Shown here: one piece after another, positions 1-64,000 of the stretch
Layout of the letters: each line of letters begins with the position of its first letter
How positions within the stretch are numbered: the first letter of the stretch is position 1
Origin: Bombiscardovia nodaiensis
GTDB taxonomy: Bacteria > Actinomycetota > Actinomycetes > Actinomycetales > Bifidobacteriaceae
Assembly: GCA_033127725.1 (NCBI GenBank)
Contig: AP026798.1
Coordinates: forward strand, 1,736,001-1,800,000
Direction of reading: 5' to 3'
DNA length: 64,000 nucleotides
The notes under the pieces: model-generated
Told to the model about the DNA's origin: nothing
The model's database searches: none
Seen by the model: only the letters and a program-made list of their open reading frames with translations
Translations under genes and position numbers: made by a program

Positions 1-888
1 GGTCTGGCTAGTGGAGGCGCGCAGGAGGCGCAGGGAGTAGGAGAAACCGGGCGAGAGGATCATCAGCACCGCCATCGTCTCCCCCAGGGCGCGGCCCAGG
101 CCCAGCATCGAGGCCGAAATTAAGCCTGAACGCGCGAAGGGCAGCACCGCCAGGCGAATCGTCTCCCACTTGGTGGCGCCCAGGGCCAGAGCTGCCTCCT
201 GCTGCAGGCGCGGGGCTTGGGCGAAAATGTCACGGGCCACGGAAGTAATAATGGGCAGAATCATCACAGCCAGCACCAGGGCGACCGTGGCCACCGAGCG
301 GGCCGGAGCGGCTACAGGGCCGGAGAAAATGGGAATCCAGCCCAGGTAGCGAGCCACCCAAGCCCAAAAGCCAGTGATAGCGGGCACCAATACCAGCGCC
401 CCCCAGAGGCCATAAATCACCGAGGGGATGGCCGCCAGCAGGTCCACCACCGAGCTCAGGAGCGTGGAGAGCTTGCGGGGGGCGTAGTGGGTGATGAAGA
501 GGGCGATGCCCGTGGAGACTGGGAAAGCCAGGAGCAGAGCCAATCCGGCAATCAGAATCGTACCGAAGAGGAGGGGGCCCACGTAAGCGGCGAAGGAGGA
601 GGCCCGTCCGCCAGAGAGCGACTCTAGGGCAGATGTGCGGGCAGCTGGGTCGCCAGTGAAGGCTGGCAGGGCGCGCAAAATAAGGAAAATCGTTACCGCA
701 GCCAGGGCTAAGAAGATGAGAATGCCCGCGCCCCAAGCACAAATTTTGAAGGCCTTGTCGGCCACTCGCCCAGAGCCCGCCGCGCTTGCAGGGGCATCAT
801 TTGCTGCCGGAGTTGGATCAGGCACTGTCGATTCCTCCACCGTACGAACGGCTTGCCCGCCACCCTGGGGAGTCAAAACGTCACTCAT
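1..888 (-). CDS. pstC: phosphate ABC transporter permease PstC (3' end outside window)
   Basis: Inner-membrane permease of the high-affinity phosphate importer PstSCAB. Read on the minus strand from the ATG at 888, the protein has a roughly 40-residue hydrophilic N-terminus, then strongly hydrophobic segments, and near the window edge the permease loop QEAALALGATKWE, which is the EAA motif that docks on the PstB ATPase. About 296 codons are visible, so only a short C-terminal piece is missing. The start overlaps the pstS stop by 4 bases (ATGA), which indicates translational coupling. pstA and pstB are expected just outside the window. Expression under phosphate limitation is known for the family; no clear PhoP box was identified here. 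Confidence 0.93.
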   Translation of the reverse strand, partial: MSDVLTPQGGGQAVRTVEESTVPDPTPAANDAPASAAGSGRVADKAFKICAWGAGILIFLALAAVTIFLILRALPAFTGDPAARTSALESLSGGRASSFAAYVGPLLFGTILIAGLALLLAFPVSTGIALFITHYAPRKLSTLLSSVVDLLAAIPSVIYGLWGALVLVPAITGFWAWVARYLGWIPIFSGPVAAPARSVATVALVLAVMILPIITSVARDIFAQAPRLQQEAALALGATKWETIRLAVLPFARSGLISASMLGLGRALGETMAVLMILSPGFSYSLRLLRASTSQT

Positions 889-2063
889 GAGGCCTCGATT
901 GCTTGAAGCGATTGCATGACTTTTTCACGCATTCCTGGAGTCAGCGGCACCGAACCCGCGTTCGCCGCCGCCTGCTTCTGCCCGGCCTCGCTGGCCACAT
1001 AGGTCAGCCAAGACTTGGCAAAGGCCGCCTTGGAACCATCCGAATCCCGCTGATAGGCCTGGCAGGCCACGTCGTACGAGACCAGGAGCACCGGATACGC
1101 GCCCGCCTGCTGGGTCTGGTAATCCACCTTCACCAGCTGGCGCAGGGAGCCCTCCGGTTGCGGCTCATACTTGACATTGTCCATCATCTTGGCCGCGCCC
1201 TGCTCGTTCGCCGCCACATACGACTGCCCCACCTTGACCGCCACGGTGCCCAGCCCGGAAGTCTGAGCTGCGTCCGCGTAGCCAATGGTGCCTTCGGCCT
1301 GCGTGAGCGTCATGACCAGGCCCGCCGTGCCCTTAGCGCCCTGCCCCAGGTCGTTAGGCCAGTTTTCGCCCGGCTGGTAGGGCCAGGCCGGTCCCGCCGC
1401 AGCCTTCAAGTACTTTAAGAAACTCTTGGTAGTGCCCGACTTGTCTGAGCGGTGCACAACCGTAATCGGCAGGTCCGGCAGCTTAACTCCAGGGTTCAGC
1501 TGGGCCAGGCGGGCGTCGTTCCAGCGGGTGATCTGCCCCTGGAAAATCGCCGCAATCGTCTGCGGGTCCATGCGCAGGTGCTTGCCCGAATCGTTGAGCC
1601 CAGCCGAGGGCAGGTTGTAAGCCAGAGCAATCGGAGTGACATAGACCGGCACCTCAAAGGCCGTGCCCCGCGCGCAGACCGCCTTAGACTGCTCTATTTG
1701 CGCGCTATTGAGCGGTTCGTCGGTGCCCGCCCAGATGACCGAGCCGTTGAGCAAGGCCGTCACGCCAGCGCCCGAACCCGCCGGATCGTACGAGATACGC
1801 GCCCCGGGGTGGGCGGCGTGAAAGTCCGCAATCCAAGCCTCGTTGGCCGACTGCTGGGAGGAAGCGCCCGATCCTGCGAACTCGCCATTCAGGGAAGCGC
1901 TGCCAGCCGGAGCCGAAGCCTGCTCCCCCGCTGCCGCCGAGCCCGAAGCCGCGCCCGCGCCCGATGGAGTCGCCGGAGCGTTGTCCCCGCAGGCCGCCAG
2001 GCCGAACGCGAGAGACAGGGCGGTCACCAAAGCCGCCCCTCGGGCGAAGGTAGGTTTGTACAT
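885..2063 (-). CDS. pstS: phosphate-binding lipoprotein PstS
   Basis: Extracellular phosphate receptor of the Pst importer. The start at 2063 is preferred over an upstream in-frame codon because GAGGAAA sits just before it. A lipoprotein signal follows, with lipobox LAAC and the acylated Cys at residue 25, then a Ser/Ala/Gly-rich linker to about residue 65. Mature-domain motifs typical of PstS are visible: GSGAGVTALLNG, GTDEPLN and the phosphate-loop stretch HRSDKSGTTKSFLKYL. Length, about 392 residues, is normal. It is the first gene of the operon and runs into pstC with an ATGA overlap. Confidence 0.95.
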   Translation of the reverse strand: MYKPTFARGAALVTALSLAFGLAACGDNAPATPSGAGAASGSAAAGEQASAPAGSASLNGEFAGSGASSQQSANEAWIADFHAAHPGARISYDPAGSGAGVTALLNGSVIWAGTDEPLNSAQIEQSKAVCARGTAFEVPVYVTPIALAYNLPSAGLNDSGKHLRMDPQTIAAIFQGQITRWNDARLAQLNPGVKLPDLPITVVHRSDKSGTTKSFLKYLKAAAGPAWPYQPGENWPNDLGQGAKGTAGLVMTLTQAEGTIGYADAAQTSGLGTVAVKVGQSYVAANEQGAAKMMDNVKYEPQPEGSLRQLVKVDYQTQQAGAYPVLLVSYDVACQAYQRDSDGSKAAFAKSWLTYVASEAGQKQAAANAGSVPLTPGMREKVMQSLQAIEAS

Positions 2064-2164
2064 GCCGTTTCCTCGACTCGTCTGCATTACCAGCTGACTA
2101 CCAGCTTAACCGTATCCACCGATGAGTTCCCCATGTTCGCGCCCAGTCGCAATTCCTCGCCCAA

Positions 2165-2216
2165 CCCCAGCTTTTATACTTTTTTTAATTTTTTATAAAT
2201 TGCAATACATTATCCC
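2165..2216 (-). promoter_or_regulatory. AT-rich probable promoter region of pstSC
   Basis: A strikingly AT-rich block (runs of T and A, TTTATAAA and TATAAA-like hexamers on the minus strand) lies 100-150 bases upstream of pstS, inside an otherwise GC-rich region. Composition and position fit a promoter for the pst operon. Exact -35/-10 boxes cannot be fixed. Confidence 0.35.
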
Positions 2217-2297
2217 ATCTACGGCCATTCTTGAATCCGCTTATCCGCCCAGCTTTTCCCATGTCAGCCTCACTGGAGTGCCAAAATTAGCCAAACA

Positions 2298-2573
2298 CAC
2301 AGCTGCATCTTTGCCCACGGCCCCGAACTCGACGGCCTATCGCAGGTTGACCGCACCTATCTCCTCGCCATGGCCAAAGACGACGGCCCCTCCTCCACGG
2401 CCGAAATTGCCAAGCGCCTCAAGAAGAGCCAAACCTACGCCAACACCTACCGTGCCCGCCTGCTCGAAGACGACGTCATCAAAAACGCTGGCTGGGGTCG
2501 CGTCGACTTCGCCATCCCCTACCTACGCCAGTACCTACGCAAGCACGACGCCTACTACATGCAACAAGAGTAA
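2298..2573 (+). pseudogene. remnant: C-terminal end of an AAA-type ATPase
   Basis: An open frame reads FAHGPELDGLSQVDRTYLL, then an ATG at 2370 and 67 more residues with a winged-helix look (STAEIAKRLKKSQTYANTY, RARLLEDDVIKNAGWGRVDF, PYLRQYLRKH). This resembles the C-terminal DNA-binding tail of prokaryotic AAA-family ATPases. No Walker motifs or N-terminal part exist upstream, and coding sense is visible before the ATG, so it is read as the surviving 3' end of a deleted gene. It could in principle be a free-standing 67-residue HTH protein starting at 2370. Confidence 0.5.
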
Positions 2574-2888
2574 GCACAACCTCACCCGCTCAGTTTTGTT
2601 CGACATAGATTAGAAGCTGCGCTATATACCGCACAAACGACACGACACAGTCGCAGCGCACGGCCTGCAGAGCAGCGCTTCATCATACCCAGCAAGCAAA
2701 GCTAGCCACCGATTCACAGGTTTGTAGTTTCGGGTCAATGGAATCCGAGTGCGGACAATGCTAGACTGACGGCATAAGTAACAAGGGACTAACGCGCCTG
2801 CGGTTGGGGAACGGCTGGGCTGCGGTTAGACACACAAGAACTTTGAACGGCGCTACAGAGTGCCGTATATGGCTTAAGGGGTATAGAT
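2574..2888 (+). promoter_or_regulatory. leader of RCC1 gene 1 with blocks shared with RCC1 gene 2
   Basis: No gene is seen in these 315 bases. Two short blocks recur upstream of the second RCC1 gene: AATGCTAGA at 2757-2765 (also 55461-55469) and CTGCGGTTGGGGAAC at 2798-2812 (also, with one change, 55513-55527). The blocks are 32 bases apart here and about 43 there. The ribosome-binding site AAGGGG lies at about 2876-2881, 7 bases before the ATG. The shared blocks suggest a common promoter or leader RNA. Confidence 0.5.
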
Positions 2889-5800
2889 ATGCGACGGTTT
2901 CGCACAGTAAGCGCCATACTGGCGCTTATCTCCATGAGTGTCCTGGGGGGGGGGTCCACCAGTTCACTGACCCATCCCGCTCCAGCACACGCTGACGAAA
3001 CCTCCAACCACTTCCGCCTCAACCCCACCTCCGGCCCCGCCGCCGGTGGCACCGCCGCCACCATAACGCCCTACACTGTAAGCGGAGTGAAGTTCACTCA
3101 AATCGCAACAAAATGGGCGCACACACTCGCCATTGGAGACGACGGCAATACGTACGCATGGGGAGACAATAGGTATGGAGAGCTTGGCGACGGTTCTATG
3201 ATTCGACGCTTAACTCCAGCACGAGTACGAACACCGGCTGGGATTCGTTTCACACAAGTAGCTGTCAGTGGCAAAGAGAGTAATCATTCTCTAGCTTTGG
3301 GCACTGATGGTTACGCTTATTCTTGGGGTTACAATGATGTTGGACAGCTGGGCTTAGGAGACACTGCCAATCGCACTACACCGCAAAAAGTTCCTCTTCC
3401 TACAGGCGTACAACGTTTCACTTTTATTACAGCAGGATGGGATGCCAGCTTCGCTCTAGGAGACAACGGTAAAGTCTATGCATGGGGCCGGAACAACGGT
3501 GGGGAAAGTGCAGAAGGAGCACTTGGTGTTGGCGATACTAGCCACCGATCAATGCCCACCCCGGTGGTAGGCATACCTGCTACGGTTCGAATCACACAGT
3601 TCAGCGCAATTAGCAGAACTGCTATGGCGCTGGGAAACAACGGAATCATCTACGCCTGGGGACTCAATTATGGTGGGCAATTATGCACAGGCGATACCCT
3701 TTTCCGTAGCTCAGCAGTTGCCATCAACCCCCCTGTAGGATACAAGTTTACCCATGTTGACGCAGAGGACTGGACCGGTTTCGCACAATGCACCAACGGA
3801 AAACTCTACACTTGGGGCGGCAATCAATACGGACAATTCGGCAACGGGATAGTTGGCGGCAGTAATGTCACGCAGCCTACCCCGAATACGATTAGCCTGC
3901 CCGCTGGAGTACATATTACTCAGCTCACATTCGGATGCTTTCATACTATCGCGTTCAGCGACAACAACAGGACAGCATACACTTGGGGTTTTAACGGTTA
4001 TGGTCAGCTCGGTGACGGCACCACCACTAACAATCCAACGCCCAAACCCATACAAGCGCCAGCAGGAGTCACCTTCATCAGCGCATTCACAGGATTCTAT
4101 AGTTCTTTTGCTATCGGCAGTGACGGCAACACCTACAGCTGGGGGCAAAACGACACTAACGACGGCAAGGGAGGAATGCTCGGCGACGGCACCACCATTC
4201 AACGCAACACTCCCGTACGCGTGGGTGGTGTTATTAACATTACAAAAGTCACTATTGGAGGCCGGGTGACTACAGGCACGGTGAATGCGGTTTCTGGCAT
4301 CTGGTCTGGTATTACGCTGCCTCATGCTCCTGGTGATGTGGATGTGGTTGTGGAGTGGACATTGAACGGTGCTCCTCAGCCGAGTGAGACACTCAAATAC
4401 CGGTATTTAGACACGTTTACCGTCAGTTTCGACCTTGATGGTGCTCCCGGTAGCCCGCCCGTCACGCAGAGCGTGCTAGAGGGGTCGAAAGCAACGTGGC
4501 CGACCACACCCACATGGGGTGGTAAGTTGTTTACTGGCTGGTATGTGGATGGGAAACCATACACATTCAACGAGCCCGTCACTCGTTCGATTACTTTGAC
4601 CGCGCACTGGGAGCAATACACGTTCTCACTCAACCCCAGCTCAGGAAGCACCGCAGGCGGCACCACGGTCGCTATCACTCCCAACCCGAAGCAGTCAGCT
4701 ATCCAGTTCAGTCAAATCAGTGTGGGCTGGTACCACACCCTGGGCTTAGGATCAGACGGTCGCATCTACGCTTGGGGTAGAAACGATGCAGGCCAATTAG
4801 GTGACAACACCACTGATAACCATGTCGTGCCCATGGTCGTGAAGAACACACCAACCGGAGTGAAATACCGGCAAGTCGTGGCTGGACCTAACACCTCTTT
4901 TGCCTTGGGTAGTGATAACCGTTGGTACGCTTGGGGAGCCAACACTAGCGGACAGCTCGGCAACGGCAACACCACCAACCAGCTCACTCCCGTTGCTATC
5001 AGCATGCCCGCCGGAGTAAACACGTACACGCAGGTCAGCCCGGGAGAAAACCACACCCTCGCCCTCGGCGATGATGGTATCGCCTACGCATGGGGAGCCA
5101 ACACCAACGGGCAACTCGGTAACAACACAACCGTTAACAGTCTCAGCCCAGTCAAAGTACAGATTCCAGCTGGTGTCTTCCATTTCACCAGCGTTTCGGC
5201 CGGGTCCAGTCACTCCTTGGCTATTGGTGATAATGGTTTGGCGTACGCGTGGGGTTCCAACCAGTACGGGCAACTCGGCAGTGTACTCATTACCGTTGGT
5301 GATAAGAGCCTTGTACCCGTCGAAGTCCAACTCCCTGTTGGCTTGAGTAAGTTTAAGCAGGCTACTGCTAGCGTTGACTGGTCTATCGGTATTGGTGATA
5401 ATGGTCGTATCATCACCTGGGGGTACAACGGCGACTACGAACTAGGTAACGGCACCATGAGCAACCAGAGCCTACCAGCCGAAGCCCTCCTCCCCGCCGG
5501 CCTCACCTTCACCCAAGTGAACACCAACTCAGACAGCGCCATGAGTATCGCTAGTAACGGTCAAATCTACGCCTGGGGCTACAACGGGGCAGGACAACTC
5601 GGCACCGGCAGTCAAACCACCCCCACCAGCCCCATCACCGTCAACCCCAAACCCGGCACCACCTTCACCAAACTCATCACCGGCTGGAAACACACCATCG
5701 GCATCGACACCAGCGGCAACATCCACGCCTGGGGCGACAACGCTTCCGGCCAGCTCGGTGATAACCAAGGCGGCTCCCCCGGCGACCATAGCCTCACACC

Positions 5801-6176
5801 AGTCAGTTTGATACCCGTGCGCTTGAATATCACCGGCGTAACCGTAGACGGACTGACTCCTCAAACCGGACCCACCTACGACCCAGGCGACAGCACCTGG
5901 AAGATTACTACCCGCCCTCACGCGGAAGGCACCGTACCAGTCTCTATCGCTTGGAGTCTAGCTGGTGTACCCCAAACCAACTACCCCCTCACCTATACCT
6001 ACGGCACCTCCCGCACCCTCCCCGCAGCCGGAACCATCCCCCTCCACCGATTAAGCGGCAGCAGCCTACTCGCCATAAGTATTATCACGGCAGTATCTCT
6101 CACAGGCCACCACCTGTCGAAGGCCCGCAAACGCGAGCAAGGCCAAGGCTCACCCCGCCCTAACCACTCAAACTGA
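2889..6176 (+). CDS. phase-variable secreted RCC1-repeat surface protein 1
   Basis: A 1095-residue secreted protein. A signal peptide (about residues 1-36, ending AHA) contains three glycines encoded by a G10 tract. It is followed by a TIG-like start (LNPTSGPAAGGT), seven RCC1 repeats (about residues 65-450; motif YAWGxNxxGQLGDG), a TIG-like strand segment, one InlB/Listeria-Bacteroides repeat (about 506-575; GWYVDGK...LTAHW), a second TIG-like start, seven more RCC1 repeats (about 600-970), and a C-terminal LPAAG, hydrophobic helix and KARKREQ tail from about residue 1044. RCC1 repeats form seven-bladed beta-propellers, so two propellers are inferred. LPAAG looks like a variant sortase signal. 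Function is probably surface binding; the ligand is unknown. Its nearest relative is the gene at 55.6 kb. Confidence 0.88.
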   Translation: MRRFRTVSAILALISMSVLGGGSTSSLTHPAPAHADETSNHFRLNPTSGPAAGGTAATITPYTVSGVKFTQIATKWAHTLAIGDDGNTYAWGDNRYGELGDGSMIRRLTPARVRTPAGIRFTQVAVSGKESNHSLALGTDGYAYSWGYNDVGQLGLGDTANRTTPQKVPLPTGVQRFTFITAGWDASFALGDNGKVYAWGRNNGGESAEGALGVGDTSHRSMPTPVVGIPATVRITQFSAISRTAMALGNNGIIYAWGLNYGGQLCTGDTLFRSSAVAINPPVGYKFTHVDAEDWTGFAQCTNGKLYTWGGNQYGQFGNGIVGGSNVTQPTPNTISLPAGVHITQLTFGCFHTIAFSDNNRTAYTWGFNGYGQLGDGTTTNNPTPKPIQAPAGVTFISAFTGFYSSFAIGSDGNTYSWGQNDTNDGKGGMLGDGTTIQRNTPVRVGGVINITKVTIGGRVTTGTVNAVSGIWSGITLPHAPGDVDVVVEWTLNGAPQPSETLKYRYLDTFTVSFDLDGAPGSPPVTQSVLEGSKATWPTTPTWGGKLFTGWYVDGKPYTFNEPVTRSITLTAHWEQYTFSLNPSSGSTAGGTTVAITPNPKQSAIQFSQISVGWYHTLGLGSDGRIYAWGRNDAGQLGDNTTDNHVVPMVVKNTPTGVKYRQVVAGPNTSFALGSDNRWYAWGANTSGQLGNGNTTNQLTPVAISMPAGVNTYTQVSPGENHTLALGDDGIAYAWGANTNGQLGNNTTVNSLSPVKVQIPAGVFHFTSVSAGSSHSLAIGDNGLAYAWGSNQYGQLGSVLITVGDKSLVPVEVQLPVGLSKFKQATASVDWSIGIGDNGRIITWGYNGDYELGNGTMSNQSLPAEALLPAGLTFTQVNTNSDSAMSIASNGQIYAWGYNGAGQLGTGSQTTPTSPITVNPKPGTTFTKLITGWKHTIGIDTSGNIHAWGDNASGQLGDNQGGSPGDHSLTPVSLIPVRLNITGVTVDGLTPQTGPTYDPGDSTWKITTRPHAEGTVPVSIAWSLAGVPQTNYPLTYTYGTSRTLPAAGTIPLHRLSGSSLLAISIITAVSLTGHHLSKARKREQGQGSPRPNHSN
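2945..2954 (+). repeat. G10 homopolymer, predicted phase-variation switch
   Basis: Ten consecutive G in codons 19-22 of RCC1 gene 1. With ten G the frame runs through. With nine it meets TGA five codons after the tract, and with eleven a TGA about 12 codons after it. Slipped-strand change of one base would therefore abolish the protein. Confidence 0.8.
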
Positions 6177-6704
6177 AGCTAAGTATTCGGCTCACACCCA
6201 AGCCAGCCGTCAAGGCCGGAGCAAAGTATCCAATGCCCCGGCCACGCTCGACGGAGTGAAGCGCGCGAGCCTGCGATGCGAAAGCGAGCTGTTGGTGGGG
6301 TTGGTTGTGAAGCAATAAGAAGTTCCCCTTGCTGAACAAGCAACCCCACCAACAGCACCCCCAGCACCCAACACAGCATCAAAACGAAAACCCAACAGAG
6401 AGCCAGACCAATCGCCTCTTGGGCTGAGTGGAAATCTTGGGGAGGAGCATGAGCGGGGGACCATTGCTGTCAGCATAATGGGCGTACTATGGTAAGTAGG
6501 TTGGACGTATCTCTTCAGATTGTTTCAGACAGGGCAGGAATACCTTCGTTTTCTCCGCTCCTGACGGCAAAGTTCTGGCGATCGGTCCAGCTGCATCTAG
6601 AGGAACAATGCCCTGAGCATAGGCTAGAAAACGGGTTCGTACAGCTATTGAGCTGGCCACCCGTATAGCTGCCAGGCGGGATAAGAAAGAGGAAGTGGTT
6701 GTGC
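6177..6704. other. intergenic region between RCC1 gene 1 and the MFS exporter
   Basis: 528 bases without a convincing gene. It contains a perfect 16-base inverted repeat (6288-6303 with 6341-6356, listed separately). Short open frames on the minus strand are biased in composition, have no good ribosome-binding site and are not called. Confidence 0.5.
6288..6356. repeat. 16-bp perfect inverted repeat, possible terminator
   Basis: GCTGTTGGTGGGGTTG at 6288-6303 pairs perfectly with 6341-6356. The 37-base loop holds a smaller AGCAA/TTGCT stem. It lies about 110 bases downstream of RCC1 gene 1. There is no T-run on either side, so it may be a rho-independent-like stop, an RNA-stability hairpin or a small repeat element. 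Confidence 0.5.
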
Positions 6705-8354
6705 ATGCGCAAACCAGAGCTGACTGCCAGCAAGCAGGCGCTCAGTAGAGAGGCTTCGTTCAAGGACGGTCACCTGACACGACCGGCACTAATTTCCCTC
6801 TCTATTCTCACTGCCATCACCTTCCTGGGCAATTTCACCCAGCTGCAGTTGGCTAGCGCGCTACCCACTATTGTCAAAGAGTTTGGCATCTCCTTCACTG
6901 CCGGTCAGTGGCTCACGTCGGTTTTCCAGCTGGTGATGGGCGTAATGGTGCCGCTCACAGGCTTCCTGACGAAGCGTTTCTCCACCCGGCAGATTGTCAT
7001 CACGTCGATGACTATTTTCACTATCGGCTCTATTTTGAGCTGGCAGTCCACCTCCTTCACGCTTGTGCTGATCGGCCGTATTCTGGAGGCTGTGGGCACG
7101 GGTACTATGTGGCCGGTTCTGCAGATTACGGTGTTCTCCATTTATCCGCTGGCTAAGCGCGGTATGGCTATGGGCACGGTGGGCGTGGCCATGAGCGTGG
7201 CTCCGGCTATTGGTCCAACTTTTGGCGGCTGGCAGACTGATACGCACGGCTGGCGCTCAATTTTCCTTTCGCTGGCGGTGCTGGGCGCGATTGGCATGAT
7301 TGCTTCTGCGCTCTGGCTACACAATTTTGGCGAGACAGACAAGTCAATTAAGACGGATTTCTTCTCTGTGGCCCTGTCGATTTTCGGCTTCGGCGGCCTC
7401 ATGTTTGGCTTTACCAACATTGAAACCTACCCGATTACGAACCCGATGACTTGGCTGCCGATGGTGGTTGGTTTGATTGGCATTGTCTGGTTTGTAATGC
7501 GCCAGTTGCACCGGGCTAAGCCTCTGCTGAATTTGCGGGTGCTGAAGGTCAAGAACTTTACGGTGGGCACGGCTATTGCTTCGCTCTCTTTCTTCGCTTT
7601 CAGCTCGGTGACAGTGATTCTGCCGCTCTACATTCAGAATGACCGCGGTTTCTCGGCGACTATGTCGGGCCTGGTGATGCTGCCGGGTGCTATTGGCACG
7701 GCTATTGCCCAGTATTTCGGCGGGCGTTTGCTGGATCGGATGGGGGCGCGGCCTGTGGCGTTGACAGGTTGCACTATTCTTTTCATTGGCACTGTGGGCA
7801 TGAGCATGATTGGCTCTACTACATGGATTGGCATGGTTTCTATCCTGCAGTTTACCCGCCAGATTGGCATGGGCTTTACGCTGATGCCGTTGACAACTTG
7901 GTCCTTGAACAATCTGCCATCTGAGGACTTGTCTGCGGGCTCGGCCGTCACGAATACGGCCCGACAAATTGCTGGTGCTGTGGGCGCGCCGGTGCTGGTG
8001 ATTTTGATGGAGACGTTCGCTGCCAACCGTCATCAGTCTTTGGGCGGCGGGGCTTCTACGCTCATTCCTGCTGACATTTTCGGTGTCCAGTGGGCTTTGC
8101 GTATTTCGGCGCTCATTTGCTTCGGCATGTTGACTTTGGTTTACTTTGGGGTGCGCGGCGAGGATGCGGGTTCTGGTCGTGCTATGTCTCGCATGGTGAT
8201 GCGTCATATGCACTTCGTCCATGTGCCTGGCACTGCTAGTGCGCACCATTCTTCGAGCAGTAAGGAAGAGGCTGAGCAGAAGGAGAAGGCGGCGGCTGTG
8301 CAGATGACAACACCGGCCATCAACACGCCTGCTGATCCTAAGCACACTGACTGA
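6705..8354 (+). CDS. MFS drug exporter, EmrB/QacA (DHA2) type
   Basis: Predicted 14-helix proton-driven multidrug exporter of about 549 residues. Visible family motifs are LASALPTIVKEF in helix 1, the motif A-like GFLTKRFSTRQ after helix 2, RILEAVGTG in helix 4, and motif C-like GVAMSVAPAIGPTFGGW in helix 5. The C-terminus is a charged, cytosolic tail rich in Lys and Glu. AAGAGGAAG about ten bases before the ATG at 6705 decides the start; a TTG two codons upstream is less likely. It stands alone and is followed by a strong terminator. Substrate is unknown. Confidence 0.88.
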   Translation: MRKPELTASKQALSREASFKDGHLTRPALISLSILTAITFLGNFTQLQLASALPTIVKEFGISFTAGQWLTSVFQLVMGVMVPLTGFLTKRFSTRQIVITSMTIFTIGSILSWQSTSFTLVLIGRILEAVGTGTMWPVLQITVFSIYPLAKRGMAMGTVGVAMSVAPAIGPTFGGWQTDTHGWRSIFLSLAVLGAIGMIASALWLHNFGETDKSIKTDFFSVALSIFGFGGLMFGFTNIETYPITNPMTWLPMVVGLIGIVWFVMRQLHRAKPLLNLRVLKVKNFTVGTAIASLSFFAFSSVTVILPLYIQNDRGFSATMSGLVMLPGAIGTAIAQYFGGRLLDRMGARPVALTGCTILFIGTVGMSMIGSTTWIGMVSILQFTRQIGMGFTLMPLTTWSLNNLPSEDLSAGSAVTNTARQIAGAVGAPVLVILMETFAANRHQSLGGGASTLIPADIFGVQWALRISALICFGMLTLVYFGVRGEDAGSGRAMSRMVMRHMHFVHVPGTASAHHSSSSKEEAEQKEKAAAVQMTTPAINTPADPKHTD

Positions 8355-8389
8355 TGAGCCTACTCTGCTTGGTAGATGTCGCTGTTGTT

Positions 8390-8432
8390 GAGGCCCTGAA
8401 TTACTTGAAATAGTTAAGTAGTTCAGGGCCTC
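8390..8432 (+). terminator. terminator after MFS exporter
   Basis: GAGGCCCTGAA (8390-8400) pairs with TTCAGGGCCTC (8422-8432), and the inner bases TTACTT/AAGTAG extend the stem. It lies 36 bases past the stop codon, followed by a pyrimidine-rich tail. Confidence 0.85.
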
Positions 8433-8573
8433 TCCTGTTCTTCTACCAGCTGGGATACTCCTTCAGAAGCCGCTAAATCCATAAACGTTTGACAGAAGAC
8501 GCGAGGAGCGAGCGCCACTCTCAAGCCTTGAGCCAGAAACTGCGAGAACGAAAGATCAGCTGATTTTCAACAC

Positions 8574-9230
8574 TTACTGCTTGGGCAAAGGCTGCCCTGG
8601 GCAGGAGTGGAGCACGCCGAGCATGGCGTCTTTTTCCTGGCTGGTTACGCTCAGGCCGTATTTAGCTTTCACTCCGATTTGCCGGGACACGTAGTCGCAG
8701 CGATATTCGGCTCGCGGCGGCAGCCAGTAGGCGGCGGAGGCTGAGCCTTTCTCTTGGTTGGAGGGTCCGTCTACGGCGAGCAGGTTGTAGGGGTCGTTGC
8801 CCATCTGGTAGCGTTTGGCGGTGTCCCAGTCCTGCGCCCCGGACTGCCAGGCGTTTTCCAGGGCTACTACGTGGTCTATCTGCACTTGTGCGCTGGTTTT
8901 GACACCCCGTACGAATTGGATGCTTTTGCCCGTGTAGGGATCGCTGAGCACCCCGCTTTTGACCTTGCAACCGCCTGGCTGCGTGTAGGTCACGTTCTTC
9001 AAGTCTCTGGTGAGGACGTCTTCGCGGATGTTGCAACCGTTGCCGTCGTCGTCGGTCTCCTTAAAGCCGAAGGAGTCGCGGTTGTAGTGGCGGTGAATCT
9101 TGGGGCGGTCTACTACTTGCAGGGTTCCTAGCGTCTGGGCCGCGTCGCCGGTGGCTGTGTAGCCGCCGGTCATACGCGAAACCTGCGGGCTGACCCTCGG
9201 CAGAATAAGGCCGATGGTGATGCCGATCAC
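8574..9230 (-). CDS. membrane-anchored HNH nuclease-like protein (DUF1524/GmrSD C-terminal type), probable 5' frameshift
   Basis: Residues 1-20 are hydrophobic (one helix or signal anchor), followed by an exported domain with QIDHVVALENAW, where DHVVA is the HNH/DUF1524 core, then NDPYNLLAVDGPSNQEKG and an Arg-rich C-terminus. The family includes secreted actinobacterial nucleases. The start is doubtful. From GTG 9230 the protein begins inside the membrane helix, yet in-frame coding sense continues about 60 codons upstream without a start codon. An ATG at 9421 overlapping the preceding gene's stop (ATGA) reads MSGRNRKYRPRG and joins this frame if one G is added to the five-base run at 9386-9390. 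The gene may be frameshifted. Confidence 0.78.
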   Translation of the reverse strand: MIGITIGLILPRVSPQVSRMTGGYTATGDAAQTLGTLQVVDRPKIHRHYNRDSFGFKETDDDGNGCNIREDVLTRDLKNVTYTQPGGCKVKSGVLSDPYTGKSIQFVRGVKTSAQVQIDHVVALENAWQSGAQDWDTAKRYQMGNDPYNLLAVDGPSNQEKGSASAAYWLPPRAEYRCDYVSRQIGVKAKYGLSVTSQEKDAMLGVLHSCPGQPLPKQ

Positions 9231-9417
9231 GGCTGCAATGACGAGCAGGATGAGTATGCGTTCGGTTAGTGAGGAGGAGCGGAAGCGCGTGGACTGCCCA
9301 GGCGCTCTGGACTCCTGGAAGTCCGGCGGCTCCTGTGGCCAGGCCCCTCCCCTAGTATCCCCAGCGCCCCCTGAGCATCCGCACTCCCCCGCGGGCGGTA
9401 CTTGCGATTGCGCCCGC

Positions 9418-10266
9418 TCATGCGTAGGTGAAGGTCAGGGGGTCGTGTCCGGCCCGGGTGGGTCCGTCGAGCCCATCGATGAGCGCGTGTTCGTCGGCGG
9501 TCAGTGCAAAGCCAAAGAGGTCAAGGTTCTCCTCCTGCCGCTGCCGGTGGACTGACTTGGGGATGATAATGGTGCCGTTCTCAATATGCCAGCGCAAAAT
9601 CACCTGGGCCACACTCACGCTGTGCGAGCGGGCGATGCGGCCCAGTAGGTCTCCCCCGGCCTCCAAGTCTGCTCCTCTGGCCAAGGGAGAGTATGCTTCC
9701 ACGGCGATGTTATGCTCCCGGCAGTAGGCCACTGTCTTCCGCTGCTGCCAGGTTGGGTGGAGCTCAATCTGGTTGATGACCGGATATTCGCCGGTCTCCG
9801 CATGCAAGCGCTCCAGGTGTTCGGGTAGGAAGTTGCAGACGCCCAGGGAGCGCGCGCGCCCTTCCTCGCGCAGGCGGGTGAAGGCTTTCCAGGTCTGGTC
9901 GGCCCGCCAGTCGAAGGGCGTGGGCCAGTGGATCATGTAGAGGTCTACGTAGTTACTCTTGAGCAGTCCCAGCTGGCGGTCGAAGGCACGCAAGGCCGAA
10001 TCGTAGCCCTGTTCGGAGTCTTTGAGCTTGGTGGTCAGCCACAAGTCCGCGCGCTTTTGGCCGCTCGCGTATCCGGCTTCTAGGAGCCCCTGACCTACGC
10101 CGTCCTCGTTGCCGTAGCCAGCGGCCGTGTCAATATGCCGGTAGCCTACCTGGAGTGCCGAGCGCACCACGCTGCCAGTCTCGCTCGACTCCACGCGCAG
10201 GACGCCGAGCCCAACCTGCGGGATCCTACGACCGTCACTGAGTTGTATGCTGGGTACGCTTGCCAT
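9418..10266 (-). CDS. aldo/keto reductase (2,5-diketo-gluconate reductase type)
   Basis: NADPH-dependent carbonyl reductase of 282 residues, with a TIM-barrel fold. The catalytic tetrad is readable: Asp46 and Tyr51 in HIDTAAGYGNE, Lys80 in WLTTK, His113 in YMIHWP. The cofactor-binding IIIPKSVHRQR lies near the C-terminus. Length and motifs fit the AKR5-type family annotated as 2,5-diketo-D-gluconate reductases; the substrate here is not known. The start has AAGGAGAGAGC before the ATG. The stop overlaps the presumed ATG of the HNH gene (ATGA), so the two are co-transcribed. Confidence 0.92.
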   Translation of the reverse strand: MASVPSIQLSDGRRIPQVGLGVLRVESSETGSVVRSALQVGYRHIDTAAGYGNEDGVGQGLLEAGYASGQKRADLWLTTKLKDSEQGYDSALRAFDRQLGLLKSNYVDLYMIHWPTPFDWRADQTWKAFTRLREEGRARSLGVCNFLPEHLERLHAETGEYPVINQIELHPTWQQRKTVAYCREHNIAVEAYSPLARGADLEAGGDLLGRIARSHSVSVAQVILRWHIENGTIIIPKSVHRQRQEENLDLFGFALTADEHALIDGLDGPTRAGHDPLTFTYA

Positions 10267-10492
10267 GCTCTCTCCTTACCTCCTGCGCCGAGCTAAATGT
10301 TCCTATCTCTCACTCTAGTAGCTGCCCCTCCACTGGGCGCAAGCTGCGCGGGCAATGTGGTCGAATGTGGCTCAGGCCTGCAATTGCGGGCTTTTATACC
10401 CTTCAATCGAGCATCATTTTCCCGACTCCCGACACGTATAGTGACAAAAGTCATGTAAATACGCCCTGGACACGACCGGCAGAGCAGAACAA

Positions 10493-10525
10493 AGGGTCGG
10501 TGGCCACGATGCCGGCCCCGACCCT
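10493..10525 (-). terminator. terminator of the ara operon
   Basis: AGGGTCGG (10493-10500) and CCGACCCT (10518-10525) form a stem just downstream of araA on the minus strand, followed by TTTGTT. Confidence 0.75.
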
Positions 10526-10545
10526 AAGACATTAGTCAGCGCTAT

Positions 10546-12057
10546 TTAGTGCTGGTTCTCCAGACGGTGGTAGATCTCCTCCATCATCAGGTCCTTCTCA
10601 AACCGCTGAGGCGTGGTGGCTTCGTCGATGGTGGCCAGCTCAACGCCTGCCATACGAGCGAAGTCTTCCCAAGTCTCGCGGCCTACGGAAGTGGTCATGC
10701 AAGTGTGGTGGGCAGCACCGGAACGCAGCCAGCACTCAGCCGACACCTTGAGCGAGGGCTGGGGCTTCCACAGGGCGCGGGCGGTGGGCAGCACCTTCAG
10801 GGAGCCGTCGGGCTCAACCACGTCGACCACGTTCATAACCAGGCGGAAGCGCTCGCGCATGTCGGCCATGGAGACCACGACCGCGTCCTTGTGGGGAGCC
10901 ACAGAGAAGACCAGGCGGACCGGATCGGCCTTGTTGCCAATGCCGAGCGGGTGAATCTCCAGCTTGGGCTTAGCAATAGAACCAACGGAGGGAGAGACCT
11001 CAAGCATGTGCGAGCCCATGATTTCCTCATGGCCGGGCACGAAGTTGTAGGAGTAATCCTCCATCAGGGAAGCGCCACCGTTCAGGCCTGCGCCCATAAC
11101 TGCGCCGATACGCACCAGCATCGAAGTCTTCCAGTCGCCCTCAGCCGAGAAGCCAAAGCCGTACTCGGAAGGCAAGCGCTGAGCACCAACGCCGGGCAGC
11201 TGGCTCAAGGTGCCCAAGTCCTCGAAGTTGTCGACTGCGGCAGTTGCGCCGTAGTCATTCATCATGTTCACCATGCCGGCCTCTTCCTTGGCGGCGGTAA
11301 AGAGGGAATCGTAGCGGGCGTCGAGCAGTTCAGGAGCCACGTCATACTTGGCCTTGTAGTCCTCAATGAGGGCCTTGACCTGATCGTCTTTAACCTTGTC
11401 TACGTAGGAAACCAGCTCGTTGACGGCCCAAGTGTTGACCTGGGTGCCAAAGACGCGCTCGGCTTCGGTCTTGTCGCCTTCGGTGACGGCCACATTGCGC
11501 ATGTTGTCGCCCCAACGCATAACGCGCATGGTCTGAGCGGCATCCCAACCGGCGCAGGCGCGGGCCCAAGTGCCAATCTTCTCGGCCACTTCGGGGTCAG
11601 TGTAGTGACCGACGACAATCTTGCGCGGGATGCCCAAACGAGTAAGAATATAGCCAAACTCGCGGTCGCCGTGGGCCGACTGGTTGAGGTTCATGAAGTC
11701 CATATCGATGGTATCCCAAGGAATCTCGAAATGGTGCTGGGTGTTGAGCTGGAGCAGGGGCTTGGTCAGGACTTCGAGGCCGCGAATCCACATCTTGGCC
11801 GGAGAGAAGGTGTGCATCCAGGCCACTACGCCGATGCAGTTGGGGTTGGAAGAGGCTTCAGTCATGAACTGCTTAATGCCGTCCGAGGACTTCAAGGTGG
11901 GCTTCAAGACGAGCTTGGCTGGAATCTTGCCGGTCTTGTTGAGCGCGTCTACGATTTCGGTGGACTGCTCGGCTACCTGGCGCAGGGCTTCCTCGCCGTA
12001 GAGGTCTTGCGAACCGACGCCGAACCAGATTTCTTTACCTTCAAAGGGATTGTTCAT
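10546..12057 (-). CDS. araA: L-arabinose isomerase
   Basis: Converts L-arabinose to L-ribulose in the cytoplasm, the first step towards D-xylulose-5-phosphate. The start is the ATG at 12057 (MNNPFEGKEIWFGVG), with AAGAAAG upstream; this gives 503 residues, the usual family length. The metal-binding and catalytic residues sit in recognisable motifs: Glu in SAEGDWKTSM, Glu in LMEDYSYNF, His in GSHMLEVSP and His in GAAHHTC. It is the last gene of araB-araD-araA and is followed by a terminator. Confidence 0.97.
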   Translation of the reverse strand: MNNPFEGKEIWFGVGSQDLYGEEALRQVAEQSTEIVDALNKTGKIPAKLVLKPTLKSSDGIKQFMTEASSNPNCIGVVAWMHTFSPAKMWIRGLEVLTKPLLQLNTQHHFEIPWDTIDMDFMNLNQSAHGDREFGYILTRLGIPRKIVVGHYTDPEVAEKIGTWARACAGWDAAQTMRVMRWGDNMRNVAVTEGDKTEAERVFGTQVNTWAVNELVSYVDKVKDDQVKALIEDYKAKYDVAPELLDARYDSLFTAAKEEAGMVNMMNDYGATAAVDNFEDLGTLSQLPGVGAQRLPSEYGFGFSAEGDWKTSMLVRIGAVMGAGLNGGASLMEDYSYNFVPGHEEIMGSHMLEVSPSVGSIAKPKLEIHPLGIGNKADPVRLVFSVAPHKDAVVVSMADMRERFRLVMNVVDVVEPDGSLKVLPTARALWKPQPSLKVSAECWLRSGAAHHTCMTTSVGRETWEDFARMAGVELATIDEATTPQRFEKDLMMEEIYHRLENQH

Positions 12058-12079
12058 CGTTGTACTTTCTTCTTGTGGT

Positions 12080-12104
12080 CCCCTGCCCACAAGTGCAGCA
12101 GGGG
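12080..12104 (-). other. intercistronic hairpin between araD and araA
   Basis: CCCCTGC (12080-12086) pairs with GCAGGGG (12098-12104). It lies just upstream of the araA ribosome-binding site and has no T-run. It may tune mRNA stability or araA expression. Confidence 0.4.
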
Positions 12105-12160
12105 GTGGGTTAATAGTTTACGAATGCAAGTAATACAGGAGCGCCTCATGCGCTCTAGCT

Positions 12161-12853
12161 CTAGTGTTGGCCGTAGACGTTTTGGTAGCGGTCGTTGAGT
12201 TTGGCAATATCAGCTGGGTCGATTTCGATGATGTTGCCTAGCTGGGAGGCCGCCCACATGGTGTGCGCTACTTCCTCGGTCATAGCCGCAGCCTTAACCG
12301 CTGCCTCGGCGTCCTTACCAACCGTGAACGGCCCATGGTTCTGCATGAGTACCGCCGGAGAATGAGGATACTGCTCCAGCGTCTCCACCACGCCCTTGCC
12401 GATTGCCTCCGAACCAATCAACCGGAAGGGACCCACCGGCACTGGGCCACCGAACTCATCACCCATCATCGTCAGACCACACGGAATATTCTTCCCCGTC
12501 GCCGCCCAAGCCGTCGCATACGTAGAATGCGTGTGGACCACGCCGTACACGTCGGGCATATGCCGGTAAATATACGCGTGAGAAGCAGTATCCGAACTAG
12601 GAGCCTCAGTGCCATCTACCACATTGCCTTCCAGGTCCGTAACCACCATCGACTGCGGGGTCAAATACTCGTAGCGTACACCAGAGGGCTTAATCACCAT
12701 CAAGTCAGCCGTACGCAGCCGCTGGGAGACATTACCAGCCGTCCACACCACCAAATTCCACTTCAACAACTGCTCATGCAAAGTCGCCACCTGCTCACGC
12801 ACCTGCTTCACCTCAGCACGCACCTCAGGCGAAAAATCAGCCAACGTAGCCAT
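12161..12853 (-). CDS. araD: L-ribulose-5-phosphate 4-epimerase
   Basis: Epimerises L-ribulose-5-phosphate to D-xylulose-5-phosphate, which in bifidobacteria feeds the phosphoketolase pathway. The start is the ATG at 12853 (MATLADFSPEV), chosen for the GGAG before it; the frame is open further upstream. The 230-residue protein has the class II aldolase-type signatures AGNVSQRL and KPSGV, the zinc-binding HTHSTYATAW, and QNHGPFTVG. It lies between araB and araA in one operon. Confidence 0.95.
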   Translation of the reverse strand: MATLADFSPEVRAEVKQVREQVATLHEQLLKWNLVVWTAGNVSQRLRTADLMVIKPSGVRYEYLTPQSMVVTDLEGNVVDGTEAPSSDTASHAYIYRHMPDVYGVVHTHSTYATAWAATGKNIPCGLTMMGDEFGGPVPVGPFRLIGSEAIGKGVVETLEQYPHSPAVLMQNHGPFTVGKDAEAAVKAAAMTEEVAHTMWAASQLGNIIEIDPADIAKLNDRYQNVYGQH

Positions 12854-12945
12854 CGCTACTCCAATCTCTATTCCTATACCGTTTACCAAATTACTTGACT
12901 TAGTACATCTTGTATCTACGCGCAAGAAACCTTGCTCAGGACTCC

Positions 12946-14571
12946 TCAAGATTCCAACGGAATGGCCGCAATCGCCGCCCGCTCGATAGGCAGCCCCTGC
13001 TGGAAGCGGGCGAAGAACTCCTCAAAGCCCTTGACATCGCTGGGGTCTGGCTCTTCCGTGGTGGACTGCGCCTGGGCGAAGACCTGCTGATCCAGGTAGG
13101 CAGCCAGCTCCTGGTCACGGTGGCGCAGGTAGTCCGCCAGCACCGCCATGCCCCAAGCGCCACCCTCGGCAGCCGTAGACATGACCTTAATGGGAGCATT
13201 GAAGGCCGCTGCCAGAATCTTCTGCGCCACCTTCGGAGTAGTGAAAATGCCGCCGTGGCCCACCAGGGAGTCCACCTGCACACCTTCTTGTTTGGTCATT
13301 ACGTCCATGCCAATCTTGACCGGCGAGAAGGCGGAGAAGAGCTGGGCGCGCATGAAGTTCGCCAGGCTCATCCGGCTCTCGGGCCCACGCGCAAAGACCG
13401 GACGGCCCTCATCCAGCCCCGCCAAGAACTCGCCCGAATAGAAGCAGTAGTTGATGAGCCCGCCCGCATCCGGGTCTCCTTCCAGCGCCGAGCGGAAGAG
13501 GGTGGCATAGAGGTCATTCGTGGAGATGGATGCGCCCGTGGCTTTGGCGAAGTCAGCGAAGATGCCCACCCAGGCGTTCAGGTCGGAGGTGAAGTTATTG
13601 GCGTGGCTCATGCCAGCCGGATCGCCCGCGGGAGTAGTCACCGGGTCCACTTCGGGGTGGAGGGCCTGCAAGCGCTGCTCCAAGACCACCATGGCGAAAA
13701 TGGATGTGCCCGCAGAGACGTTGCCCGTGCGGGGGCGCACCGCGTTCGTGGCCACCATGCCGGTACCGGCGTCGCCCTCAGGAGGAGCCAGGGGGGCACC
13801 AGCCTGCAGGGTGCCCGTGGGGTCCAGGAGCTTGGCGCCCTCGGGGGTGAGCACTCCCGCATCTTGCCCGGCCACCAGCGGCTGGGGCAAGAGGTCGGCG
13901 ATGTCCCAGGGCTGGGCAGCAACTTCGGGAATTTGCCGGAAGAGGTCGAGCATACCCTTGTCGAATTCGCGCGCTGTGGAGTCAATCGGGAACATGCCCG
14001 AAGCGTCACCGATGCCGAGCACCTTGCGGCCGGTCAGCTTCCAGTGCACGTATCCGGCCAGCGTGGTGAAGAAAGCCACCTGGGGCACGTGCGGCTCATG
14101 GTTCAATATCGCCTGGTAGAGGTGGGCGATAGACCAGCGCTCGGGAATGTTGAACTGGAAGAGCTGAGAGAGCCTTTCGTGCGCCTGACCGGTGTTGGAA
14201 TTGCGCCAGGTGCGGAAGGGCACCAGGAGCTCGCCGCTCTTGTCAAAAGCCAGGTAGCCGTGCATCATAGCCGAGAAGCCCATGCTGCCCACCTGCGTCA
14301 GCTCTAGGCCGTAGCTGGCCTTCACATCCGCTGCCAACGCCGCGTAGGCCGCTTGGAGCCCCTGCCACACTTCGTCCAACGGATAGGTCCACAGGCCGTC
14401 TACTAGGTGATTCTCCCAGCCAAAATCGCCCGAGGCCAGGGTCCGGTAGCTCTCGTCAATCAGCACCGCCTTGATGCGGGTGGAACCAAATTCGATGCCC
14501 AGAGATGTGCGGCCCGCTGCTATATCTTGCGCCGCCTGATCCACGTTGATCGCTTCCTCTGCATTCGCCAT
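12946..14571 (-). CDS. araB: ribulokinase, FGGY family
   Basis: Phosphorylates L-ribulose with ATP. The 541-residue protein carries the N-terminal FGGY-kinase ATP-fold start (SLGIEFGSTRIKAVLID), the substrate-region stretch SMGFSAMMHGYLAF, and C-terminal MTKQEGVQ and GAWGMAVLADY segments. Annotation as ribulokinase rather than xylulokinase rests on its place as the first gene of araB-araD-araA. The upstream gap holds an operator-like palindrome. Confidence 0.92.
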   Translation of the reverse strand: MANAEEAINVDQAAQDIAAGRTSLGIEFGSTRIKAVLIDESYRTLASGDFGWENHLVDGLWTYPLDEVWQGLQAAYAALAADVKASYGLELTQVGSMGFSAMMHGYLAFDKSGELLVPFRTWRNSNTGQAHERLSQLFQFNIPERWSIAHLYQAILNHEPHVPQVAFFTTLAGYVHWKLTGRKVLGIGDASGMFPIDSTAREFDKGMLDLFRQIPEVAAQPWDIADLLPQPLVAGQDAGVLTPEGAKLLDPTGTLQAGAPLAPPEGDAGTGMVATNAVRPRTGNVSAGTSIFAMVVLEQRLQALHPEVDPVTTPAGDPAGMSHANNFTSDLNAWVGIFADFAKATGASISTNDLYATLFRSALEGDPDAGGLINYCFYSGEFLAGLDEGRPVFARGPESRMSLANFMRAQLFSAFSPVKIGMDVMTKQEGVQVDSLVGHGGIFTTPKVAQKILAAAFNAPIKVMSTAAEGGAWGMAVLADYLRHRDQELAAYLDQQVFAQAQSTTEEPDPSDVKGFEEFFARFQQGLPIERAAIAAIPLES

Positions 14572-14678
14572 GTGCGCAACTCCTTTGTGACCGACCGCCA
14601 GTACTCATTACTTGCTTGCTTGCCATGCGCGCGCTACCTGCTCAATGCGGAGACCTGAAAAGCTCTTCAGGAGAGCAT

Positions 14679-14692
14679 TGTTAGCGCTCACA
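14679..14692. promoter_or_regulatory. LacI-family operator upstream of araB
   Basis: TGTTAGCGCTCACA is a near-palindrome centred on a CG step, as is usual for LacI-family sites, and lies 108 bases upstream of araB. A related site (AGCGCT core flanked by TGT/ACA) lies before the regulator gene at 15989. Confidence 0.6.
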
Positions 14693-14843
14693 TTCTTACC
14701 TGTAATTGTAGCCTGCGTACGAGCAAGAGGCAAGCTCATGAGTCTTGGGCGAGGCGGAACTTATAACGATGGAAACAGTGAAGGGAGTGGAAGGCGGGGA
14801 AACACCGAAAGGAGCAGAAACAGGGGCAACAACAGAAGGAGCC

Positions 14844-15959
14844 CTAGAGCAGGCGGGAAGCGTGACCCAGGGAGGAGCGCATGACGATATCGGCCTCAAT
14901 CAGCCCCACGCCATGGCGACTGACCGCAAATCGGGCCGGCTGCCCCTGATCCAGCAGCGCCAGGACCTGCCGCATGGTGGCAGCACCCAGGTCAGCAAAG
15001 CGGGGGCGCACCGTCGTCAGCGGCGGATACATGTTGTCCACGGTGGGAATGTCGTCAAAGCCCACGAGCGAAATGTCTTGCGGAATGCGCAGACCGTGTT
15101 CATGCAGGGCCCGGGCCGCGCCCACAGCCTGGTTGTCGTTCGCCGTCACCACCGCAGAAGGCAAGGCCGTACCCGTCATGCCGCGTTCGTCAATCAGGTG
15201 GTTCATCAGCGCATAGGCCTCGCGCGACTGCCAAGTGCGAGAGTGAACCACGGCTGTGCGAATCCGGTAAGACCGAGCCGCCTGCCGCCAAGAATCCAAG
15301 CGCGTGGTCGCATCCCTCCACTGGGAGGGGCCCGCCATGTACAGGGCCGTCCGGTGCCCGCGCATGGCCAGCAGCCGGGCCACCTCCTGCACCGCACCCC
15401 ATTGGTCGATGCCTGTAAAGGCCAGGCGGGAAGTCTCCGACGCCGAGCTCAAGGCCTCGTCTGCGCGCAAGGCACCGTGGGTCGAAGTCACCACCACCCG
15501 CGGCTGACTGACCTGCGCTTTACAAGCCGCCTCAAACATGGCATCGGTGGGAGTCAGAAAAATGAAAGCGTCCACGCTCTGCTGCAAAAAGTTCTCGCAC
15601 AGGGCCTCGAAATCGCTCTGGGTGCAGTTCGTTTCATCCACCATCATGACCGACATAAAGAGTCCGTGCTGGCGGGCGATGGATTCTATCGATGTAATCG
15701 AAGAGACCGGACCGAAGTAGTTCACTCCCCCAGCTATCAGACCGATGGTTCGGGAGCGCTGGGAGGCCAGGGCGCGTGCGGAGTTGCTGGGCCGGTAGTC
15801 GAGCTTGTCGATGGCCGCTAAAACCTTAGCACGAGTAGCATCGGAGACATCCGGCGAATGGTTGATGACGCGCGAAACCGTCTGGTGGGAGACGCCAGCG
15901 AGGTTGGCCACCTCGAACATGGACGGGCGCTTGCGGCCCTTCGCCTTCTGATTTGCCAC
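14844..15959 (-). CDS. LacI-family transcriptional regulator, probably of arabinose genes
   Basis: A 371-residue repressor. The N-terminal HTH (MFEVANLAGVSHQTVSRVIN) and hinge helix (YRPSNSARALAS) are followed by a periplasmic-binding-type sugar domain with GLIAGGVNYFGP, VVTANDNQAVGA and LVGFDDIP. The start is GTG 15959, preceded by GAGGTGG. It is encoded immediately upstream of araB in the same orientation, and similar palindromes lie before both, so it probably represses araBDA and itself, with L-arabinose or a derivative as inducer (inferred). Confidence 0.9.
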   Translation of the reverse strand: MANQKAKGRKRPSMFEVANLAGVSHQTVSRVINHSPDVSDATRAKVLAAIDKLDYRPSNSARALASQRSRTIGLIAGGVNYFGPVSSITSIESIARQHGLFMSVMMVDETNCTQSDFEALCENFLQQSVDAFIFLTPTDAMFEAACKAQVSQPRVVVTSTHGALRADEALSSASETSRLAFTGIDQWGAVQEVARLLAMRGHRTALYMAGPSQWRDATTRLDSWRQAARSYRIRTAVVHSRTWQSREAYALMNHLIDERGMTGTALPSAVVTANDNQAVGAARALHEHGLRIPQDISLVGFDDIPTVDNMYPPLTTVRPRFADLGAATMRQVLALLDQGQPARFAVSRHGVGLIEADIVMRSSLGHASRLL

Positions 15960-15988
15960 CGGTTACCACCTCACCTCTCCAGCATACG

Positions 15989-16004
15989 TACACGAGCGCT
16001 TACA
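15989..16004. promoter_or_regulatory. LacI-family operator upstream of the regulator gene
   Basis: TACACGAGCGCTTACA, 30 bases upstream of the regulator start. Its reverse complement shares TGTxAGCGCT with the site before araB, which suggests autoregulation. Confidence 0.5.
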
Positions 16005-16100
16005 GACTCTTCGAGCATACTCCGCCTGCCCCTATCTGCAAGACCAGCTGCAGGGACCGACACTCCTGCTCACCATCCCCCATTCGGGCCGCCCGAGCCC

Positions 16101-16826
16101 TCAGGAGCGGGAGGAAGTCAAGTGCCAGCTGACGCGATGGTAGGCAGTCGGGCCCAGTTCCTCAATGGCAGCCAGGTGCTGGGGCGAACCGTAGCCCTTG
16201 TTGTGAGCCCAGTCGTAGGGCACCAATGCAGGGTCGCTCCCCGCTAGCTCGACCATCAGGCGGTCTCGCGTCACCTTGGCAATGACCGAAGCGCAGGCCA
16301 CGGACGCGCAGGAGGCATCGGCCTTAATCTGCGTAGTGACCCGGGGCAGGACAGACAAGGCCGGCGCGTTCAGCGTGTTTGCTGCCGGAGAAATATAGTC
16401 GTGCGGACCATCCAAAATGGCTGCCAAGACTGGCTTTCGCCCTTCATCCGGCGACTCAGCGCGCACAGCCAACTGCTCTTCTACTCTTTGTAGGGCCCGC
16501 AGAGCTGCCAGTCCGAGCGCCGGCACAATCCCCCACTCGTCTATCTCCTGGTTGGAAGCCGCGCCCACAGCCCAGGCGGCAGACCAGGCTTTGAGGCTCT
16601 CGACCATGCTTTCACGCTTGGTCGCAGAGAGCATCTTCGAATCCGCCAAACCGGCGGGAACCACTAAATCGCTTACGCTCTTAGCAGGGATGGCAGCAGC
16701 CCCCACCATGACCGGACCTGCCAGAGCTCCGCGGCCCACTTCATCCAAGCCCACAATATAGGTACAGCCCTGGGCAGCCAGCTGGCCTTCCAAGTCCAAG
16801 CTGGGTCGCACCCGCTGCCCGCTCAC
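16101..16826 (-). CDS. rnhB: ribonuclease HII
   Basis: Removes ribonucleotides from RNA-DNA hybrids and from DNA. The 241-residue protein shows the family's DEVGRGALAGPV metal-binding motif (first Asp/Glu pair), DSKMLS, the third acidic site in AILDGPHDYI, and KADASCASVACASVIAKVTRDR. Its ATG overlaps the lepB stop (ATGA). The lepB-rnhB order near rplS is common in Actinobacteria. Confidence 0.96.
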   Translation of the reverse strand: MSGQRVRPSLDLEGQLAAQGCTYIVGLDEVGRGALAGPVMVGAAAIPAKSVSDLVVPAGLADSKMLSATKRESMVESLKAWSAAWAVGAASNQEIDEWGIVPALGLAALRALQRVEEQLAVRAESPDEGRKPVLAAILDGPHDYISPAANTLNAPALSVLPRVTTQIKADASCASVACASVIAKVTRDRLMVELAGSDPALVPYDWAHNKGYGSPQHLAAIEELGPTAYHRVSWHLTSSRS

Positions 16827-17632
16827 CGGACTCCACCAGCGCGAGTTTGCTGGCTCTGTTCTTGGTCTCTGGCCACATCGGGCACGTTGGCGAAAGGCTC
16901 ATGCTGGCGGTCTAAGCGCCTCCAGTGGCTCACCGGCCAGCAGGTCACCAGGGCCACTCCTGCCACATTCGCCACCGGCACCATACCGTCAGCTCCATCG
17001 GTCTGGTGGTAGCGGGAGTCAGCAGAATTTGCACGGTTGTCGCCCAAAACGAACAGGTGACCGGCGGGCACATGCACATCAAAGGGAAAAGCACTGGGCG
17101 ATACGCCCGGCTTCAGGTAGGAGCTCTCATTGACTGCTTGCCCGTTGATGAGAATGGGCTTGCCGTTGCCTTCGCACTGCACATGGTCCCCCGGCAAACC
17201 GATCAGACGCTTAATGAGAAAATCGTCGTTGTCGTTGGACTCGCTGCTCTCCGCACCCAACCACCCGGCTGGATCATGAAAAACAATCACGTCTCCCCGC
17301 TGCAAATTCCCCAAATTGAGGGTCAACTTCTGCGTAGTGAAAACGCGGTCATGAACGGCCAGCGTGTCCTCCATTGAGCCCGAGGGAATGGAATACTGGC
17401 CAAAGAAGAAGATTCGGGCGACGAGAACCAGAAGGATGGGCAACAGACAGGCCAGGAGCATGTGGACTATAACTTCGCTAGTCTCGTAGCGCGCGCCGAT
17501 AGACAGCAACATACGGGAAGCATGACGGGGATGCTCGGCGAACACCTGGCGAATGTCATCACCCGAATTGGGCCTGACCCGTGCCTCGCGGGCGGAGCCG
17601 CGCGAACGATGACTATCGTCTGTCTGCCTCAT
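16823..17632 (-). CDS. lepB: signal peptidase I
   Basis: Membrane peptidase that removes signal peptides from secreted proteins. The ATG at 17632 is chosen for its AAGGAGG ribosome-binding site; the open frame runs further upstream without support. The 269-residue protein has a hydrophilic N-terminus of about 55 residues and one strong membrane helix (LLACLLPILLVLVARIFFF). Box B is PSGSMEDTL with the nucleophile Ser, box D is IKRLIGLPGDHV with the general base Lys, and box E is GDNRANSADSR. It probably processes the secreted RCC1 and pilus proteins of this window. Confidence 0.95.
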   Translation of the reverse strand: MRQTDDSHRSRGSAREARVRPNSGDDIRQVFAEHPRHASRMLLSIGARYETSEVIVHMLLACLLPILLVLVARIFFFGQYSIPSGSMEDTLAVHDRVFTTQKLTLNLGNLQRGDVIVFHDPAGWLGAESSESNDNDDFLIKRLIGLPGDHVQCEGNGKPILINGQAVNESSYLKPGVSPSAFPFDVHVPAGHLFVLGDNRANSADSRYHQTDGADGMVPVANVAGVALVTCWPVSHWRRLDRQHEPFANVPDVARDQEQSQQTRAGGVR

Positions 17633-17922
17633 ACGGCCCCTCCTTGAGCTGCTGCGAACCAGAGCTCGGTAACAACTTTCCCAATACGCTTCGCACAGCA
17701 CTGAGCTGCGCAGTCCTACTGACAGTTTACGAGTTCCACACTACTAGCTACCAGGCACCAGCTGTACCGACACAAATTCAACGCTAGAATTTCTCGCCAT
17801 TGCGCTCTTTCGCTCTTACGCTTTTGCGCTCTTTTGACCGTGAGCACTCGTTTTCCGCACCGCGCTTTTTTCATGTGCTGCAGGTAAAATCATGTGCTCT
17901 TACAGCGACACGAGGCAAGCAA

Positions 17923-17954
17923 AAGGTCCGAAAGCCTTGCCGACTTTCGGACCT
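17923..17954 (-). terminator. terminator of rplS
   Basis: Perfect 12-base stem (17923-17934 with 17943-17954) ending in TTTT on the minus strand, 57 bases past the rplS stop. Confidence 0.85.
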
Positions 17955-18010
17955 TGAACACTCCGCACTGCACGCCCACCCTGCAATTGCTGCCGACTGA
18001 GCGAGCCGGG

Positions 18011-18385
18011 CTACTTCTGAGCCTGATCTTCCTTGGCCTCACGGCGCTCTGGAATACGGGCAGCCTTACCGCGCAGGTTGCGCAGGTAGTAGAGCTTGGC
18101 ACGACGCACGCGGCCGCGGCGAGTGACCTTAATGGAGTCAATCTGCGGAGAGTGCAGGGGGAAGCGGCGCTCAACACCCACGCCGAAGCTCACCTTGCGC
18201 ACGAGCACGGTCTCACGCACGCCCTGGCCGGAAATTGCGATAACAATGCCGGTAAAGGTCTGAATACGTGTGTGATCGCCTTCGCTGATGTTCACGTTGA
18301 CTTCGATGGTGTCGCCAGCGCGGAAGGCAGGAATAGCCTCCGCCGGCTTCATGTGCTTGGCGTCAAATTCTTCAATAGCGTTCAT
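18011..18385 (-). CDS. rplS: 50S ribosomal protein L19
   Basis: A 124-residue ribosomal protein at the 30S-50S interface. Hallmarks are [46 protein letters not shown] and the basic [23 protein letters not shown] precedes the ATG. It is transcribed alone and has its own terminator. Confidence 0.98.
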
Positions 18386-18671
18386 TGTCTACCTCCGTCG
18401 CCGCCGCATACCAGCGCTATGGTCAAGAGCAAGCCAGCTCGCCAGCTGACCCACCCGTATACAAACCCCGCAGATAAGCCCGCGCAGGCCGCCAATCCGC
18501 CAGTTTCACCGGCTGGACCAAGGGAAGCGGACCTATGCGGCAGTCCAACTCCTGGCATAACAACTTTTCATTCTACTCCCCCCACGCGACGCCCGCGCCC
18601 AATTTCGCTCGCTTGAAACAGCTCCAAATAGGCTTGTAGCTCAGGCCAGCGCGCAGACCAGCAGAATACAG

Positions 18672-19499
18672 CTATTCAAGTCGCGTATTTGCAGGTGGAG
18701 CACCTTTCATATCGTGGCTCAGTAAGTCGCTTACAGTCAACGCTTCAGGCACACCCAATTGGCGAGCCAGTTGCGCTATATACGGGCGCTGTAAGTTTGC
18801 CTCTTTCAAAACAGCATCGTCATTGAAGACTTGCTGCACCGCGGCATCCAGCAACACACGCCTGTGAGCCATAACTATTGCTCGCTTGAATTGACTCGTC
18901 ACAAACTCCATGTCGTGCGTAATGGTAATGACCGTCTTGCCTTGGCCCACAGCCGTCTGGACAATCTCGCCCAAGCGCTCAGTGGCGGGCGCATCTTGGC
19001 CGGCAGTTGGCTCATCGAGGATAAGCACCTGCGGGTCCATCACTAACACTGCTGCAATCGTGACGAATTTGCGCACCGAAAACGGTAAATCATAGGGGTG
19101 CGTATCCAGCTCATCAGCCAATCCGCACAGCTGCGCCGCCGCCTGCACCCTGGCATCTACCAACGATTTGCTCACCTTGTTGCGCACGAGGCCATAGGCA
19201 ATTTCTTTACGTATGCTGTCTTGAAAAATCTGATCGTTCGGATTTTGGAACACATAGCCCACCTTCTCTGCCACCTGCGAAGTCTGCAACTGGGCCGTTG
19301 ACGCTCCATCTACGCTCACCGTGCCGGTAAGGGGCTTCAAGAGCCCATTCATGAGCTTGACTGTGGTAGTTTTGCCCGCACCATTTTGCCCAATCAGCGC
19401 CACAGATTCCCCGAGCTCGAAGTTCATGGAAATATCGTCCAGCACACTGGGCCCTTGAGGATAGGCAAAACTCACATGCTTCAGTTCAAGATAAGCCAT
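18672..19499 (-). CDS. ECF transporter ATPase (second A component), unusual signature motif
   Basis: A 275-residue ATPase of an energy-coupling-factor importer. Walker A is GQNGAGKTT, the Q-loop is FQNPNDQ, and Walker B is VLILDEPTAGQD, with switch His in THDMEF. The ABC signature is degenerate: where LSGGQRQR is expected it reads DLPFSVRKF. Its partner (19486-20346) has a normal signature, so the ATPase pair is asymmetric. It overlaps that partner by 14 bases, and AAGGAGGG precedes the ATG. Confidence 0.9.
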   Translation of the reverse strand: MAYLELKHVSFAYPQGPSVLDDISMNFELGESVALIGQNGAGKTTTVKLMNGLLKPLTGTVSVDGASTAQLQTSQVAEKVGYVFQNPNDQIFQDSIRKEIAYGLVRNKVSKSLVDARVQAAAQLCGLADELDTHPYDLPFSVRKFVTIAAVLVMDPQVLILDEPTAGQDAPATERLGEIVQTAVGQGKTVITITHDMEFVTSQFKRAIVMAHRRVLLDAAVQQVFNDDAVLKEANLQRPYIAQLARQLGVPEALTVSDLLSHDMKGAPPANTRLE

Positions 19500-20346
19500 T
19501 GTTTCCCTCCTTCGGAGCGTACCAGGCTAGGGCTTCATCAACGGTGACTGGCACTCGATCGTGTCGGCCCAACAGACGATTGCGCTCCAAATAATAACGG
19601 GCCACCTGCGGCAGCTGGCCCCTGTGAGCCAAGACAGCTGGATCCGACAGCACTTCGTGTACTGCCCCGCTCAAGACCAACCGCCCCTCTTCCATCAGCA
19701 ATACCTGGTCACAATACTGAGCAATAAGATCGACCTTATGCTCCACTACAATCACAGTTTTCCCCTGCTCTTTCAGCTGCCGAATAATGTCGAAAACATC
19801 TTGCGTACTGCGCGGATCCAGCTGAGAGGTAGGCTCGTCGAGAATGACTACCTGTGGATCAGTCACCAGCACTGCCGCAATAGCCACCCTCTGCCGCTGC
19901 CCGCCTGAGAGTTCAAAAGGATCACTACCGGCCAAGTCGGACAGCGACAGCATATCTATCATGGCATCTACTCGACGAAATATTTCCTCCCGCGGGTACC
20001 CTAAATTTTCTAACGCATATGCAATTTCCTCACGCACATTGTCTTTGACTCCCGACATTTGCGTAAAGGGATTTTGAAAGCAGTACCCTATAATCTGCGT
20101 CAGTTCAGCGTCATCGTAATCGGTGACAGCACGGCCGTCTACCTCCACGCTCCCCTGCACGCTACCCTTGTAAAAGCTCGGAATAAAGCCCCGAATGAGA
20201 TTACATATACTCGTTTTGCCAGAGCCATTCGCGCCGATCAGAGCATACACAGTGCCCTGCTGGAATTCGTACGATAGCTCTCGGACCGCGTCTACTGCCG
20301 ACAGAGGATACCGATACGAGACATTGTGCAATCGTATGCTGGTCAT
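19486..20346 (-). CDS. ECF transporter ATPase (first A component)
   Basis: A 286-residue ATPase. Walker A GANGSGKTS, Q-loop FQNPFTQ, canonical signature ELSGGQRQRVAIA, Walker B VVILDEPTSQLD and switch VEHKVD are all intact. It starts directly after the EcfT stop (TAGATG) with GGAGG upstream, and overlaps the next ATPase gene. Together with the T and S genes it completes an ECF importer. Confidence 0.92.
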   Translation of the reverse strand: MTSIRLHNVSYRYPLSAVDAVRELSYEFQQGTVYALIGANGSGKTSICNLIRGFIPSFYKGSVQGSVEVDGRAVTDYDDAELTQIIGYCFQNPFTQMSGVKDNVREEIAYALENLGYPREEIFRRVDAMIDMLSLSDLAGSDPFELSGGQRQRVAIAAVLVTDPQVVILDEPTSQLDPRSTQDVFDIIRQLKEQGKTVIVVEHKVDLIAQYCDQVLLMEEGRLVLSGAVHEVLSDPAVLAHRGQLPQVARYYLERNRLLGRHDRVPVTVDEALAWYAPKEGNNGLS

Positions 20347-21084
20347 CTACAGTAACCTCCAGATTAGATAAGCTATCAAACCCAGCAAGCACAGGCCCTG
20401 AATCAGCCAATCAACTCTGTGCTTGTCGAGTTTGTAGAGCGAAGTTTTTCTCGCAGTTGACAGGAAAGCGCGCGACTGCAAGGCTAATGCGTGCTCCTCA
20501 GTCTGCTGAACCAAGGAAAAAATCAAAGGACCCAGCATGGGCACGAACGAAGTCATACGCTTCCATATGCCCCCATCGACCTGAATCCCCCGCGACTCTT
20601 GAGCCTCCATAATCGTCTTGGAAGCAGAAGCCACCTGCGGGACCATTTGCAACGTTGACATGGTAACGAACGTGACCTTTTTGGGCAGATGCGCAGCCTC
20701 CATCGCATACACCATGTCTTTGGTTCTCGTAACCTGGAAGAACCACATGATGGCCGCAGCACTAGCAACAATTTTTGAAGTGATGCCCAAACTTTTACTC
20801 AATCCAGTTGGAGAGAGTCCAACGAATGCCCACAAGTGCTGCGTATCGGGATAGTGCACAATACACACCTGGGCCAGGAAAATGACGACCACGACGAGCG
20901 CAATAGAAGCGAGAAAAGCCTTGAGAAATTTGACCCCAGTGCGGCTGAACAAACTCAAGACCACAAAGAGCGGGAACATGGCGTATTGGAGCCAGTATCC
21001 GGGAGTAAAAATAGTGATAATAATAATGAGCAGCATGAAACAGAATTTTGAAGACGGGTACAGTCTGCCAATAGCGCTCTTCAT
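20347..21084 (-). CDS. ecfT: ECF transporter transmembrane component T
   Basis: A 245-residue membrane scaffold that couples the ATPases to the substrate-binding S protein. About five hydrophobic segments are visible, with the coupling-helix motif QESRGI and, further on, LALQSRAF, the two short Arg motifs by which EcfT contacts the ATPases. Its ATG overlaps the stop of the S gene (ATGA). Confidence 0.9.
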   Translation of the reverse strand: MKSAIGRLYPSSKFCFMLLIIIITIFTPGYWLQYAMFPLFVVLSLFSRTGVKFLKAFLASIALVVVVIFLAQVCIVHYPDTQHLWAFVGLSPTGLSKSLGITSKIVASAAAIMWFFQVTRTKDMVYAMEAAHLPKKVTFVTMSTLQMVPQVASASKTIMEAQESRGIQVDGGIWKRMTSFVPMLGPLIFSLVQQTEEHALALQSRAFLSTARKTSLYKLDKHRVDWLIQGLCLLGLIAYLIWRLL

Positions 21085-21740
21085 GCCGTCACCTCCTGAG
21101 CCTTCACATAGGGCATGCCATAGTTGAGCTTCACCAGGAATCGGTCAGGTAACTTCCGCAGCATAATCCAACTGACAGCCACGTCAATCGCCGTAGATGC
21201 AATGGCTGTGAACATGCTGGTAGAAAACACTGATTTGATTAAACTCGTACCCGCCACCAGTAGGGCTGCGGTAATTAAGTCACTGCCTGCGCCGGTCACA
21301 CCACCAAATACCGCCAACGTGACCAGAGCCTTGACGATAGCCGTGGAGACGCTAATCACGATGCAAGCCCCCACCGTACCAATAATATTGGTATACCATT
21401 TCCACCTCGATAGGTACCCGGAGACGAAGCCAGTGGTCATGGCAACGAGCGCATAGGGGAAAGCAACCGGGTTGAGCATACCGTTAAAGACGTTGCCCAT
21501 TAAGCCCGTGACTAAGCCTATCCATGGCCCGCCAATCATCGAGACAAAAATTGAACCTATTTGATCAATGAAAATGGGAAACTTCAAAATCGACGACAGC
21601 TGGTAGCCAGCAACATTGATGGACACCCCGACTGGAATCAGTAAGAGCGCCAGCAAAGAAAAATCATAGTGTATCCCGCGTTGAATGTCTGGCTGTCTTC
21701 TGCCATCTTTACCATCATGCTGTTCTGCTAACTCTCGCAT
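21081..21740 (-). CDS. ECF transporter substrate-binding component S
   Basis: A 219-residue protein with about six membrane helices. The S-component pattern is seen in FIDQIGSIFVSMIGGPW, GLVTGLMGNVFNGMLNP and FVSGYLSRW. The start at 21740 has AAGGAGG eight bases before it. The first 25 residues are polar and cytosolic. Substrate is not evident from sequence; because the operon begins with a nucleoside hydrolase, a nucleoside or nucleobase (or the derived base or vitamin precursor) is inferred. Confidence 0.85.
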   Translation of the reverse strand: MRELAEQHDGKDGRRQPDIQRGIHYDFSLLALLLIPVGVSINVAGYQLSSILKFPIFIDQIGSIFVSMIGGPWIGLVTGLMGNVFNGMLNPVAFPYALVAMTTGFVSGYLSRWKWYTNIIGTVGACIVISVSTAIVKALVTLAVFGGVTGAGSDLITAALLVAGTSLIKSVFSTSMFTAIASTAIDVAVSWIMLRKLPDRFLVKLNYGMPYVKAQEVTA

Positions 21741-21776
21741 TCTGAGCCTCCTTGCCCAGCACAAGTGCTGTACTGA

Positions 21777-21827
21777 CCTGGGGTCAGATTGCAGAACATG
21801 TATTCAACTTCTGCGATCTGACCCAGG
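21777..21827 (-). other. long intercistronic hairpin between MFS and ecfS genes
   Basis: CCTGGGGTCAGATTGCAGAA (21777-21796) pairs almost perfectly (one bulge, one G:T) with 21809-21827, only 7 bases after the MFS stop and before the ecfS ribosome-binding site. A second small AGCAC/GTGCT stem follows. No T-run is present, so it is more likely a processing, stability or partial-termination signal. Confidence 0.5.
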
Positions 21828-21833
21828 CAAATA

Positions 21834-23240
21834 TCAGGCAGCCTGCTTGTCTTCCTGTACATTCTTAAAGACAAAATAGTAAGCAACCATACTGATAACG
21901 ACTACCAGAGCGAAGATATAGCACACATTAGAATATGTAAATGCGCTCTTGCTCTTCCCTAGAGAGGGAAGAAGCTCCTTGCCTAGGGCCGAGCCGGAAA
22001 TAAGCACACCTGAAACGGCAATCATAGCGGTGTTGATCAGGCGGGTGAGCAAGTTATTGACCGCCATGCACCGGCCCACTACCTCGTTGGGCAGCGCGTT
22101 GGGCAAAATCGAATTGTAAGCCGGATAAATCACGGTATAGCCTACGCCGAAGAGGGCCAAAGCAATCCACATGAAGATGATATTGCCGCCTAGGCAGAAG
22201 GCGAACATCAGCTGTGAGAGCAAGATGACGAGCGCACCCAGCTGGAAGCCTCGCTTGGCCCCAATCTTGCTGGTGATAAAACCGGAAGACATGCCCGAAA
22301 GGAATGCGCAGATGTTGGCTGGCAGGTACATCATGCCGACTGTGGCACTCGACACGTCGTAGTTAGCCTTAATAAGGAAGGGGAAGACGAAGAAGAACGA
22401 CATTTGCACGCCGTAGATAATAGCGCCGACGAGAGAGCCCGAAATCAGCTTAGGCACCTTGAAGAGTGATATATCGATAATAGGATTCTTCACCAGCTTG
22501 GAGCATATGACGTACGCCACCACGGAAGCCAGAGCGATACCCCACCAGAGCCAAGTATTCTTGTTGATAGCCAGCAAAATGAGCGCAAACGCGACTGAGA
22601 AAATCACAATTGAAACAATGTTCAAACGCTCGGCAGGCTTACTACCAGTGATTTTAGCTTGATCTGGCAGGAACTTGCGCAAAGCTGGGAGAGCAACCAG
22701 CACAATAACGGGCACAATCATGGTCAGCTGCCAAGACATGTACTTGCTGACCACACCACCAAATACGGCACCCAAAGCAGCGGAGAGCTGGTACATGGCT
22801 GTGTTGAACCCTAAATACTTCGCCTGCTTGTCCGAAGACAGGTACTTGCGCACAAAAACCACGAAACAGCCCGGTATGACTGCAGCACCGGCAACCTGGA
22901 TTGAGCGCGCTGCAATAATGAGCCAGAAGGAGAACTGGAAGGCCACCATCAGGATTGATCCCAGGCCAAACATAAGGGTTCCAACGGTAAACAGCTTCCT
23001 GGGCGACACGTCGTCTGAAAGCGTGGAGTAAATAGCTCCTCCCACGCCGAACACGAGCGAGGCAATAGTGGTGAGCCAGCCCACTTGCGCAGGGGTGAGG
23101 GCGAAGGTTTTAGCGATGTCTGGGGACACAATGCCAAACATCTTGTCGCTAAACACCTGCATGAAGCAGATGAATATCATAAAGGGCATCGCCTTGAGAA
23201 TCAGCGATTCCTCCCTTTGTTCCTGAGTTTGTTCTGCCAT
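21834..23240 (-). CDS. MFS transporter in a nucleoside-scavenging operon
   Basis: About 468 residues and 12-14 helices. The start at 23240 (MAEQTQEQREESL) has AAGGAG. Features are VGWLTTIASLVFGVGGAIYS, motif A-like DDVSPRKLF, and an additional pair of helices near the middle (ALILLAINKNTWLWWGIAL), as in 14-helix DHA2-type carriers. It lies 13 bases downstream of the nucleoside hydrolase and is followed by the hairpin and the ECF genes, so it probably moves the nucleoside, the base or the released ribose product. Direction of transport is unknown. Confidence 0.85.
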   Translation of the reverse strand: MAEQTQEQREESLILKAMPFMIFICFMQVFSDKMFGIVSPDIAKTFALTPAQVGWLTTIASLVFGVGGAIYSTLSDDVSPRKLFTVGTLMFGLGSILMVAFQFSFWLIIAARSIQVAGAAVIPGCFVVFVRKYLSSDKQAKYLGFNTAMYQLSAALGAVFGGVVSKYMSWQLTMIVPVIVLVALPALRKFLPDQAKITGSKPAERLNIVSIVIFSVAFALILLAINKNTWLWWGIALASVVAYVICSKLVKNPIIDISLFKVPKLISGSLVGAIIYGVQMSFFFVFPFLIKANYDVSSATVGMMYLPANICAFLSGMSSGFITSKIGAKRGFQLGALVILLSQLMFAFCLGGNIIFMWIALALFGVGYTVIYPAYNSILPNALPNEVVGRCMAVNNLLTRLINTAMIAVSGVLISGSALGKELLPSLGKSKSAFTYSNVCYIFALVVVISMVAYYFVFKNVQEDKQAA

Positions 23241-23253
23241 TTTCGGCTCCTTC

Positions 23254-24183
23254 TTACGCTTGCAAGGCTGCATTGACGTGACTGTAAAAATCGTCCATAA
23301 ACCGCCCGGCATCTACAGTGAGTGCCAGATGGGTTGTGGGAGGATCGGCGATTTTGTCGAGATTCTCAACGGTGTCGCCTGTGGCTTCGCCGTCAACGAT
23401 AACAGTCATATTCATGGGAATAGTAGTGACCAGAGTAGGGTCAAGCGCAACTCCGACCGCCAACGGGTCATGCAGGGCACAACCCGCTAAGTAGGGGTGG
23501 TGTACCCGGTAGGCTTCCAGATAAAAATCGACCGCCCGGCTCAATATTGTGGCAGCTGGCGTCCCATAACCTTGCCAGACTTCCAGCTCCTTGCGGGTCA
23601 GCAGCGTCTTTCGTGTCACATCCAGGCCAACCATGGTGAGATTCATGCCAGCTTCACAGCAAATTTTCGCCGCTTCGGGGTCAACGATGACGTTAGCTTC
23701 GGCGTACAGCCCGCTGTTGCCAGGAGTAATAGCCGCTCCCGCCATACTTACCACGGACCCTACCTGCTGGGCAGCTTGCGGAAAGCGCTGAAGGACTTTC
23801 GCCATGTCGGTCATAGGGCCGGTAGTGATGATTTGTAACTGCTTGCCATAACGTTGAATGCAATCAATGATGAAGTCTATGGACTCTTCAGGCTGCGCGC
23901 CGGCACTGGCATCGGGCAAATTTTGATTACCTAGGCCATCCATGCCGTGGAAGGTCCCGGAATATTCACGCTTGCGCTGCAAAGGCTGCTCACTGCCCAT
24001 GTACACCGGAAGGCTTTTGCCCATGCTTTCAACGATGTGTTTTGTATTTGAATACGTTTGCGGCACAGTAGCCATGCCGTACGACGCACAAATGCCGATG
24101 AGGTCAAGCTGCTCTTGTGATAAGGCGTAACAGATTGCAAGCGCGTCATCGACTCCTGTATCGACGCACAGTATTGTCTTCAT
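23254..24183 (-). CDS. nucleoside hydrolase, IunH/RihA type
   Basis: Hydrolyses ribonucleosides to base and ribose. The start is the ATG at 24183 (MKTILCVDTGVDDALAI). The family N-terminal calcium-binding motif is present, but the first of its four Asp is Cys6; Asp8, Asp12 and Asp13 are kept. Further family marks are TTGPMTDMAKVL, EANVIVDPEAA, MVGLDVTRKTLLT and the C-terminal ALHDPLAVGVAL with its metal-binding Asp. Length is about 309 residues, normal for the family. It is first in the operon with the MFS and ECF genes. Confidence 0.92.
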   Translation of the reverse strand: MKTILCVDTGVDDALAICYALSQEQLDLIGICASYGMATVPQTYSNTKHIVESMGKSLPVYMGSEQPLQRKREYSGTFHGMDGLGNQNLPDASAGAQPEESIDFIIDCIQRYGKQLQIITTGPMTDMAKVLQRFPQAAQQVGSVVSMAGAAITPGNSGLYAEANVIVDPEAAKICCEAGMNLTMVGLDVTRKTLLTRKELEVWQGYGTPAATILSRAVDFYLEAYRVHHPYLAGCALHDPLAVGVALDPTLVTTIPMNMTVIVDGEATGDTVENLDKIADPPTTHLALTVDAGRFMDDFYSHVNAALQA

Positions 24184-24529
24184 ATCTCTGACCAATTGAT
24201 TCTCTCCCTTGAGTTCTTGAATGCCTTCGCCGAAAGGCTGTGTCCGACTCTGGACGTGCCCCAAGCTAATCCACATTCTTGTAACGAATCTGCAAGTTAC
24301 AGCCGCAGATACTGATACTCTGTATGCGCTCCTCCCTATCAGATTGAGAGTAAAAACCCAACCGTTGTTCTAGCCCATATATGAAGCCTGTCATTGCTTC
24401 AATGGTGATCCACGCTGATATATAAGCTAGATCCTACTCAGTATGATAAATCGTTTTATCTACTCTGTCAACCTGGTCCGATTCGATTCGCGTCTTAGGG
24501 CCGGCGGTCTTCCATCCAGACACGGAAAA
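24184..24529. promoter_or_regulatory. regulatory region of the nucleoside-scavenging operon
   Basis: No gene is seen. Two inverted repeats may be operators: TGTAAC-N10-GTTACA at 24280-24301, about 100 bases upstream of the hydrolase gene, and GATAAATCGTTTTATC at 24445-24460, flanked by imperfect AGTA/TACT arms. The region is AT-richer than its neighbours. Confidence 0.4.
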
Positions 24530-24565
24530 AGGGCGCACCTACCGGGGATGGTGGGCGCGCCCCTT
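24530..24565 (-). terminator. terminator of pgi
   Basis: On the minus strand GGGGCGCG...GCGCCC closes a stem, followed by TTTTT (plus-strand AAAAA at 24526-24530), about 30 bases after the pgi stop. Confidence 0.75.
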
Positions 24566-24595
24566 GGGACTACTGCCGATGGGGCAGAGGTGGGC

Positions 24596-26290
24596 TTAGT
24601 GGCGGTGAGAACGGTAGAAGTCAATCAGGGCCTTGGTGGACTGGTCCTGGGTGGCCAGAGCCGCGTCGTCCTGGGAGATGGCTGGCGTAATCTCCTGGGC
24701 CAACTTCTTGCCCAACTCCACACCCCACTGGTCGAAGGAGTCGATGCCCCAGACCGTGCCCTCGGTCAACGTGATGTGCTCGTAGAGAGCAATCAGCTCG
24801 CCCAACGCATAGGGGGTCAGGGCTTGGCCGAAGATGGAGGTCGTAGGCCGGTTGCCCGTGAAGACGCGGGCCGGAACGATAGCTTCGGGCGTGCCCTCGG
24901 CGCGAACCTCTTCCGCAGTCTTGCCAAAGGCCAGGGCCTTAGTCTGCGCGAAATAGTTGGCCAGGAAGAGCTCATGCACATCCTGGTCGCCGTCCTTGGC
25001 TGGGTTGGGCGTGTTGGCAAAAGCGATGAAATCGGCCGGAATCAGGCGGGTGCCCTGGTGAATCAGCTGGTAGAAAGCGTGCTGGCCGTTGGTGCCGGGC
25101 TCGCCCCAGAAAATTTCGCCAGTCTGCGAGGTGACCGGAGTGCCGTCCCAGCGCACGGACTTGCCGTTGGACTCCATGGTGAGCTGCTGGAGGTAGGCCG
25201 GGAAGCGGTGCAAATACTGGTCGTAGGGCAGGACCGCGTGGGAGTGAGCGCCGAAGAAGTTCACATACCACACGTTCATGAGGCCCATCAACGCCACCAC
25301 ATTCCGCTCGAAGGGCGTGGCCCGATAGTAGGTGTCGATGGCGTTGAAGCCCTGGAGGAATTCCTCAAACCTCTGGGGTCCGAAGACGATGACTAGCGAC
25401 GTGCCGACGGCGGAATCCACCGAATAGCGGCCGCCCACCCAGTTCCAGAAGCCGAAGGCGTTCTGGGGGTCAATGCCGAAAGCCTCAACCCTGTCTAGGG
25501 CGGTGGAAACGGCGATAAAGTGGCGCTGAACAGCCTCGGCCCGGGAGGCGTCGGAGCCGTCGATAGCGCCCTTGGCCTGGAGCTGGTCCAGCAGCCAAGC
25601 GCGGGCCTCGCGGGCATTGGTCAGCGTTTCGAGCGTAGAGAACGTCTTGGAGACCACAATGAACATGGTGGTCTCCGGGTCCAGGTCGCGGGTCTTTTCA
25701 GCCAGATCGTTGGGGTCAATGTTGGAGATGTAGCGGGCCGAAATTCCGGCGTCCGCATAAGGCTTCAGGGCTTCGTAGGCCATGTTCGGACCCAGGTCGG
25801 AGCCGCCGATGCCGATGTTGACTACGGTAGTAATCCGCTTGCCAGTCACGCCCTTCCACTCGCCAGAGCGCACCTTGTCAGCGAACGCGTAGATGCGTTC
25901 GAGCGTGTCTCGCACGTCCTTGACCACGTCCTGGCCGTCGACCATGAGCTGGCCCTTGTCGGAATCGGGCCTGCGCAGGGCGGTGTGGAGAACGGCACGA
26001 TCCTCGGTGTTGTTGATGTGGGCGCCAGTGAACATCTGCTCAATGCGCTCGTCCAGCTTCACGTCCTTGGCCAGCTGAGCGAAGAGCTGCAGGGTCTCAG
26101 GCTTGATGAGGTTCTTCGAAAGGTCGAAGTGAAGGTCGCCAGCTTCGAAAGAGAGCTTGGATGTGCGCTCTGGATCGACGTCGAACCAGCGGCGGAGGTT
26201 GATGCCCTCAGCCTGTAAATCATTAAAATGCTGCTGCAAGAGGGCCCAAGCCGGGGTCTTCGTTGCATCAATGGGAGGATTGATGGCCAT
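24596..26290 (-). CDS. pgi: glucose-6-phosphate isomerase
   Basis: Interconverts glucose-6-phosphate and fructose-6-phosphate; in bifidobacteria this links hexoses to the fructose-6-phosphate phosphoketolase shunt. The start is ATG 26290, with GAAAGGA upstream. The 564-residue protein shows [62 protein letters not shown] and C-terminal [14 protein letters not shown], all diagnostic. It is monocistronic with its own terminator. Confidence 0.97.
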
Positions 26291-26454
26291 AGAAAGTCCT
26301 TTCATCGCCATACGTCATTCAGCGGCTGCCCGCACTCAGGTCAACCTGTTGGTACAGCTACCAAGATACTCACAAAAGAGGACAGAAAAACACAAAAACG
26401 CAAAACTACTGAGCCTATCAAGCCCTGCCACTCCTGTGCCTTTGAACCCATATC

Positions 26455-27789
26455 TTAAAGGCCCAGCTTGCGCATGAGCGGCTGGCGGACCAGGCGGTCG
26501 AAGAGCGTGACTACGAGCACAAACGCTAGAGCAAAGAACGCGCCCACTGCAAGCAAACGAACACTGGCTCCCGTGCGAATAGCCCAGGTCAAGAGCCTTG
26601 CGCAGAAGGGGTCCCAGAGCGTATACGTCAGGGATTGCACAATATAGAAGCCCAAAATGCCAGAAGCTAGAGCCGTCACCGTCCGCCCTACAAGGCCGCG
26701 ACTCTGCGCCTGGCCGTGAACTCGACCGCGGGCTTGGACACAAGCTTGAGCACGGCTGGTTTGGGCAGCAGCAGAGGCGCTCAGCGCACACCAGAAGAGA
26801 GCTGCGAGCGCCAGTACAAAGGCCAGCAAGGAGGTGGATTTGAAAGACAAATCATACAAAACAACAGGAAGTCGGCCCAAGACCAAGACGCCAGTAATCA
26901 CGACAGTGACAAGCAAGATGACGCTCAAAGCGTAACCCCAGGCCCGCGGTGAAGCCCAGCGACTGGACTCGCCCCTCGCTGACGCCCGCCGAACTCGCCA
27001 GCTCAGGGCTCCTGCCAGCATGAATGAGAGCAAGTAAGTGACGGCGCTCATCTGCTTACGCCAGTCCAGTAAGCCCCGCTGGCCCGTGTCGCCCTGGGAA
27101 ATGAAAGCGATATAAAAGTTCAACGCATAGACCGCACCAGCGAAGAGCAGCAAGAGCCCGCGCGCCCAACCCTGCCCCTCCCAGCGGCGGACCAGCCAGG
27201 CCCAGACCGGTGCCAGCAGGATGAAGAGCAGGTAAAGCCAGATAAATTCAAGCCCTGGCCCGATCCAATCCCAGGAACCAACTCCGGGAATTGACCTCAC
27301 CAGTCGGCTAAAAATCAAGGCCAGCAGCGCGTAAAAGACCACAGCGGCCAGCACAGCGGCGCAACGATGGAGACTGGCCTTCCACTGCTTGCGCCAGTAG
27401 CCCGGCGTCCCCACCTGCTCCGCCATCGCTGGAACCAGGTAAAAAGCGGAAATCATATAGAAAATGTGGTTGCCCCAAGCGCCCAGCAGCGCCACCAAGC
27501 CCAGAACCCATAGGGGCCAGCCAGCGTTGGTGAGCATAATAATAAAGCCCGGAGCCAGGTCGAGCCCGGCAGGTTTCAAGGCAATGGAGGGGTGTGTGGC
27601 CCAGAAGAACCAGGGGGTGAACACATGAAAAACGGAAATGCCAACGATTGCAGCCAGGCGTAGGGCTTCGACGCGAATATTGCGCACACGCTTGCTGGGC
27701 GCACTCACAACTTGGGCAGACGGGTTTTCGCTCTCACCTTCAAGACCTGACTCTGCCTCTGGCTGCGCGGCCCGCGCCGGTTGACTCAT
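26455..27789 (-). CDS. membrane acyltransferase, OafA/acyltransferase-3-like
   Basis: A 444-residue integral membrane protein with about ten hydrophobic segments. The N-terminus is a polar, acidic stretch of 35 residues, then NIRVEALRLAAIVGISVFHVF, which matches the start of acyltransferase family 3 proteins (Arg followed by the conserved His). Such enzymes acylate cell-surface polysaccharides or peptidoglycan. AAGGTAGGGT precedes the ATG. It follows manC by about 60 bases, so a role in decorating a mannose- or GDP-mannose-derived surface polymer is plausible but inferred. Confidence 0.82.
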   Translation of the reverse strand: MSQPARAAQPEAESGLEGESENPSAQVVSAPSKRVRNIRVEALRLAAIVGISVFHVFTPWFFWATHPSIALKPAGLDLAPGFIIMLTNAGWPLWVLGLVALLGAWGNHIFYMISAFYLVPAMAEQVGTPGYWRKQWKASLHRCAAVLAAVVFYALLALIFSRLVRSIPGVGSWDWIGPGLEFIWLYLLFILLAPVWAWLVRRWEGQGWARGLLLLFAGAVYALNFYIAFISQGDTGQRGLLDWRKQMSAVTYLLSFMLAGALSWRVRRASARGESSRWASPRAWGYALSVILLVTVVITGVLVLGRLPVVLYDLSFKSTSLLAFVLALAALFWCALSASAAAQTSRAQACVQARGRVHGQAQSRGLVGRTVTALASGILGFYIVQSLTYTLWDPFCARLLTWAIRTGASVRLLAVGAFFALAFVLVVTLFDRLVRQPLMRKLGL

Positions 27790-27852
27790 ACCCTACCTTC
27801 TCACTCCATCTCGATTGACGACCTTCCAGGCCTACAATCCCAACACAAGGCC

Positions 27853-28977
27853 TTACAAAATATTCTCCTGCCCGTCCTCAGAGAGCTTCGAGACCATGTC
27901 TTTAACCTCTTGGCTGCGGGACCGGGGAGCGATGAGCAGGGCGTCGGGCGTATCGACCACCACCATGTCGTTCACACCGAGCAGGGCGATAGCGCGGCCA
28001 GCAGCGGGCACCACCACATCCCCTGCCGAATCCAGGTAGGACACCTGGTCGCTGTCGCCTAAAATCTTGATATTCTGCCGATTCGAGGAGGGCAGAAGGG
28101 CAGCCACCGAATTGAAGTCGCCAATGTCGTCCCAGCCGAAGCCGCCGGGCACCACGGCCACGCCACCCGCCGCCGACAGAGGCTCAGCCACCGCGTAGTC
28201 AAAGGCGATTTTCTCAATCCCCGCCCACTCTTGGTCCATAGCGGCCTGCCGGGGCTCCAGCCCCTGATCCCAGGCCTGAGCGATGGTCGTCACAGCCTCG
28301 TACAGGTCCGGCTTGTAGCGCTGCAAACAGCCCAAGACCACGTCCGCGCGCATCACAAACATGCCCGCGTTCCAGCGGTATTCACCGGTAGCCAAATACG
28401 CTTGAGCCGTTGCTGCATCGGGCTTCTCTACGAATTCAGTGACCAGGCGAGCGTCCGGCGCGTCCGGCACATCTTCAGCCAGCGAACGCCCCTGGTGAAT
28501 GTAGCCAAAAGCGGTGGAGGGCCGGGAAGCCGCGATGCCGATAGTGGCCACATACCCTGCCCGCGCAGCCGCCACAGCCTGGCGAACCGACATGGTGAAA
28601 GCGCCCTCGTCGCGCACCACATGGTCGGCCGCAAATGAGCCCACCACAATCTGGTCGCCATGCCGCCGGGCCAGTACCGCTGTAGCCAGAGCTATAGCCG
28701 CCGTGGAATCGCGCGGAATGGGCTCTGCAAAGACCGCGTCCTCCCCCAGGTGCGGCAACTGCTGGCGCACTGCATCCACATGTTGAGCACCGGTCGAAAC
28801 CGCTACGTGCTCAGGCCCGCAGATTGACGCCAAACGAGCAAAGGTGCTCTGAATCATGGTCTGCCCCTGGCCGAGCAGGTCAAAGAGGAACTTGGGCCGG
28901 GCCTTCCGGCTCAGCGGCCACAGGCGTGTACCCACTCCCCCGGCAGGAATAATGGCGTAAAAATCATCCAAAGTCAT
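27853..28977 (-). CDS. manC: mannose-1-phosphate guanylyltransferase
   Basis: Makes GDP-mannose from mannose-1-phosphate and GTP. The 374-residue protein opens with the nucleotidyltransferase signature PAGGVGTRLWPLSRKARPKF, and has SFAADHVV, FGYIHQG, VTEFVEKPD, RWNAGMFVMRADV and FGWDDIGDFNSVA. GDP-mannose feeds surface glycans or glycolipids. It lies upstream of the acyltransferase gene in one probable transcription unit, opposite to tRNA-Thr. Confidence 0.93.
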   Translation of the reverse strand: MTLDDFYAIIPAGGVGTRLWPLSRKARPKFLFDLLGQGQTMIQSTFARLASICGPEHVAVSTGAQHVDAVRQQLPHLGEDAVFAEPIPRDSTAAIALATAVLARRHGDQIVVGSFAADHVVRDEGAFTMSVRQAVAAARAGYVATIGIAASRPSTAFGYIHQGRSLAEDVPDAPDARLVTEFVEKPDAATAQAYLATGEYRWNAGMFVMRADVVLGCLQRYKPDLYEAVTTIAQAWDQGLEPRQAAMDQEWAGIEKIAFDYAVAEPLSAAGGVAVVPGGFGWDDIGDFNSVAALLPSSNRQNIKILGDSDQVSYLDSAGDVVVPAAGRAIALLGVNDMVVVDTPDALLIAPRSRSQEVKDMVSKLSEDGQENIL

Positions 28978-29116
28978 GCTTCCATTCTCGCAAGGTGCCC
29001 GTACATGCCGGCCAGCAACCCGCCCAGCTAGACAAATCCCGCCCGCACGCTACAATTCTGTATGTTGTCTCTTTGACGAGATGCTGCCCCGGTAGCGTCT
29101 GCGGTCAACCAGATAG

Positions 29117-29189
29117 GCCACTTTAGCTCAGTTGGTAGAGCGTCTCACTCGTAATGAGAAGGTCGACAGTTCGATTCTGTCAAGTGGCT
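29117..29189 (+). tRNA. tRNA-Thr (CGT anticodon)
   Basis: A 73-base cloverleaf. The acceptor stem GCCACTT pairs with AAGTGGC, followed by T as discriminator. D-arm TAGCTCAGTTGGTAGAGC, anticodon loop CTCGTAA in a TCTCA/TGAGA stem, and T-loop TTCGATT. The anticodon CGT reads ACG (Thr). CCA is not encoded. Confidence 0.95.
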
Positions 29190-29365
29190 CTCTTCCCTTA
29201 CAAATTGCGCGGTCAAACGCTGGATTATTTGCTCTCCAAAACATTTTGCAAATTAGCCTTCATCGTAAAAGAAGTGCGCTCAACAAGTGCTCAGAAATGG
29301 TTTTGTGCGCGAATTATGGTAGCGGAAACGTTGGAATACCGGCTTTTAGCGAGGCTATTACAGCG

Positions 29366-29447
29366 TGCGCACGGGGGGACTTGAACCCCCACGACCGAAG
29401 TCACAAGAACCTAAATCTTGCGCGTCTACCAATTCCGCCACGTGCGC
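29366..29447 (-). tRNA. tRNA-Leu (TAG anticodon)
   Basis: An 82-base class II tRNA on the minus strand. The acceptor GCGCACG pairs with CGTGCGC, then A. Anticodon stem CAAGA/TCTTG with loop TTTAGGT gives anticodon TAG (reads CUA). The long variable arm TGACTTCGGTCG and T-loop GTTCAAGTC are present. Confidence 0.95.
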
Positions 29448-29632
29448 AGGTGCGGCCACAGCCGCTTAACTAATGTAGCACGACCAGGGGTCGAAAAACG
29501 TAGCTGAGCCTTGCTGGAGTCGCGCAGGACCCGGGGAGTACACACCATGCGACAGCATGCGAATAGCTAGGAAAGGAAAAGTCCAATCCGGTAGGGCGGT
29601 CAGCGCATCCCCCGATTACAACCTGCCCGCCA

Positions 29633-32473
29633 CTACCGGGTGCTAATTCGCCCATAGACGGCCCGGGCAACGATAGTGCACACGAAGACCATCAGCAAAC
29701 TAGCGTATCCTATCCAACCACATCCTCCGGTAAAAGGCAAGGAGCCCACCTGCGCAGGATATTTCAAAGAGTAGTGGATTTTAACCGACTGGTTGCCCTG
29801 ATCGTCGACGGCCCAGACCACTGCATCACCCGGCACCAGCCCGGCAGGCGGGATGATGGACCAGGATCCGTCGGCCTGCGAAATCGTTGTGCTTTCAGTG
29901 CCATCGGGCCATAAAAAGTGGATACTGTCGCCCGCTTCGGCCACTTGCACCTGACCGCTCAGCACGGTTCCTTCCACGCCTGTCACGTCGCCCGAACTGA
30001 CACTTGGCGAGGGCGCAGACATGTCAATCAACTCATCTAAGGGCTGAGAGATAGCGTCGATATTGGCCACATTTGTTAGGACAGCTATGAAACGGTAGCT
30101 CTGCCCACGCCCGTCGCTCGGCTCGTGAGCCAAGAAGTACTGCGGGTCCACCTGCGCCTGCCAAGACGAACTGCCAGTAGGCAACTGGTCCTGCGTGTAG
30201 ACCAGCTCGTCGGGCTCCAAAGTGTCCGTCGGAGAATCGAGAGGCTGAGCCTTTTGGGCACCTTGGCTGCTCTGAGGAGAAGCTGCGGTCGCCCTATCAG
30301 CTTCTGGCGAACGGGATGCGGCTAAAGGCTGCTCGGCGGCGGTAGCAGACGAATCACTCGAATCACTCGGCTCATTCGAATCATTCGAATCATTCGACTT
30401 CTCCAACTCCCCTGCTTCTCCCTTGCCGACCTGACCACTCGAATCACCCTTCAGGCTCTGACTGCCGGTAGCGTTTGTGCTGTCCTGCGGCAGAGCATAG
30501 AGCTTGAGCGTGCTGCCCGGATGCACTGGGGCTACTGAGCCCTTCACCAGGACTTTCGCGCCCGCTGGCAGCTGCCCTTCAACGGTGTGCGGCACAGTGA
30601 CCGCTTCCACCTGGGGTGCGGGATCGGTTTGCGTCAGGAAGCGCACGGCGACAATATTGGAAAAATTGGAAGTCAGGTCGAATCCGCTATCTGTCTCCAT
30701 CTGCCAAGCGTGATAGCGGCGAGTGCCCAACTCCGCGTTCGCCACGGAAGCCTGATTGTCGTCTCGGATGGACCAGCTGCCATCGTCCGCCACTCGCACC
30801 TGCCCAATCAGGAAACCCTTGGTATCGGGAGCGTTGACATCCGACTGAGCGACTGGGTGAGCCGGATCTTCCGCATATAAACTCAGCAGGTCGCCGGGGG
30901 TGCCAGTACCCGAAATCGTGGGTGTCAACGTGTTGACATACGAACCATCTTTCGGGCTGTTGATGACGGGCGCTGCAGGGCGAGCAATGTCGTACCGGTA
31001 GTAGGCAGTGTCAATCGTCCAACCCTTGCTCACCCGCTCCGCTATATCCGCCTGGCTCATGTTCGCTGTGATACCGGGTTCAGGATTGTATGCATCCTTC
31101 ACATCGCTAGTATCGCAGCCCGTGGTAGTGCCGTCTGGATTGGTGGTGATAGGCCAGGTTACCAGCTTAAAGTAGCCGTCGAGACCGTCTGCGCTCTTGG
31201 CCAGCTTGAAGTCGATAGAGCCGTCGCTCGCCTGCGCGGAAGGACTGCCGTCGCTGGGACCGTTGCCCATCAGCACATTCGTTTTACTGCTGCTGGCCGG
31301 CTCGTTGAACGACGACCAGGTATTGGAATTTGCGGGCGGCACAGCTGCTACGGCAGAATTTTGCCCATCGACGCGCTGAACTTGCGGAGTAAGCGCCGAA
31401 ACCGGTACCCACTTGCCGGATTTGGTGGCCAGCCACTGGTAGTAGAAGGAGGTGTTCTGCGAGCAGGCCTTACTCCGGTTTGCATCCGGGTTATACCAGT
31501 ACACGAAGAAAGACTTGACCGGCGCCACGCCTGCCTTTTCGCTTCTCCCGTCGAATCCGTTGTCTGTCACCAGCCCCCAGTTGGACTGCCCGCCCGACCA
31601 CAGGGCCGGATTGGCATCCCAACCGATAAAGGCCATAGGGCCGTTGCAGGCTGGGTAGGGGGCGGTCGGCGAACACGCTTGCGCGTATACATAAGCCGGG
31701 TAGTCTTCGGCGATATTAGTGGAGTTCGCCGGATCAAGAGTTGTTGCCGCATCAAACGTATGACTGCTTGAGTTAGCCCAGGATTGTTTCCCGTCGCTGA
31801 TGATCGCGTAGACGTACTGCTTGATCTTCGCACCACCAACCCGGTTGATACTCACCAGATCGGTAGCCCCCCTGTCATAGCGATCTGGGTTGGCATCGTC
31901 GGGGTAGTCGATATTGCCTTCGATTGAAATGTTGAGATAGTCGTTGGCACCCGAGTGAATGACTTTGTGAATCGTGTAGTAATCGTCGACATTGCGGGCC
32001 CAGCGTGCAGCGCCTTTACCATCTGAGCCCTGAGTATTTAAGTACACCATGGTGTTGTACTGAGTGGCCCGGTCGCCGATACCGTAGTAGGAGTAAAGAA
32101 ACGTTAAACCGCAGCCATCTCCCCCTGACGTGCTCGTAGCGCCTTCTGCCACGCAGTCAGGGTTCACTGACCCATGCGGCACCTGCAAGATGAAATCCAT
32201 CCTCAGCTCATCGTTTTGGGTGTCAATGCGGTCGTTGTAGGCCAGCATTTGGTAGAGCTTGGGCTTTGATACTGCTGCTGCTTGTGCTGATGCAGCGCTC
32301 GCCGCTTGCCTGCTGGGAAGCGCTACGGCCCGAGATGGCAGTGCTGAGTTCACTACGAAAATCAATACTAGCGCCACCACCGGCACAGCAGCAGCCGACC
32401 ACTTTACTGTCCTATGAATATCCATCACCCGTTTATCCACTTTTGCAAGAGCATGAGCCTTAGGGCTATCCAT
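29633..32473 (-). CDS. LPXTG-anchored pilus adhesin, paralogue of the 35.6-38.2 kb gene
   Basis: Large cell-wall-anchored surface protein of about 946 residues. The ATG at 32473, with GAAGGTG upstream, is preferred; a TTG at 32566 would add 31 residues. A short cytosolic N-terminus precedes a signal-type helix (VPVVALVLIFVVNSA). The body shares extended similarity with the other adhesin (KLYQMLAYNDRIDTQNDEL, AEDYPAYVYAQAC, SFFVYWYNP, NTSFYYQWL, KLVTWPITTN). Bacterial Ig-like segments, a Ser/Asp/Glu-rich linker with small tandem repeats (about 30350-30397), and C-terminal LPFTGG, helix and Arg tail follow. Likely pilus tip or ancillary adhesin; ligand unknown. Confidence 0.85.
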   Translation of the reverse strand: MDSPKAHALAKVDKRVMDIHRTVKWSAAAVPVVALVLIFVVNSALPSRAVALPSRQAASAASAQAAAVSKPKLYQMLAYNDRIDTQNDELRMDFILQVPHGSVNPDCVAEGATSTSGGDGCGLTFLYSYYGIGDRATQYNTMVYLNTQGSDGKGAARWARNVDDYYTIHKVIHSGANDYLNISIEGNIDYPDDANPDRYDRGATDLVSINRVGGAKIKQYVYAIISDGKQSWANSSSHTFDAATTLDPANSTNIAEDYPAYVYAQACSPTAPYPACNGPMAFIGWDANPALWSGGQSNWGLVTDNGFDGRSEKAGVAPVKSFFVYWYNPDANRSKACSQNTSFYYQWLATKSGKWVPVSALTPQVQRVDGQNSAVAAVPPANSNTWSSFNEPASSSKTNVLMGNGPSDGSPSAQASDGSIDFKLAKSADGLDGYFKLVTWPITTNPDGTTTGCDTSDVKDAYNPEPGITANMSQADIAERVSKGWTIDTAYYRYDIARPAAPVINSPKDGSYVNTLTPTISGTGTPGDLLSLYAEDPAHPVAQSDVNAPDTKGFLIGQVRVADDGSWSIRDDNQASVANAELGTRRYHAWQMETDSGFDLTSNFSNIVAVRFLTQTDPAPQVEAVTVPHTVEGQLPAGAKVLVKGSVAPVHPGSTLKLYALPQDSTNATGSQSLKGDSSGQVGKGEAGELEKSNDSNDSNEPSDSSDSSATAAEQPLAASRSPEADRATAASPQSSQGAQKAQPLDSPTDTLEPDELVYTQDQLPTGSSSWQAQVDPQYFLAHEPSDGRGQSYRFIAVLTNVANIDAISQPLDELIDMSAPSPSVSSGDVTGVEGTVLSGQVQVAEAGDSIHFLWPDGTESTTISQADGSWSIIPPAGLVPGDAVVWAVDDQGNQSVKIHYSLKYPAQVGSLPFTGGCGWIGYASLLMVFVCTIVARAVYGRISTR
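30350..30397 (-). repeat. 9-bp in-frame tandem repeats in adhesin linker
   Basis: Units of TCGAATGAT and the variant AGTGATTCG (minus strand) encode SNDSNDSNEPSDSSDSS. Since units are multiples of three, copy-number change would alter linker length without breaking the frame. Confidence 0.6.
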
Positions 32474-32566
32474 GCCACGCGAAACACCTTCAACCTTGGC
32501 AAGGGCCCTATCAGCCGATGCCACAGTAAGTAGGATTAGATAAACATAATTTATGGATTTTATCAA

Positions 32567-32748
32567 CTATCTGTATGCATTAAGCTCTGTATAACGTTGT
32601 ACAAAAATAGAATAAACGTTGGAATTACGGTGTTTCAAAAAAATACAATGTGATTAAATATACAATACTAATTCAACTTTTTCTTATTCAACTATGTGAA
32701 TAAGTAGACATTTTCATCAGCCAGCAACAGCTAGTAGCTGCTTGAAAC
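32567..32748. other. AT-rich gap inside the pilus cluster
   Basis: About 180 bases of very AT-rich DNA between the sortase and the third large gene, in contrast to the GC-rich genes on both sides. No gene is seen. It probably carries a separate promoter for the downstream adhesin. Confidence 0.45.
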
Positions 32749-33717
32749 TCAAGCCCGCCGATGTCGGACCAGCTGCGTTCCCCTCGGCGAGCACATATAC
32801 AGCAGACAGCCGAGCACCAGCACCCCGAACCCCACAACGAAAGCAATAAGAAGCGCATCCTTTGGCGCGTGTTCAGGCTCAGGAATACTGCGCGGAATGG
32901 GTGCCCGCTGGCCGGTAATAACCAGGCGCTGGGTGTTGACTCCGTAGGGTGTGCAGGTCATGAGCGTAACCAAATCTTCCCCCTGTACCACGGTGTACAA
33001 GTGGGTGTCGTCGGGGTTGACCACATGAATGCTCACAATTCGGTAGCCCATCGTGCGGCCCAAGGTGTTGACGTAGAAAACGTCTCCTGTAGTGAGCTCG
33101 TCCAAACGAGTGAAAAGTAGAGCCCCCGGCAACCCCCGGTGGCCAGTGAGAACGGCGTTCGTTGAAGGCCCTCCGACCGGCAGGCTGGTGCCGTACAGGT
33201 GGCCCGCGCCCTGGGAGAGAGACCGGTCGGAAGTGCCGTGGTAGATGGGCATATTGAGCGAAATCTTAGGGATACGAACCGAGCCCATCAACCCGTTATC
33301 CGCATTCAAGGCCCGCTGGTAGCTCTGGTCACGGCTGGCGAGCGAAGTACGACGGGCAGCCGGAGCACTGGCAGGCACGAAGGGGTCCGCCGCCTCGCCC
33401 AGCGTGCTCTGGTCGCCAGCAGCGATAGCCCGGTTGTAGGCTTGGGCCCGAGCTAGCTCACGAGCCACCTTCCCCTGCGGCCAGTCCGCCACCTTCTGGT
33501 TGGCCCTATTGACCGTTGCTCGCTCTGCGACCATGTGCGACAGCTGAGTCGCAGGTATCCACAGGAGAGCGACCGCCGCCACCAGTAAGCACAGGCCTAT
33601 GGCGACCCTCAGGGCCCAATCGACCTTGCCCCGGTGTGGCTTGCGTCCGCTCTCCTGCTCACTAGATGGAGAGAAGAGACGCTTGTAGGAACTCAGAGCT
33701 GCCTCGCATCGCGCCAA
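32749..33717 (-). CDS. class C-type pilus sortase
   Basis: Transpeptidase that links pilin subunits. The 322-residue protein has an N-terminal membrane helix (LRVAIGLCLLVAAVALLW), the sortase barrel with IPKISLNMPIYHG, the catalytic His in LTGHRGLP, the catalytic Cys in TLMTCTPYG and the Arg in QRLVITGQR. A C-terminal second helix (LLIAFVVGFGVLVLGCLLY) is typical of class C pilus sortases. The start codon appears to be TTG at 33717, inside the end of the pilin gene (25-base overlap), which indicates coupled translation; no better start precedes the first helix. Confidence 0.92.
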   Translation of the reverse strand: MARCEAALSSYKRLFSPSSEQESGRKPHRGKVDWALRVAIGLCLLVAAVALLWIPATQLSHMVAERATVNRANQKVADWPQGKVARELARAQAYNRAIAAGDQSTLGEAADPFVPASAPAARRTSLASRDQSYQRALNADNGLMGSVRIPKISLNMPIYHGTSDRSLSQGAGHLYGTSLPVGGPSTNAVLTGHRGLPGALLFTRLDELTTGDVFYVNTLGRTMGYRIVSIHVVNPDDTHLYTVVQGEDLVTLMTCTPYGVNTQRLVITGQRAPIPRSIPEPEHAPKDALLIAFVVGFGVLVLGCLLYMCSPRGTQLVRHRRA

Positions 33718-35600
33718 CGCTTAAGCGCAAAGAGGATACCAGCCAGGGCGAGGGCCACGAGAGCGACCATGACGGCCAAAATAATGCCCGCGCCGCCAGT
33801 CATAGGCAGCTGAGAGAGGGAGGAGACATTAAAGACCGAGATTACGTGAACGCCGGAAGCCGGGAAAAGCGCCACCGGATCCGTCGCCGTGTAGGTCCAG
33901 GAGCCAGCGGAGACCAAATCCCAGGCATCGCCCGTATTGCTCAAGCTGGGCTGGTTGGATACGCCTGTGGGCTTGATGGTCACATCGAAGGAGGGCTTGA
34001 ACATGCCAGAGAAGGTGTTCGGAGGGTTAATCTCGGAAACCGTGTACTCCCCTGCCCCGAGGCCGTCGATCAACAAGTGGCCCTCGTGTACGGCCTGGTC
34101 CGGGTGTGTGCCCGCGTATGAGCCGTCGGAGACGAAGAGCACATCGTCACCACTGGCAGTTTGGTCGGCAGCCAGCTTGAAGCGCCCCGGAATGGCCACT
34201 CCCTGTGCGTCCTTCACCTGGTGGAATTTAAGGGCCGCCGAAGTGCCCTTGACCTTGACCGAGAAGCTAGCTCCCGCCAGGTCGCGGCTGTCAGCCTTGG
34301 CGTGCTTGCCCAGCTCGAAGCGGTAGAAGTAGGCGTTCTCGGCCTGGGTGACGGGCGCTGTGGCCGAATTCTCAGAACCACCGTTGCCGCGGTCATCGCT
34401 AGGCTGGTGGAGCTGGTCGTTCGAATATTCCAACTTGACATTATTCTTCAAGACACCGCCGGTAGCGTCGTCAGTCAGCTGCATGTAATACTTGACGCTA
34501 ATTTGGTCGCCAGGCGTGAGCGCGGTAATCACCGGGGAAAGATTAAAATTGACCGACCCGTCGCTGTGGGCGTCCACAATAAAACCAGGCGTGCCACCGT
34601 TTTGCTCGTTGATGGTCGTCTGCGTGCCGCCAGCAGGACCGGAAGTGACCTCCACCTGGTGGCCATTGCTCCGTGAGAACCGCAGACCTGCATCCGGCGT
34701 ATCTACCAGTACGTATTTGTAGTGCTGGTAGCCGGTGGTCAGGGGCACTGTGCCAGTAATCTCATACTGCACATAGCCGCCGATGGACGCGGAAGAGCCC
34801 GTGTTGCTGTTCTGGATGGCCTTTTTGCTCACGGTCGGCTCGTCGTTCTTCATCTGCACCTTGCCCAGAATCGGGGCCGTGGGAGAAGTCTCGCCTTTGA
34901 ACTGCGTGTAGCCCGGGAAGCTGGCCGTCACGCCCACTGCCGTGCCCACGAGAATGGGGATTGAGTTCGAGCTGGTGCCGCCGGAAGCGGTCGTATCGAC
35001 GACTACATACAGGCCCTGGGGCAGGTTCTGGAAAACTGCCGAACTGCCCGAGCCGGTGGCGCTGTATGTGCTGGCAGTAACGAGAGAAGCAAAGCCGGCA
35101 TCCGCCGCTAGCTTGGTCACGAACTCACGCAAGTTTCCTGCCCAAGCGTGGTTGGCATCGTTGGAGGTGATGTCGCCCTGCGGCACGCCGACGGTGCCCT
35201 GGGACTTGAAGCCCAGCCACTCGGAAGCCACCTCGCCCACCGGGTTGCCCACGAACGCCGGCGCGGGTGCCGACGGGTCAATCTGGTTGAGCGCGTTCTC
35301 AGCCATGGTTTTGACCGCGGTATCGGTGCCCACCGATATAGAGGTCAACTTGCCGCCGTTGCCCGAGACGTCCACATTCGCGCTCTGGTAAATACCGATG
35401 CGCACGGCCTTGAAACTGTGGCCCTGCACGGCACTCGCGCTGCCGTTGATGGTAATCGTGGCATTGGTGGTTTTCAAATCCAAATTCGGCACTTCCGTGT
35501 CTGCCGAAGCCGTGGAAACTCCCAAGAGGGAGACCCCCACTAGAGTAGCGACAGTCGCCAGCAAGCCCGCGCCTGTCCGCATAACGCTGCGTATGGTCAT
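33693..35600 (-). CDS. major pilus backbone subunit, isopeptide-forming (FimA/FimP type)
   Basis: A 635-residue fimbrial shaft protein. Signal peptide to about residue 33 (ending STASA), an N-terminal domain with the long loop GNLREFVTKLAADAG, a middle domain (VSKKAIQNSN, YVQYEITGTVPL), and a C-terminal domain with the E-box-like EYTVSEINPP expected of Cna-B-type intramolecular isopeptide domains. LPMTGG, a membrane helix and KRWRDARQL follow. Polymerisation by the adjacent sortase is inferred from family and context. Its ATG overlaps the preceding gene's stop by 4 bases. Confidence 0.92.
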   Translation of the reverse strand: MTIRSVMRTGAGLLATVATLVGVSLLGVSTASADTEVPNLDLKTTNATITINGSASAVQGHSFKAVRIGIYQSANVDVSGNGGKLTSISVGTDTAVKTMAENALNQIDPSAPAPAFVGNPVGEVASEWLGFKSQGTVGVPQGDITSNDANHAWAGNLREFVTKLAADAGFASLVTASTYSATGSGSSAVFQNLPQGLYVVVDTTASGGTSSNSIPILVGTAVGVTASFPGYTQFKGETSPTAPILGKVQMKNDEPTVSKKAIQNSNTGSSASIGGYVQYEITGTVPLTTGYQHYKYVLVDTPDAGLRFSRSNGHQVEVTSGPAGGTQTTINEQNGGTPGFIVDAHSDGSVNFNLSPVITALTPGDQISVKYYMQLTDDATGGVLKNNVKLEYSNDQLHQPSDDRGNGGSENSATAPVTQAENAYFYRFELGKHAKADSRDLAGASFSVKVKGTSAALKFHQVKDAQGVAIPGRFKLAADQTASGDDVLFVSDGSYAGTHPDQAVHEGHLLIDGLGAGEYTVSEINPPNTFSGMFKPSFDVTIKPTGVSNQPSLSNTGDAWDLVSAGSWTYTATDPVALFPASGVHVISVFNVSSLSQLPMTGGAGIILAVMVALVALALAGILFALKRWRDARQL

Positions 35601-38230
35601 TTCTTCTCTCCTTTGTTACTTCTCGCCGAGCGACCGCGTGCGCGATCGTACCAACGTTGATATAGGGCCGCACTGAGCCCAAGTATGAGGGCAGCTGCCG
35701 CTACGCCCAGGCAAGTCCTGAGCGCGTCAACCGGCGAACCGCCTGTGAGAGGTATGGCTTTGAGCCTAACGGTGGGCTGCATACCTTTAATCTCTGGCCC
35801 CGATTCGTTGCCCGCCGGGTCAGTCGCGCGAACTTGCACATTGCCGTTCGTGGTCATGCCAGAAGGCACGGGGACGCTCCACCTGCCATCGCTGCCGATA
35901 GCCACCTGCCCCGAGTGCGTGCCGTCAGGCCAGGTCACCACTACGTAGCCGCCAGATTGCGGGCCTGCTCCCGGCTCTGAGCTGACCCTGGCTTGACCCG
36001 AGAGCGTGTGTTCGCTGGCGGGCGTAATACCAGGGCTGGGCGGAGTCATATCGATGTCGAAGGTTTTGCTGGCGACCATGGAGCGCAGGCCGTTGCGGGT
36101 CGTGAGCCAGGCTCGGAAGGTATAGCGCCCATCGCCAGCGACCGGCTGTAAACGACTGGCATTGCTGAAGGTGGAAGACCAGCTTTTACTCGCGCTGCCA
36201 ATATTGGGCTGGTTGGCTATGCTAATCGGCGTGGCCAAGGGGTTGGCAGCGGGCACAGCGTCCACTTCGAGCCTAGAGCCCTCGTGGGTAAGGGCCAAAC
36301 TTCCGTCTACTAGCCCCTGCGCGTCGGCGGGCAAGCTCCCATCCACGGTGTGCGGCATCTTCAAGTGCCCTACGCCCGGAGCCGGGTCCGGCGAAGTGTA
36401 AAAGATAACGCGCACAATGTTGGAAAAGTCGGAAGTGAGCCGCTGGCTGGAGTTTTCCTCAGTCAGGTAAGCGTGGTACCGGCGGGAGCTGCCGTCAGTG
36501 TTCGTCTTGCCATCAACCACAGTATTCGCGTCGACAATGGACCAGTTGCCTTGATCGTCCACCTCAGTCTCGCCAATTTTGACTCCCCTACTGTCGTAAT
36601 CATTGGTCTGCTGGCTGGTCGTCTCCACGATCGGATGCGAGGGGTCTTCGGCGTACAGGGTCAGCAGGTAGCGGCGCTCTGGGTTGCCGCCGGACGCCGC
36701 CTGGTGCTTGACTGGGGACGTGCCACTGATGGTCACTGTGGAGGAGCTAGAGTAGCCATTGTTACCAGGCTGGGCAATGACGGGCGGATCGGGGCGGGGA
36801 AGCTGATAGCGGCTCATCACCGTGTCGATGGTCCAACCGCTATTGATTCGGCTGGCAATCTGCGCCTGACTCATGCCCTTACTGATGCCAGCGTCCGGGT
36901 TATAAGCCTCTTGGTTGACCGCCGCCGTGCAGCCGCTGCTTGAGCCGTCCGCGTTCGTGGTGATAGGCCAGGTGACGAGCTTAAAGTAACCGTCGAGCTG
37001 GTCTTGCTGCTTGGCGAGCTCAAAGTCGATGGAACCGTCGGACAGCTGGGCACTCTGCCCGCCGTTGCCGGGGCCGGGAGCCATCAAGTTGTTGCTTTTG
37101 CCATTCTTTGCAGGCTCATTAAAAGCTGCCCAAGTGTTGGTCATGACGGGAGGCGTGCCTGGGCCTATGGGGTTCTGCCCGTCTACCCGCTGGGCTGTGG
37201 GGGTCAACGAGTTGACCGGCTCCCAATATTTGCCGTCCTTGAGCCCGATCCACTGGTAGTAGAAGGAAGTGTTGCGCGAGCAGGGATAACCTGCGTAATT
37301 GCGGGCCGGGTTGTACCAGTAGACAAAGAAGGACTTGGGTGGCGCGATGCCGGGTCCGCTGTGCCCGCGAAAACCGTAGTCAGCCACCATGCCCCAGTTG
37401 GCTTGGCCGCCGCTGAAGAGCGAGGGGTAGGCATCCCAGCCCACGAACGACATAGGCCCGTTGCAAGCTCCCCCGGTGCTGCCAGGCCCGCAGTCTGGCG
37501 TATAGACATAGGCTGGGTAATCTTCAGCTATGTTGGTCACATAGCGGCTGTCGAAGTCCTGCGCGGGCTTCATGTAGAGCGTGTCGATGCCCTTACTCCA
37601 CTGGGCGTGCTCGCTGCCCGCTATGGCGTAGACGAACTGGTTGAGCTTGGCCCCGCCCACGCGCTTGTAATCCACCCGCTCGCTGTCGCTGCCATCGTAA
37701 TTGCCCGAGCCCGCAGCATCTGGATAGTTCACGTCGCCCACCAAGGAAATGGTCAAATAGTCGTACTTGCCGGAGTTGACCACCTGGTGAATCGTGTAAT
37801 ACTGGTCCTGGTTGGCAGCCCAACGGGCGGCACCGTCCTGCCCCATAGTGTTTAAATACTTGGCCCGGGAAAAATACCAGTAGGAGTTGTCGTTGACTGC
37901 CCAGTAGGCGTAGACGAACGAGAGCCCGCACTTGCCGGAGTTGTCGTGCTGGCCTACGGGCACGCAATTCGGGTCCATCTGCCCGTGCGCCAGGCGGAGG
38001 ACGAAGTCCATGCGCAGCTCGTCGTTTTGCGTGTCGATGCGGCTGTTGTAAGCCAGCATCTGGTAGAGCTGGGGCTTCGGGTCAGCGGGAGTGGCATCAA
38101 TCGAATCTGCACGCGCCTGCGCTAGTGAAGGCGCAGAAGGCAAATAAGGGAGCATCAGTCCGGCGCACACAGACAGGCATGCGACCAGCGCGCACACTAG
38201 CCGGTGCCAGGAGAACTTTGTGCTCTTCAC
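35597..38230 (-). CDS. pilus tip adhesin, cell-wall anchored (IPLTGG)
   Basis: First gene of the pilus operon. The start at GTG 38230 (then KSTKFSWHRLV) is preferred because GGAGAGG sits upstream; an in-frame GTG 38242 is possible. Classic signal peptide, then a roughly 500-residue N-terminal region strongly similar to the 29.6-32.5 kb protein (QLYQMLAYNSRIDTQNDEL, GWDAYPSLFSGGQANWGM, FFVYWYNPA, YFKLVTWPITTN), Ig-like repeats and C-terminal IPLTGG, helix and Arg/Lys tail. It lies directly before the backbone pilin, the usual place of a tip subunit. Confidence 0.87.
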   Translation of the reverse strand: MKSTKFSWHRLVCALVACLSVCAGLMLPYLPSAPSLAQARADSIDATPADPKPQLYQMLAYNSRIDTQNDELRMDFVLRLAHGQMDPNCVPVGQHDNSGKCGLSFVYAYWAVNDNSYWYFSRAKYLNTMGQDGAARWAANQDQYYTIHQVVNSGKYDYLTISLVGDVNYPDAAGSGNYDGSDSERVDYKRVGGAKLNQFVYAIAGSEHAQWSKGIDTLYMKPAQDFDSRYVTNIAEDYPAYVYTPDCGPGSTGGACNGPMSFVGWDAYPSLFSGGQANWGMVADYGFRGHSGPGIAPPKSFFVYWYNPARNYAGYPCSRNTSFYYQWIGLKDGKYWEPVNSLTPTAQRVDGQNPIGPGTPPVMTNTWAAFNEPAKNGKSNNLMAPGPGNGGQSAQLSDGSIDFELAKQQDQLDGYFKLVTWPITTNADGSSSGCTAAVNQEAYNPDAGISKGMSQAQIASRINSGWTIDTVMSRYQLPRPDPPVIAQPGNNGYSSSSTVTISGTSPVKHQAASGGNPERRYLLTLYAEDPSHPIVETTSQQTNDYDSRGVKIGETEVDDQGNWSIVDANTVVDGKTNTDGSSRRYHAYLTEENSSQRLTSDFSNIVRVIFYTSPDPAPGVGHLKMPHTVDGSLPADAQGLVDGSLALTHEGSRLEVDAVPAANPLATPISIANQPNIGSASKSWSSTFSNASRLQPVAGDGRYTFRAWLTTRNGLRSMVASKTFDIDMTPPSPGITPASEHTLSGQARVSSEPGAGPQSGGYVVVTWPDGTHSGQVAIGSDGRWSVPVPSGMTTNGNVQVRATDPAGNESGPEIKGMQPTVRLKAIPLTGGSPVDALRTCLGVAAAALILGLSAALYQRWYDRARGRSARSNKGEKK

Positions 38231-38419
38231 TGACCTCTCCACCCTTCGCTGGTGAGCCGAGCCAGCCTTTCTGCGCGCCCGTCTTCACTTTCCCCGGCGA
38301 AAAGCTACAGACCAGCGTAAGCCCTAATATCTAGTTTAGACAGGGGGCTACCGAAAGCAAGCCAGCCAGGCGCAAACGCAAATACAGGGCACGTATTTGG
38401 GGTTACGGAGCTGCAAGAC

Positions 38420-39127
38420 CTATAAGAGAGCATCCACCAGGATGGGCATGATAGCTTTCAAGGCCTTACCCCGGTGGGAAATAGCGTTCTTCTCTTCGGG
38501 GGTCAGCTGGGCCGACGTCAACTCCAGGCCCGCATCTGTGGCCCGCTGAGGCTGGTCGTCGGGCACAAAAATAGGATCGTAGCCAAAGCCCTGCTCCCCA
38601 CGAGGCTCATGCACCAAATGGCCCATCATACGACCGGTACGGATGAACTCAGTGGGCTGCCCCTGCTCGGCCACAGCCTCCTGCACCATGTCGGCAGGCA
38701 GCACCAGGGCCGCCGCACAGACGAACTGGGCGCCGAGTTTGTCCACCGGCAGGTCGTGCAATTGCGCCAGCAGTAGGCGCACATTAGCCTGGTCGTCGCC
38801 ATGCACACCCGACCACCGGGCCGAGAGAATGCCGGGAGCCGCGCCCATCACGTCCACCACCAGGCCAGAGTCGTCGGCCAGGGCAGGCAAGCCAGTGCGC
38901 CGGGTCACGTCTTCGGCCTTAATCAGGGCGTTCTGTTCGAAGGTCAACCCGGTCTCCACTGGGTCGGGCAGGCCTAGTTGTCCGGCTGAGACAAGGGTAA
39001 ACTCCTCGGCCCGCTTGGCTTGATCAGTACCCAGAGCCCGCAGACTCTGGGTTAAAATAGCCTGAATTTCACCTAATTTACCCTCGTTGTGGGTGGCTAC
39101 GACGATGCGCCTGCTCTGGTCTGCCAT
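38420..39127 (-). CDS. rdgB: dITP/XTP pyrophosphatase (non-canonical purine NTP hydrolase)
   Basis: Cleans the nucleotide pool of dITP, ITP and XTP. The 235-residue protein of HAM1 family begins IVVATHNEGKLGEIQAIL, with FEQNALIKAEDVTRRTGLPALADDSGLVVDVM and the C-terminal GFGYDPIFVPDD and SHRGKAL. The ATG overlaps the rph stop (TAATG). The rph-rdgB pairing is common. Confidence 0.95.
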   Translation of the reverse strand: MADQSRRIVVATHNEGKLGEIQAILTQSLRALGTDQAKRAEEFTLVSAGQLGLPDPVETGLTFEQNALIKAEDVTRRTGLPALADDSGLVVDVMGAAPGILSARWSGVHGDDQANVRLLLAQLHDLPVDKLGAQFVCAAALVLPADMVQEAVAEQGQPTEFIRTGRMMGHLVHEPRGEQGFGYDPIFVPDDQPQRATDAGLELTSAQLTPEEKNAISHRGKALKAIMPILVDALL

Positions 39128-39933
39128 TATTCCTTGTCCTTCGCCTGCTCAGACGAGACGATGTGCCCCATCTCACTGCTCAGAGCCTTGCGCTGGAGGG
39201 CTTGCAGCTCCTTGTTGCCCTTGGTGGCCAGGTCGAGCAGGGTGCCCAGCTCCTCGCGGTTGAAGGGCTGGTGCTCGGCCGTGCCCTGAATCTCAATAAA
39301 ATCGCCGGTGCCAGTCATGGCCACATTCATGTCGGTCATGGCCCGGCTGTCCTCTACGTATGGCAAGTCCAGCATGGGTTTGCCGTCGATAATACCGACC
39401 GACACCGCGGAAACTTGGGAGGTGAGCGCCTTCTCAGCGCTCTTAATATGACCCTTGCCCTCGGCCCAAGCCAGGGCGTCGGCCAGAGCGATATAGGCGC
39501 CGGTCACCGAAGCTGTGCGAGTACCCCCGTCCGCCTGAAGCACGTCGCAGTCAATCTGCACCTGATTCTCGCCCAGGGCCTTCATATTGACCACACCTCG
39601 CAGGCAGCGGCCAATCAGGCGGGAAATTTCCTGGGTGCGCCCGCCCACCTTGCCGCGCACCGACTCTCGCGCAGTGCGGTCGGAAGTGGCCCTAGGCAGC
39701 ATAGCGTATTCGGCCGTGACCCAGCCCAGGCCGGAATCCTTGCGCCAGCGGGGCAGAGTAGGGGTAAAGGAGGCTGTGCACAAGACGCGCGTATTGCCGC
39801 ATTCAATCAGCACAGAGCCTTCGGGAGCCTGGGTCCAGCCTCTCGTAATACGCACCGGCCGCAGCTCGTCCACTGCCCTACCGTCCGGGCGAATAACCGT
39901 GCCAGACGACAGCATGTCTGCAATTGCAACCAT
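39127..39933 (-). CDS. rph: ribonuclease PH
   Basis: Phosphorolytic 3'-5' exoribonuclease that trims tRNA 3' ends. The 268-residue protein shows [84 protein letters not shown] and [13 protein letters not shown]. The C-terminal tail of about 20 residues is longer than in E. coli. GGAAGG lies seven bases before the ATG. Confidence 0.97.
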
Positions 39934-40046
39934 TTGTTTACCTTCCCACTTGCGTCCACGCTCCTGAGCGCCCTGCGCACCCAGCCCACGTCTTCAAATT
40001 CTTGTATGCCCAATCCAATATATACGTGCCCCGCCCTACGAACTCC

Positions 40047-40703
40047 TCACCGGCGCGACACGCTCAAGCCTGTGCGGGCAGGCAAAATTCTGTCGATTAA
40101 GAATAGAGCCAGGCCAGCCGCAAAGCAGACCACCAGATATTCGGCCGCGTTCACGCTCAGGCGCTCCCAGCCTAGGGTCTGCAGGTTCAAACCCGGGTAA
40201 GGGTAGGGCGAGACCAGCGATTGCGGACCCGTGCCAGCGCCAGCCGTGGGCCAGATAGCAGCCCGCACCAGCACGAATGCCAGGTAGCACGGCAGGTAGG
40301 TCATCCAGGTGAGCGTGTAGTGCCAGGAATAACGGCGGTGGGTGTCGAAGAGTAGAAAATCTAGGGCGACCAGGGCGGGCAGCAAAATGCGCGTGGTCAG
40401 ACTGACCGGAATGCCCCAAATGCGCGGACCGTCCAGAAGCCCACTAGCGCCTTCCAGAGCCCAGCGAGCGCCGGCTCCAATCCAGACATACAAGCTAGCG
40501 AAACCCTTGAGCCAGGCCGGAGGCTCTATGCCTTTGAGGAGGGAGCCGGCAGCTGCCCAGAGCATGACCAGGGCCAGCAGCAGGTCGGCCTGCGTGTCGA
40601 GCGGCACCCAAGCGCGGCCAATGCCTTCCAGCCAGGCCGGGGCTGTCGCCGTTAGCGCGAGGGCGACAATAAGAAAGCGGTAGAGCGAGGCCAAGAATCT
40701 CAT
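40047..40703 (-). CDS. Pr6Pr-like six-helix membrane protein
   Basis: A 218-residue protein with about six membrane segments. Motifs such as LDFLLFDTHRRYSWHYTLTW, YLPCYLAFVLVRA and PYPYPGLNLQTLGWERL match the Pr6Pr family of uncharacterised integral membrane proteins common in Actinobacteria and Firmicutes. Function is unknown. It follows rph in the same orientation after a gap of 113 bases. Confidence 0.8.
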   Translation of the reverse strand: MRFLASLYRFLIVALALTATAPAWLEGIGRAWVPLDTQADLLLALVMLWAAAGSLLKGIEPPAWLKGFASLYVWIGAGARWALEGASGLLDGPRIWGIPVSLTTRILLPALVALDFLLFDTHRRYSWHYTLTWMTYLPCYLAFVLVRAAIWPTAGAGTGPQSLVSPYPYPGLNLQTLGWERLSVNAAEYLVVCFAAGLALFLIDRILPARTGLSVSRR

Positions 40704-41161
40704 ACCACCAGCTTAGGGCACAGGCGGCGGTTCTGGTGGGTAATGCGCAAGTTCACACACCATCTGCGGCAAAGGCTGCGGGCGCTCTGGGCCTAAGCTG
40801 GTTTTGGGGCTGCCTGTCTGGAAAACGCAGCTTTATTAGATTTCCAGCGCAGCCAGCAGGAATCCGAATCTCTGGCTGGGCGCCTGAACGCGCGTGAATG
40901 CATCTGACGCACCGGTACGCGCCTGGAAGTGCCTGGAAGTGCTGAAACGAGGGCCTCTTCTACCAGTTTTCAAGTAGCCTTCAAGCAGCCTTTCAGCTCA
41001 TGTGCAGAGCCAGAAGGTCGCAGCTATCGGGGCTGGCGACTAAGCTGGAGGGCAATGAACGAAGCTGGCTGGGACAGGCAAATCGGCCAAACTGCGCCCG
41101 TCGCCGCGGAGGTACTTGCAAGCGCACCCGCCCACAAGACGACCAGAGCTGGGAGTTATCA
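40704..41161. other. intergenic region upstream of pncB
   Basis: 458 bases between two divergent genes. No gene or RNA is recognised. Short degenerate direct repeats occur (GCCTGGAAGT twice at 40921-40940, then AAGTAGCCTTCAAGCAGCCTT). Promoters for the divergent genes must lie here but are not distinct. Open frames in it have no family resemblance. Confidence 0.45.
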
Positions 41162-42508
41162 ATGACCATCAATGCAAACGAAGGGCGGCAGGACATGTCT
41201 ACGGCCCTGCTCACCGACATGTATGAGTACACTATGCTGGACGCGGCCCTGCAAGACGGCACCGCGGACCGCCGCTGCGTGTTCGAGGTCTACACCCGCC
41301 GCCTGCCCGCTGGCCGACGCTACGGGGTGGTGGCTGGAACCGGTCGGCTCATGGAAGCCATCAGAGCCTTCCGCCCAACCCAGGACGACCTGCGATTCCT
41401 GGCTGACCGCCACATCGTCAGCCAGCCCACGCTCAAGTGGCTGGAAAGCTATCGTTTTTCTGGCTCCATTCGCGGCTACCGGGAGGGCGAAACCTTCTTC
41501 CCCAACTCCCCTATTCTGCAAGTCGAGGGATCCTTCGCCGAGTGCACCTTGCTGGAGACGCTGATTCTCTCTATTCTGAACTATGATTCAGCTGTCGCTT
41601 CGGCCGCCTCCCGCATGGTTTCCGCCGCCAACGGCCGACCTTGCATGGACATGGGTGCCCGCCGGGCCAACGAGTGGGCTGCCGTCTCTGCCGCACGATC
41701 GGCCATAGTAGGCGGCTTCACCGGCACCTCCAACCTGCAAGCAGCAAAATTCTACGACCTACCCGCCATCGGCACCGCTGCCCACTGCTTTACCCTCTTG
41801 CACGACTGTGAGCGCGACGCTTTCGTCTCCCAAATCCAGGCTTTCGGCAAGAACACCACCCTCCTGACCGACACGTATTCCATTGAGGAAGCTGTAAAAA
41901 CGGCTGTGGAAGTGGCCGGGCCGGACCTGGGCGGCGTGCGCATCGACTCCGGCGACTTGGCTTCCCTAGCCCAGAGGGTGCGCAACCAGCTGGATGCCTT
42001 GGGAGCCAGGAAAGCCAAGATTACGGTCACGAATGACTTAGACGAGTACGCCATCGCCTCCCTGCAGAACGCCCCGGTTGACTCTTACGGGGTCGGCACC
42101 CAGCTGGTCACCGGCTCCGGCGCCCCCACCTGCTCCATGGTCTACAAGCTGGTGGAACGCGAGGGCTCCGACGGGTCCATGGTGCCCGTAGCCAAGCGTT
42201 CCCCGAATAAGGCGAGCGTGCCCGGTCGCAAGCTAGCCTTCCGCTCCTACGAGTACAACCTGGCCTCAGCCGAGCATGTGATTTCTGGCTCCGAAGGTGC
42301 CTTGAACACCTTCCAGGCCCCCGACGACTGGCGGGACTTGCTGGTCTCCTACATGGACCGGGGGGAAGCGAACCCTGAGTTCCTGGGCCACGACGCCCTC
42401 ATGCGCGCCCGCGACCACCGGGCTCAGTCCCTGGCCGAGCTGCCCATCGGCGCCATGAGCCTGATGAATGGCGAACCCGTCATACCCAGCCTGGAACAGA
42501 TGCTCTGA
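41162..42508 (+). CDS. pncB: nicotinate phosphoribosyltransferase
   Basis: Makes nicotinate mononucleotide from nicotinate and PRPP (NAD salvage). The ATG at 41162 with GGGAG upstream gives 448 residues. Motifs are ALLTDMYEYTMLDAAL at the N-terminus, FPNSPILQVEGSFAECTLLETL, DMGARRANEW, GTSNLQAAKFYDLPAIGTAAH, LLTDTYSIEEAV, VRIDSGDL and GVGTQLVTG. All are diagnostic of the family. Confidence 0.96.
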   Translation: MTINANEGRQDMSTALLTDMYEYTMLDAALQDGTADRRCVFEVYTRRLPAGRRYGVVAGTGRLMEAIRAFRPTQDDLRFLADRHIVSQPTLKWLESYRFSGSIRGYREGETFFPNSPILQVEGSFAECTLLETLILSILNYDSAVASAASRMVSAANGRPCMDMGARRANEWAAVSAARSAIVGGFTGTSNLQAAKFYDLPAIGTAAHCFTLLHDCERDAFVSQIQAFGKNTTLLTDTYSIEEAVKTAVEVAGPDLGGVRIDSGDLASLAQRVRNQLDALGARKAKITVTNDLDEYAIASLQNAPVDSYGVGTQLVTGSGAPTCSMVYKLVEREGSDGSMVPVAKRSPNKASVPGRKLAFRSYEYNLASAEHVISGSEGALNTFQAPDDWRDLLVSYMDRGEANPEFLGHDALMRARDHRAQSLAELPIGAMSLMNGEPVIPSLEQML

Positions 42509-42587
42509 GCACGCAACCAGGGTGTCCGCTCGATGTGCAAGATGTACACAGGCCACGATATATAAGGAAGAAAGAAGAAGCAAGAGC

Positions 42588-43598
42588 ATGTTTGACTATG
42601 CTAAAGCCTATACGCCCGACCCTAAGCGCTACGAGGAGATGACCTACAAGCGCTGCTGCCGCTCCGGGCTCAAGCTGCCAGCAGTGTCGCTAGGGCTCTG
42701 GCACAATTTCGGCGACCTGACACCCATGGATCACATGAAGCAGATGCTCTTCACCGCTTTTGACCACGGCATCACCCACTTTGACCTGGCCAACAACTAC
42801 GGCCCCGAACCCGGCCAAGCCGAGCGCAACGCCGGGCAGATTCTCCACCGCTACTTTGCCCACCACCGCGACGAGCTGGTCATCTCCACCAAGGCGGGCT
42901 TTGAGATGTGGGAGGGGCCCTACGGCGACTGGGGTAGCCGCAAGTACCTGCTCGCCAGCCTGGACCAGAGCCTGGAGCGCCTGGGACTGGACTACGTGGA
43001 CATCTTCTACCACCACCGTCCCGACCCCAACACGCCCTTGGAGGAGACCATGGGCGCGCTGACCCGGGCTGTTCGCTCCGGCAAGGCCCTGTACGTAGGC
43101 CTGTCCAACTACGACGGCCCCACGCTCGAAAAAGCCAGCGCAATATTGAACGACCTGCACTGCCCATTCATTATCTGCCAAAACCGCTACTCGATTTTTG
43201 ACCGGACTATCGAGGAGAACGGGCTCAAAGACGCGGCCGCCCGCCTAGGCAAAGGCATCATCACCTTCAGCCCACTGGCACAAGGGCTCCTGACTGACCG
43301 CTACCTGAACGGCATCCCCGCCGACTCCCGCATTTCCACCGACAACCGCTTCCTGGACCAGAGCGCCCTGACAGACCATCGCCTGGAACAAATTCGCGCC
43401 CTCAACCAGCTGGCGGGCGAGCGCAGCCAGAGCTTGGCAGAGATGGCACTGGCTTGGATTCTGCGCGACGACGCCGTCACTTCCGTGCTCGCCGGGGCCT
43501 CCAAGCCCCAGCAGATTCTAGACAACATTGGCGCCCTGAAGAACACGCATTTTTCCAGCGAGGAGCTCCAGCGCATCGACCAGATATCGCTGGGCTGA
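42588..43598 (+). CDS. aldo/keto reductase, YghZ (L-glyceraldehyde 3-phosphate reductase) type
   Basis: A 336-residue AKR. The start is the ATG at 42588 with AAGGAAG upstream. Motifs are HFDLANNYGPEPGQAERNAG (catalytic Asp/Tyr), ISTKAGFEMWEGPYG (Lys), DIFYHHRPDPNTP (His), SNYDGPTLEKA and FSPLAQGLLTDRYLNGIP, close to the YghZ group that reduces L-glyceraldehyde 3-phosphate and methylglyoxal. It lies 79 bases after pncB, possibly co-transcribed, and is followed by a strong terminator. Confidence 0.92.
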   Translation: MFDYAKAYTPDPKRYEEMTYKRCCRSGLKLPAVSLGLWHNFGDLTPMDHMKQMLFTAFDHGITHFDLANNYGPEPGQAERNAGQILHRYFAHHRDELVISTKAGFEMWEGPYGDWGSRKYLLASLDQSLERLGLDYVDIFYHHRPDPNTPLEETMGALTRAVRSGKALYVGLSNYDGPTLEKASAILNDLHCPFIICQNRYSIFDRTIEENGLKDAAARLGKGIITFSPLAQGLLTDRYLNGIPADSRISTDNRFLDQSALTDHRLEQIRALNQLAGERSQSLAEMALAWILRDDAVTSVLAGASKPQQILDNIGALKNTHFSSEELQRIDQISLG

Positions 43599-43617
43599 GC
43601 CACTTTAAGGCCTAGCA

Positions 43618-43675
43618 AAGATACGCGAATCCCCGCTCGTAGCCATCCGGCCGCTTGCGGGGATTCGTGTATCTT
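43618..43675 (+). terminator. strong terminator after the YghZ-type gene
   Basis: AAGATACGCGAATCCCCGC (43618-43636) pairs with 43657-43675 with one mismatch, 20 bases after the stop codon. It could act in both directions. Confidence 0.9.
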
Positions 43676-43822
43676 GTACCGTATTACGATTGTGTTCGAC
43701 CAGCTCAGGGCCGTCTCAGGCTCGCTGGAGCTGGACTAGACTTGCTGAAACTTGCCCAGACTTGCCCAGAGGTATTGAGACCTATGCTGCTGGGCCCTGA
43801 ATCAGGCAGGCAGTGAGCGCCC

Positions 43823-44146
43823 CTAGAATCCTGCGTTTTTCATCTGCTCATAAATGCGCTTGCAGTCTGGGCAGACCGGGTACTGGGAGGGGTCGTGCTT
43901 GGGCACCCACACCTTGCCGCACAGGGCCACAACCGGCCGCCCAGTCAGCTTGGACTCGGCAATTTTGTCGGCCGACACGTAGTGCGAATATCGGTCGGCA
44001 TCGCCGGTGTCGGACTGCTCGGTCTGCTCACTGACCTCCGGCCGCTCCAAAACCGCCGTCCCCGTGCCCTCGTCCGGGCTCGAGAGGGGCGAAGTGCCGT
44101 CCTCATCCATCCACTGCATCAAAAGTTCGCTCATACCCTTCATCAT
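43823..44146 (-). CDS. DUF3039 protein
   Basis: About 107 residues. The acidic N-terminal half is followed by a domain with HYVSADKIAESKLTGRPVVALCGKVWVPKHDPSQYPVCPDC, the actinobacterial DUF3039 pattern with three Cys (possible metal site). Function is unknown. AGGAGTAGGT precedes an ATG at 44146; a second start at 44134 is also possible. Confidence 0.85.
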   Translation of the reverse strand: MMKGMSELLMQWMDEDGTSPLSSPDEGTGTAVLERPEVSEQTEQSDTGDADRYSHYVSADKIAESKLTGRPVVALCGKVWVPKHDPSQYPVCPDCKRIYEQMKNAGF

Positions 44147-44218
44147 ACCTACTCCTGTCAACCCCCGCAGCCTTGAGCATAGCCGCGAGAAGAACGGGGA
44201 ATTACTCCCGCAAACCGC

Positions 44219-44485
44219 TCACGCCGACAGCGCGCGCGCGAGCTCCTGCCGAGCGTACTCACTCACGCTCATATGGTGGGTCTTAGCTGCTTTCTGCACC
44301 AAGTCCCACAGGCTATCCGAAACGCGAATCGTGCGCGGCTTCAAGGCTTCGGTTCGCCCCTCCCAGGGCCGACCATCCACTGCCTGCAACTGGCTCCCCT
44401 CAAACCCACGCTCGGCCTCCCCAGCCCATTTGTCAATCATCTCTTCGCTAATCACGGTGCCGTCGTCGCTCATATAGCTACTCAT
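44219..44485 (-). CDS. ribbon-helix-helix antitoxin
   Basis: An 88-residue protein with C-terminal KPRTIRVSDSLWDLVQKAAK and SVSEYARQELARAL, a CopG/MetJ-like ribbon-helix-helix DNA-binding fold. The N-terminal acidic segment would bind the toxin. It overlaps the upstream small gene by 4 bases (ATGA), the usual layout of a type II toxin-antitoxin module with the toxin first. Confidence 0.72.
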   Translation of the reverse strand: MSSYMSDDGTVISEEMIDKWAGEAERGFEGSQLQAVDGRPWEGRTEALKPRTIRVSDSLWDLVQKAAKTHHMSVSEYARQELARALSA

Positions 44486-44763
44486 CGCCTTGCCTCCTCC
44501 ATTTCGCGTTTGAAGCCTTTGGTCGCATAATTGGCATGAAAAATCAGAACCGTTTGCCCGTTTAACTGCACAAATGCTAGCTTGATTTCTCGCGCTTGCC
44601 TGTCAAAACCAATCATGGCCCAACGCGGCGGCTCCCCATGCCAATCTCGTTTACGGGTTACTGCGCTGGTATAGCCAGTTTCGTAAGCACATGTAATTTG
44701 CTCATCACTCAACCCATGTTCGCGGGCGTGAGCGTGAATAATAATGCGCATACGTATCAGCAT
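44482..44763 (-). CDS. putative toxin of a type II module (BrnT/DUF4258-like)
   Basis: About 93 residues, or 89 from a second ATG at 44751. It shows HAREHGLSDEQITCAYETG, a middle Arg- and Trp-rich loop, RWAMIGFD, and ending FHANYATKGFKREME. The small basic alpha/beta shape and toxin-first order with a ribbon-helix-helix partner resemble BrnT/BrnA or DUF4258 modules. Family membership is not firm; RNase activity is only inferred. Confidence 0.62.
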   Translation of the reverse strand: MLIRMRIIIHAHAREHGLSDEQITCAYETGYTSAVTRKRDWHGEPPRWAMIGFDRQAREIKLAFVQLNGQTVLIFHANYATKGFKREMEEARR

Positions 44764-44895
44764 ACGCTATGTATTACGTTGACGCTATCGCATGAATCTG
44801 ACAGGCGGCATCAAACGAACATAGCCCCTCAACAGGTATTCTGATAGCAACAATCTTCTCGAACGAGGTTGCTTTCACCAACAGAGAGGGAGTGG

Positions 44896-45828
44896 ATGGT
44901 GTTTCAGCGCATGACTTACTTTGTTGCTGTGGTGGAAGAGCATAATTTTCTGCGGGCGGCTGAGCGTTGCCAGATTTCTCAGTCGGCTATTTCGCAGCAG
45001 ATTAAAGCCTTGGAATCTAAGCTGGGAGTAGCGCTGCTGCGGCGGGTGGGGCGCAGTTTTGAGGTGACGGAAGCCGGGCAGTATTTTTACACTCAGAGCA
45101 AGGCCATTTTACAATCGGTGGATCAGCTGGGCCAAGAGACGGCCCGGATTGCCAGCCAGTCACACTCTCCCCTGCGCGTTGGCTACTTACAGACCTTCGG
45201 CTCGCGCGAGCTCCTGCAGGCAATTGCTGCCTTCTCCCAGCGCTTCCCGCAGGTTGACCTGAGTATCAGCCAGGGCACCCACGAACAGCTCTACTCCCAG
45301 CTCACTTCGGGCCGAATAGATCTCGCTTTTAACGACCAGCGGCGGGCGCTCTCCGGTCATTTTGTCAACAAATATCTGACCTCCAGCCAGTTGGTTGCTC
45401 TCCTGCCCAAGCGGGCGCTCCCACAGGCTCATGAGGCTGTCTCTATCGCCGATCTAGCTGACTTGCCCTGCATTCTGGTGGCCAGCGAGGACCAGCGCCA
45501 AGACGAAATTGACTACTACCGTGACGCTTTGGGCTTAGGCAGCCGCTACCTATTTGCCGAATCTTCCGAAGAGGCAGAGCTGCTAGTCGCCGCCAACAAG
45601 GGCTACCTCCTGCTCGACGAACGCAGCCAGGGGCAAGTCTCGAAGCAGGCAGGCCGGGCACTAGCACTGACGGGAGGCGAGCGCAAACTAGCGCGCAACT
45701 ACTACGCCTTCTGGCTCCAAGGCAACTCCGGCTATTACATCGAAGCCTTCGCCCAAATCCTCAAGGAACAGTTCGCCCCGGATAGTTCAATAGAGACCAA
45801 AAGCCGAAGCAAAGCCGGAAATGAGTGA
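44896..45828 (+). CDS. LysR-family transcriptional regulator
   Basis: A 310-residue regulator. The ATG at 44896 has GAGGGAG upstream. The N-terminal winged HTH (YFVAVVEEHNFLRAAERCQISQSAISQQIKALESKLG) is classic LysR, followed by a co-inducer domain (LRVGYLQTFGSRELLQAI, DLAFNDQRR). It lies upstream of and in the same direction as the CMD/SDR gene pair. The gap holds two palindromes that could be its sites. Confidence 0.92.
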   Translation: MVFQRMTYFVAVVEEHNFLRAAERCQISQSAISQQIKALESKLGVALLRRVGRSFEVTEAGQYFYTQSKAILQSVDQLGQETARIASQSHSPLRVGYLQTFGSRELLQAIAAFSQRFPQVDLSISQGTHEQLYSQLTSGRIDLAFNDQRRALSGHFVNKYLTSSQLVALLPKRALPQAHEAVSIADLADLPCILVASEDQRQDEIDYYRDALGLGSRYLFAESSEEAELLVAANKGYLLLDERSQGQVSKQAGRALALTGGERKLARNYYAFWLQGNSGYYIEAFAQILKEQFAPDSSIETKSRSKAGNE

Positions 45829-45913
45829 ATAATCGCTAAAAGTGTATTTTCTCCCATTCGACGCCCACAGCACCCCTCAGCTCCTCCGTACTAGAGGCTT
45901 TGTAACAAACGGA

Positions 45914-45930
45914 ATTGCACGCCCTGCAAT
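45914..45930. promoter_or_regulatory. LysR-type binding box before the CMD/SDR operon
   Basis: ATTGCACGCCCTGCAAT: ATTGC-N7-GCAAT, a dyad containing the T-N11-A core of LysR-family sites, 120 bases upstream of the CMD start. Confidence 0.6.
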
Positions 45931-45932
45931 CC

Positions 45933-45947
45933 ATAAGTAATACTTAT
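45933..45947. promoter_or_regulatory. 15-bp perfect palindrome next to the LysR box
   Basis: ATAAGTA-A-TACTTAT, three bases after the LysR box. It may be the activation half-site or part of the promoter. Confidence 0.5.
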
Positions 45948-46049
45948 CAATTCCTGCCAAAATTGAGATTGTTTGCCCAACCTCCTGCCCCTAGCATTCC
46001 TATGTATGCAGGCAAACCCGCCATGCAGGCACTAGGTAAGGGAGGAATT

Positions 46050-46877
46050 ATGGCTATTACCCAGTTCGCCCATGACTTTCATGAGCGAATGTTTCCGGGC
46101 TACCAGTCCGATTTTTTGCGCACCGACCCCGAGTTCATCGAGCGCTTCGACAACTTCGCATTCGACGAGGTCATCCATCAGGCTGAGCTCGACGACCCCA
46201 CCCGGTTTATGGTTATTTTGGCCATGCTTTTAGGTTGCCAAGGCGTTGACGAGTTTACGGCCATGCTTCCCGCGGCCCTGAATTTCGGCCTAGAAACGGT
46301 CAAAATCAAGGAAGTAGTCTACCAAGCCGTTGCCTACCTGGGCATCGGTCGAGTCTTCCCCTTCCTCAAAGCCACCAATCAAGCTTTGGAAGATGCCGGA
46401 ATCAGCCTGCCCTTAGAGCCGCAAACCACCACAAATTCGGATGAAGCAAGCCGTTTGCGCTCTGGCATTGAGGCGCAGGTGGGTATTTTCGGCGAGAACA
46501 TGGCCAATTTTTGGCAGTCGGGCCCGCAGGACAGCCAGCACATCAACCGTTGGCTGACCAGCAACTGCTTCGGTGACTACTACACCCGCAAGGGACTGTC
46601 CGCCAAAGAACGCGAACTCATTACCTTCTGCTTCTTGGCCGCCCAGGGAGGGGCCGAGCCCCAACTCGTCTCGCACGCGGGGGCTAACTTGCGCATAGGC
46701 AACGACAAGGATTTCCTCATCGCTGTCATCTCGCAGGGCATCCCCTTCATTGGCTACCCGCGCAGTTTGAATGCTTTGCGTTGCTTGCGTCAAGCGGCTC
46801 AAGATGCGCAAGGGGAACAGGGCGAACAAGGCAAACAAACCGATACCGAATCCGCCAGTAATCCAACCAATAAGTAA
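46050..46877 (+). CDS. carboxymuconolactone decarboxylase-family protein, two domains
   Basis: About 275 residues. The ATG at 46050 has AGGGAGGAATT upstream; the frame is open earlier but unsupported. Two AhpD/CMD-like helical halves are seen, the first with TRFMVILAMLLGCQGVDEF...VKIKEVVYQAVAYLGIGRVFPF, the second with LSAKERELITFCFLAAQGG...LIAVISQGIPFIGYPRSLNAL. The CxxC redox pair of AhpD is not evident. Often found with redox enzymes under LysR/MerR control. It is co-transcribed with the SDR gene 20 bases downstream. Confidence 0.87.
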   Translation: MAITQFAHDFHERMFPGYQSDFLRTDPEFIERFDNFAFDEVIHQAELDDPTRFMVILAMLLGCQGVDEFTAMLPAALNFGLETVKIKEVVYQAVAYLGIGRVFPFLKATNQALEDAGISLPLEPQTTTNSDEASRLRSGIEAQVGIFGENMANFWQSGPQDSQHINRWLTSNCFGDYYTRKGLSAKERELITFCFLAAQGGAEPQLVSHAGANLRIGNDKDFLIAVISQGIPFIGYPRSLNALRCLRQAAQDAQGEQGEQGKQTDTESASNPTNK

Positions 46878-46897
46878 CAATCACAAGGAGAACTATC

Positions 46898-47734
46898 ATG
46901 GCAACTCAAACAACATGGCTCATCACCGGCATTAGCTCGGGCTTTGGGCGAGAAATGGCTCAGCAGCTGCTGGCCGCGGGGCACACCGTTGTTGGAACTG
47001 TGCGCAAGATAGACGCTATTGCTGACCTCCAGGCCCAGTATCCAGATACGCTTGATGCCCAGATTTTGGACGTAACCAACGTGGAGGCCGTTCACCAAGT
47101 CGTCGACCAGGCTTTCGAGCGCCACAGCACAATTGACGTGGTCGTCAACAACGCGGGCTACGGGCTCTTTGGCGCTGCAGAAGAGCTGAGCGACGAGCAG
47201 GTCAACCAGATTTTGGCTACTGACCTAGTCGGCTCCATTCAGGTCATCCGCACCGCCCTACCCCACCTGCGCCAGCAAGCTTCGGGCACCATTATTCAGA
47301 TTTCCTCTTACGGCGGGCAGGTGGCCTACCCAGGCAACTCCATGTATCACGCCTCAAAGTTCGGCATTGAGGGCTTCGTGGAGTCAGTGGCGCAGGAGGT
47401 CAAGCCCTTCGGCATCCGCTGCCTGATTGTGGAACCGGGCGGAGCTCGCACTGAATTCCGCTACGGCAGCGCCCACGTGGCCAAGCTCATGCCCGAATAC
47501 GACGGCCCGACTCACGCTTTCCTCAAGATGCTGGACCCCGCCAACGGACTAGCCCCCGGCGACCCCGCCAAGATGGCCGCCCGCATCATCGAAAGCGTCG
47601 ACGACCCCAGCATTCCGCTCCACATGGTCCTCGGATCCGAGGCCCTACGCAACACCATCACCCGCCTAGAGGAGCGCCTGGCCGAATACCGCTCCGAAAC
47701 CGACCTGGCCCGCTCCACCGACATCACCGACTAG
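46898..47734 (+). CDS. short-chain dehydrogenase/reductase
   Basis: Classical SDR of 278 residues with NADP-binding TGISSGFG (residues 10-17), the VVNNAG motif, the active-site Ser in ISSYGG, and YHASK (Tyr-x3-Lys). Upstream AAGGAGAACTATC supports the start. Substrate is unknown; the CMD partner and LysR regulator suggest an inducible reductase operon. A strong terminator follows. Confidence 0.94.
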   Translation: MATQTTWLITGISSGFGREMAQQLLAAGHTVVGTVRKIDAIADLQAQYPDTLDAQILDVTNVEAVHQVVDQAFERHSTIDVVVNNAGYGLFGAAEELSDEQVNQILATDLVGSIQVIRTALPHLRQQASGTIIQISSYGGQVAYPGNSMYHASKFGIEGFVESVAQEVKPFGIRCLIVEPGGARTEFRYGSAHVAKLMPEYDGPTHAFLKMLDPANGLAPGDPAKMAARIIESVDDPSIPLHMVLGSEALRNTITRLEERLAEYRSETDLARSTDITD

Positions 47735-47752
47735 CCAGCAACCCAATAACCC

Positions 47753-47786
47753 GTAGGCCCCTGCTACCACCCGAGCAGGGGCCTAC
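47753..47786 (+). terminator. terminator of the CMD/SDR operon
   Basis: GTAGGCCCCTGCT (47753-47765) pairs perfectly with AGCAGGGGCCTAC (47774-47786). It marks the edge of the GC-rich core before the AT-rich island. Confidence 0.9.
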
Positions 47787-48103
47787 GTGCGACAAAACGC
47801 AGATTTTTATAACAAATCAAACTACTCTATGTATTTTATACGCAGCAACATTCAGCGGTATCTGTGCCTAAACTTCTCTGCTCTCAACGGCACACCACCC
47901 ATTGAACATCCAATAGCAACGTGCAATACCAACGCAAAAGTATGTATACCACTTCTGGTTCTGATAGCGTTTACAAGACATTGATGGTCGCTCTTAATAG
48001 GCGCGATAAACCTTAGCTGCATCGAAACAACATATCTCACTCAGACATCTCGATCCAACAATTCAATATCTAATTGCTTCTCTGTTCTATTCTGCAACAT
48101 TTT
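47787..48103. other. AT-rich gap at the left edge of the accessory island
   Basis: 317 bases of low GC, in which no gene, RNA or repeat is recognised. Composition changes sharply at about 47.8 kb. Confidence 0.5.
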
Positions 48104-49580
48104 CTAGATAAGTTCATAGTCATTGGGCCTATAGAGACACTGATTCCCTATATGCTTGCCTGGATTTACCTTGAAGAAAAGATACATTTGCTGTTTAGTT
48201 TCTTCGCAAATATTTACAGACTTTTCCCACCAAATATGTGTCGCAGCATTTGCGAAGCCTTTTCTTTCGCAATTATTTATTTCTATGTAAGGAGCTAAAT
48301 CTCGAAAACTATCACAGACTGTATGAAAGAAAGTTGCTGTCATCCGCCTAAACTCAATTGTTGAAAGCACATTGATAAGTAATTTCGTCCATTTATTATA
48401 GGCATCAAAATTCTTTTTCTCATGAGAAACACCCTTTATCTGCTGAAAAACCGCATTGAAGAACAGCTGAGCCGACGGCCAAATATCACCATATTCACTT
48501 CCCAAATCTTTTAAAAATTGGATAATCTCTGTCTGCTTGTTATCTCGGTCTTTCAAGACGTCACGCACTTCCTCCTCAGAAGGATTCTTGAACAGTTTTT
48601 TATACTCTTCAACGCACTCTCTTTTATCCTTTTCTTCAGCTTCTATGATCTTGAATTCAGCGAGCAGCTCTTGGAAGAAGCTTTCCAAATCGTTCGTGTC
48701 AATTACTTGCACTCCCTTATAATCATATGGACCATCGCGATAGTCGCCAGATTCTTTCTCTACTCTGTGGACTTGGTAAATCGGATAATTGAATTCGTCT
48801 GAAGTTTCAGCCTTATACACGGATTCACACCAGTCAATTGCCGACGTGACATTAGAATCACCGAACCCGTAACCAATCATGAGGACGAGATGCTTTTTGG
48901 CAAGAAAAGCAAGACGCGATTGCCAATAATTACCAGCTCTGAAGAACTCTGTATAGTCTTCATCTGTAATCACGATAGATTCCGGCTTAATATTACTACC
49001 GTGAATATGACAGATGGGAGTTGTTCCCTTAACTTTTGTATACATATTCTCCGACAATTGCGTAAGTGCTTTCCCACCGAATTAAAGACTCTACAGCTGA
49101 GTCATAATTGGTTGTAATAACCCAAGCAAATTGCAAGGCATCAAACGCCTCCTGATATTTTTCAAGAGCTGATTTATTAGGGTCCGAATAAGCCGTGATG
49201 CAGTTGGCTATGGCTTCTTTCAACTCTCTTGTAGTTTTAGATAAAGCAGAATCCTCATCTTTATCATGCTTATTCTTTTCCGCTCGAATATTACAAATTT
49301 CAGATGCAATCTTTGGATAGTTAAGAAAATCACCGTAGTTAGAAGTGCCCAAAACCTCAGCCGGTCCGAACAATATTTTTCTCTCACTATCTGGAATCTT
49401 CAAATCATCGCAACAATGCTTGAGTAACTGTTACCATGACAACACTTCCTCTTTACCAATCAGCTCCTTCGACATGCCGGCCCCGACGAATATCCCCAGC
49501 AGTCCTTGTATAGATGCCTTACATATTTGTCTCAAAGCCTCTTTACGTGTCTTTGCTACTTTCATTTCATTTTTCTCCAT
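48104..49580 (-). pseudogene. SIR2-domain protein gene, broken by a stop codon and a frameshift
   Basis: From ATG 49580 the frame reads MEKNEMKVAKTRKEALRQ and then LLGIFVGAGMSKELIGKEE, the first SIR2 nucleotide-binding motif (GAGMS). After SW an in-frame TAA lies at 49431-49433. Coding sense continues in the same frame (QLLKHCCDDLKIPDSER ... AWVITTNYDSAVESLI) to a frameshift at about 49030-49070. It resumes in another frame with ICHIHGSNIKPE and LMIGYGFGDSNV, then an alpha-helical C-terminus. SIR2 domains of this kind act as NADase effectors in antiphage systems. The order of motifs (GAG, TNYD, HG, GYGF) is intact, so recent decay or two sequence errors are possible. Function is lost as read. 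Confidence 0.8.
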
Positions 49581-49582
49581 TT

Positions 49583-49915
49583 TCAAACTTCTAAAATCCG
49601 TTCCAAATTATACTGTCGAACATCAAACACGACATTGATTTCTGTATGTTTAACTTTAACGAGTATTCTCTTTATACCAGTCTTGTCTGTTGTTCTATCC
49701 ATGGGTGCAACACGTTGATTTTGCAGTTTTATTGAGATTGCGGGATGAAGGGCTTGGGCTGAGCTTGCTCCGTTGAGCAGTAGCATGGAGACGGGTCCCA
49801 TCGGTAACTTGACCCACGTCGTTCTAACGGACTTGACTGAAATCACTGTCTTCGGCAGAGTATTGGCGTAGACAGTAGACAATAGTTGACAGACTGCTTT
49901 TAAAATACTAAGCAA
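49583..49915 (-). CDS. hypothetical protein upstream of the SIR2 gene
   Basis: Up to 110 codons ending 2 bases before the SIR2 start. It is not recognised. The segment WVKLPMGPVSMLLLNGASS and the C-terminal VKHTEINVVFDVRQYN look like ordered beta-rich sequence, and GC content is a little higher than around it. The TTG start has no good ribosome-binding site. It may be a fragment of a larger lost gene or an SIR2 partner. Confidence 0.35.
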   Translation of the reverse strand: MLSILKAVCQLLSTVYANTLPKTVISVKSVRTTWVKLPMGPVSMLLLNGASSAQALHPAISIKLQNQRVAPMDRTTDKTGIKRILVKVKHTEINVVFDVRQYNLERILEV

Positions 49916-50369
49916 TCATTCGGAGTGTAAACCCACTAGCGCGCAATGCCCCATACAATTTCTCTCATCTAGCAATATATCTGTGCTATAACGCATAAGT
50001 ACAGCGCCCTCTCCCCTGCCAACCAGACCTGAATAATCCTAGTCATCGCACACGGTATTGCGCTGATTCCATTGAGCAAAGAACAGCAAAATAATAAGCA
50101 AATTCCAGATAATAGCTATTCTATTCCAGCACATTTATGCTACTTCCTTGAATATCAAACACTGCGTTGTCCTGAACATGGAAATAGTAAGACGGGGCAG
50201 AAAGACGTGGAGGAAAGCTGCTACGGAAAGACGAAGAACCCCTACGCCTTCGATCATTTTAAACCACCCCAATTAAAGCGAGTATACTAATGTTGACACG
50301 GTTGCGCTTGCGCAAAGGTGTCTTAATCTTCTATATGTAAGTAACTCTAGATTGGTTTAGTGAATAGAA
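49916..50369. other. divergent promoter region in the accessory island
   Basis: 454 AT-rich bases between the minus-strand SIR2 unit and the plus-strand helicase unit. A 72-codon frame at 50072-50290 starts with TTG, lacks a clear ribosome-binding site and resembles no family. Promoters for both directions are expected but not distinct. Confidence 0.4.
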
Positions 50370-50969
50370 ATGCAAGGTACCCTGCCTTTTTTAGTTATAT
50401 CTGCCGAATCGACCGAGGTAAGTTGGGCAGACATGTTACAGGCTTGGGGTACTGTAATCAGCACTGCAATCGCTGCAATTTCAATCATCGTTACTGTACT
50501 TTTCTATCTCAAGAGTGAGCGCAACAGTAGAATTACACAAGAGCGGAAAGATGCGAAAGGCGTATCGGTTTGGGGAGCCGAGTCCTTAGAAGGTGATTTC
50601 TGCGGAGTTTTAATCAAGAACGACTGCCCTTATCCAGCCGAAAACTTTTCTCTGAAACAAGACTCCAACGAGCAAAGGTTGGATGTGAATATTCTGCCTC
50701 CTGGCATATGGTTTTCAGAAAAAACGGAAGATAACTGTTGGAAAGTTTGTATCCCAGTCTTCAGAGACGAATCAGCACCATCAGGCTGTGCCATTAAAAG
50801 AAAAGATCAAAAGGTCGCACTACAAAATGCAATATCTGACAATAATGGTAATCCGCTTCATTTCCGCTGGCAATTTTCCCTGAATGAAGAAGGTAAGTGG
50901 ATTAACAGCAATGGTGACTTGGCCTTTAAAAAAGGGAAAAGTCGAGATACAGCCGAAGCTACATTCTAA
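50370..50969 (+). CDS. membrane-anchored hypothetical protein paired with the DUF2075 helicase
   Basis: 199 residues, not recognised. Residues about 22-47 form one strong membrane helix (TVISTAIAAISIIVTVLFYL), followed by KSERNSR and a polar, beta-rich soluble domain of about 140 residues (VSVWGAESLEGDFCGVLIKN, PLHFRWQFSLNEEGKWI). It ends 11 bases before the helicase gene, so the two form an operon. Small membrane proteins beside a nucleic-acid ATPase are common in antiphage systems, where the membrane part is often the effector (inferred). Confidence 0.65.
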   Translation: MQGTLPFLVISAESTEVSWADMLQAWGTVISTAIAAISIIVTVLFYLKSERNSRITQERKDAKGVSVWGAESLEGDFCGVLIKNDCPYPAENFSLKQDSNEQRLDVNILPPGIWFSEKTEDNCWKVCIPVFRDESAPSGCAIKRKDQKVALQNAISDNNGNPLHFRWQFSLNEEGKWINSNGDLAFKKGKSRDTAEATF

Positions 50970-50980
50970 ACGAGTTTATT

Positions 50981-53074
50981 ATGAACGATGAAAATCTATC
51001 TCAAAAGTATACGGTAAAAAGCATCCCTCTTGATGGTGCAGGAATAAAACAAAATATCGAGCACGCTAATAAAGACGATGGTTTGCTAACCATTTTAACG
51101 AATCAAGAACAACGAGTTGTATTTATTTATGGTTCTACAGACAATATTTATCTTGGGTCAGTAAAAGGATTTTTCAATCACAATTTTCAGGATCCTGTTA
51201 CTCTAGAAGGTAATAACCGGCGTATAGCAAGAAATCATTATCCTTTGCTTATAGTGGTTTACGGACCGGATATTGATATTTCATACAAGGAATTAGTAAG
51301 TGATTTATTCCTTGAACTCGACTCTGACACCCACCATATAAAACAACACAAAAGTAAACGTGTCATACTCTCTCATAGCAACGACTTTGAAGTAGCAACC
51401 AATCCTAACCTTATACGTAAGAGAGACAATTGGCAGAAATTTGTGGGCCGAGATAACAAAGATTTATCGATCCACTATCCTGAGATTCTTGATGCAATTT
51501 GGCACAAACTATACAAAAATGGGCATGGCTATGTGAACTGCGCGACCTCCAATGGAATTAAAAATACTCTTCTCCAGAAGTACTCACCTTCTATCTCCCT
51601 GGATTCTCAGCAAACGGATATCATTAAGGATATATGTTTCATACACACGAAAAACGATCATGTTATCTTCGGAGGAGCGGGGACAGGAAAAACACTCTTA
51701 ATGCTTCATGCTGCAGATCAGATATCTAAGAATTTAGATGAAACCACTTATCTAGTTACACAGGGAAACTGCTCAGCTGAGTTCAAGGAACTAGTCCAAA
51801 AGACCGGAAATGGGGAAATCAAACTTGACAGTCTCATACAGTTCACAGCAAAAATAGCAGATCAGCTGTTGTACGGGACTTTACGTAAACCTTTTGTAGA
51901 TACGGTATTTATTGATGAGGCACATAATTTGCCCAGCTTTAAGAAAGAGCAATATGGTAAAACAAGTTCTGGCTTCCGACTACGAGCATGGGAATACCGC
52001 CCAAAAGATGACACTAAAGAAAATAAGCCTAAGATGGCTGCAAATCTTCGCCAATTATTTAATGCTCCTCCAACCGATTCAGAAGAGGAACAATGTGCCA
52101 AAATTGAGGATTACATAGACTTCCTCGAATTTTTGAAAGATAATGGATATATCAATCGTATAATCCTTTGCTACGATGAAGACCAATGGGTATACAGCGG
52201 CTCAATAGCAAGAATAGAAAAGTTCCATACTACAAGTAATCCAGCTATCGCCATGTATCATGGACACGAATTCCAAACACATCGACTCTACAACCAATAC
52301 CGAATTTTGTCAGAATCTGGTAAAAACGATAAAGGCACAGATTTCGTAACAGGTATCAGAACCTTTTTACAATTAGAACCACAAAAAACAGAATTTAGGA
52401 AAGATACTTTCCAACACTGTGAGTTCAATGGAGCTCATATTTGGAGAGAGTGCGATAATCCAAGTTATTTCGGCATAGTAGATTCAATAGCAGAATTATT
52501 CGACTATGTAAATAGTATGTACGAAAAACACCCAGGATCTCATAACAGAGTTGTCGCCGGATACGCCAGACATTGGGATAAAAAACACATTGACCCGACG
52601 TTAAGTGAAGAAGATAAGCTCGCGCAGAAGGTATGGTTCGACACTACCCCAAGAAATAAAGGGGATAAAAGGCAAGGTTGGGCTTGGAATGACAAGCAGG
52701 AAGGTTTCATATTTGATGAAGCGCTGGAGGACAGGCACAGAGAACAGGTAGCATCAATTTTCTCTGTTCAGGGAATCGATTTGAATTATGTGGGCGTAAT
52801 TATTGCTGACGACATTCATTACGATAACAGTACCGGCACAATCGTCGGAGTTCCAGAAAATTACAAGCACCGATTGGGAATCATACCAAAAAAGTTGCAA
52901 AAAACAGATCCTAATCGATTCTATTCGGAATTCAATAAACAGATTCGGGGTATTTACTACACGCTTATGACACGAGGTATTAATGGAGTTAGGTTTTATT
53001 TCATGGATGATGATTTAAAACAGCATTTTTTAGAGTTTATGGGAATTCATCAACCACCTTTTTTGCATGAATAA
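50981..53074 (+). CDS. DUF2075 (Schlafen group 3-like) ATP-dependent helicase
   Basis: 697 residues. The N-terminal domain to about residue 205 is unassigned (RVVFIYGSTDNIYLGS, NNRRIARNHYPLLIVVY). Walker A GGAGTGKT lies at about 231-238 and Walker B VFIDEAH at about 309-315. Late helicase motifs are FSVQGIDLNYVGVIIADD (about 590-610) and YYTLMTRGINGVRFYFMDDD (about 665-684), the DUF2075 hallmarks. Such proteins are superfamily 1-like DNA/RNA helicases found with restriction and defence genes. Low GC fits horizontal transfer. With the 199-residue membrane protein it makes a compact two-gene unit. Confidence 0.85.
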   Translation: MNDENLSQKYTVKSIPLDGAGIKQNIEHANKDDGLLTILTNQEQRVVFIYGSTDNIYLGSVKGFFNHNFQDPVTLEGNNRRIARNHYPLLIVVYGPDIDISYKELVSDLFLELDSDTHHIKQHKSKRVILSHSNDFEVATNPNLIRKRDNWQKFVGRDNKDLSIHYPEILDAIWHKLYKNGHGYVNCATSNGIKNTLLQKYSPSISLDSQQTDIIKDICFIHTKNDHVIFGGAGTGKTLLMLHAADQISKNLDETTYLVTQGNCSAEFKELVQKTGNGEIKLDSLIQFTAKIADQLLYGTLRKPFVDTVFIDEAHNLPSFKKEQYGKTSSGFRLRAWEYRPKDDTKENKPKMAANLRQLFNAPPTDSEEEQCAKIEDYIDFLEFLKDNGYINRIILCYDEDQWVYSGSIARIEKFHTTSNPAIAMYHGHEFQTHRLYNQYRILSESGKNDKGTDFVTGIRTFLQLEPQKTEFRKDTFQHCEFNGAHIWRECDNPSYFGIVDSIAELFDYVNSMYEKHPGSHNRVVAGYARHWDKKHIDPTLSEEDKLAQKVWFDTTPRNKGDKRQGWAWNDKQEGFIFDEALEDRHREQVASIFSVQGIDLNYVGVIIADDIHYDNSTGTIVGVPENYKHRLGIIPKKLQKTDPNRFYSEFNKQIRGIYYTLMTRGINGVRFYFMDDDLKQHFLEFMGIHQPPFLHE

Positions 53075-53426
53075 ATTATCAGCCAACTTCTAAAAAGGTT
53101 ACACATTTACACGAAATGTCAGCCCCAAACCATAGAGAACTCTCTATTACAAGACATATCAAGGAATCAGAAAGGTGTGTACCACCTAATTTGCCACTTC
53201 AGTAGCGTTGTCAAACATGCTGAAACAGTGCAAGAAGACACTCATATGACAACCGGACCAGAACGCGGCCAAAACCAGAAAAAGATGAAGCGATTGCGGA
53301 CATTCTACACCATAATCTCGATAACTCTAACGAAAAATGAGGCAAACTGGGTTTTTCAACACCAGCCCACCTATGAATAGCAAATTTTGCTAGTAAGGTG
53401 AGTGTAGTTCGTTCTCAGTCCCTTAT

Positions 53427-53436
53427 GGGGGGGGGG
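53427..53436. repeat. orphan G10 homopolymer
   Basis: Ten G directly after AT (ATG then G9) and preceded by CCTT. The frame from this ATG ends after 42 codons; frames for nine or eleven G end after fewer. Same length as the two G10 tracts in the RCC1 genes. Confidence 0.7.
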
Positions 53437-53587
53437 CAACAGCGCTCAGAGAATGCATTGAACACGTTCACCGCCCAAGCTAGTCACTGCCACCCGCCGA
53501 AATCCACTGGAACGAGTTCGCACCCAACCAGATACCCCAACAGCACAGGCTGACAGACATACAATTGGGCGTATACTTCTGACGTAA

Positions 53588-53619
53588 AAGACCGCCAGCC
53601 TTGCGGAATCAGCGGTCTT
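53588..53619. terminator. possible terminator hairpin
   Basis: AAGACCGC (53588-53595) pairs with GCGGTCTT (53612-53619), flanked by GTAA and TTAC. The RNA downstream is AT-rich. No clear gene ends here. Confidence 0.4.
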
Positions 53620-54225
53620 ACTTCAATACAAAAAGAGAGCAAAACAACACGTCTTATCAACGGGGAATGCAACATACGAACAACCACAGTGCAAACCAAA
53701 TACATAACCGACACTTGGCATGGAGTGCCGCATCCCACCAACCAAAGTCTCAGTAAATGAATTACGCAGATGTGCATAAGCACAAACGTCACACTATTCA
53801 CATTCAGCCACATTGTCTCCATAAGATAGCAATTAAAATATCAATCCTACACTCTGAAGCTATAGCAAAATAGATCGTAAGAAGACATCTTCAAACCGGC
53901 AACAGATAGCCAAAGCAACCAGTAAAGTTGGAAAGCACCTAAATTTACAATCAGTTTGGACAACCCGCACTAAGCATCGGACGATTGCAAACCTCTTCGT
54001 TAACACGTAACAAAATTCAGCGCCTTTATATGTGCTTTCTTATCAGCAATGCAATCACACATACCCTCGGCGAAACCGTCTGGCGGCTCCGGAATTTGAC
54101 ACAGACCAAAGTAACTTCCATATTAATCCCAACGATCACCACCCTCTCAGCCAGTACCCGATATGTTCCCAGGGGGAGTACGGATGATAGTTTGCCGGTA
54201 TCTGGCATACACTAGGCAGAATCTT

Positions 54226-55435
54226 GGGTTAATGCCAAAATGTGTGTCTAAAATCGGCTTTGAGGGTTTGCGGGAGTAGGGCTGAGGACTGTTAGTAAGT
54301 GTCTGGTTTGCTTGGATTGTATGACGACACCAGTATGCCCTGCGTGCAATGCGGCAATGAAGAAGAATGGCACGACCAGCGCAGGACGCACCAGATGGCG
54401 GTGTAAACAGTACGGAGCATCAAAAAGCCACGCTTACGAACGGCGGGCCAGTGACCTAAGAAGTGGTTGGGACTGGTTATTCTCGGGTAGGAGACTGGCC
54501 GATGGTCCCACCTCGCAACGTACCCAGCAGCGGCGTAACCAACTGATCTGGTCCCTGATGCCACCCGTACCCCTGGTCCAAGACCATTACGACGTGGTGC
54601 AAGTCGACGGTATCTGGTTGCACCGCAAAGCCGTGGTCCTGATCGCCGTAGCTGACGCTCATGTCATCGGCTGGAGAGTAGCGCGTAGCGAGACCAGCCT
54701 GGCCTGGAGCCTTTTGATGGAACGCATAGCAGCCCCCAGGGTGCTGGCATGTGACGGTGGCGGAGGCATAGCCAAAGCAGTACGACAGGTTTGGCCTACC
54801 ACAGCCATGCAACGCTGCCTGTTCCACATCAGCATGAACGTCACCGCTTTAACCAGCATGAACCCCAAGCTCAAAGCCGGTAAAGAACTCAAACACCTCG
54901 CCATCCGCTTAAGCCAGGTCAAGAGTGAGGAGGACCTGAGACAATGGCTGGTTGCTTACAATGCTTGGGAAACCACATGGCACGAATGGTTGAAAACACA
55001 AAGCACGTATAAAGACGGTAGTGAAGCCGATAAACACCAAAGACTCGTCAAAGCCCGTAACCTCCTCAACAAGAGAATCAGAGAAGGCACCATGAACACC
55101 TTCATCACCCAAGCCAACCACTGCGACAGCCCCATCCCCACCACGAACAACCTCCTCGAATCATGGAACAAACAACTACGCGCCATGCTTAAGAAACCAC
55201 AACGGCTTGAACCTGGAACATGCAATCAGAGCCATCTGCTGGTGGTGCCACCAACACACACTCGAACCAGAAAGTGATGCCTGGCTCGTAGAACACGCCT
55301 ACACTGATCAAGACCTCGAACGCTTAAACACCATCGCCTGGCAACACAGCCAACAAGGCCCCCACCAAACCACCGGCATACCCGAACACTACAGCACCGC
55401 CACCAACTAACCTGCACACATTCTGGCCATTACCC
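54226..55435 (+). mobile_element. insertion sequence, IS1249-like (IS256-group), about 1.2 kb
   Basis: Imperfect terminal inverted repeats are visible: GGGTTAATGCCAAAATGTGTG at 54226-54246 and its partner at 55415-55435, matching at most positions (GGGTAATGGCCAGAATGTGTG when reversed). They enclose one transposase gene. No clear target duplication was found at either edge. Confidence 0.7.
54321..55410 (+). pseudogene. IS1249-like transposase, frameshifted near its 3' end
   Basis: From ATG 54321 the frame has an N-terminal zinc-finger-like CPACNAAMKKNGTTSAGRTRWRC, then the mutator-type DDE core: DVVQVDGIWLHRKAVV, VIGWRVARSE, LACDGGGGIAKAV, QRCLFHISMNV and NNLLESWNKQLRAML. At about 55190-55196 the frame shifts by +1. 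The true C-terminus (GLNLEHAIRAICWWCHQHT ... WLVEHAY) continues in the next frame to 55410. Removing one A from the AAGAAAC run restores one continuous protein, so the copy is probably inactive. Confidence 0.78.
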
Positions 55436-55460
55436 CCGGATTAGGCGGTGAAGCACGAAG

Positions 55461-55626
55461 AATGCTAGAGTTAATGGCAGAACTTGTAGTATATAAGGGA
55501 AGTCTCGTTGTGCTGTGGTTGGGGAACCAGAAAGCAAATCGCACCTAAAGCGATAAACGAGCAGCAGACACCAAAAACAATACAAGCCACGCGCAAAAGC
55601 GCTAGAAGGCCACACAGAGGGTTTAC
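55461..55626 (+). promoter_or_regulatory. leader of RCC1 gene 2 with blocks shared with gene 1
   Basis: AATGCTAGA at 55461-55469 and CTGTGGTTGGGGAAC at 55513-55527 repeat the blocks before RCC1 gene 1. GAGGG lies six bases before the ATG at 55627. Confidence 0.5.
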
Positions 55627-58600
55627 ATGCGAAACGTACGGGCTATCAGCACTGCCTTAGCACTATCCTTGACCATCCTGGGGGGGGGGTACGCTAACCT
55701 AGCGGCACCCACACCAGCCCACGCAGACCCGATTCAAGCCAACTCGCACTTCCACATTTCGCCAGCTTATGGCTCAGCCGCTGGGGACACGGACGTTCCC
55801 ATCACTCCTTACCCCGTTGTGGGAGTTAAATTTATCCAAATCAGTTCCCGCCTTAACCACACCCTCGCCATCGGCGACGACGGCAACACCTACGCATGGG
55901 GAGACAACACTTACGGTCAACTCGGCGACGGCACAACAACACAGAGGCTGACCCCAGTCAAAGTAAAAGTCCCAACAGGAGTCAAATTTACTCAAGTCAG
56001 TGCAGGAGGAGAGGGCGCTCACTCACTAGCTAGAGACGAAAATGGAAATGCTTACGCATGGGGGCACAATAACAAGGGCCAGCTTGGGTTTGGTGATACT
56101 ACAGACCGTCTCACACCTCAAAAGATTACTTTACCAAGTGGAATTCACTTCGGCAGAATAATTGCTGGAAATGACTTTAGTATCGGCTCATCATCTGACT
56201 ATCATGCTGGTCTATTCACTTGGGGCAATAATGCAGATGGTCAATTAGGTGTGGGAGACAACAATATCCGCACTACTCCCACCCTAGTAGCAGATCTTGG
56301 TTACAATTCCATGATTAGCACTCGGCAATCAACCGTAATGGTAGATGCCAACCCAGGAAGTGGAGGCAATAAAATCTACGCTTGGGGAGGTAATCAATAC
56401 GGGCAACTCTTAACAGGCGATCGAGTAAATCGCAATGCTCCAGTTTCAATCAACCCTCCTTCTGGAGTTAACTACCTCGCTAACATACATTTAGGCGCTG
56501 GCACCGCAAATTCAGGATCATACGGCGATACAATCTACAGCTGGGGTCAAGGCGGTAGAGGGCAAATGGGCGACGGCAGCGGTAACACAGGTGCAGACAC
56601 GCTCATTACCACACTTCAGCAAGTCACTTTCAGCATGCCAGCAGGAGTAAAAGTCGTAAGTCTCAGCCGTGGTAATTGGCACGCTATTGCCGTTGGAGAC
56701 GACAGAAAAATGTACGCATGGGGCAATAACTGGTACGGGGCACTCGGCAACTCTTCCACTCCAACTGGAGTTCCAGTAAACGTTAGTAATGATCCATCCA
56801 TCTGCGCTACGCCAACACTAGTAGAACTGCCAACTGGAGTAACTACAACAAATATCACTACAGGCGACTGGAACTCTTTTGCTATCGGCGATGACGGCAA
56901 TACATACGCATGGGGCAGGAACGACCACGGTCAGCTGGGTGACGGTACTACTATTGACAGGTACACACCGGTACGCGTCGGATCAAAAGTCAACATCACC
57001 AAGGTCACCTTTGACGGCGCATCTGCGTCAGGCACCACCAACCCCGTATCAAGCATCTGGACCGGCAAAGCACCAGCACACCCGGCCGGGCAAACCACTG
57101 TAACAATAGAGTGGAAACTCAATGGAATTCCCCAACCCTCAGAAACCTACGATTTTAAGTATTTAGCAGCACATACAGTCACCTTCAAAAGTGGTAAACC
57201 GGGCGATTCTGATATTAAACAGACCGTACTTGATGGAAACTACGCGAGCTACCCAACACCAGCCCCCTCTTGGGCCACGCACGCTTTTAATGGCTGGTAT
57301 GTAGACGGGCATCTCTACGATTTTGGAACCCAAATCACTCAAGACCTAACTTTAACCGCCCAATGGGGCGATTTTACTAGTATGAGTCCAACCAGCGGTC
57401 CTACTCGCGGGTACACTGATGTCTCATTTGCGGCACCACCCGGAATCCGTTTTACACAAATTGCAGTTGGAACCAATGGTGGTATTGCAATTGGTAACGA
57501 TGCTCATACATATCAATGGCAAGAAGACTTTCAAAATAGGCGTATGACCCAGGTGAAGACACCAGTACAATTTGTAAAAATCAGCGCAGGCAAAAACCAT
57601 AATCTTGCACTAGGCGTTGATGGCAAAGTGTATGCTTGGGGCAGCAATTACGCAGGACAACTCGGTATACAAACTGATGAAAATGGTATCACAGGGCTTG
57701 CAACCATTTATCCTCCAGTACAGGTGACGATGCCTGACACGATACGTATTATTTCTATCAGTGCCGGAGGGCTACATTCTCTCGCACTAACAGAGAACGG
57801 CACTGTTTATTCATGGGGCAGCAAGAATCAATCACAATTAGGAGATGGAGTCCAGCCTATCTACCCTCAATATGGTGGAAGCTGGTCAGGCCGTGCGCAA
57901 CCCCAGCCCATCAGGACAAGTATCAAATTCAAGGCAGTATTTGGGGGGAAAATGTCATCCTTCGCTATAGCCCTTGATGGCACACCATATGCATGGGGAG
58001 GTCTCGTTACTCTCGGTACACCAGCTGGCAGTGACCCGAATATTCCCACAGCGGTAGATACAAACGTGAAATTCAAGTCAATAAGTGTTGGGGAAAATAC
58101 TGTCATGGGATTAACTGAAGACGGCAAAGCATACGGCTGGGGCGGAAATTATTTCGGCCAAATCGGTGCAGGTAACATAGATCCCAATACCAATCAGGTA
58201 AATCCTCAATCGGTTAATGTCCCAACACAGACCAACACCAGCCTTCGTTTTAAAAGCATCAGCGTAGGAGGGTCAGGTGATGCAACTCTTGCTATTACTG
58301 AAGATGGAACGGCCTACACATGGGGTTGTAATTATTATGGATTACTAGGTAATGGAAGCAAAGACAGTCTCCCTCACGTAACACCTACGAAGCTTAAAAC
58401 TGACCTTAAATATATCGCTTTAAACGCAAATGATTCATTTACCAATTGGTTAGCGGCCAATGGTTTTGCTGCCGGAATAGCAGCTGATGGAAATATCTAT
58501 AGTTGGGGAGATACATGGTCAGCAGGCGATCGATACCTTTCACCAAAGCAAATACCATCACCCCAACCGATTGTCACCCAGGTTAAGTTTGGTAGCACTC

Positions 58601-58929
58601 CAGGAATCTATCCCCATTTTAATGACAATAGCTGGAACGGCACTGCTGACTATAAATGGCACGTATATTCACCACCGCACACTCCAGATGAAACTGTTGA
58701 TGTGGAAATCAGTTGGACTCTGGGAGGCGTGGCGCAAGAACCCATTAAGTTCAAATTCAGGTACTACTCGTACTTTGACTTGCCCGCAGCCGGTGCCATA
58801 CCCCTTCAGCGGCTGAGTGGAGGCATGCTGCTAGCTCTCACAGCCGCAGGCGCTCTCATATACGCAGGGTTCGCCTACTCCAAACGCAAACGCGGCAGGC
58901 ACGTAGGCCTTGGCCGGCGAAGAGCATAA
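55627..58929 (+). CDS. phase-variable secreted RCC1-repeat surface protein 2
   Basis: 1100 residues with the same architecture as the 2.9-6.2 kb protein. Signal peptide (about 1-36, ending AHA) with three G10-encoded glycines, a TIG-like start (ISPAYGSAAGDTDV), seven RCC1 repeats (YAWGDNTYGQLGDG and relatives), a TIG-like strand region, one InlB-type repeat (about 514-580; GWYVDGH...LTAQW), then seven more repeats. Several repeats in the second set are degenerate (YQWQEDF, YAWGGLVTLG). LPAAG lies at residues 1052-1056, then a helix and KRKRGRH. The middle is AT-richer than gene 1. It lies just beyond the IS, at the edge of the accessory island. Surface adhesion is inferred. Confidence 0.87.
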   Translation: MRNVRAISTALALSLTILGGGYANLAAPTPAHADPIQANSHFHISPAYGSAAGDTDVPITPYPVVGVKFIQISSRLNHTLAIGDDGNTYAWGDNTYGQLGDGTTTQRLTPVKVKVPTGVKFTQVSAGGEGAHSLARDENGNAYAWGHNNKGQLGFGDTTDRLTPQKITLPSGIHFGRIIAGNDFSIGSSSDYHAGLFTWGNNADGQLGVGDNNIRTTPTLVADLGYNSMISTRQSTVMVDANPGSGGNKIYAWGGNQYGQLLTGDRVNRNAPVSINPPSGVNYLANIHLGAGTANSGSYGDTIYSWGQGGRGQMGDGSGNTGADTLITTLQQVTFSMPAGVKVVSLSRGNWHAIAVGDDRKMYAWGNNWYGALGNSSTPTGVPVNVSNDPSICATPTLVELPTGVTTTNITTGDWNSFAIGDDGNTYAWGRNDHGQLGDGTTIDRYTPVRVGSKVNITKVTFDGASASGTTNPVSSIWTGKAPAHPAGQTTVTIEWKLNGIPQPSETYDFKYLAAHTVTFKSGKPGDSDIKQTVLDGNYASYPTPAPSWATHAFNGWYVDGHLYDFGTQITQDLTLTAQWGDFTSMSPTSGPTRGYTDVSFAAPPGIRFTQIAVGTNGGIAIGNDAHTYQWQEDFQNRRMTQVKTPVQFVKISAGKNHNLALGVDGKVYAWGSNYAGQLGIQTDENGITGLATIYPPVQVTMPDTIRIISISAGGLHSLALTENGTVYSWGSKNQSQLGDGVQPIYPQYGGSWSGRAQPQPIRTSIKFKAVFGGKMSSFAIALDGTPYAWGGLVTLGTPAGSDPNIPTAVDTNVKFKSISVGENTVMGLTEDGKAYGWGGNYFGQIGAGNIDPNTNQVNPQSVNVPTQTNTSLRFKSISVGGSGDATLAITEDGTAYTWGCNYYGLLGNGSKDSLPHVTPTKLKTDLKYIALNANDSFTNWLAANGFAAGIAADGNIYSWGDTWSAGDRYLSPKQIPSPQPIVTQVKFGSTPGIYPHFNDNSWNGTADYKWHVYSPPHTPDETVDVEISWTLGGVAQEPIKFKFRYYSYFDLPAAGAIPLQRLSGGMLLALTAAGALIYAGFAYSKRKRGRHVGLGRRRA
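55680..55689 (+). repeat. G10 homopolymer, predicted phase-variation switch
   Basis: Ten G in the signal-peptide codons of RCC1 gene 2, in frame. With nine G the frame stops at TAG in the third codon after the tract (ACG CTA ACC TAG); with eleven it stops at TAA after GTA CGC. Confidence 0.8.
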
Positions 58930-58937
58930 TAAAAGGT

Positions 58938-59111
58938 ATGAAACATACATCCATCCACCCCTGGTCCGCTCGCGACTACATCGAGAGTGAACAGGATGCC
59001 GCCGAATATCTCAAAGCTGTAGCCGAGCTTGACGACCCCGAGCTCCTTGAAGCTGCCGCTGCCGATGTTGCACAGGCCCGTAAAGCATCGCACACACGAA
59101 TAAATAGATAA
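58938..59111 (+). pseudogene. truncated HigA-like addiction-module antitoxin
   Basis: A 57-residue frame with an AAAAGG upstream. PWSARDYIESEQDAAEYLKAVAELDDPELLEAAAADVAQARK matches the N-terminal helical part of probable addiction-module antidote proteins (HigA/HipB-like), but the HTH half is missing and the frame ends in THTRINR. No toxin gene is adjacent. It is read as a remnant; a functional micro-protein cannot be excluded. Confidence 0.55.
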
Positions 59112-59161
59112 ACAATACGAGTCCCAGTAGCCTCTCAATTGGTTGCTGGGACTCGTATTGT
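59112..59161. terminator. bidirectional terminator
   Basis: ACAATACGAGTCCCAG (59112-59127) pairs perfectly with 59146-59161. It starts directly after the antitoxin remnant and faces the convergent gene at 59206. Confidence 0.9.
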
Positions 59162-59205
59162 ATGAATCTTTTATTCAACTCTGGTCAGTCGGATATGACA
59201 CTCGT

Positions 59206-59691
59206 TTATACGGCTGCGAGCTCCACTTGACGTTCGTTGATGCACAAATCTGGCAGGGCATTCGGCAGGCGAATAGGCAGTGCCGCACCCTTGTACTCGT
59301 ACTCACGCAAGGCATCTAGGAGCATAGATATTTCAGCATTTCCGCTGGTCCACTCTGAGCCTTCGCTCAGGTCGAGCACCCGCTCGCCGCTCGTACTCTC
59401 CGCTTGCCAACTGGCAACTGGGCGCACCGACAAATACGTCACCCGCGCATCTTCTTTGACGAACACATTCGCAAGGCCACCGATGGCAGTAATCCGCTCC
59501 ACCAGTAGCACCAACGGTTCCTTACCCAGCGCTACAACAACCGGGTAGCCACCCTCTTCGTCGTGAATTACCATGACTTGGTCCATCGCCCCATGACCAA
59601 TACTGCGATTAATCTCAGCCTCGAAGCTATCGAGCTCACGATTCATATTCTCTCGCGCACTCAGCGACGCACCTGACAACGTTTCGTTCAT
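59206..59691 (-). CDS. hypothetical cytosolic protein
   Basis: 161 residues from the ATG at 59691, with AAGGTG upstream; a GTG at 59700 is too close to that site. Not recognised. It is acidic, with no signal peptide or helix in the membrane. A beta-rich core (VMVIHDEEGGYPVVVALGKEPLVLLVERI, RVTYLSVRP) is followed by an alpha-helical C-terminus (EISMLLDALREYEYKG). It is convergent with RCC1 gene 2 across a shared terminator and divergent from coaD. Confidence 0.6.
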   Translation of the reverse strand: MNETLSGASLSARENMNRELDSFEAEINRSIGHGAMDQVMVIHDEEGGYPVVVALGKEPLVLLVERITAIGGLANVFVKEDARVTYLSVRPVASWQAESTSGERVLDLSEGSEWTSGNAEISMLLDALREYEYKGAALPIRLPNALPDLCINERQVELAAV

Positions 59692-59925
59692 CCCAATCAC
59701 CTTCCTTCAGCTCTCGTTGCCTCAAAATTGCTTGCTGCATGAATATAATTCCCGCATTAAATTCCCTATATATGCTATTAGCCTACCTGCAACTGGAATA
59801 AATTGTTATATAGAATATAGAACGAATCGCACACATGCACCCACAATTCGGCACTGCGGCGGGGCGCGCCGGAGCAAACTACGCGGGTGTAGGCAAGTTT
59901 CGGTAGTTCGCGGTAGGCTGGGGGT

Positions 59926-60417
59926 ATGACTATAGCTGTATGCCCTGGGTCTTACGATCCGGTGACCTCCGGCCACCTTGACGTGATCGAGAGATGCGCC
60001 TGCTTTTTCCAGGAAGTCCACGTAGTGGTGGCGGTCAACATGGCCAAGACCCCGCTCTTCCCGGAAGGCGAGCGCGTCTCGATGATTCGCGAAGCCCTGG
60101 CAGCGGACGGGTATCCCGACATACAAGTGGCGTCGACGAGCGGCCTGATTACTGACTACTGCAAGCAGGTGGGCGCATCCGTTATCGTCAAGGGGCTGCG
60201 GCAGAACGGCGACTACGAGGCCGAGCTGGGTATGGCTCTGGTGAACCGCAAACTGGCGGGCGTGGAGACCCTCTTCCTGCCGGCAGACCCGGTGCGCGAA
60301 CATATTTCTAGCTCCATCGTCAAGGATGTGGCCCGGCATGGGGGCGACATTCGCGGCATGGTACCCGACAACGTTATTGACAAACTTCAGGCGGCAATGA
60401 ATCGAGAAAAGAGCTGA
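59926..60417 (+). CDS. coaD: phosphopantetheine adenylyltransferase
   Basis: Penultimate step of coenzyme A synthesis. The 163-residue protein has [19 protein letters not shown] with the nucleotidyltransferase TxGH-type His, [22 protein letters not shown], and [17 protein letters not shown], the family's C-terminal ISSxxVR-like motif. It is the first of a run of core genes on the plus strand. Confidence 0.97.
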
Positions 60418-60419
60418 TT

Positions 60420-61556
60420 ATGGCGGAAGAAAGAGACAGCAACCGCGGCGAAGGACTCACAGGCAGCCAGGCGAAGAGCGGCGCCGCTGACCAGAACGAG
60501 CGCTTCAAACCACCGACATCGGCGACAGACCTGCCGGCGCAGGCCCACAAACCAGCCCAGGAGGACGATAACACGAACTCCTCTTCTATCACGCGGCAAA
60601 AAGCGCGCAATTCCTCAACTGATCTGTTCGCCAGCACCAACACCGGCAGCAGACCCGCTTCCAGCCATTCTGCAGGCAGCCAGGCCCGCTCGTTCGCTCC
60701 GACCGGCACCCAGGCCAAAGCACAGCCTCCAGTGAACAGCGGGCAGATGCGCAGCGCTTCAGCCCGTCCGACCGCAGGCCAAGGGAGCTCACAAACGCCC
60801 AAGGGTCAAGCAGCTGAGCAGAAGACAGGCCAGACAAGCGCCCAGGCCAGCAAGTCTGAGCAGGCAGCCCGACCAGCAGCCCAAGCCCAATCGGCCACAC
60901 AGCCAGCAGCCCAGCCAGGAGCCCGGCCAGCCGCACGGCCAACTTCCGCCCGCCAGCTGCCAGACCTACCGGACCTGCGCGAGGACGCTGGCCCAAGCTC
61001 TGCTTCCCCTGCCTCTCGGGCCGAATTCACCACGGTTTACGACATTCTCGACAAGATGGAAGCCATGCTGGACGAGGCCAAGTCCTCCATGTTCGCCCCC
61101 AGCATCGCCAAGATTGACCGCGAAGAATTCCTAGACGCCCTGGCTGACTTGAAGAAGATGCTCCCGGTGCAGTTGGAGCGCGCTTCGGCACTGATGCGCG
61201 AGTCCGAGCGACGCTTGGATGGCGCTCAAACCCAGTCCAAAGCTATCATCTCGGAGGCCCAGAGCCAGGCGGCCGACATCGTAAAGGAGGCTGGCGAGCA
61301 GGCTGAGTTCCTGGCTGGCCAGGAGAACGTGGTAGCCATCGCCCAGCGCAAGGCTCAGGCCATTATTGACCAGGCTCAAGCTCAGAGCGATAAGCTCGTC
61401 CAGGGGGCCAACGAATATTCAGCCAAGGTAATGGAGGCCCTGAGCTCGCAGCTGGAGCACTACCAGCAGGACGTGCAGGCAGGCATAGAAGTGCTGCACG
61501 AGCGCGAGCGCCAGGCGGCCTCCAAGTTGGATCAATCGTATGCGGAAGGCAATTAA
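60420..61556 (+). CDS. coiled-coil cell-division/DivIVA-like protein
   Basis: 378 residues, starting 2 bases after coaD. Residues 1-200 are low-complexity, rich in Ala, Gln, Ser and Pro and probably disordered. Residues about 205-375 form a long heptad coiled coil (TVYDILDKMEAMLDEAKSSM, REEFLDALADLKKMLPVQLERASALM, continuous Ala/Gln/Glu helix). Proteins of this position and shape in Actinobacteria are annotated as DivIVA-like or ATPase-associated cell-division factors. The exact role is unknown. Confidence 0.75.
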   Translation: MAEERDSNRGEGLTGSQAKSGAADQNERFKPPTSATDLPAQAHKPAQEDDNTNSSSITRQKARNSSTDLFASTNTGSRPASSHSAGSQARSFAPTGTQAKAQPPVNSGQMRSASARPTAGQGSSQTPKGQAAEQKTGQTSAQASKSEQAARPAAQAQSATQPAAQPGARPAARPTSARQLPDLPDLREDAGPSSASPASRAEFTTVYDILDKMEAMLDEAKSSMFAPSIAKIDREEFLDALADLKKMLPVQLERASALMRESERRLDGAQTQSKAIISEAQSQAADIVKEAGEQAEFLAGQENVVAIAQRKAQAIIDQAQAQSDKLVQGANEYSAKVMEALSSQLEHYQQDVQAGIEVLHERERQAASKLDQSYAEGN

Positions 61557-61559
61557 AAT

Positions 61560-62180
61560 ATGACAAATGCGGCAAGCTCGCCCTGGGCGGTTTCCGTAGC
61601 TCAACTGGCGCAACAGGCTGGGCAGAGTAAGACGATAGACGCCAATTTCCCCGCTCCCAGCGGCATTGGCGACGAGATTGTGGGCGTGAGCGAGGGCGAG
61701 CCGGTGCATGTGTCCGGCAGCCTGGACTCGATTGTAGACGGACTCATTTTGAACGCCCATATTAGCGCTCCCCTGCACGCCGTGTGCACCCGCTGCCTGA
61801 AGCCGCTCTCCGGCCCCAAGGAACTAGACGTCGTGGCTTTCTTCCCCTATGAGATGCCCGAGGAGAAGGACGAAGGCCAGGGCGAGGTGGAAATTGTAGC
61901 CGGTGAAGAGGAGGCTGGAGACGGCAATACTTACCCCCTGGCTGGCTCCGGCACGCTGGTGGACCTGGAGGCGCTCCTGCGCGACAACCTGGTGGAATCC
62001 ATACCGCTCAAGGTATTGTGCAAGCCGGATTGCAAGGGCCTGTGCTCCCAGTGCGGCATTGACTTAAACGAGCACCCCGACCACCATCACGACATTATCG
62101 ACGGACGCTGGTCTGCTCTGGAGGGCCTCAAAGCCCAGCTAGAGCAGGGAACTGATGGCTCTCAATCCGCCAAAGAGTAA
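61560..62180 (+). CDS. DUF177 (YceD-like) protein, probable 23S rRNA accumulation factor
   Basis: 206 residues. The CTRCLKPL motif in the middle and CKPDCKGLCSQCGIDLNEHPDHHH near the C-terminus are the paired Cys sites of the DUF177/YceD family, which lies beside rpmF in most bacteria and has been linked to 23S rRNA accumulation. The sequence between them is acidic. It is followed by rpmF 175 bases downstream. Confidence 0.92.
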   Translation: MTNAASSPWAVSVAQLAQQAGQSKTIDANFPAPSGIGDEIVGVSEGEPVHVSGSLDSIVDGLILNAHISAPLHAVCTRCLKPLSGPKELDVVAFFPYEMPEEKDEGQGEVEIVAGEEEAGDGNTYPLAGSGTLVDLEALLRDNLVESIPLKVLCKPDCKGLCSQCGIDLNEHPDHHHDIIDGRWSALEGLKAQLEQGTDGSQSAKE

Positions 62181-62355
62181 CGCGGAAGCGAGTACCGGTC
62201 GGCCAGCCAAGCTAGCTAGGATTGGCAGACTTGGGTTGCTTGCCGCGCTCGTCAGGCCACTGCCAGTGCTGCCCTGCTTGCGATTTGGCTAGGGTCTGCG
62301 CTAAACTTGCTAGACGCTTAAGCTCACAAGATTTCGATCGAAATAGAGGAAGATT

Positions 62356-62553
62356 ATGGCACTGCCAAAGTATAAGACTTCGCGCGCAAACACGCACTCG
62401 CGTCGCGCCAACTGGAAGACCCAAGCTGCCAGCACGGTCACCTGCCCCAACTGCGGAGCACCGACCCTGCCTCACATGGCTTGCCCTTCCTGCGGTAGCT
62501 TCCGTGGCCGCGTCTACCGCGACGCTGTTCGCTCAAAGTTCGCCGCCAAGTAA
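62356..62553 (+). CDS. rpmF: 50S ribosomal protein L32
   Basis: 65 residues. The N-terminus [20 protein letters not shown] is followed by the zinc-site [18 protein letters not shown] and [15 protein letters not shown] precedes the ATG. This is the zinc-binding (C+) form with four Cys. Confidence 0.97.
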
Positions 62554-62599
62554 GCGCTAGCGATTCGGGCTGTATAGGCCCGTTTTAAGCTCAGAATAT

Positions 62600-62635
62600 G
62601 AACCCTGCCATCGACGGGTGGCGGGGTTCTTTTAT
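62600..62635 (+). terminator. terminator after rpmF
   Basis: GAACCCTGCC (62600-62609) pairs with GGCGGGGTTC (62620-62629; one mismatch), followed by TTTTAT. Confidence 0.85.
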
Positions 62636-62680
62636 ACTCGGAATATAGAGGCTTATTAGCAAGGTCCAAAAGGAAAAGAT

Positions 62681-63625
62681 ATGAGCGAATCAGGAGCGCC
62701 CGGCGAGGGCGAACGAATAGCAGACAGCGAGCGGGCTCAGGCCCCACAATCGGACGAGCAGCTCCGCGTTAGCCAAGTGCGCGACGAGCACCAGCGTAGG
62801 CAGGACCAGCCGGAAGCGACCACTAGCAATCCAAGCAGCGAACCCGCCTCCCAGCTGCCAGCCCGTGAGCTCTTCAAGGCCCTGGGCCAAACCCTCCAGC
62901 CTGACCTGCTCATCCACGCCCTGACCCACCGCTCCTTTGCCCACGAGCACGAAGGCATGCCCAACAACGAACGCCTGGAATTTCTGGGCGATGCCGTGCT
63001 TGAGCTGGTCTCGACCGAAACCCTCTACAAGCTCCACCCCGACATGAACGAGGGCCAGCTGGCCAAGATGCGCGCCAAGGCCGTCTCGGAGGAAGCGCTT
63101 TCGGCCATTGCCCGCACCAAACTCCACCTGGGACAGTACATTCTGCTGGGCCACGGCGAGTCCGAGAGCGGCGGCGCGGACAAAGATTCTATCCTGTGCG
63201 ACACGGTCGAGGCCCTGATTGGAGCCGTTTTTGTGGAGCACGGCATCGACGGCGCCCGCAAGACCGTGCACGCCCTGGTGGACGACACGCTGGCAGAAGT
63301 GGCAACCGAAGGCCCGGCCCTGGACTGGAAAACGTCGGTCACGGTCAAGGCCCACCAGCTGGGCTTGGGCGTTCCCACCTACCACATGTCCGTCTCCGGC
63401 CCCGAATACGCGCAAGTGTTTACGGCAGAGCTCATTTTGGACGGTACTAGCACGGTCATCGGATCCGGCCAGGCTTCCAGCAAGCGCAAGGCCCAGCTCG
63501 CGGCCGCCGAAGTGGGATGGAAAGCGCTGGACGAGTCCGAAACCCGCAGCAAACTTAAGCAGGAGACGGGCCAGAGCCGCGCGCGTTCCTCCAAACCACA
63601 GGCCGACCAGGAGTCCGCCGACTAG
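62681..63625 (+). CDS. rnc: ribonuclease III
   Basis: Double-strand RNA endonuclease for rRNA processing. The 314-residue protein has a polar N-terminal extension of about 55 residues, then the catalytic domain with NERLEFLGDAVLELV at about 96-110 (signature with the active-site Glu and Asp) and DTVEALIGAVFVEHG with the second acidic pair. The dsRNA-binding domain at about 210-285 has SGPEYAQVFTAELILDG and GSGQASSKRKAQLAAAEVGWKAL. The C-terminal tail is Arg/Lys-rich. The extension makes it longer than typical E. coli-size Rnc. Confidence 0.96.
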   Translation: MSESGAPGEGERIADSERAQAPQSDEQLRVSQVRDEHQRRQDQPEATTSNPSSEPASQLPARELFKALGQTLQPDLLIHALTHRSFAHEHEGMPNNERLEFLGDAVLELVSTETLYKLHPDMNEGQLAKMRAKAVSEEALSAIARTKLHLGQYILLGHGESESGGADKDSILCDTVEALIGAVFVEHGIDGARKTVHALVDDTLAEVATEGPALDWKTSVTVKAHQLGLGVPTYHMSVSGPEYAQVFTAELILDGTSTVIGSGQASSKRKAQLAAAEVGWKALDESETRSKLKQETGQSRARSSKPQADQESAD

Positions 63626-63807
63626 CAGGAGTTGGCACAGATGTGCAGCACTGGCAGCGACTCACACTGACTCAGCAGCCGCCAGGAGCACCTTTTGCCT
63701 ATGAAAGCCCGCACGCTTGTCGCATCTTTTCCACTATGTGAGCTGTTTACCTCGCTGTGACGAGTCAGCGTTTAGACTGGAGAGAAACACCAAAGGAGAG
63801 GAGCAAG

Positions 63808-64000
63808 ATGGCATCGCCGACGCCTCTGCAAGCATTTAGTTCAATTCCCAAGGAGCCCGCACCTCCTCAGCAAGCGTCTGAGGCAGCCAGCGAGGGCGAG
63901 CGCATGACCGGAGCTCAGGCCCTGATTCATTCCTTGGAAGAGCTGGGTGTTTCAGCAGTTTTCGGTCTGCCGGGCGGCCAAATTCTGCCAGCTTTTGACG
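63808..64000 (+). CDS. ilvB: acetolactate synthase large subunit (5' end only)
   Basis: The first step of branched-chain amino acid synthesis, a ThDP enzyme. From ATG 63808, with AAGGAGAGGAG upstream, 64 codons are visible. They contain a Pro/Gln/Ala-rich leader of about 30 residues, then [30 protein letters not shown], the start of the N-terminal ThDP-binding pyrimidine domain. The gene runs out of the window. Confidence 0.93.

Follow-up and report, generated by a model that had tools for sequence, protein, structure and literature searches.

The ten-G tract (G10) inside the signal peptide of a 1095-codon RCC1-repeat surface protein gene of Bombiscardovia nodaiensis is very probably a slipped-strand phase-variation switch, that is, a contingency locus, and it is one of 27 tracts in this genome that occupy nearly the same place in one kind of leader. 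The gene lies in a window of 64,000 nucleotides (64 kb, the whole stretch of DNA that was analysed), for which a sequence-only reading had noted the tract and explained it in the same way; the observation is confirmed, and the interpretation is supported and extended by genome-wide and cross-species data.

Results

The probable switch tract of the window gene

The tract that the sequence-only reading had placed in the signal peptide contains exactly ten G (Table 1). When lengths of 6–14 were simulated, the frame of the window gene remained open with G7, G10, and G13, and translation ended after 25, 26, and 27 residues with G6, G9, and G12 and after 34, 35, and 36 residues with G8, G11, and G14, in agreement with the earlier frame arithmetic (G10 open, a stop about 5 codons past the tract with G9 and about 12 codons past it with G11). 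The second gene that had been said to show the same arrangement is indeed present, its simulated off lengths being 22–25 residues. The window tract has the make-up of a contingency locus: a repeat of at least eight bases in the 5′ coding region, where a one-base change shifts the frame, with both off frames ending early and without a substitute start in the 700 nt downstream. A downstream start making slippage harmless, which had been named beforehand as evidence against a switch, was not found in these 700 nt with the Shine-Dalgarno motifs tested; the two window genes together have ten in-frame starts past their tracts, 0 of 10 with such a motif, and all ten fall past the signal peptide, the first being codon 67 (GTG) in the window gene and codon 65 in the second gene.

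The protein-database entry for the window gene (P0003, 850 aa) begins at codon 246, which counts against the switch; we read this start as an annotation choice. Entries P0003, P0009, P0011, P0036, and P0063 of the switch family all begin within the tract region or past it and consequently lack the signal peptide in their annotation, and this may serve as a warning about database entries of switch proteins.

The 1095-residue protein matches PF00415 with 430 bits in 11 stretches, above the gathering score (Pfam), and has one Flg_new repeat in addition; the second protein matches PF00415 with 327 bits in 10 stretches (Pfam). A two-propeller structure is predicted from the Pfam matches and from sequence matches to solved RCC1-fold chains (UVR8, HERC2, and RCC1). 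The 1095-residue protein also has the features of a sortase-anchored surface protein, with the motif LPAAG and not the canonical LPXTG, and its anchoring is predicted. Residues 1–60, used as a database query, retrieved five proteins, four from the B. nodaiensis genome and one from B. apis. A promoter scan of positions 2600–2960 returned no sigma-70-like site. Of the ORFs beside the gene, the two larger ones that were scanned encode an MFS transporter (6699–8354) and a solute-binding protein (885–2087), and the gene is not, as judged from these two, the first of a cluster with its own sortase, as is the case for the B. breve-type pilus. Elsewhere in the window, a third G10 (53427–53436) falls outside any recognised gene, with a Schlafen-type helicase ORF on one side and a mutator-type transposase ORF on the other, and a transposase ORF (PF00872, 54312–55277) stands directly upstream of the second switch gene.

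Table 1. Features of the two probable switch genes in the window
Feature	Position	Strand	Remarks
RCC1/Flg_new surface protein gene	2889..6176	+	1095 codons, in frame as assembled; ORF list, Pfam
Shine-Dalgarno-like AAGGGG	2876..2881	+	read from the sequence, ahead of ATG 2889
Probable signal peptide MRRFRTVSAILALISMSVLGGGSTSSLTHPAPAHA	2889..2993	+	cleavage after AHA judged by eye
G10 switch tract	2945..2954	+	56 nt after the start codon, inside the signal peptide
N-terminal RCC1 region, more variable half	3039..4178	+	about codons 51–430; approximate limits
Flg_new (Listeria-Bacteroides repeat)	4416..4607	+	residues 510–573; Pfam
C-terminal RCC1 region, more conserved	4626..5768	+	about codons 580–960; approximate limits
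Sortase-type C-terminus	6018..6173	+	LPAAG, then hydrophobic stretch, basic tail; from the sequence
Second RCC1 surface protein gene	55627..58929	+	1100 codons, in frame as assembled; ORF list, Pfam
Probable signal peptide, second gene	55627..55725	+	cleavage after AHA judged by eye
G10 switch tract, second gene	55680..55689	+	53 nt after the start codon
Sortase-type C-terminus, second protein, LPAAG	58780..58926	+	from the sequence

A genome-wide set behind one leader

In the B. nodaiensis genome, which comprises a 2,288,291-base chromosome and one further contig, all 53 G-tracts of at least eight bases were inspected, and 27 of them lie on the coding strand within a single type of signal peptide, 53–71 nt past a start codon, the distance being exactly 56 nt in 20 of the 27; the leader start codons were picked by script, and two leaders (62 and 71 nt) could start later. 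Random placement would give about 0.7 such tracts against the 27 seen (P about 6e-37, with ~1,900 genes assumed from the genome size and a 31-nt zone per gene), a value to be read with the 27 genes being paralogues and hence not 27 independent events. The contention that ten-G tracts do not arise by chance in such a place stands for the placement after the start codon, which is rare and accounts for 27 of 53 tracts, but not for the run of G itself, since eight-G windows are not rare in the 64 kb (9 seen, shuffle mean 3.76, and 7 of 100 shuffles reaching 9). Left out of the set were B. nodaiensis 489950 and B. apis 1699760, which pass the leader filter with bodies of 51 and 23 codons, and B. 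nodaiensis 1598802, an in-frame G10 in an RCC1 ORF with a different leader.

The bodies of the 27 switch genes are RCC1 in 21 (by motif count, with Pfam agreeing for the two window genes), LRR in five, and Flg_new alone in one (the last two classes by Pfam). The use of the switch on RCC1 proteins, as the sequence-only reading had it, is thus borne out but is not confined to them, the same G10 leader switch being carried by internalin-like LRR proteins at C1:185736, 266597, 340962, 1513029, and 1806131 (Pfam). As assembled, 20 of the genes are in frame and 7 are out of frame, with out-of-frame bodies open for 586–1148 codons; 26 of the 27 tracts are G10 and one is G11. In addition, C10 tracts stand behind the signal peptides of other surface-type ORFs at C1:1541839, 1728654, 1932317, 2078892, and 2100683 (1 in frame, 4 out), three of which bear LAxTG tails; these five loci are likely B. 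breve-type switches.

Conservation of the DNA at the tract

A demand of the LGGG protein motif for the tract was considered and rejected, because tract-less paralogues encode LGGG with mixed codons: C1:539954 spells the same LGGG as GGA GGT GGA, and 1683543 writes GGA GGT GGG GGG. In the bodies of the 27 switch genes, GGG makes up 309 of 3192 Gly codons (9.7%), and GGG GGG GGG occurs at 0 of 49 Gly-Gly-Gly positions in the switch-gene bodies of B. nodaiensis and B. apis. Off-frame stops follow the tract at medians of 3 and 8 codons, versus 18 and 17 at body positions (67 related genes, so that the P values are not independent). The scarcity of GGG in the bodies, the mixed-codon LGGG paralogues, and the early off-frame stops indicate that selection acts on the DNA, not on the protein, at this site.

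Probable switch loci in related genomes

The genomes of B. apis, B. xylocopae, and B. actinocoloniiforme contain 84, 112, and 54 G-tracts of at least eight bases, respectively, part of which were fetched, so that the following locus counts are lower bounds. The fetched stretches hold at least 40 switch loci in B. apis (8 G10 and 32 G11; 9 in frame, 31 out), at least five in B. actinocoloniiforme (three G11, one G12, and one G13; 1 in frame, 4 out), and at least five in B. xylocopae (four G12 and one G13; 2 in frame, 3 out, with three loci judged on short or contig-cut bodies). A leader pattern matched 21 times in B. nodaiensis and 34 times in B. apis, and its reversed control 0 times. Among 27 genus genomes, five had a match and four were judged to have the true leader, the matches dropped by eye as not this leader being 1 of 1 in genome G021 and 2 of 4 in B. 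actinocoloniiforme; in genomes of the genus that have RCC1 families but are not among the four carriers, 0–1 matches were obtained. According to the genome report, the carpenter bee Xylocopa appendiculata was the source of both B. apis KimH and the plasmid-bearing B. nodaiensis Kim37-2, and PacBio sequencing was used for the two genomes (PMC10433979); B. actinocoloniiforme DSM 22766 is a bumblebee isolate with 1,830,060 bases sequenced by Illumina (PMC4582582). The four carriers appear to come from carpenter bees and bumblebees, B. xylocopae judging by its name.

Tract lengths and their explanation

Tract lengths are near-uniform within each genome and independent of the length that is in frame (Fisher 1.0 and 0.32), and a tuning of the lengths to the reading frame was rejected for this reason. 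Such lengths fit an unselected slippage equilibrium and, equally, a length-calling bias; nothing in the current on/off states points to selection, and some of these states could stem from length-calling. For 7 of the 27 B. nodaiensis loci, a B. apis partner was found that differs at no more than 12 of 116 flanking nt; in every one of these seven pairs the tract is G10 in frame in B. nodaiensis and G11 out of frame in B. apis, as in 68483/461214 (2 mismatches), 603768/1481284 (2), and 1977548/266623 (3). Because most tracts are G10 in B. nodaiensis and G11 in B. apis, these one-G differences may restate genome-typical lengths and not seven independent switches; related loci differing in length, with both states represented, as is expected of contingency loci, are seen here between species and at genome-typical lengths. 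In the pair 1977548/266623, the two genes are ~97% identical over 3.3 kb outside one sharp divergent island at nt 420–900, and 98–100% identical in the 240 nt upstream; the average nucleotide identity of the two species is given as 76.4% (PMC10433979). This likeness reflects either a recent copy transfer between the species, possibly between symbionts co-resident in the same bee host, or an unusual constraint on both, and in either event, provided that the lengths were called correctly, the tract has changed within a short time.

Were the calls wrong, the tracts would be real but their out-of-frame states would be homopolymer-length errors, most genes being fixed in frame in living cells. We regard this as unlikely. 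The two Bombiscardovia genomes are indeed PacBio assemblies (PMC10433979), each genome has one typical length independent of frame, and deposited G-tract lengths were found unreliable by the B. breve authors, who warn that they can be wrong (PMC9187656). However, other G/C tracts in the same assemblies were called at 8–13 (B. nodaiensis) and 8–12 (B. apis), the Illumina-sequenced B. actinocoloniiforme (PMC4582582) also has lengths of 11, 12, and 13 with 4 of 5 loci out of frame, and length errors do not explain why the Gly codons are all GGG at the leader site but not in the bodies.

Slippage might instead take place in RNA polymerase or the ribosome at a fixed DNA length, resulting in mixed frames and constant low expression from the out-of-frame genes. 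Slippage of this sort readily occurs on runs of ten identical bases, and the lengths look uniform within a genome; nevertheless, it would not predict similar loci differing by one G, and 20 of the 27 B. nodaiensis genes require no correction, which makes this explanation a distinctly improbable one.

The genes are also mosaic. In 13 of 14 compared pairs (7 between species and 7 within a genome), the first 150 nt are 82–99% identical, the exception being an RCC1/LRR pair with 68%; past the leader, in the first propeller or LRR region, identity drops to 40–65% in most pairs, and in the second half it is back to 90–100% in some, other pairs remaining at 45–80% throughout. Together with the presence of the same leader type before RCC1, LRR, and Flg_new bodies, this pattern would suit a leader and tract segment kept alike as a recombination joint for swapping bodies, with the G-run as a by-product of gene conversion. 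There is little probability in this either, as the leader protein persists in tract-less paralogues, where its Gly codons are mixed, the leader sequences vary between genes yet retain the run, and the early off-frame stops are left unexplained. Averaged over an eight-member subfamily, amino-acid identity amounts to 55% for the N-terminal propeller, 72% for the C-terminal propeller, and 60% for residues 1–36 (residues 1–22 being counted for five B. nodaiensis members only), so that, as far as the protein is concerned, conservation is not highest in the leader. When the fetched stretches were searched for intact copies that could have donated the variable N-terminal segment, 16 of 20 long B. nodaiensis members had no non-self match at body offset 600. 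Finally, decay of the out-of-frame genes as pseudogenes is very hard to credit, since 6 of the 38 in B. nodaiensis and B. apis are short (138, 218, 388, 549, 560, and 586 codons) but the remaining 32 are open for 729–1148 codons.

Gene orientation and mismatch repair

The dnaA gene lies at C1:1.7 kb in B. nodaiensis, at 1.5 kb in B. apis, and at 1,399 kb in B. actinocoloniiforme. With the terminus taken as opposite the origin, the switch genes are transcribed towards the origin, head-on to replication, in 27 of 27 cases in B. nodaiensis, 40 of 40 in B. apis, and 5 of 5 in B. actinocoloniiforme (from coordinates, by hand), altogether 72 of 72 in three genomes; of the other ORFs in the same stretches (at least 150 residues, from rough ORF calls), 107 of 281 in B. 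nodaiensis and 17 of 55 in B. apis are head-on. Part of this bias is a family trait, because the tract-less RCC1 ORFs of B. nodaiensis are head-on in 15 of 18 cases; G/C tracts outside the switch genes show no orientation bias (12 of 26). Inversions around the origin would preserve the head-on orientation. A MutS_V match was obtained in 0 of the 4 carrier genomes, against 11 of 14 controls, whereas each of the four has NucS, which is not known to act on small indels.

Discussion

In the phase-variation mechanism that we favour, the tract would gain or lose a G during replication. With G10, or a length of the same class modulo 3, signal peptide and body would be read in one frame and the product exported, the LPAAG-type C-terminus then anchoring it to the cell wall, and with other lengths translation would end after ~25–36 codons, with no exported product. 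The shared module consists of the ribosome site, the start, a basic-then-hydrophobic leader, and the LGGG tract, and belongs to 27 genes in B. nodaiensis and at least 40 in B. apis; the propeller and LRR surface proteins displayed by any one cell would thus be a single combination out of a very large number. We infer that slippage is ongoing within a clone and that the proteins are exported and wall-anchored. Adhesion to, or contact with, the host, neighbours, or phage would be the most likely use, as suggested by the propeller and LRR folds, the variable N-terminal half, and the gut habitat.

We also put forward, tentatively and with less than even confidence, a wider picture of combinatorial surface variation on the scale of the best-known pathogens, in which 27 to 40 or more poly-G-switched proteins stand behind one leader, the mosaic N-terminal region changes fast, and the head-on orientation is kept because it feeds slippage without MutS repair. 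If these views are true, the genes represent a very large set of candidate phase-variable surface proteins for a Gram-positive commensal, and we know of no larger one. They would also provide a regulatory logic for the puzzling RCC1 families of bee bifidobacteria and would raise two testable questions, namely whether symbionts in insect guts switch their surfaces combinatorially in contact with host, phage, or neighbours and whether contingency loci are held head-on because their mutation rate is thereby increased.

The switch set is worth comparing with several known systems. Neisseria and Campylobacter have many poly-G contingency loci per genome acting on surface functions; these organisms are Gram-negative, and mostly varied genes and sites are involved, whereas here one leader module with the tract at one position serves a large family in an actinobacterial commensal. 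The LRR bodies are like internalin-type LRR surface proteins in combining LRR_4/LRR_8 with Flg_new and, mostly, a sortase-type tail, but this is a resemblance only, as the NCBIfam internalin models matched far below their cut-offs in the three LRR bodies tested. Comparable with the main part of the set are the RCC1-repeat surface proteins reported for honeybee bifidobacteria, with 19 copies (PMC3447821) or 7–24 per genome (PMC4449606), which likewise combine RCC1 with Flg_new and a sortase-type C-terminus, exist in many diverging copies, and are presumed to make host contact (PMC3447821, PMC4449606). The words "phase" and "homopolymer" are absent from the main text of PMC4449606, as are "phase variation" and "homopolymer" from PMC3447821.

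The nearest precedent for the switch itself is provided by the sortase-dependent pili of B. breve UCC2003 (Bbr_0113 and Bbr_1889), for which ON/OFF slippage of a G-tract was shown by deep sequencing and microscopy (PMC9187656). The sequence-only reading was right in treating G-tract variation of surface proteins as established, but its reference to other genera overlooked this published case within the same family (PMC9187656). As in the genes described here, a 5′ G-run separates the Sec signal from a body of the LPXTG type, and the tract lengths tabulated for relatives are 8–13 (PMC9187656). In contrast, the B. breve system is reported to comprise one or two G-tract clusters per genome, the tract being in the gene that opens a pilus cluster equipped with a sortase of its own (PMC9187656), whereas 27 and at least 40 genes, as read from assemblies, share one leader kind before RCC1 and LRR bodies here. 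A search of the open-licence literature returned no paper linking G-tract phase variation with RCC1 surface families. Altogether, the mechanism is of a known kind, and the novelty, as far as we have searched, lies in the large scale on which it would operate, in RCC1 and LRR proteins being its objects, in a leader common to the genes, and in their uniform orientation.
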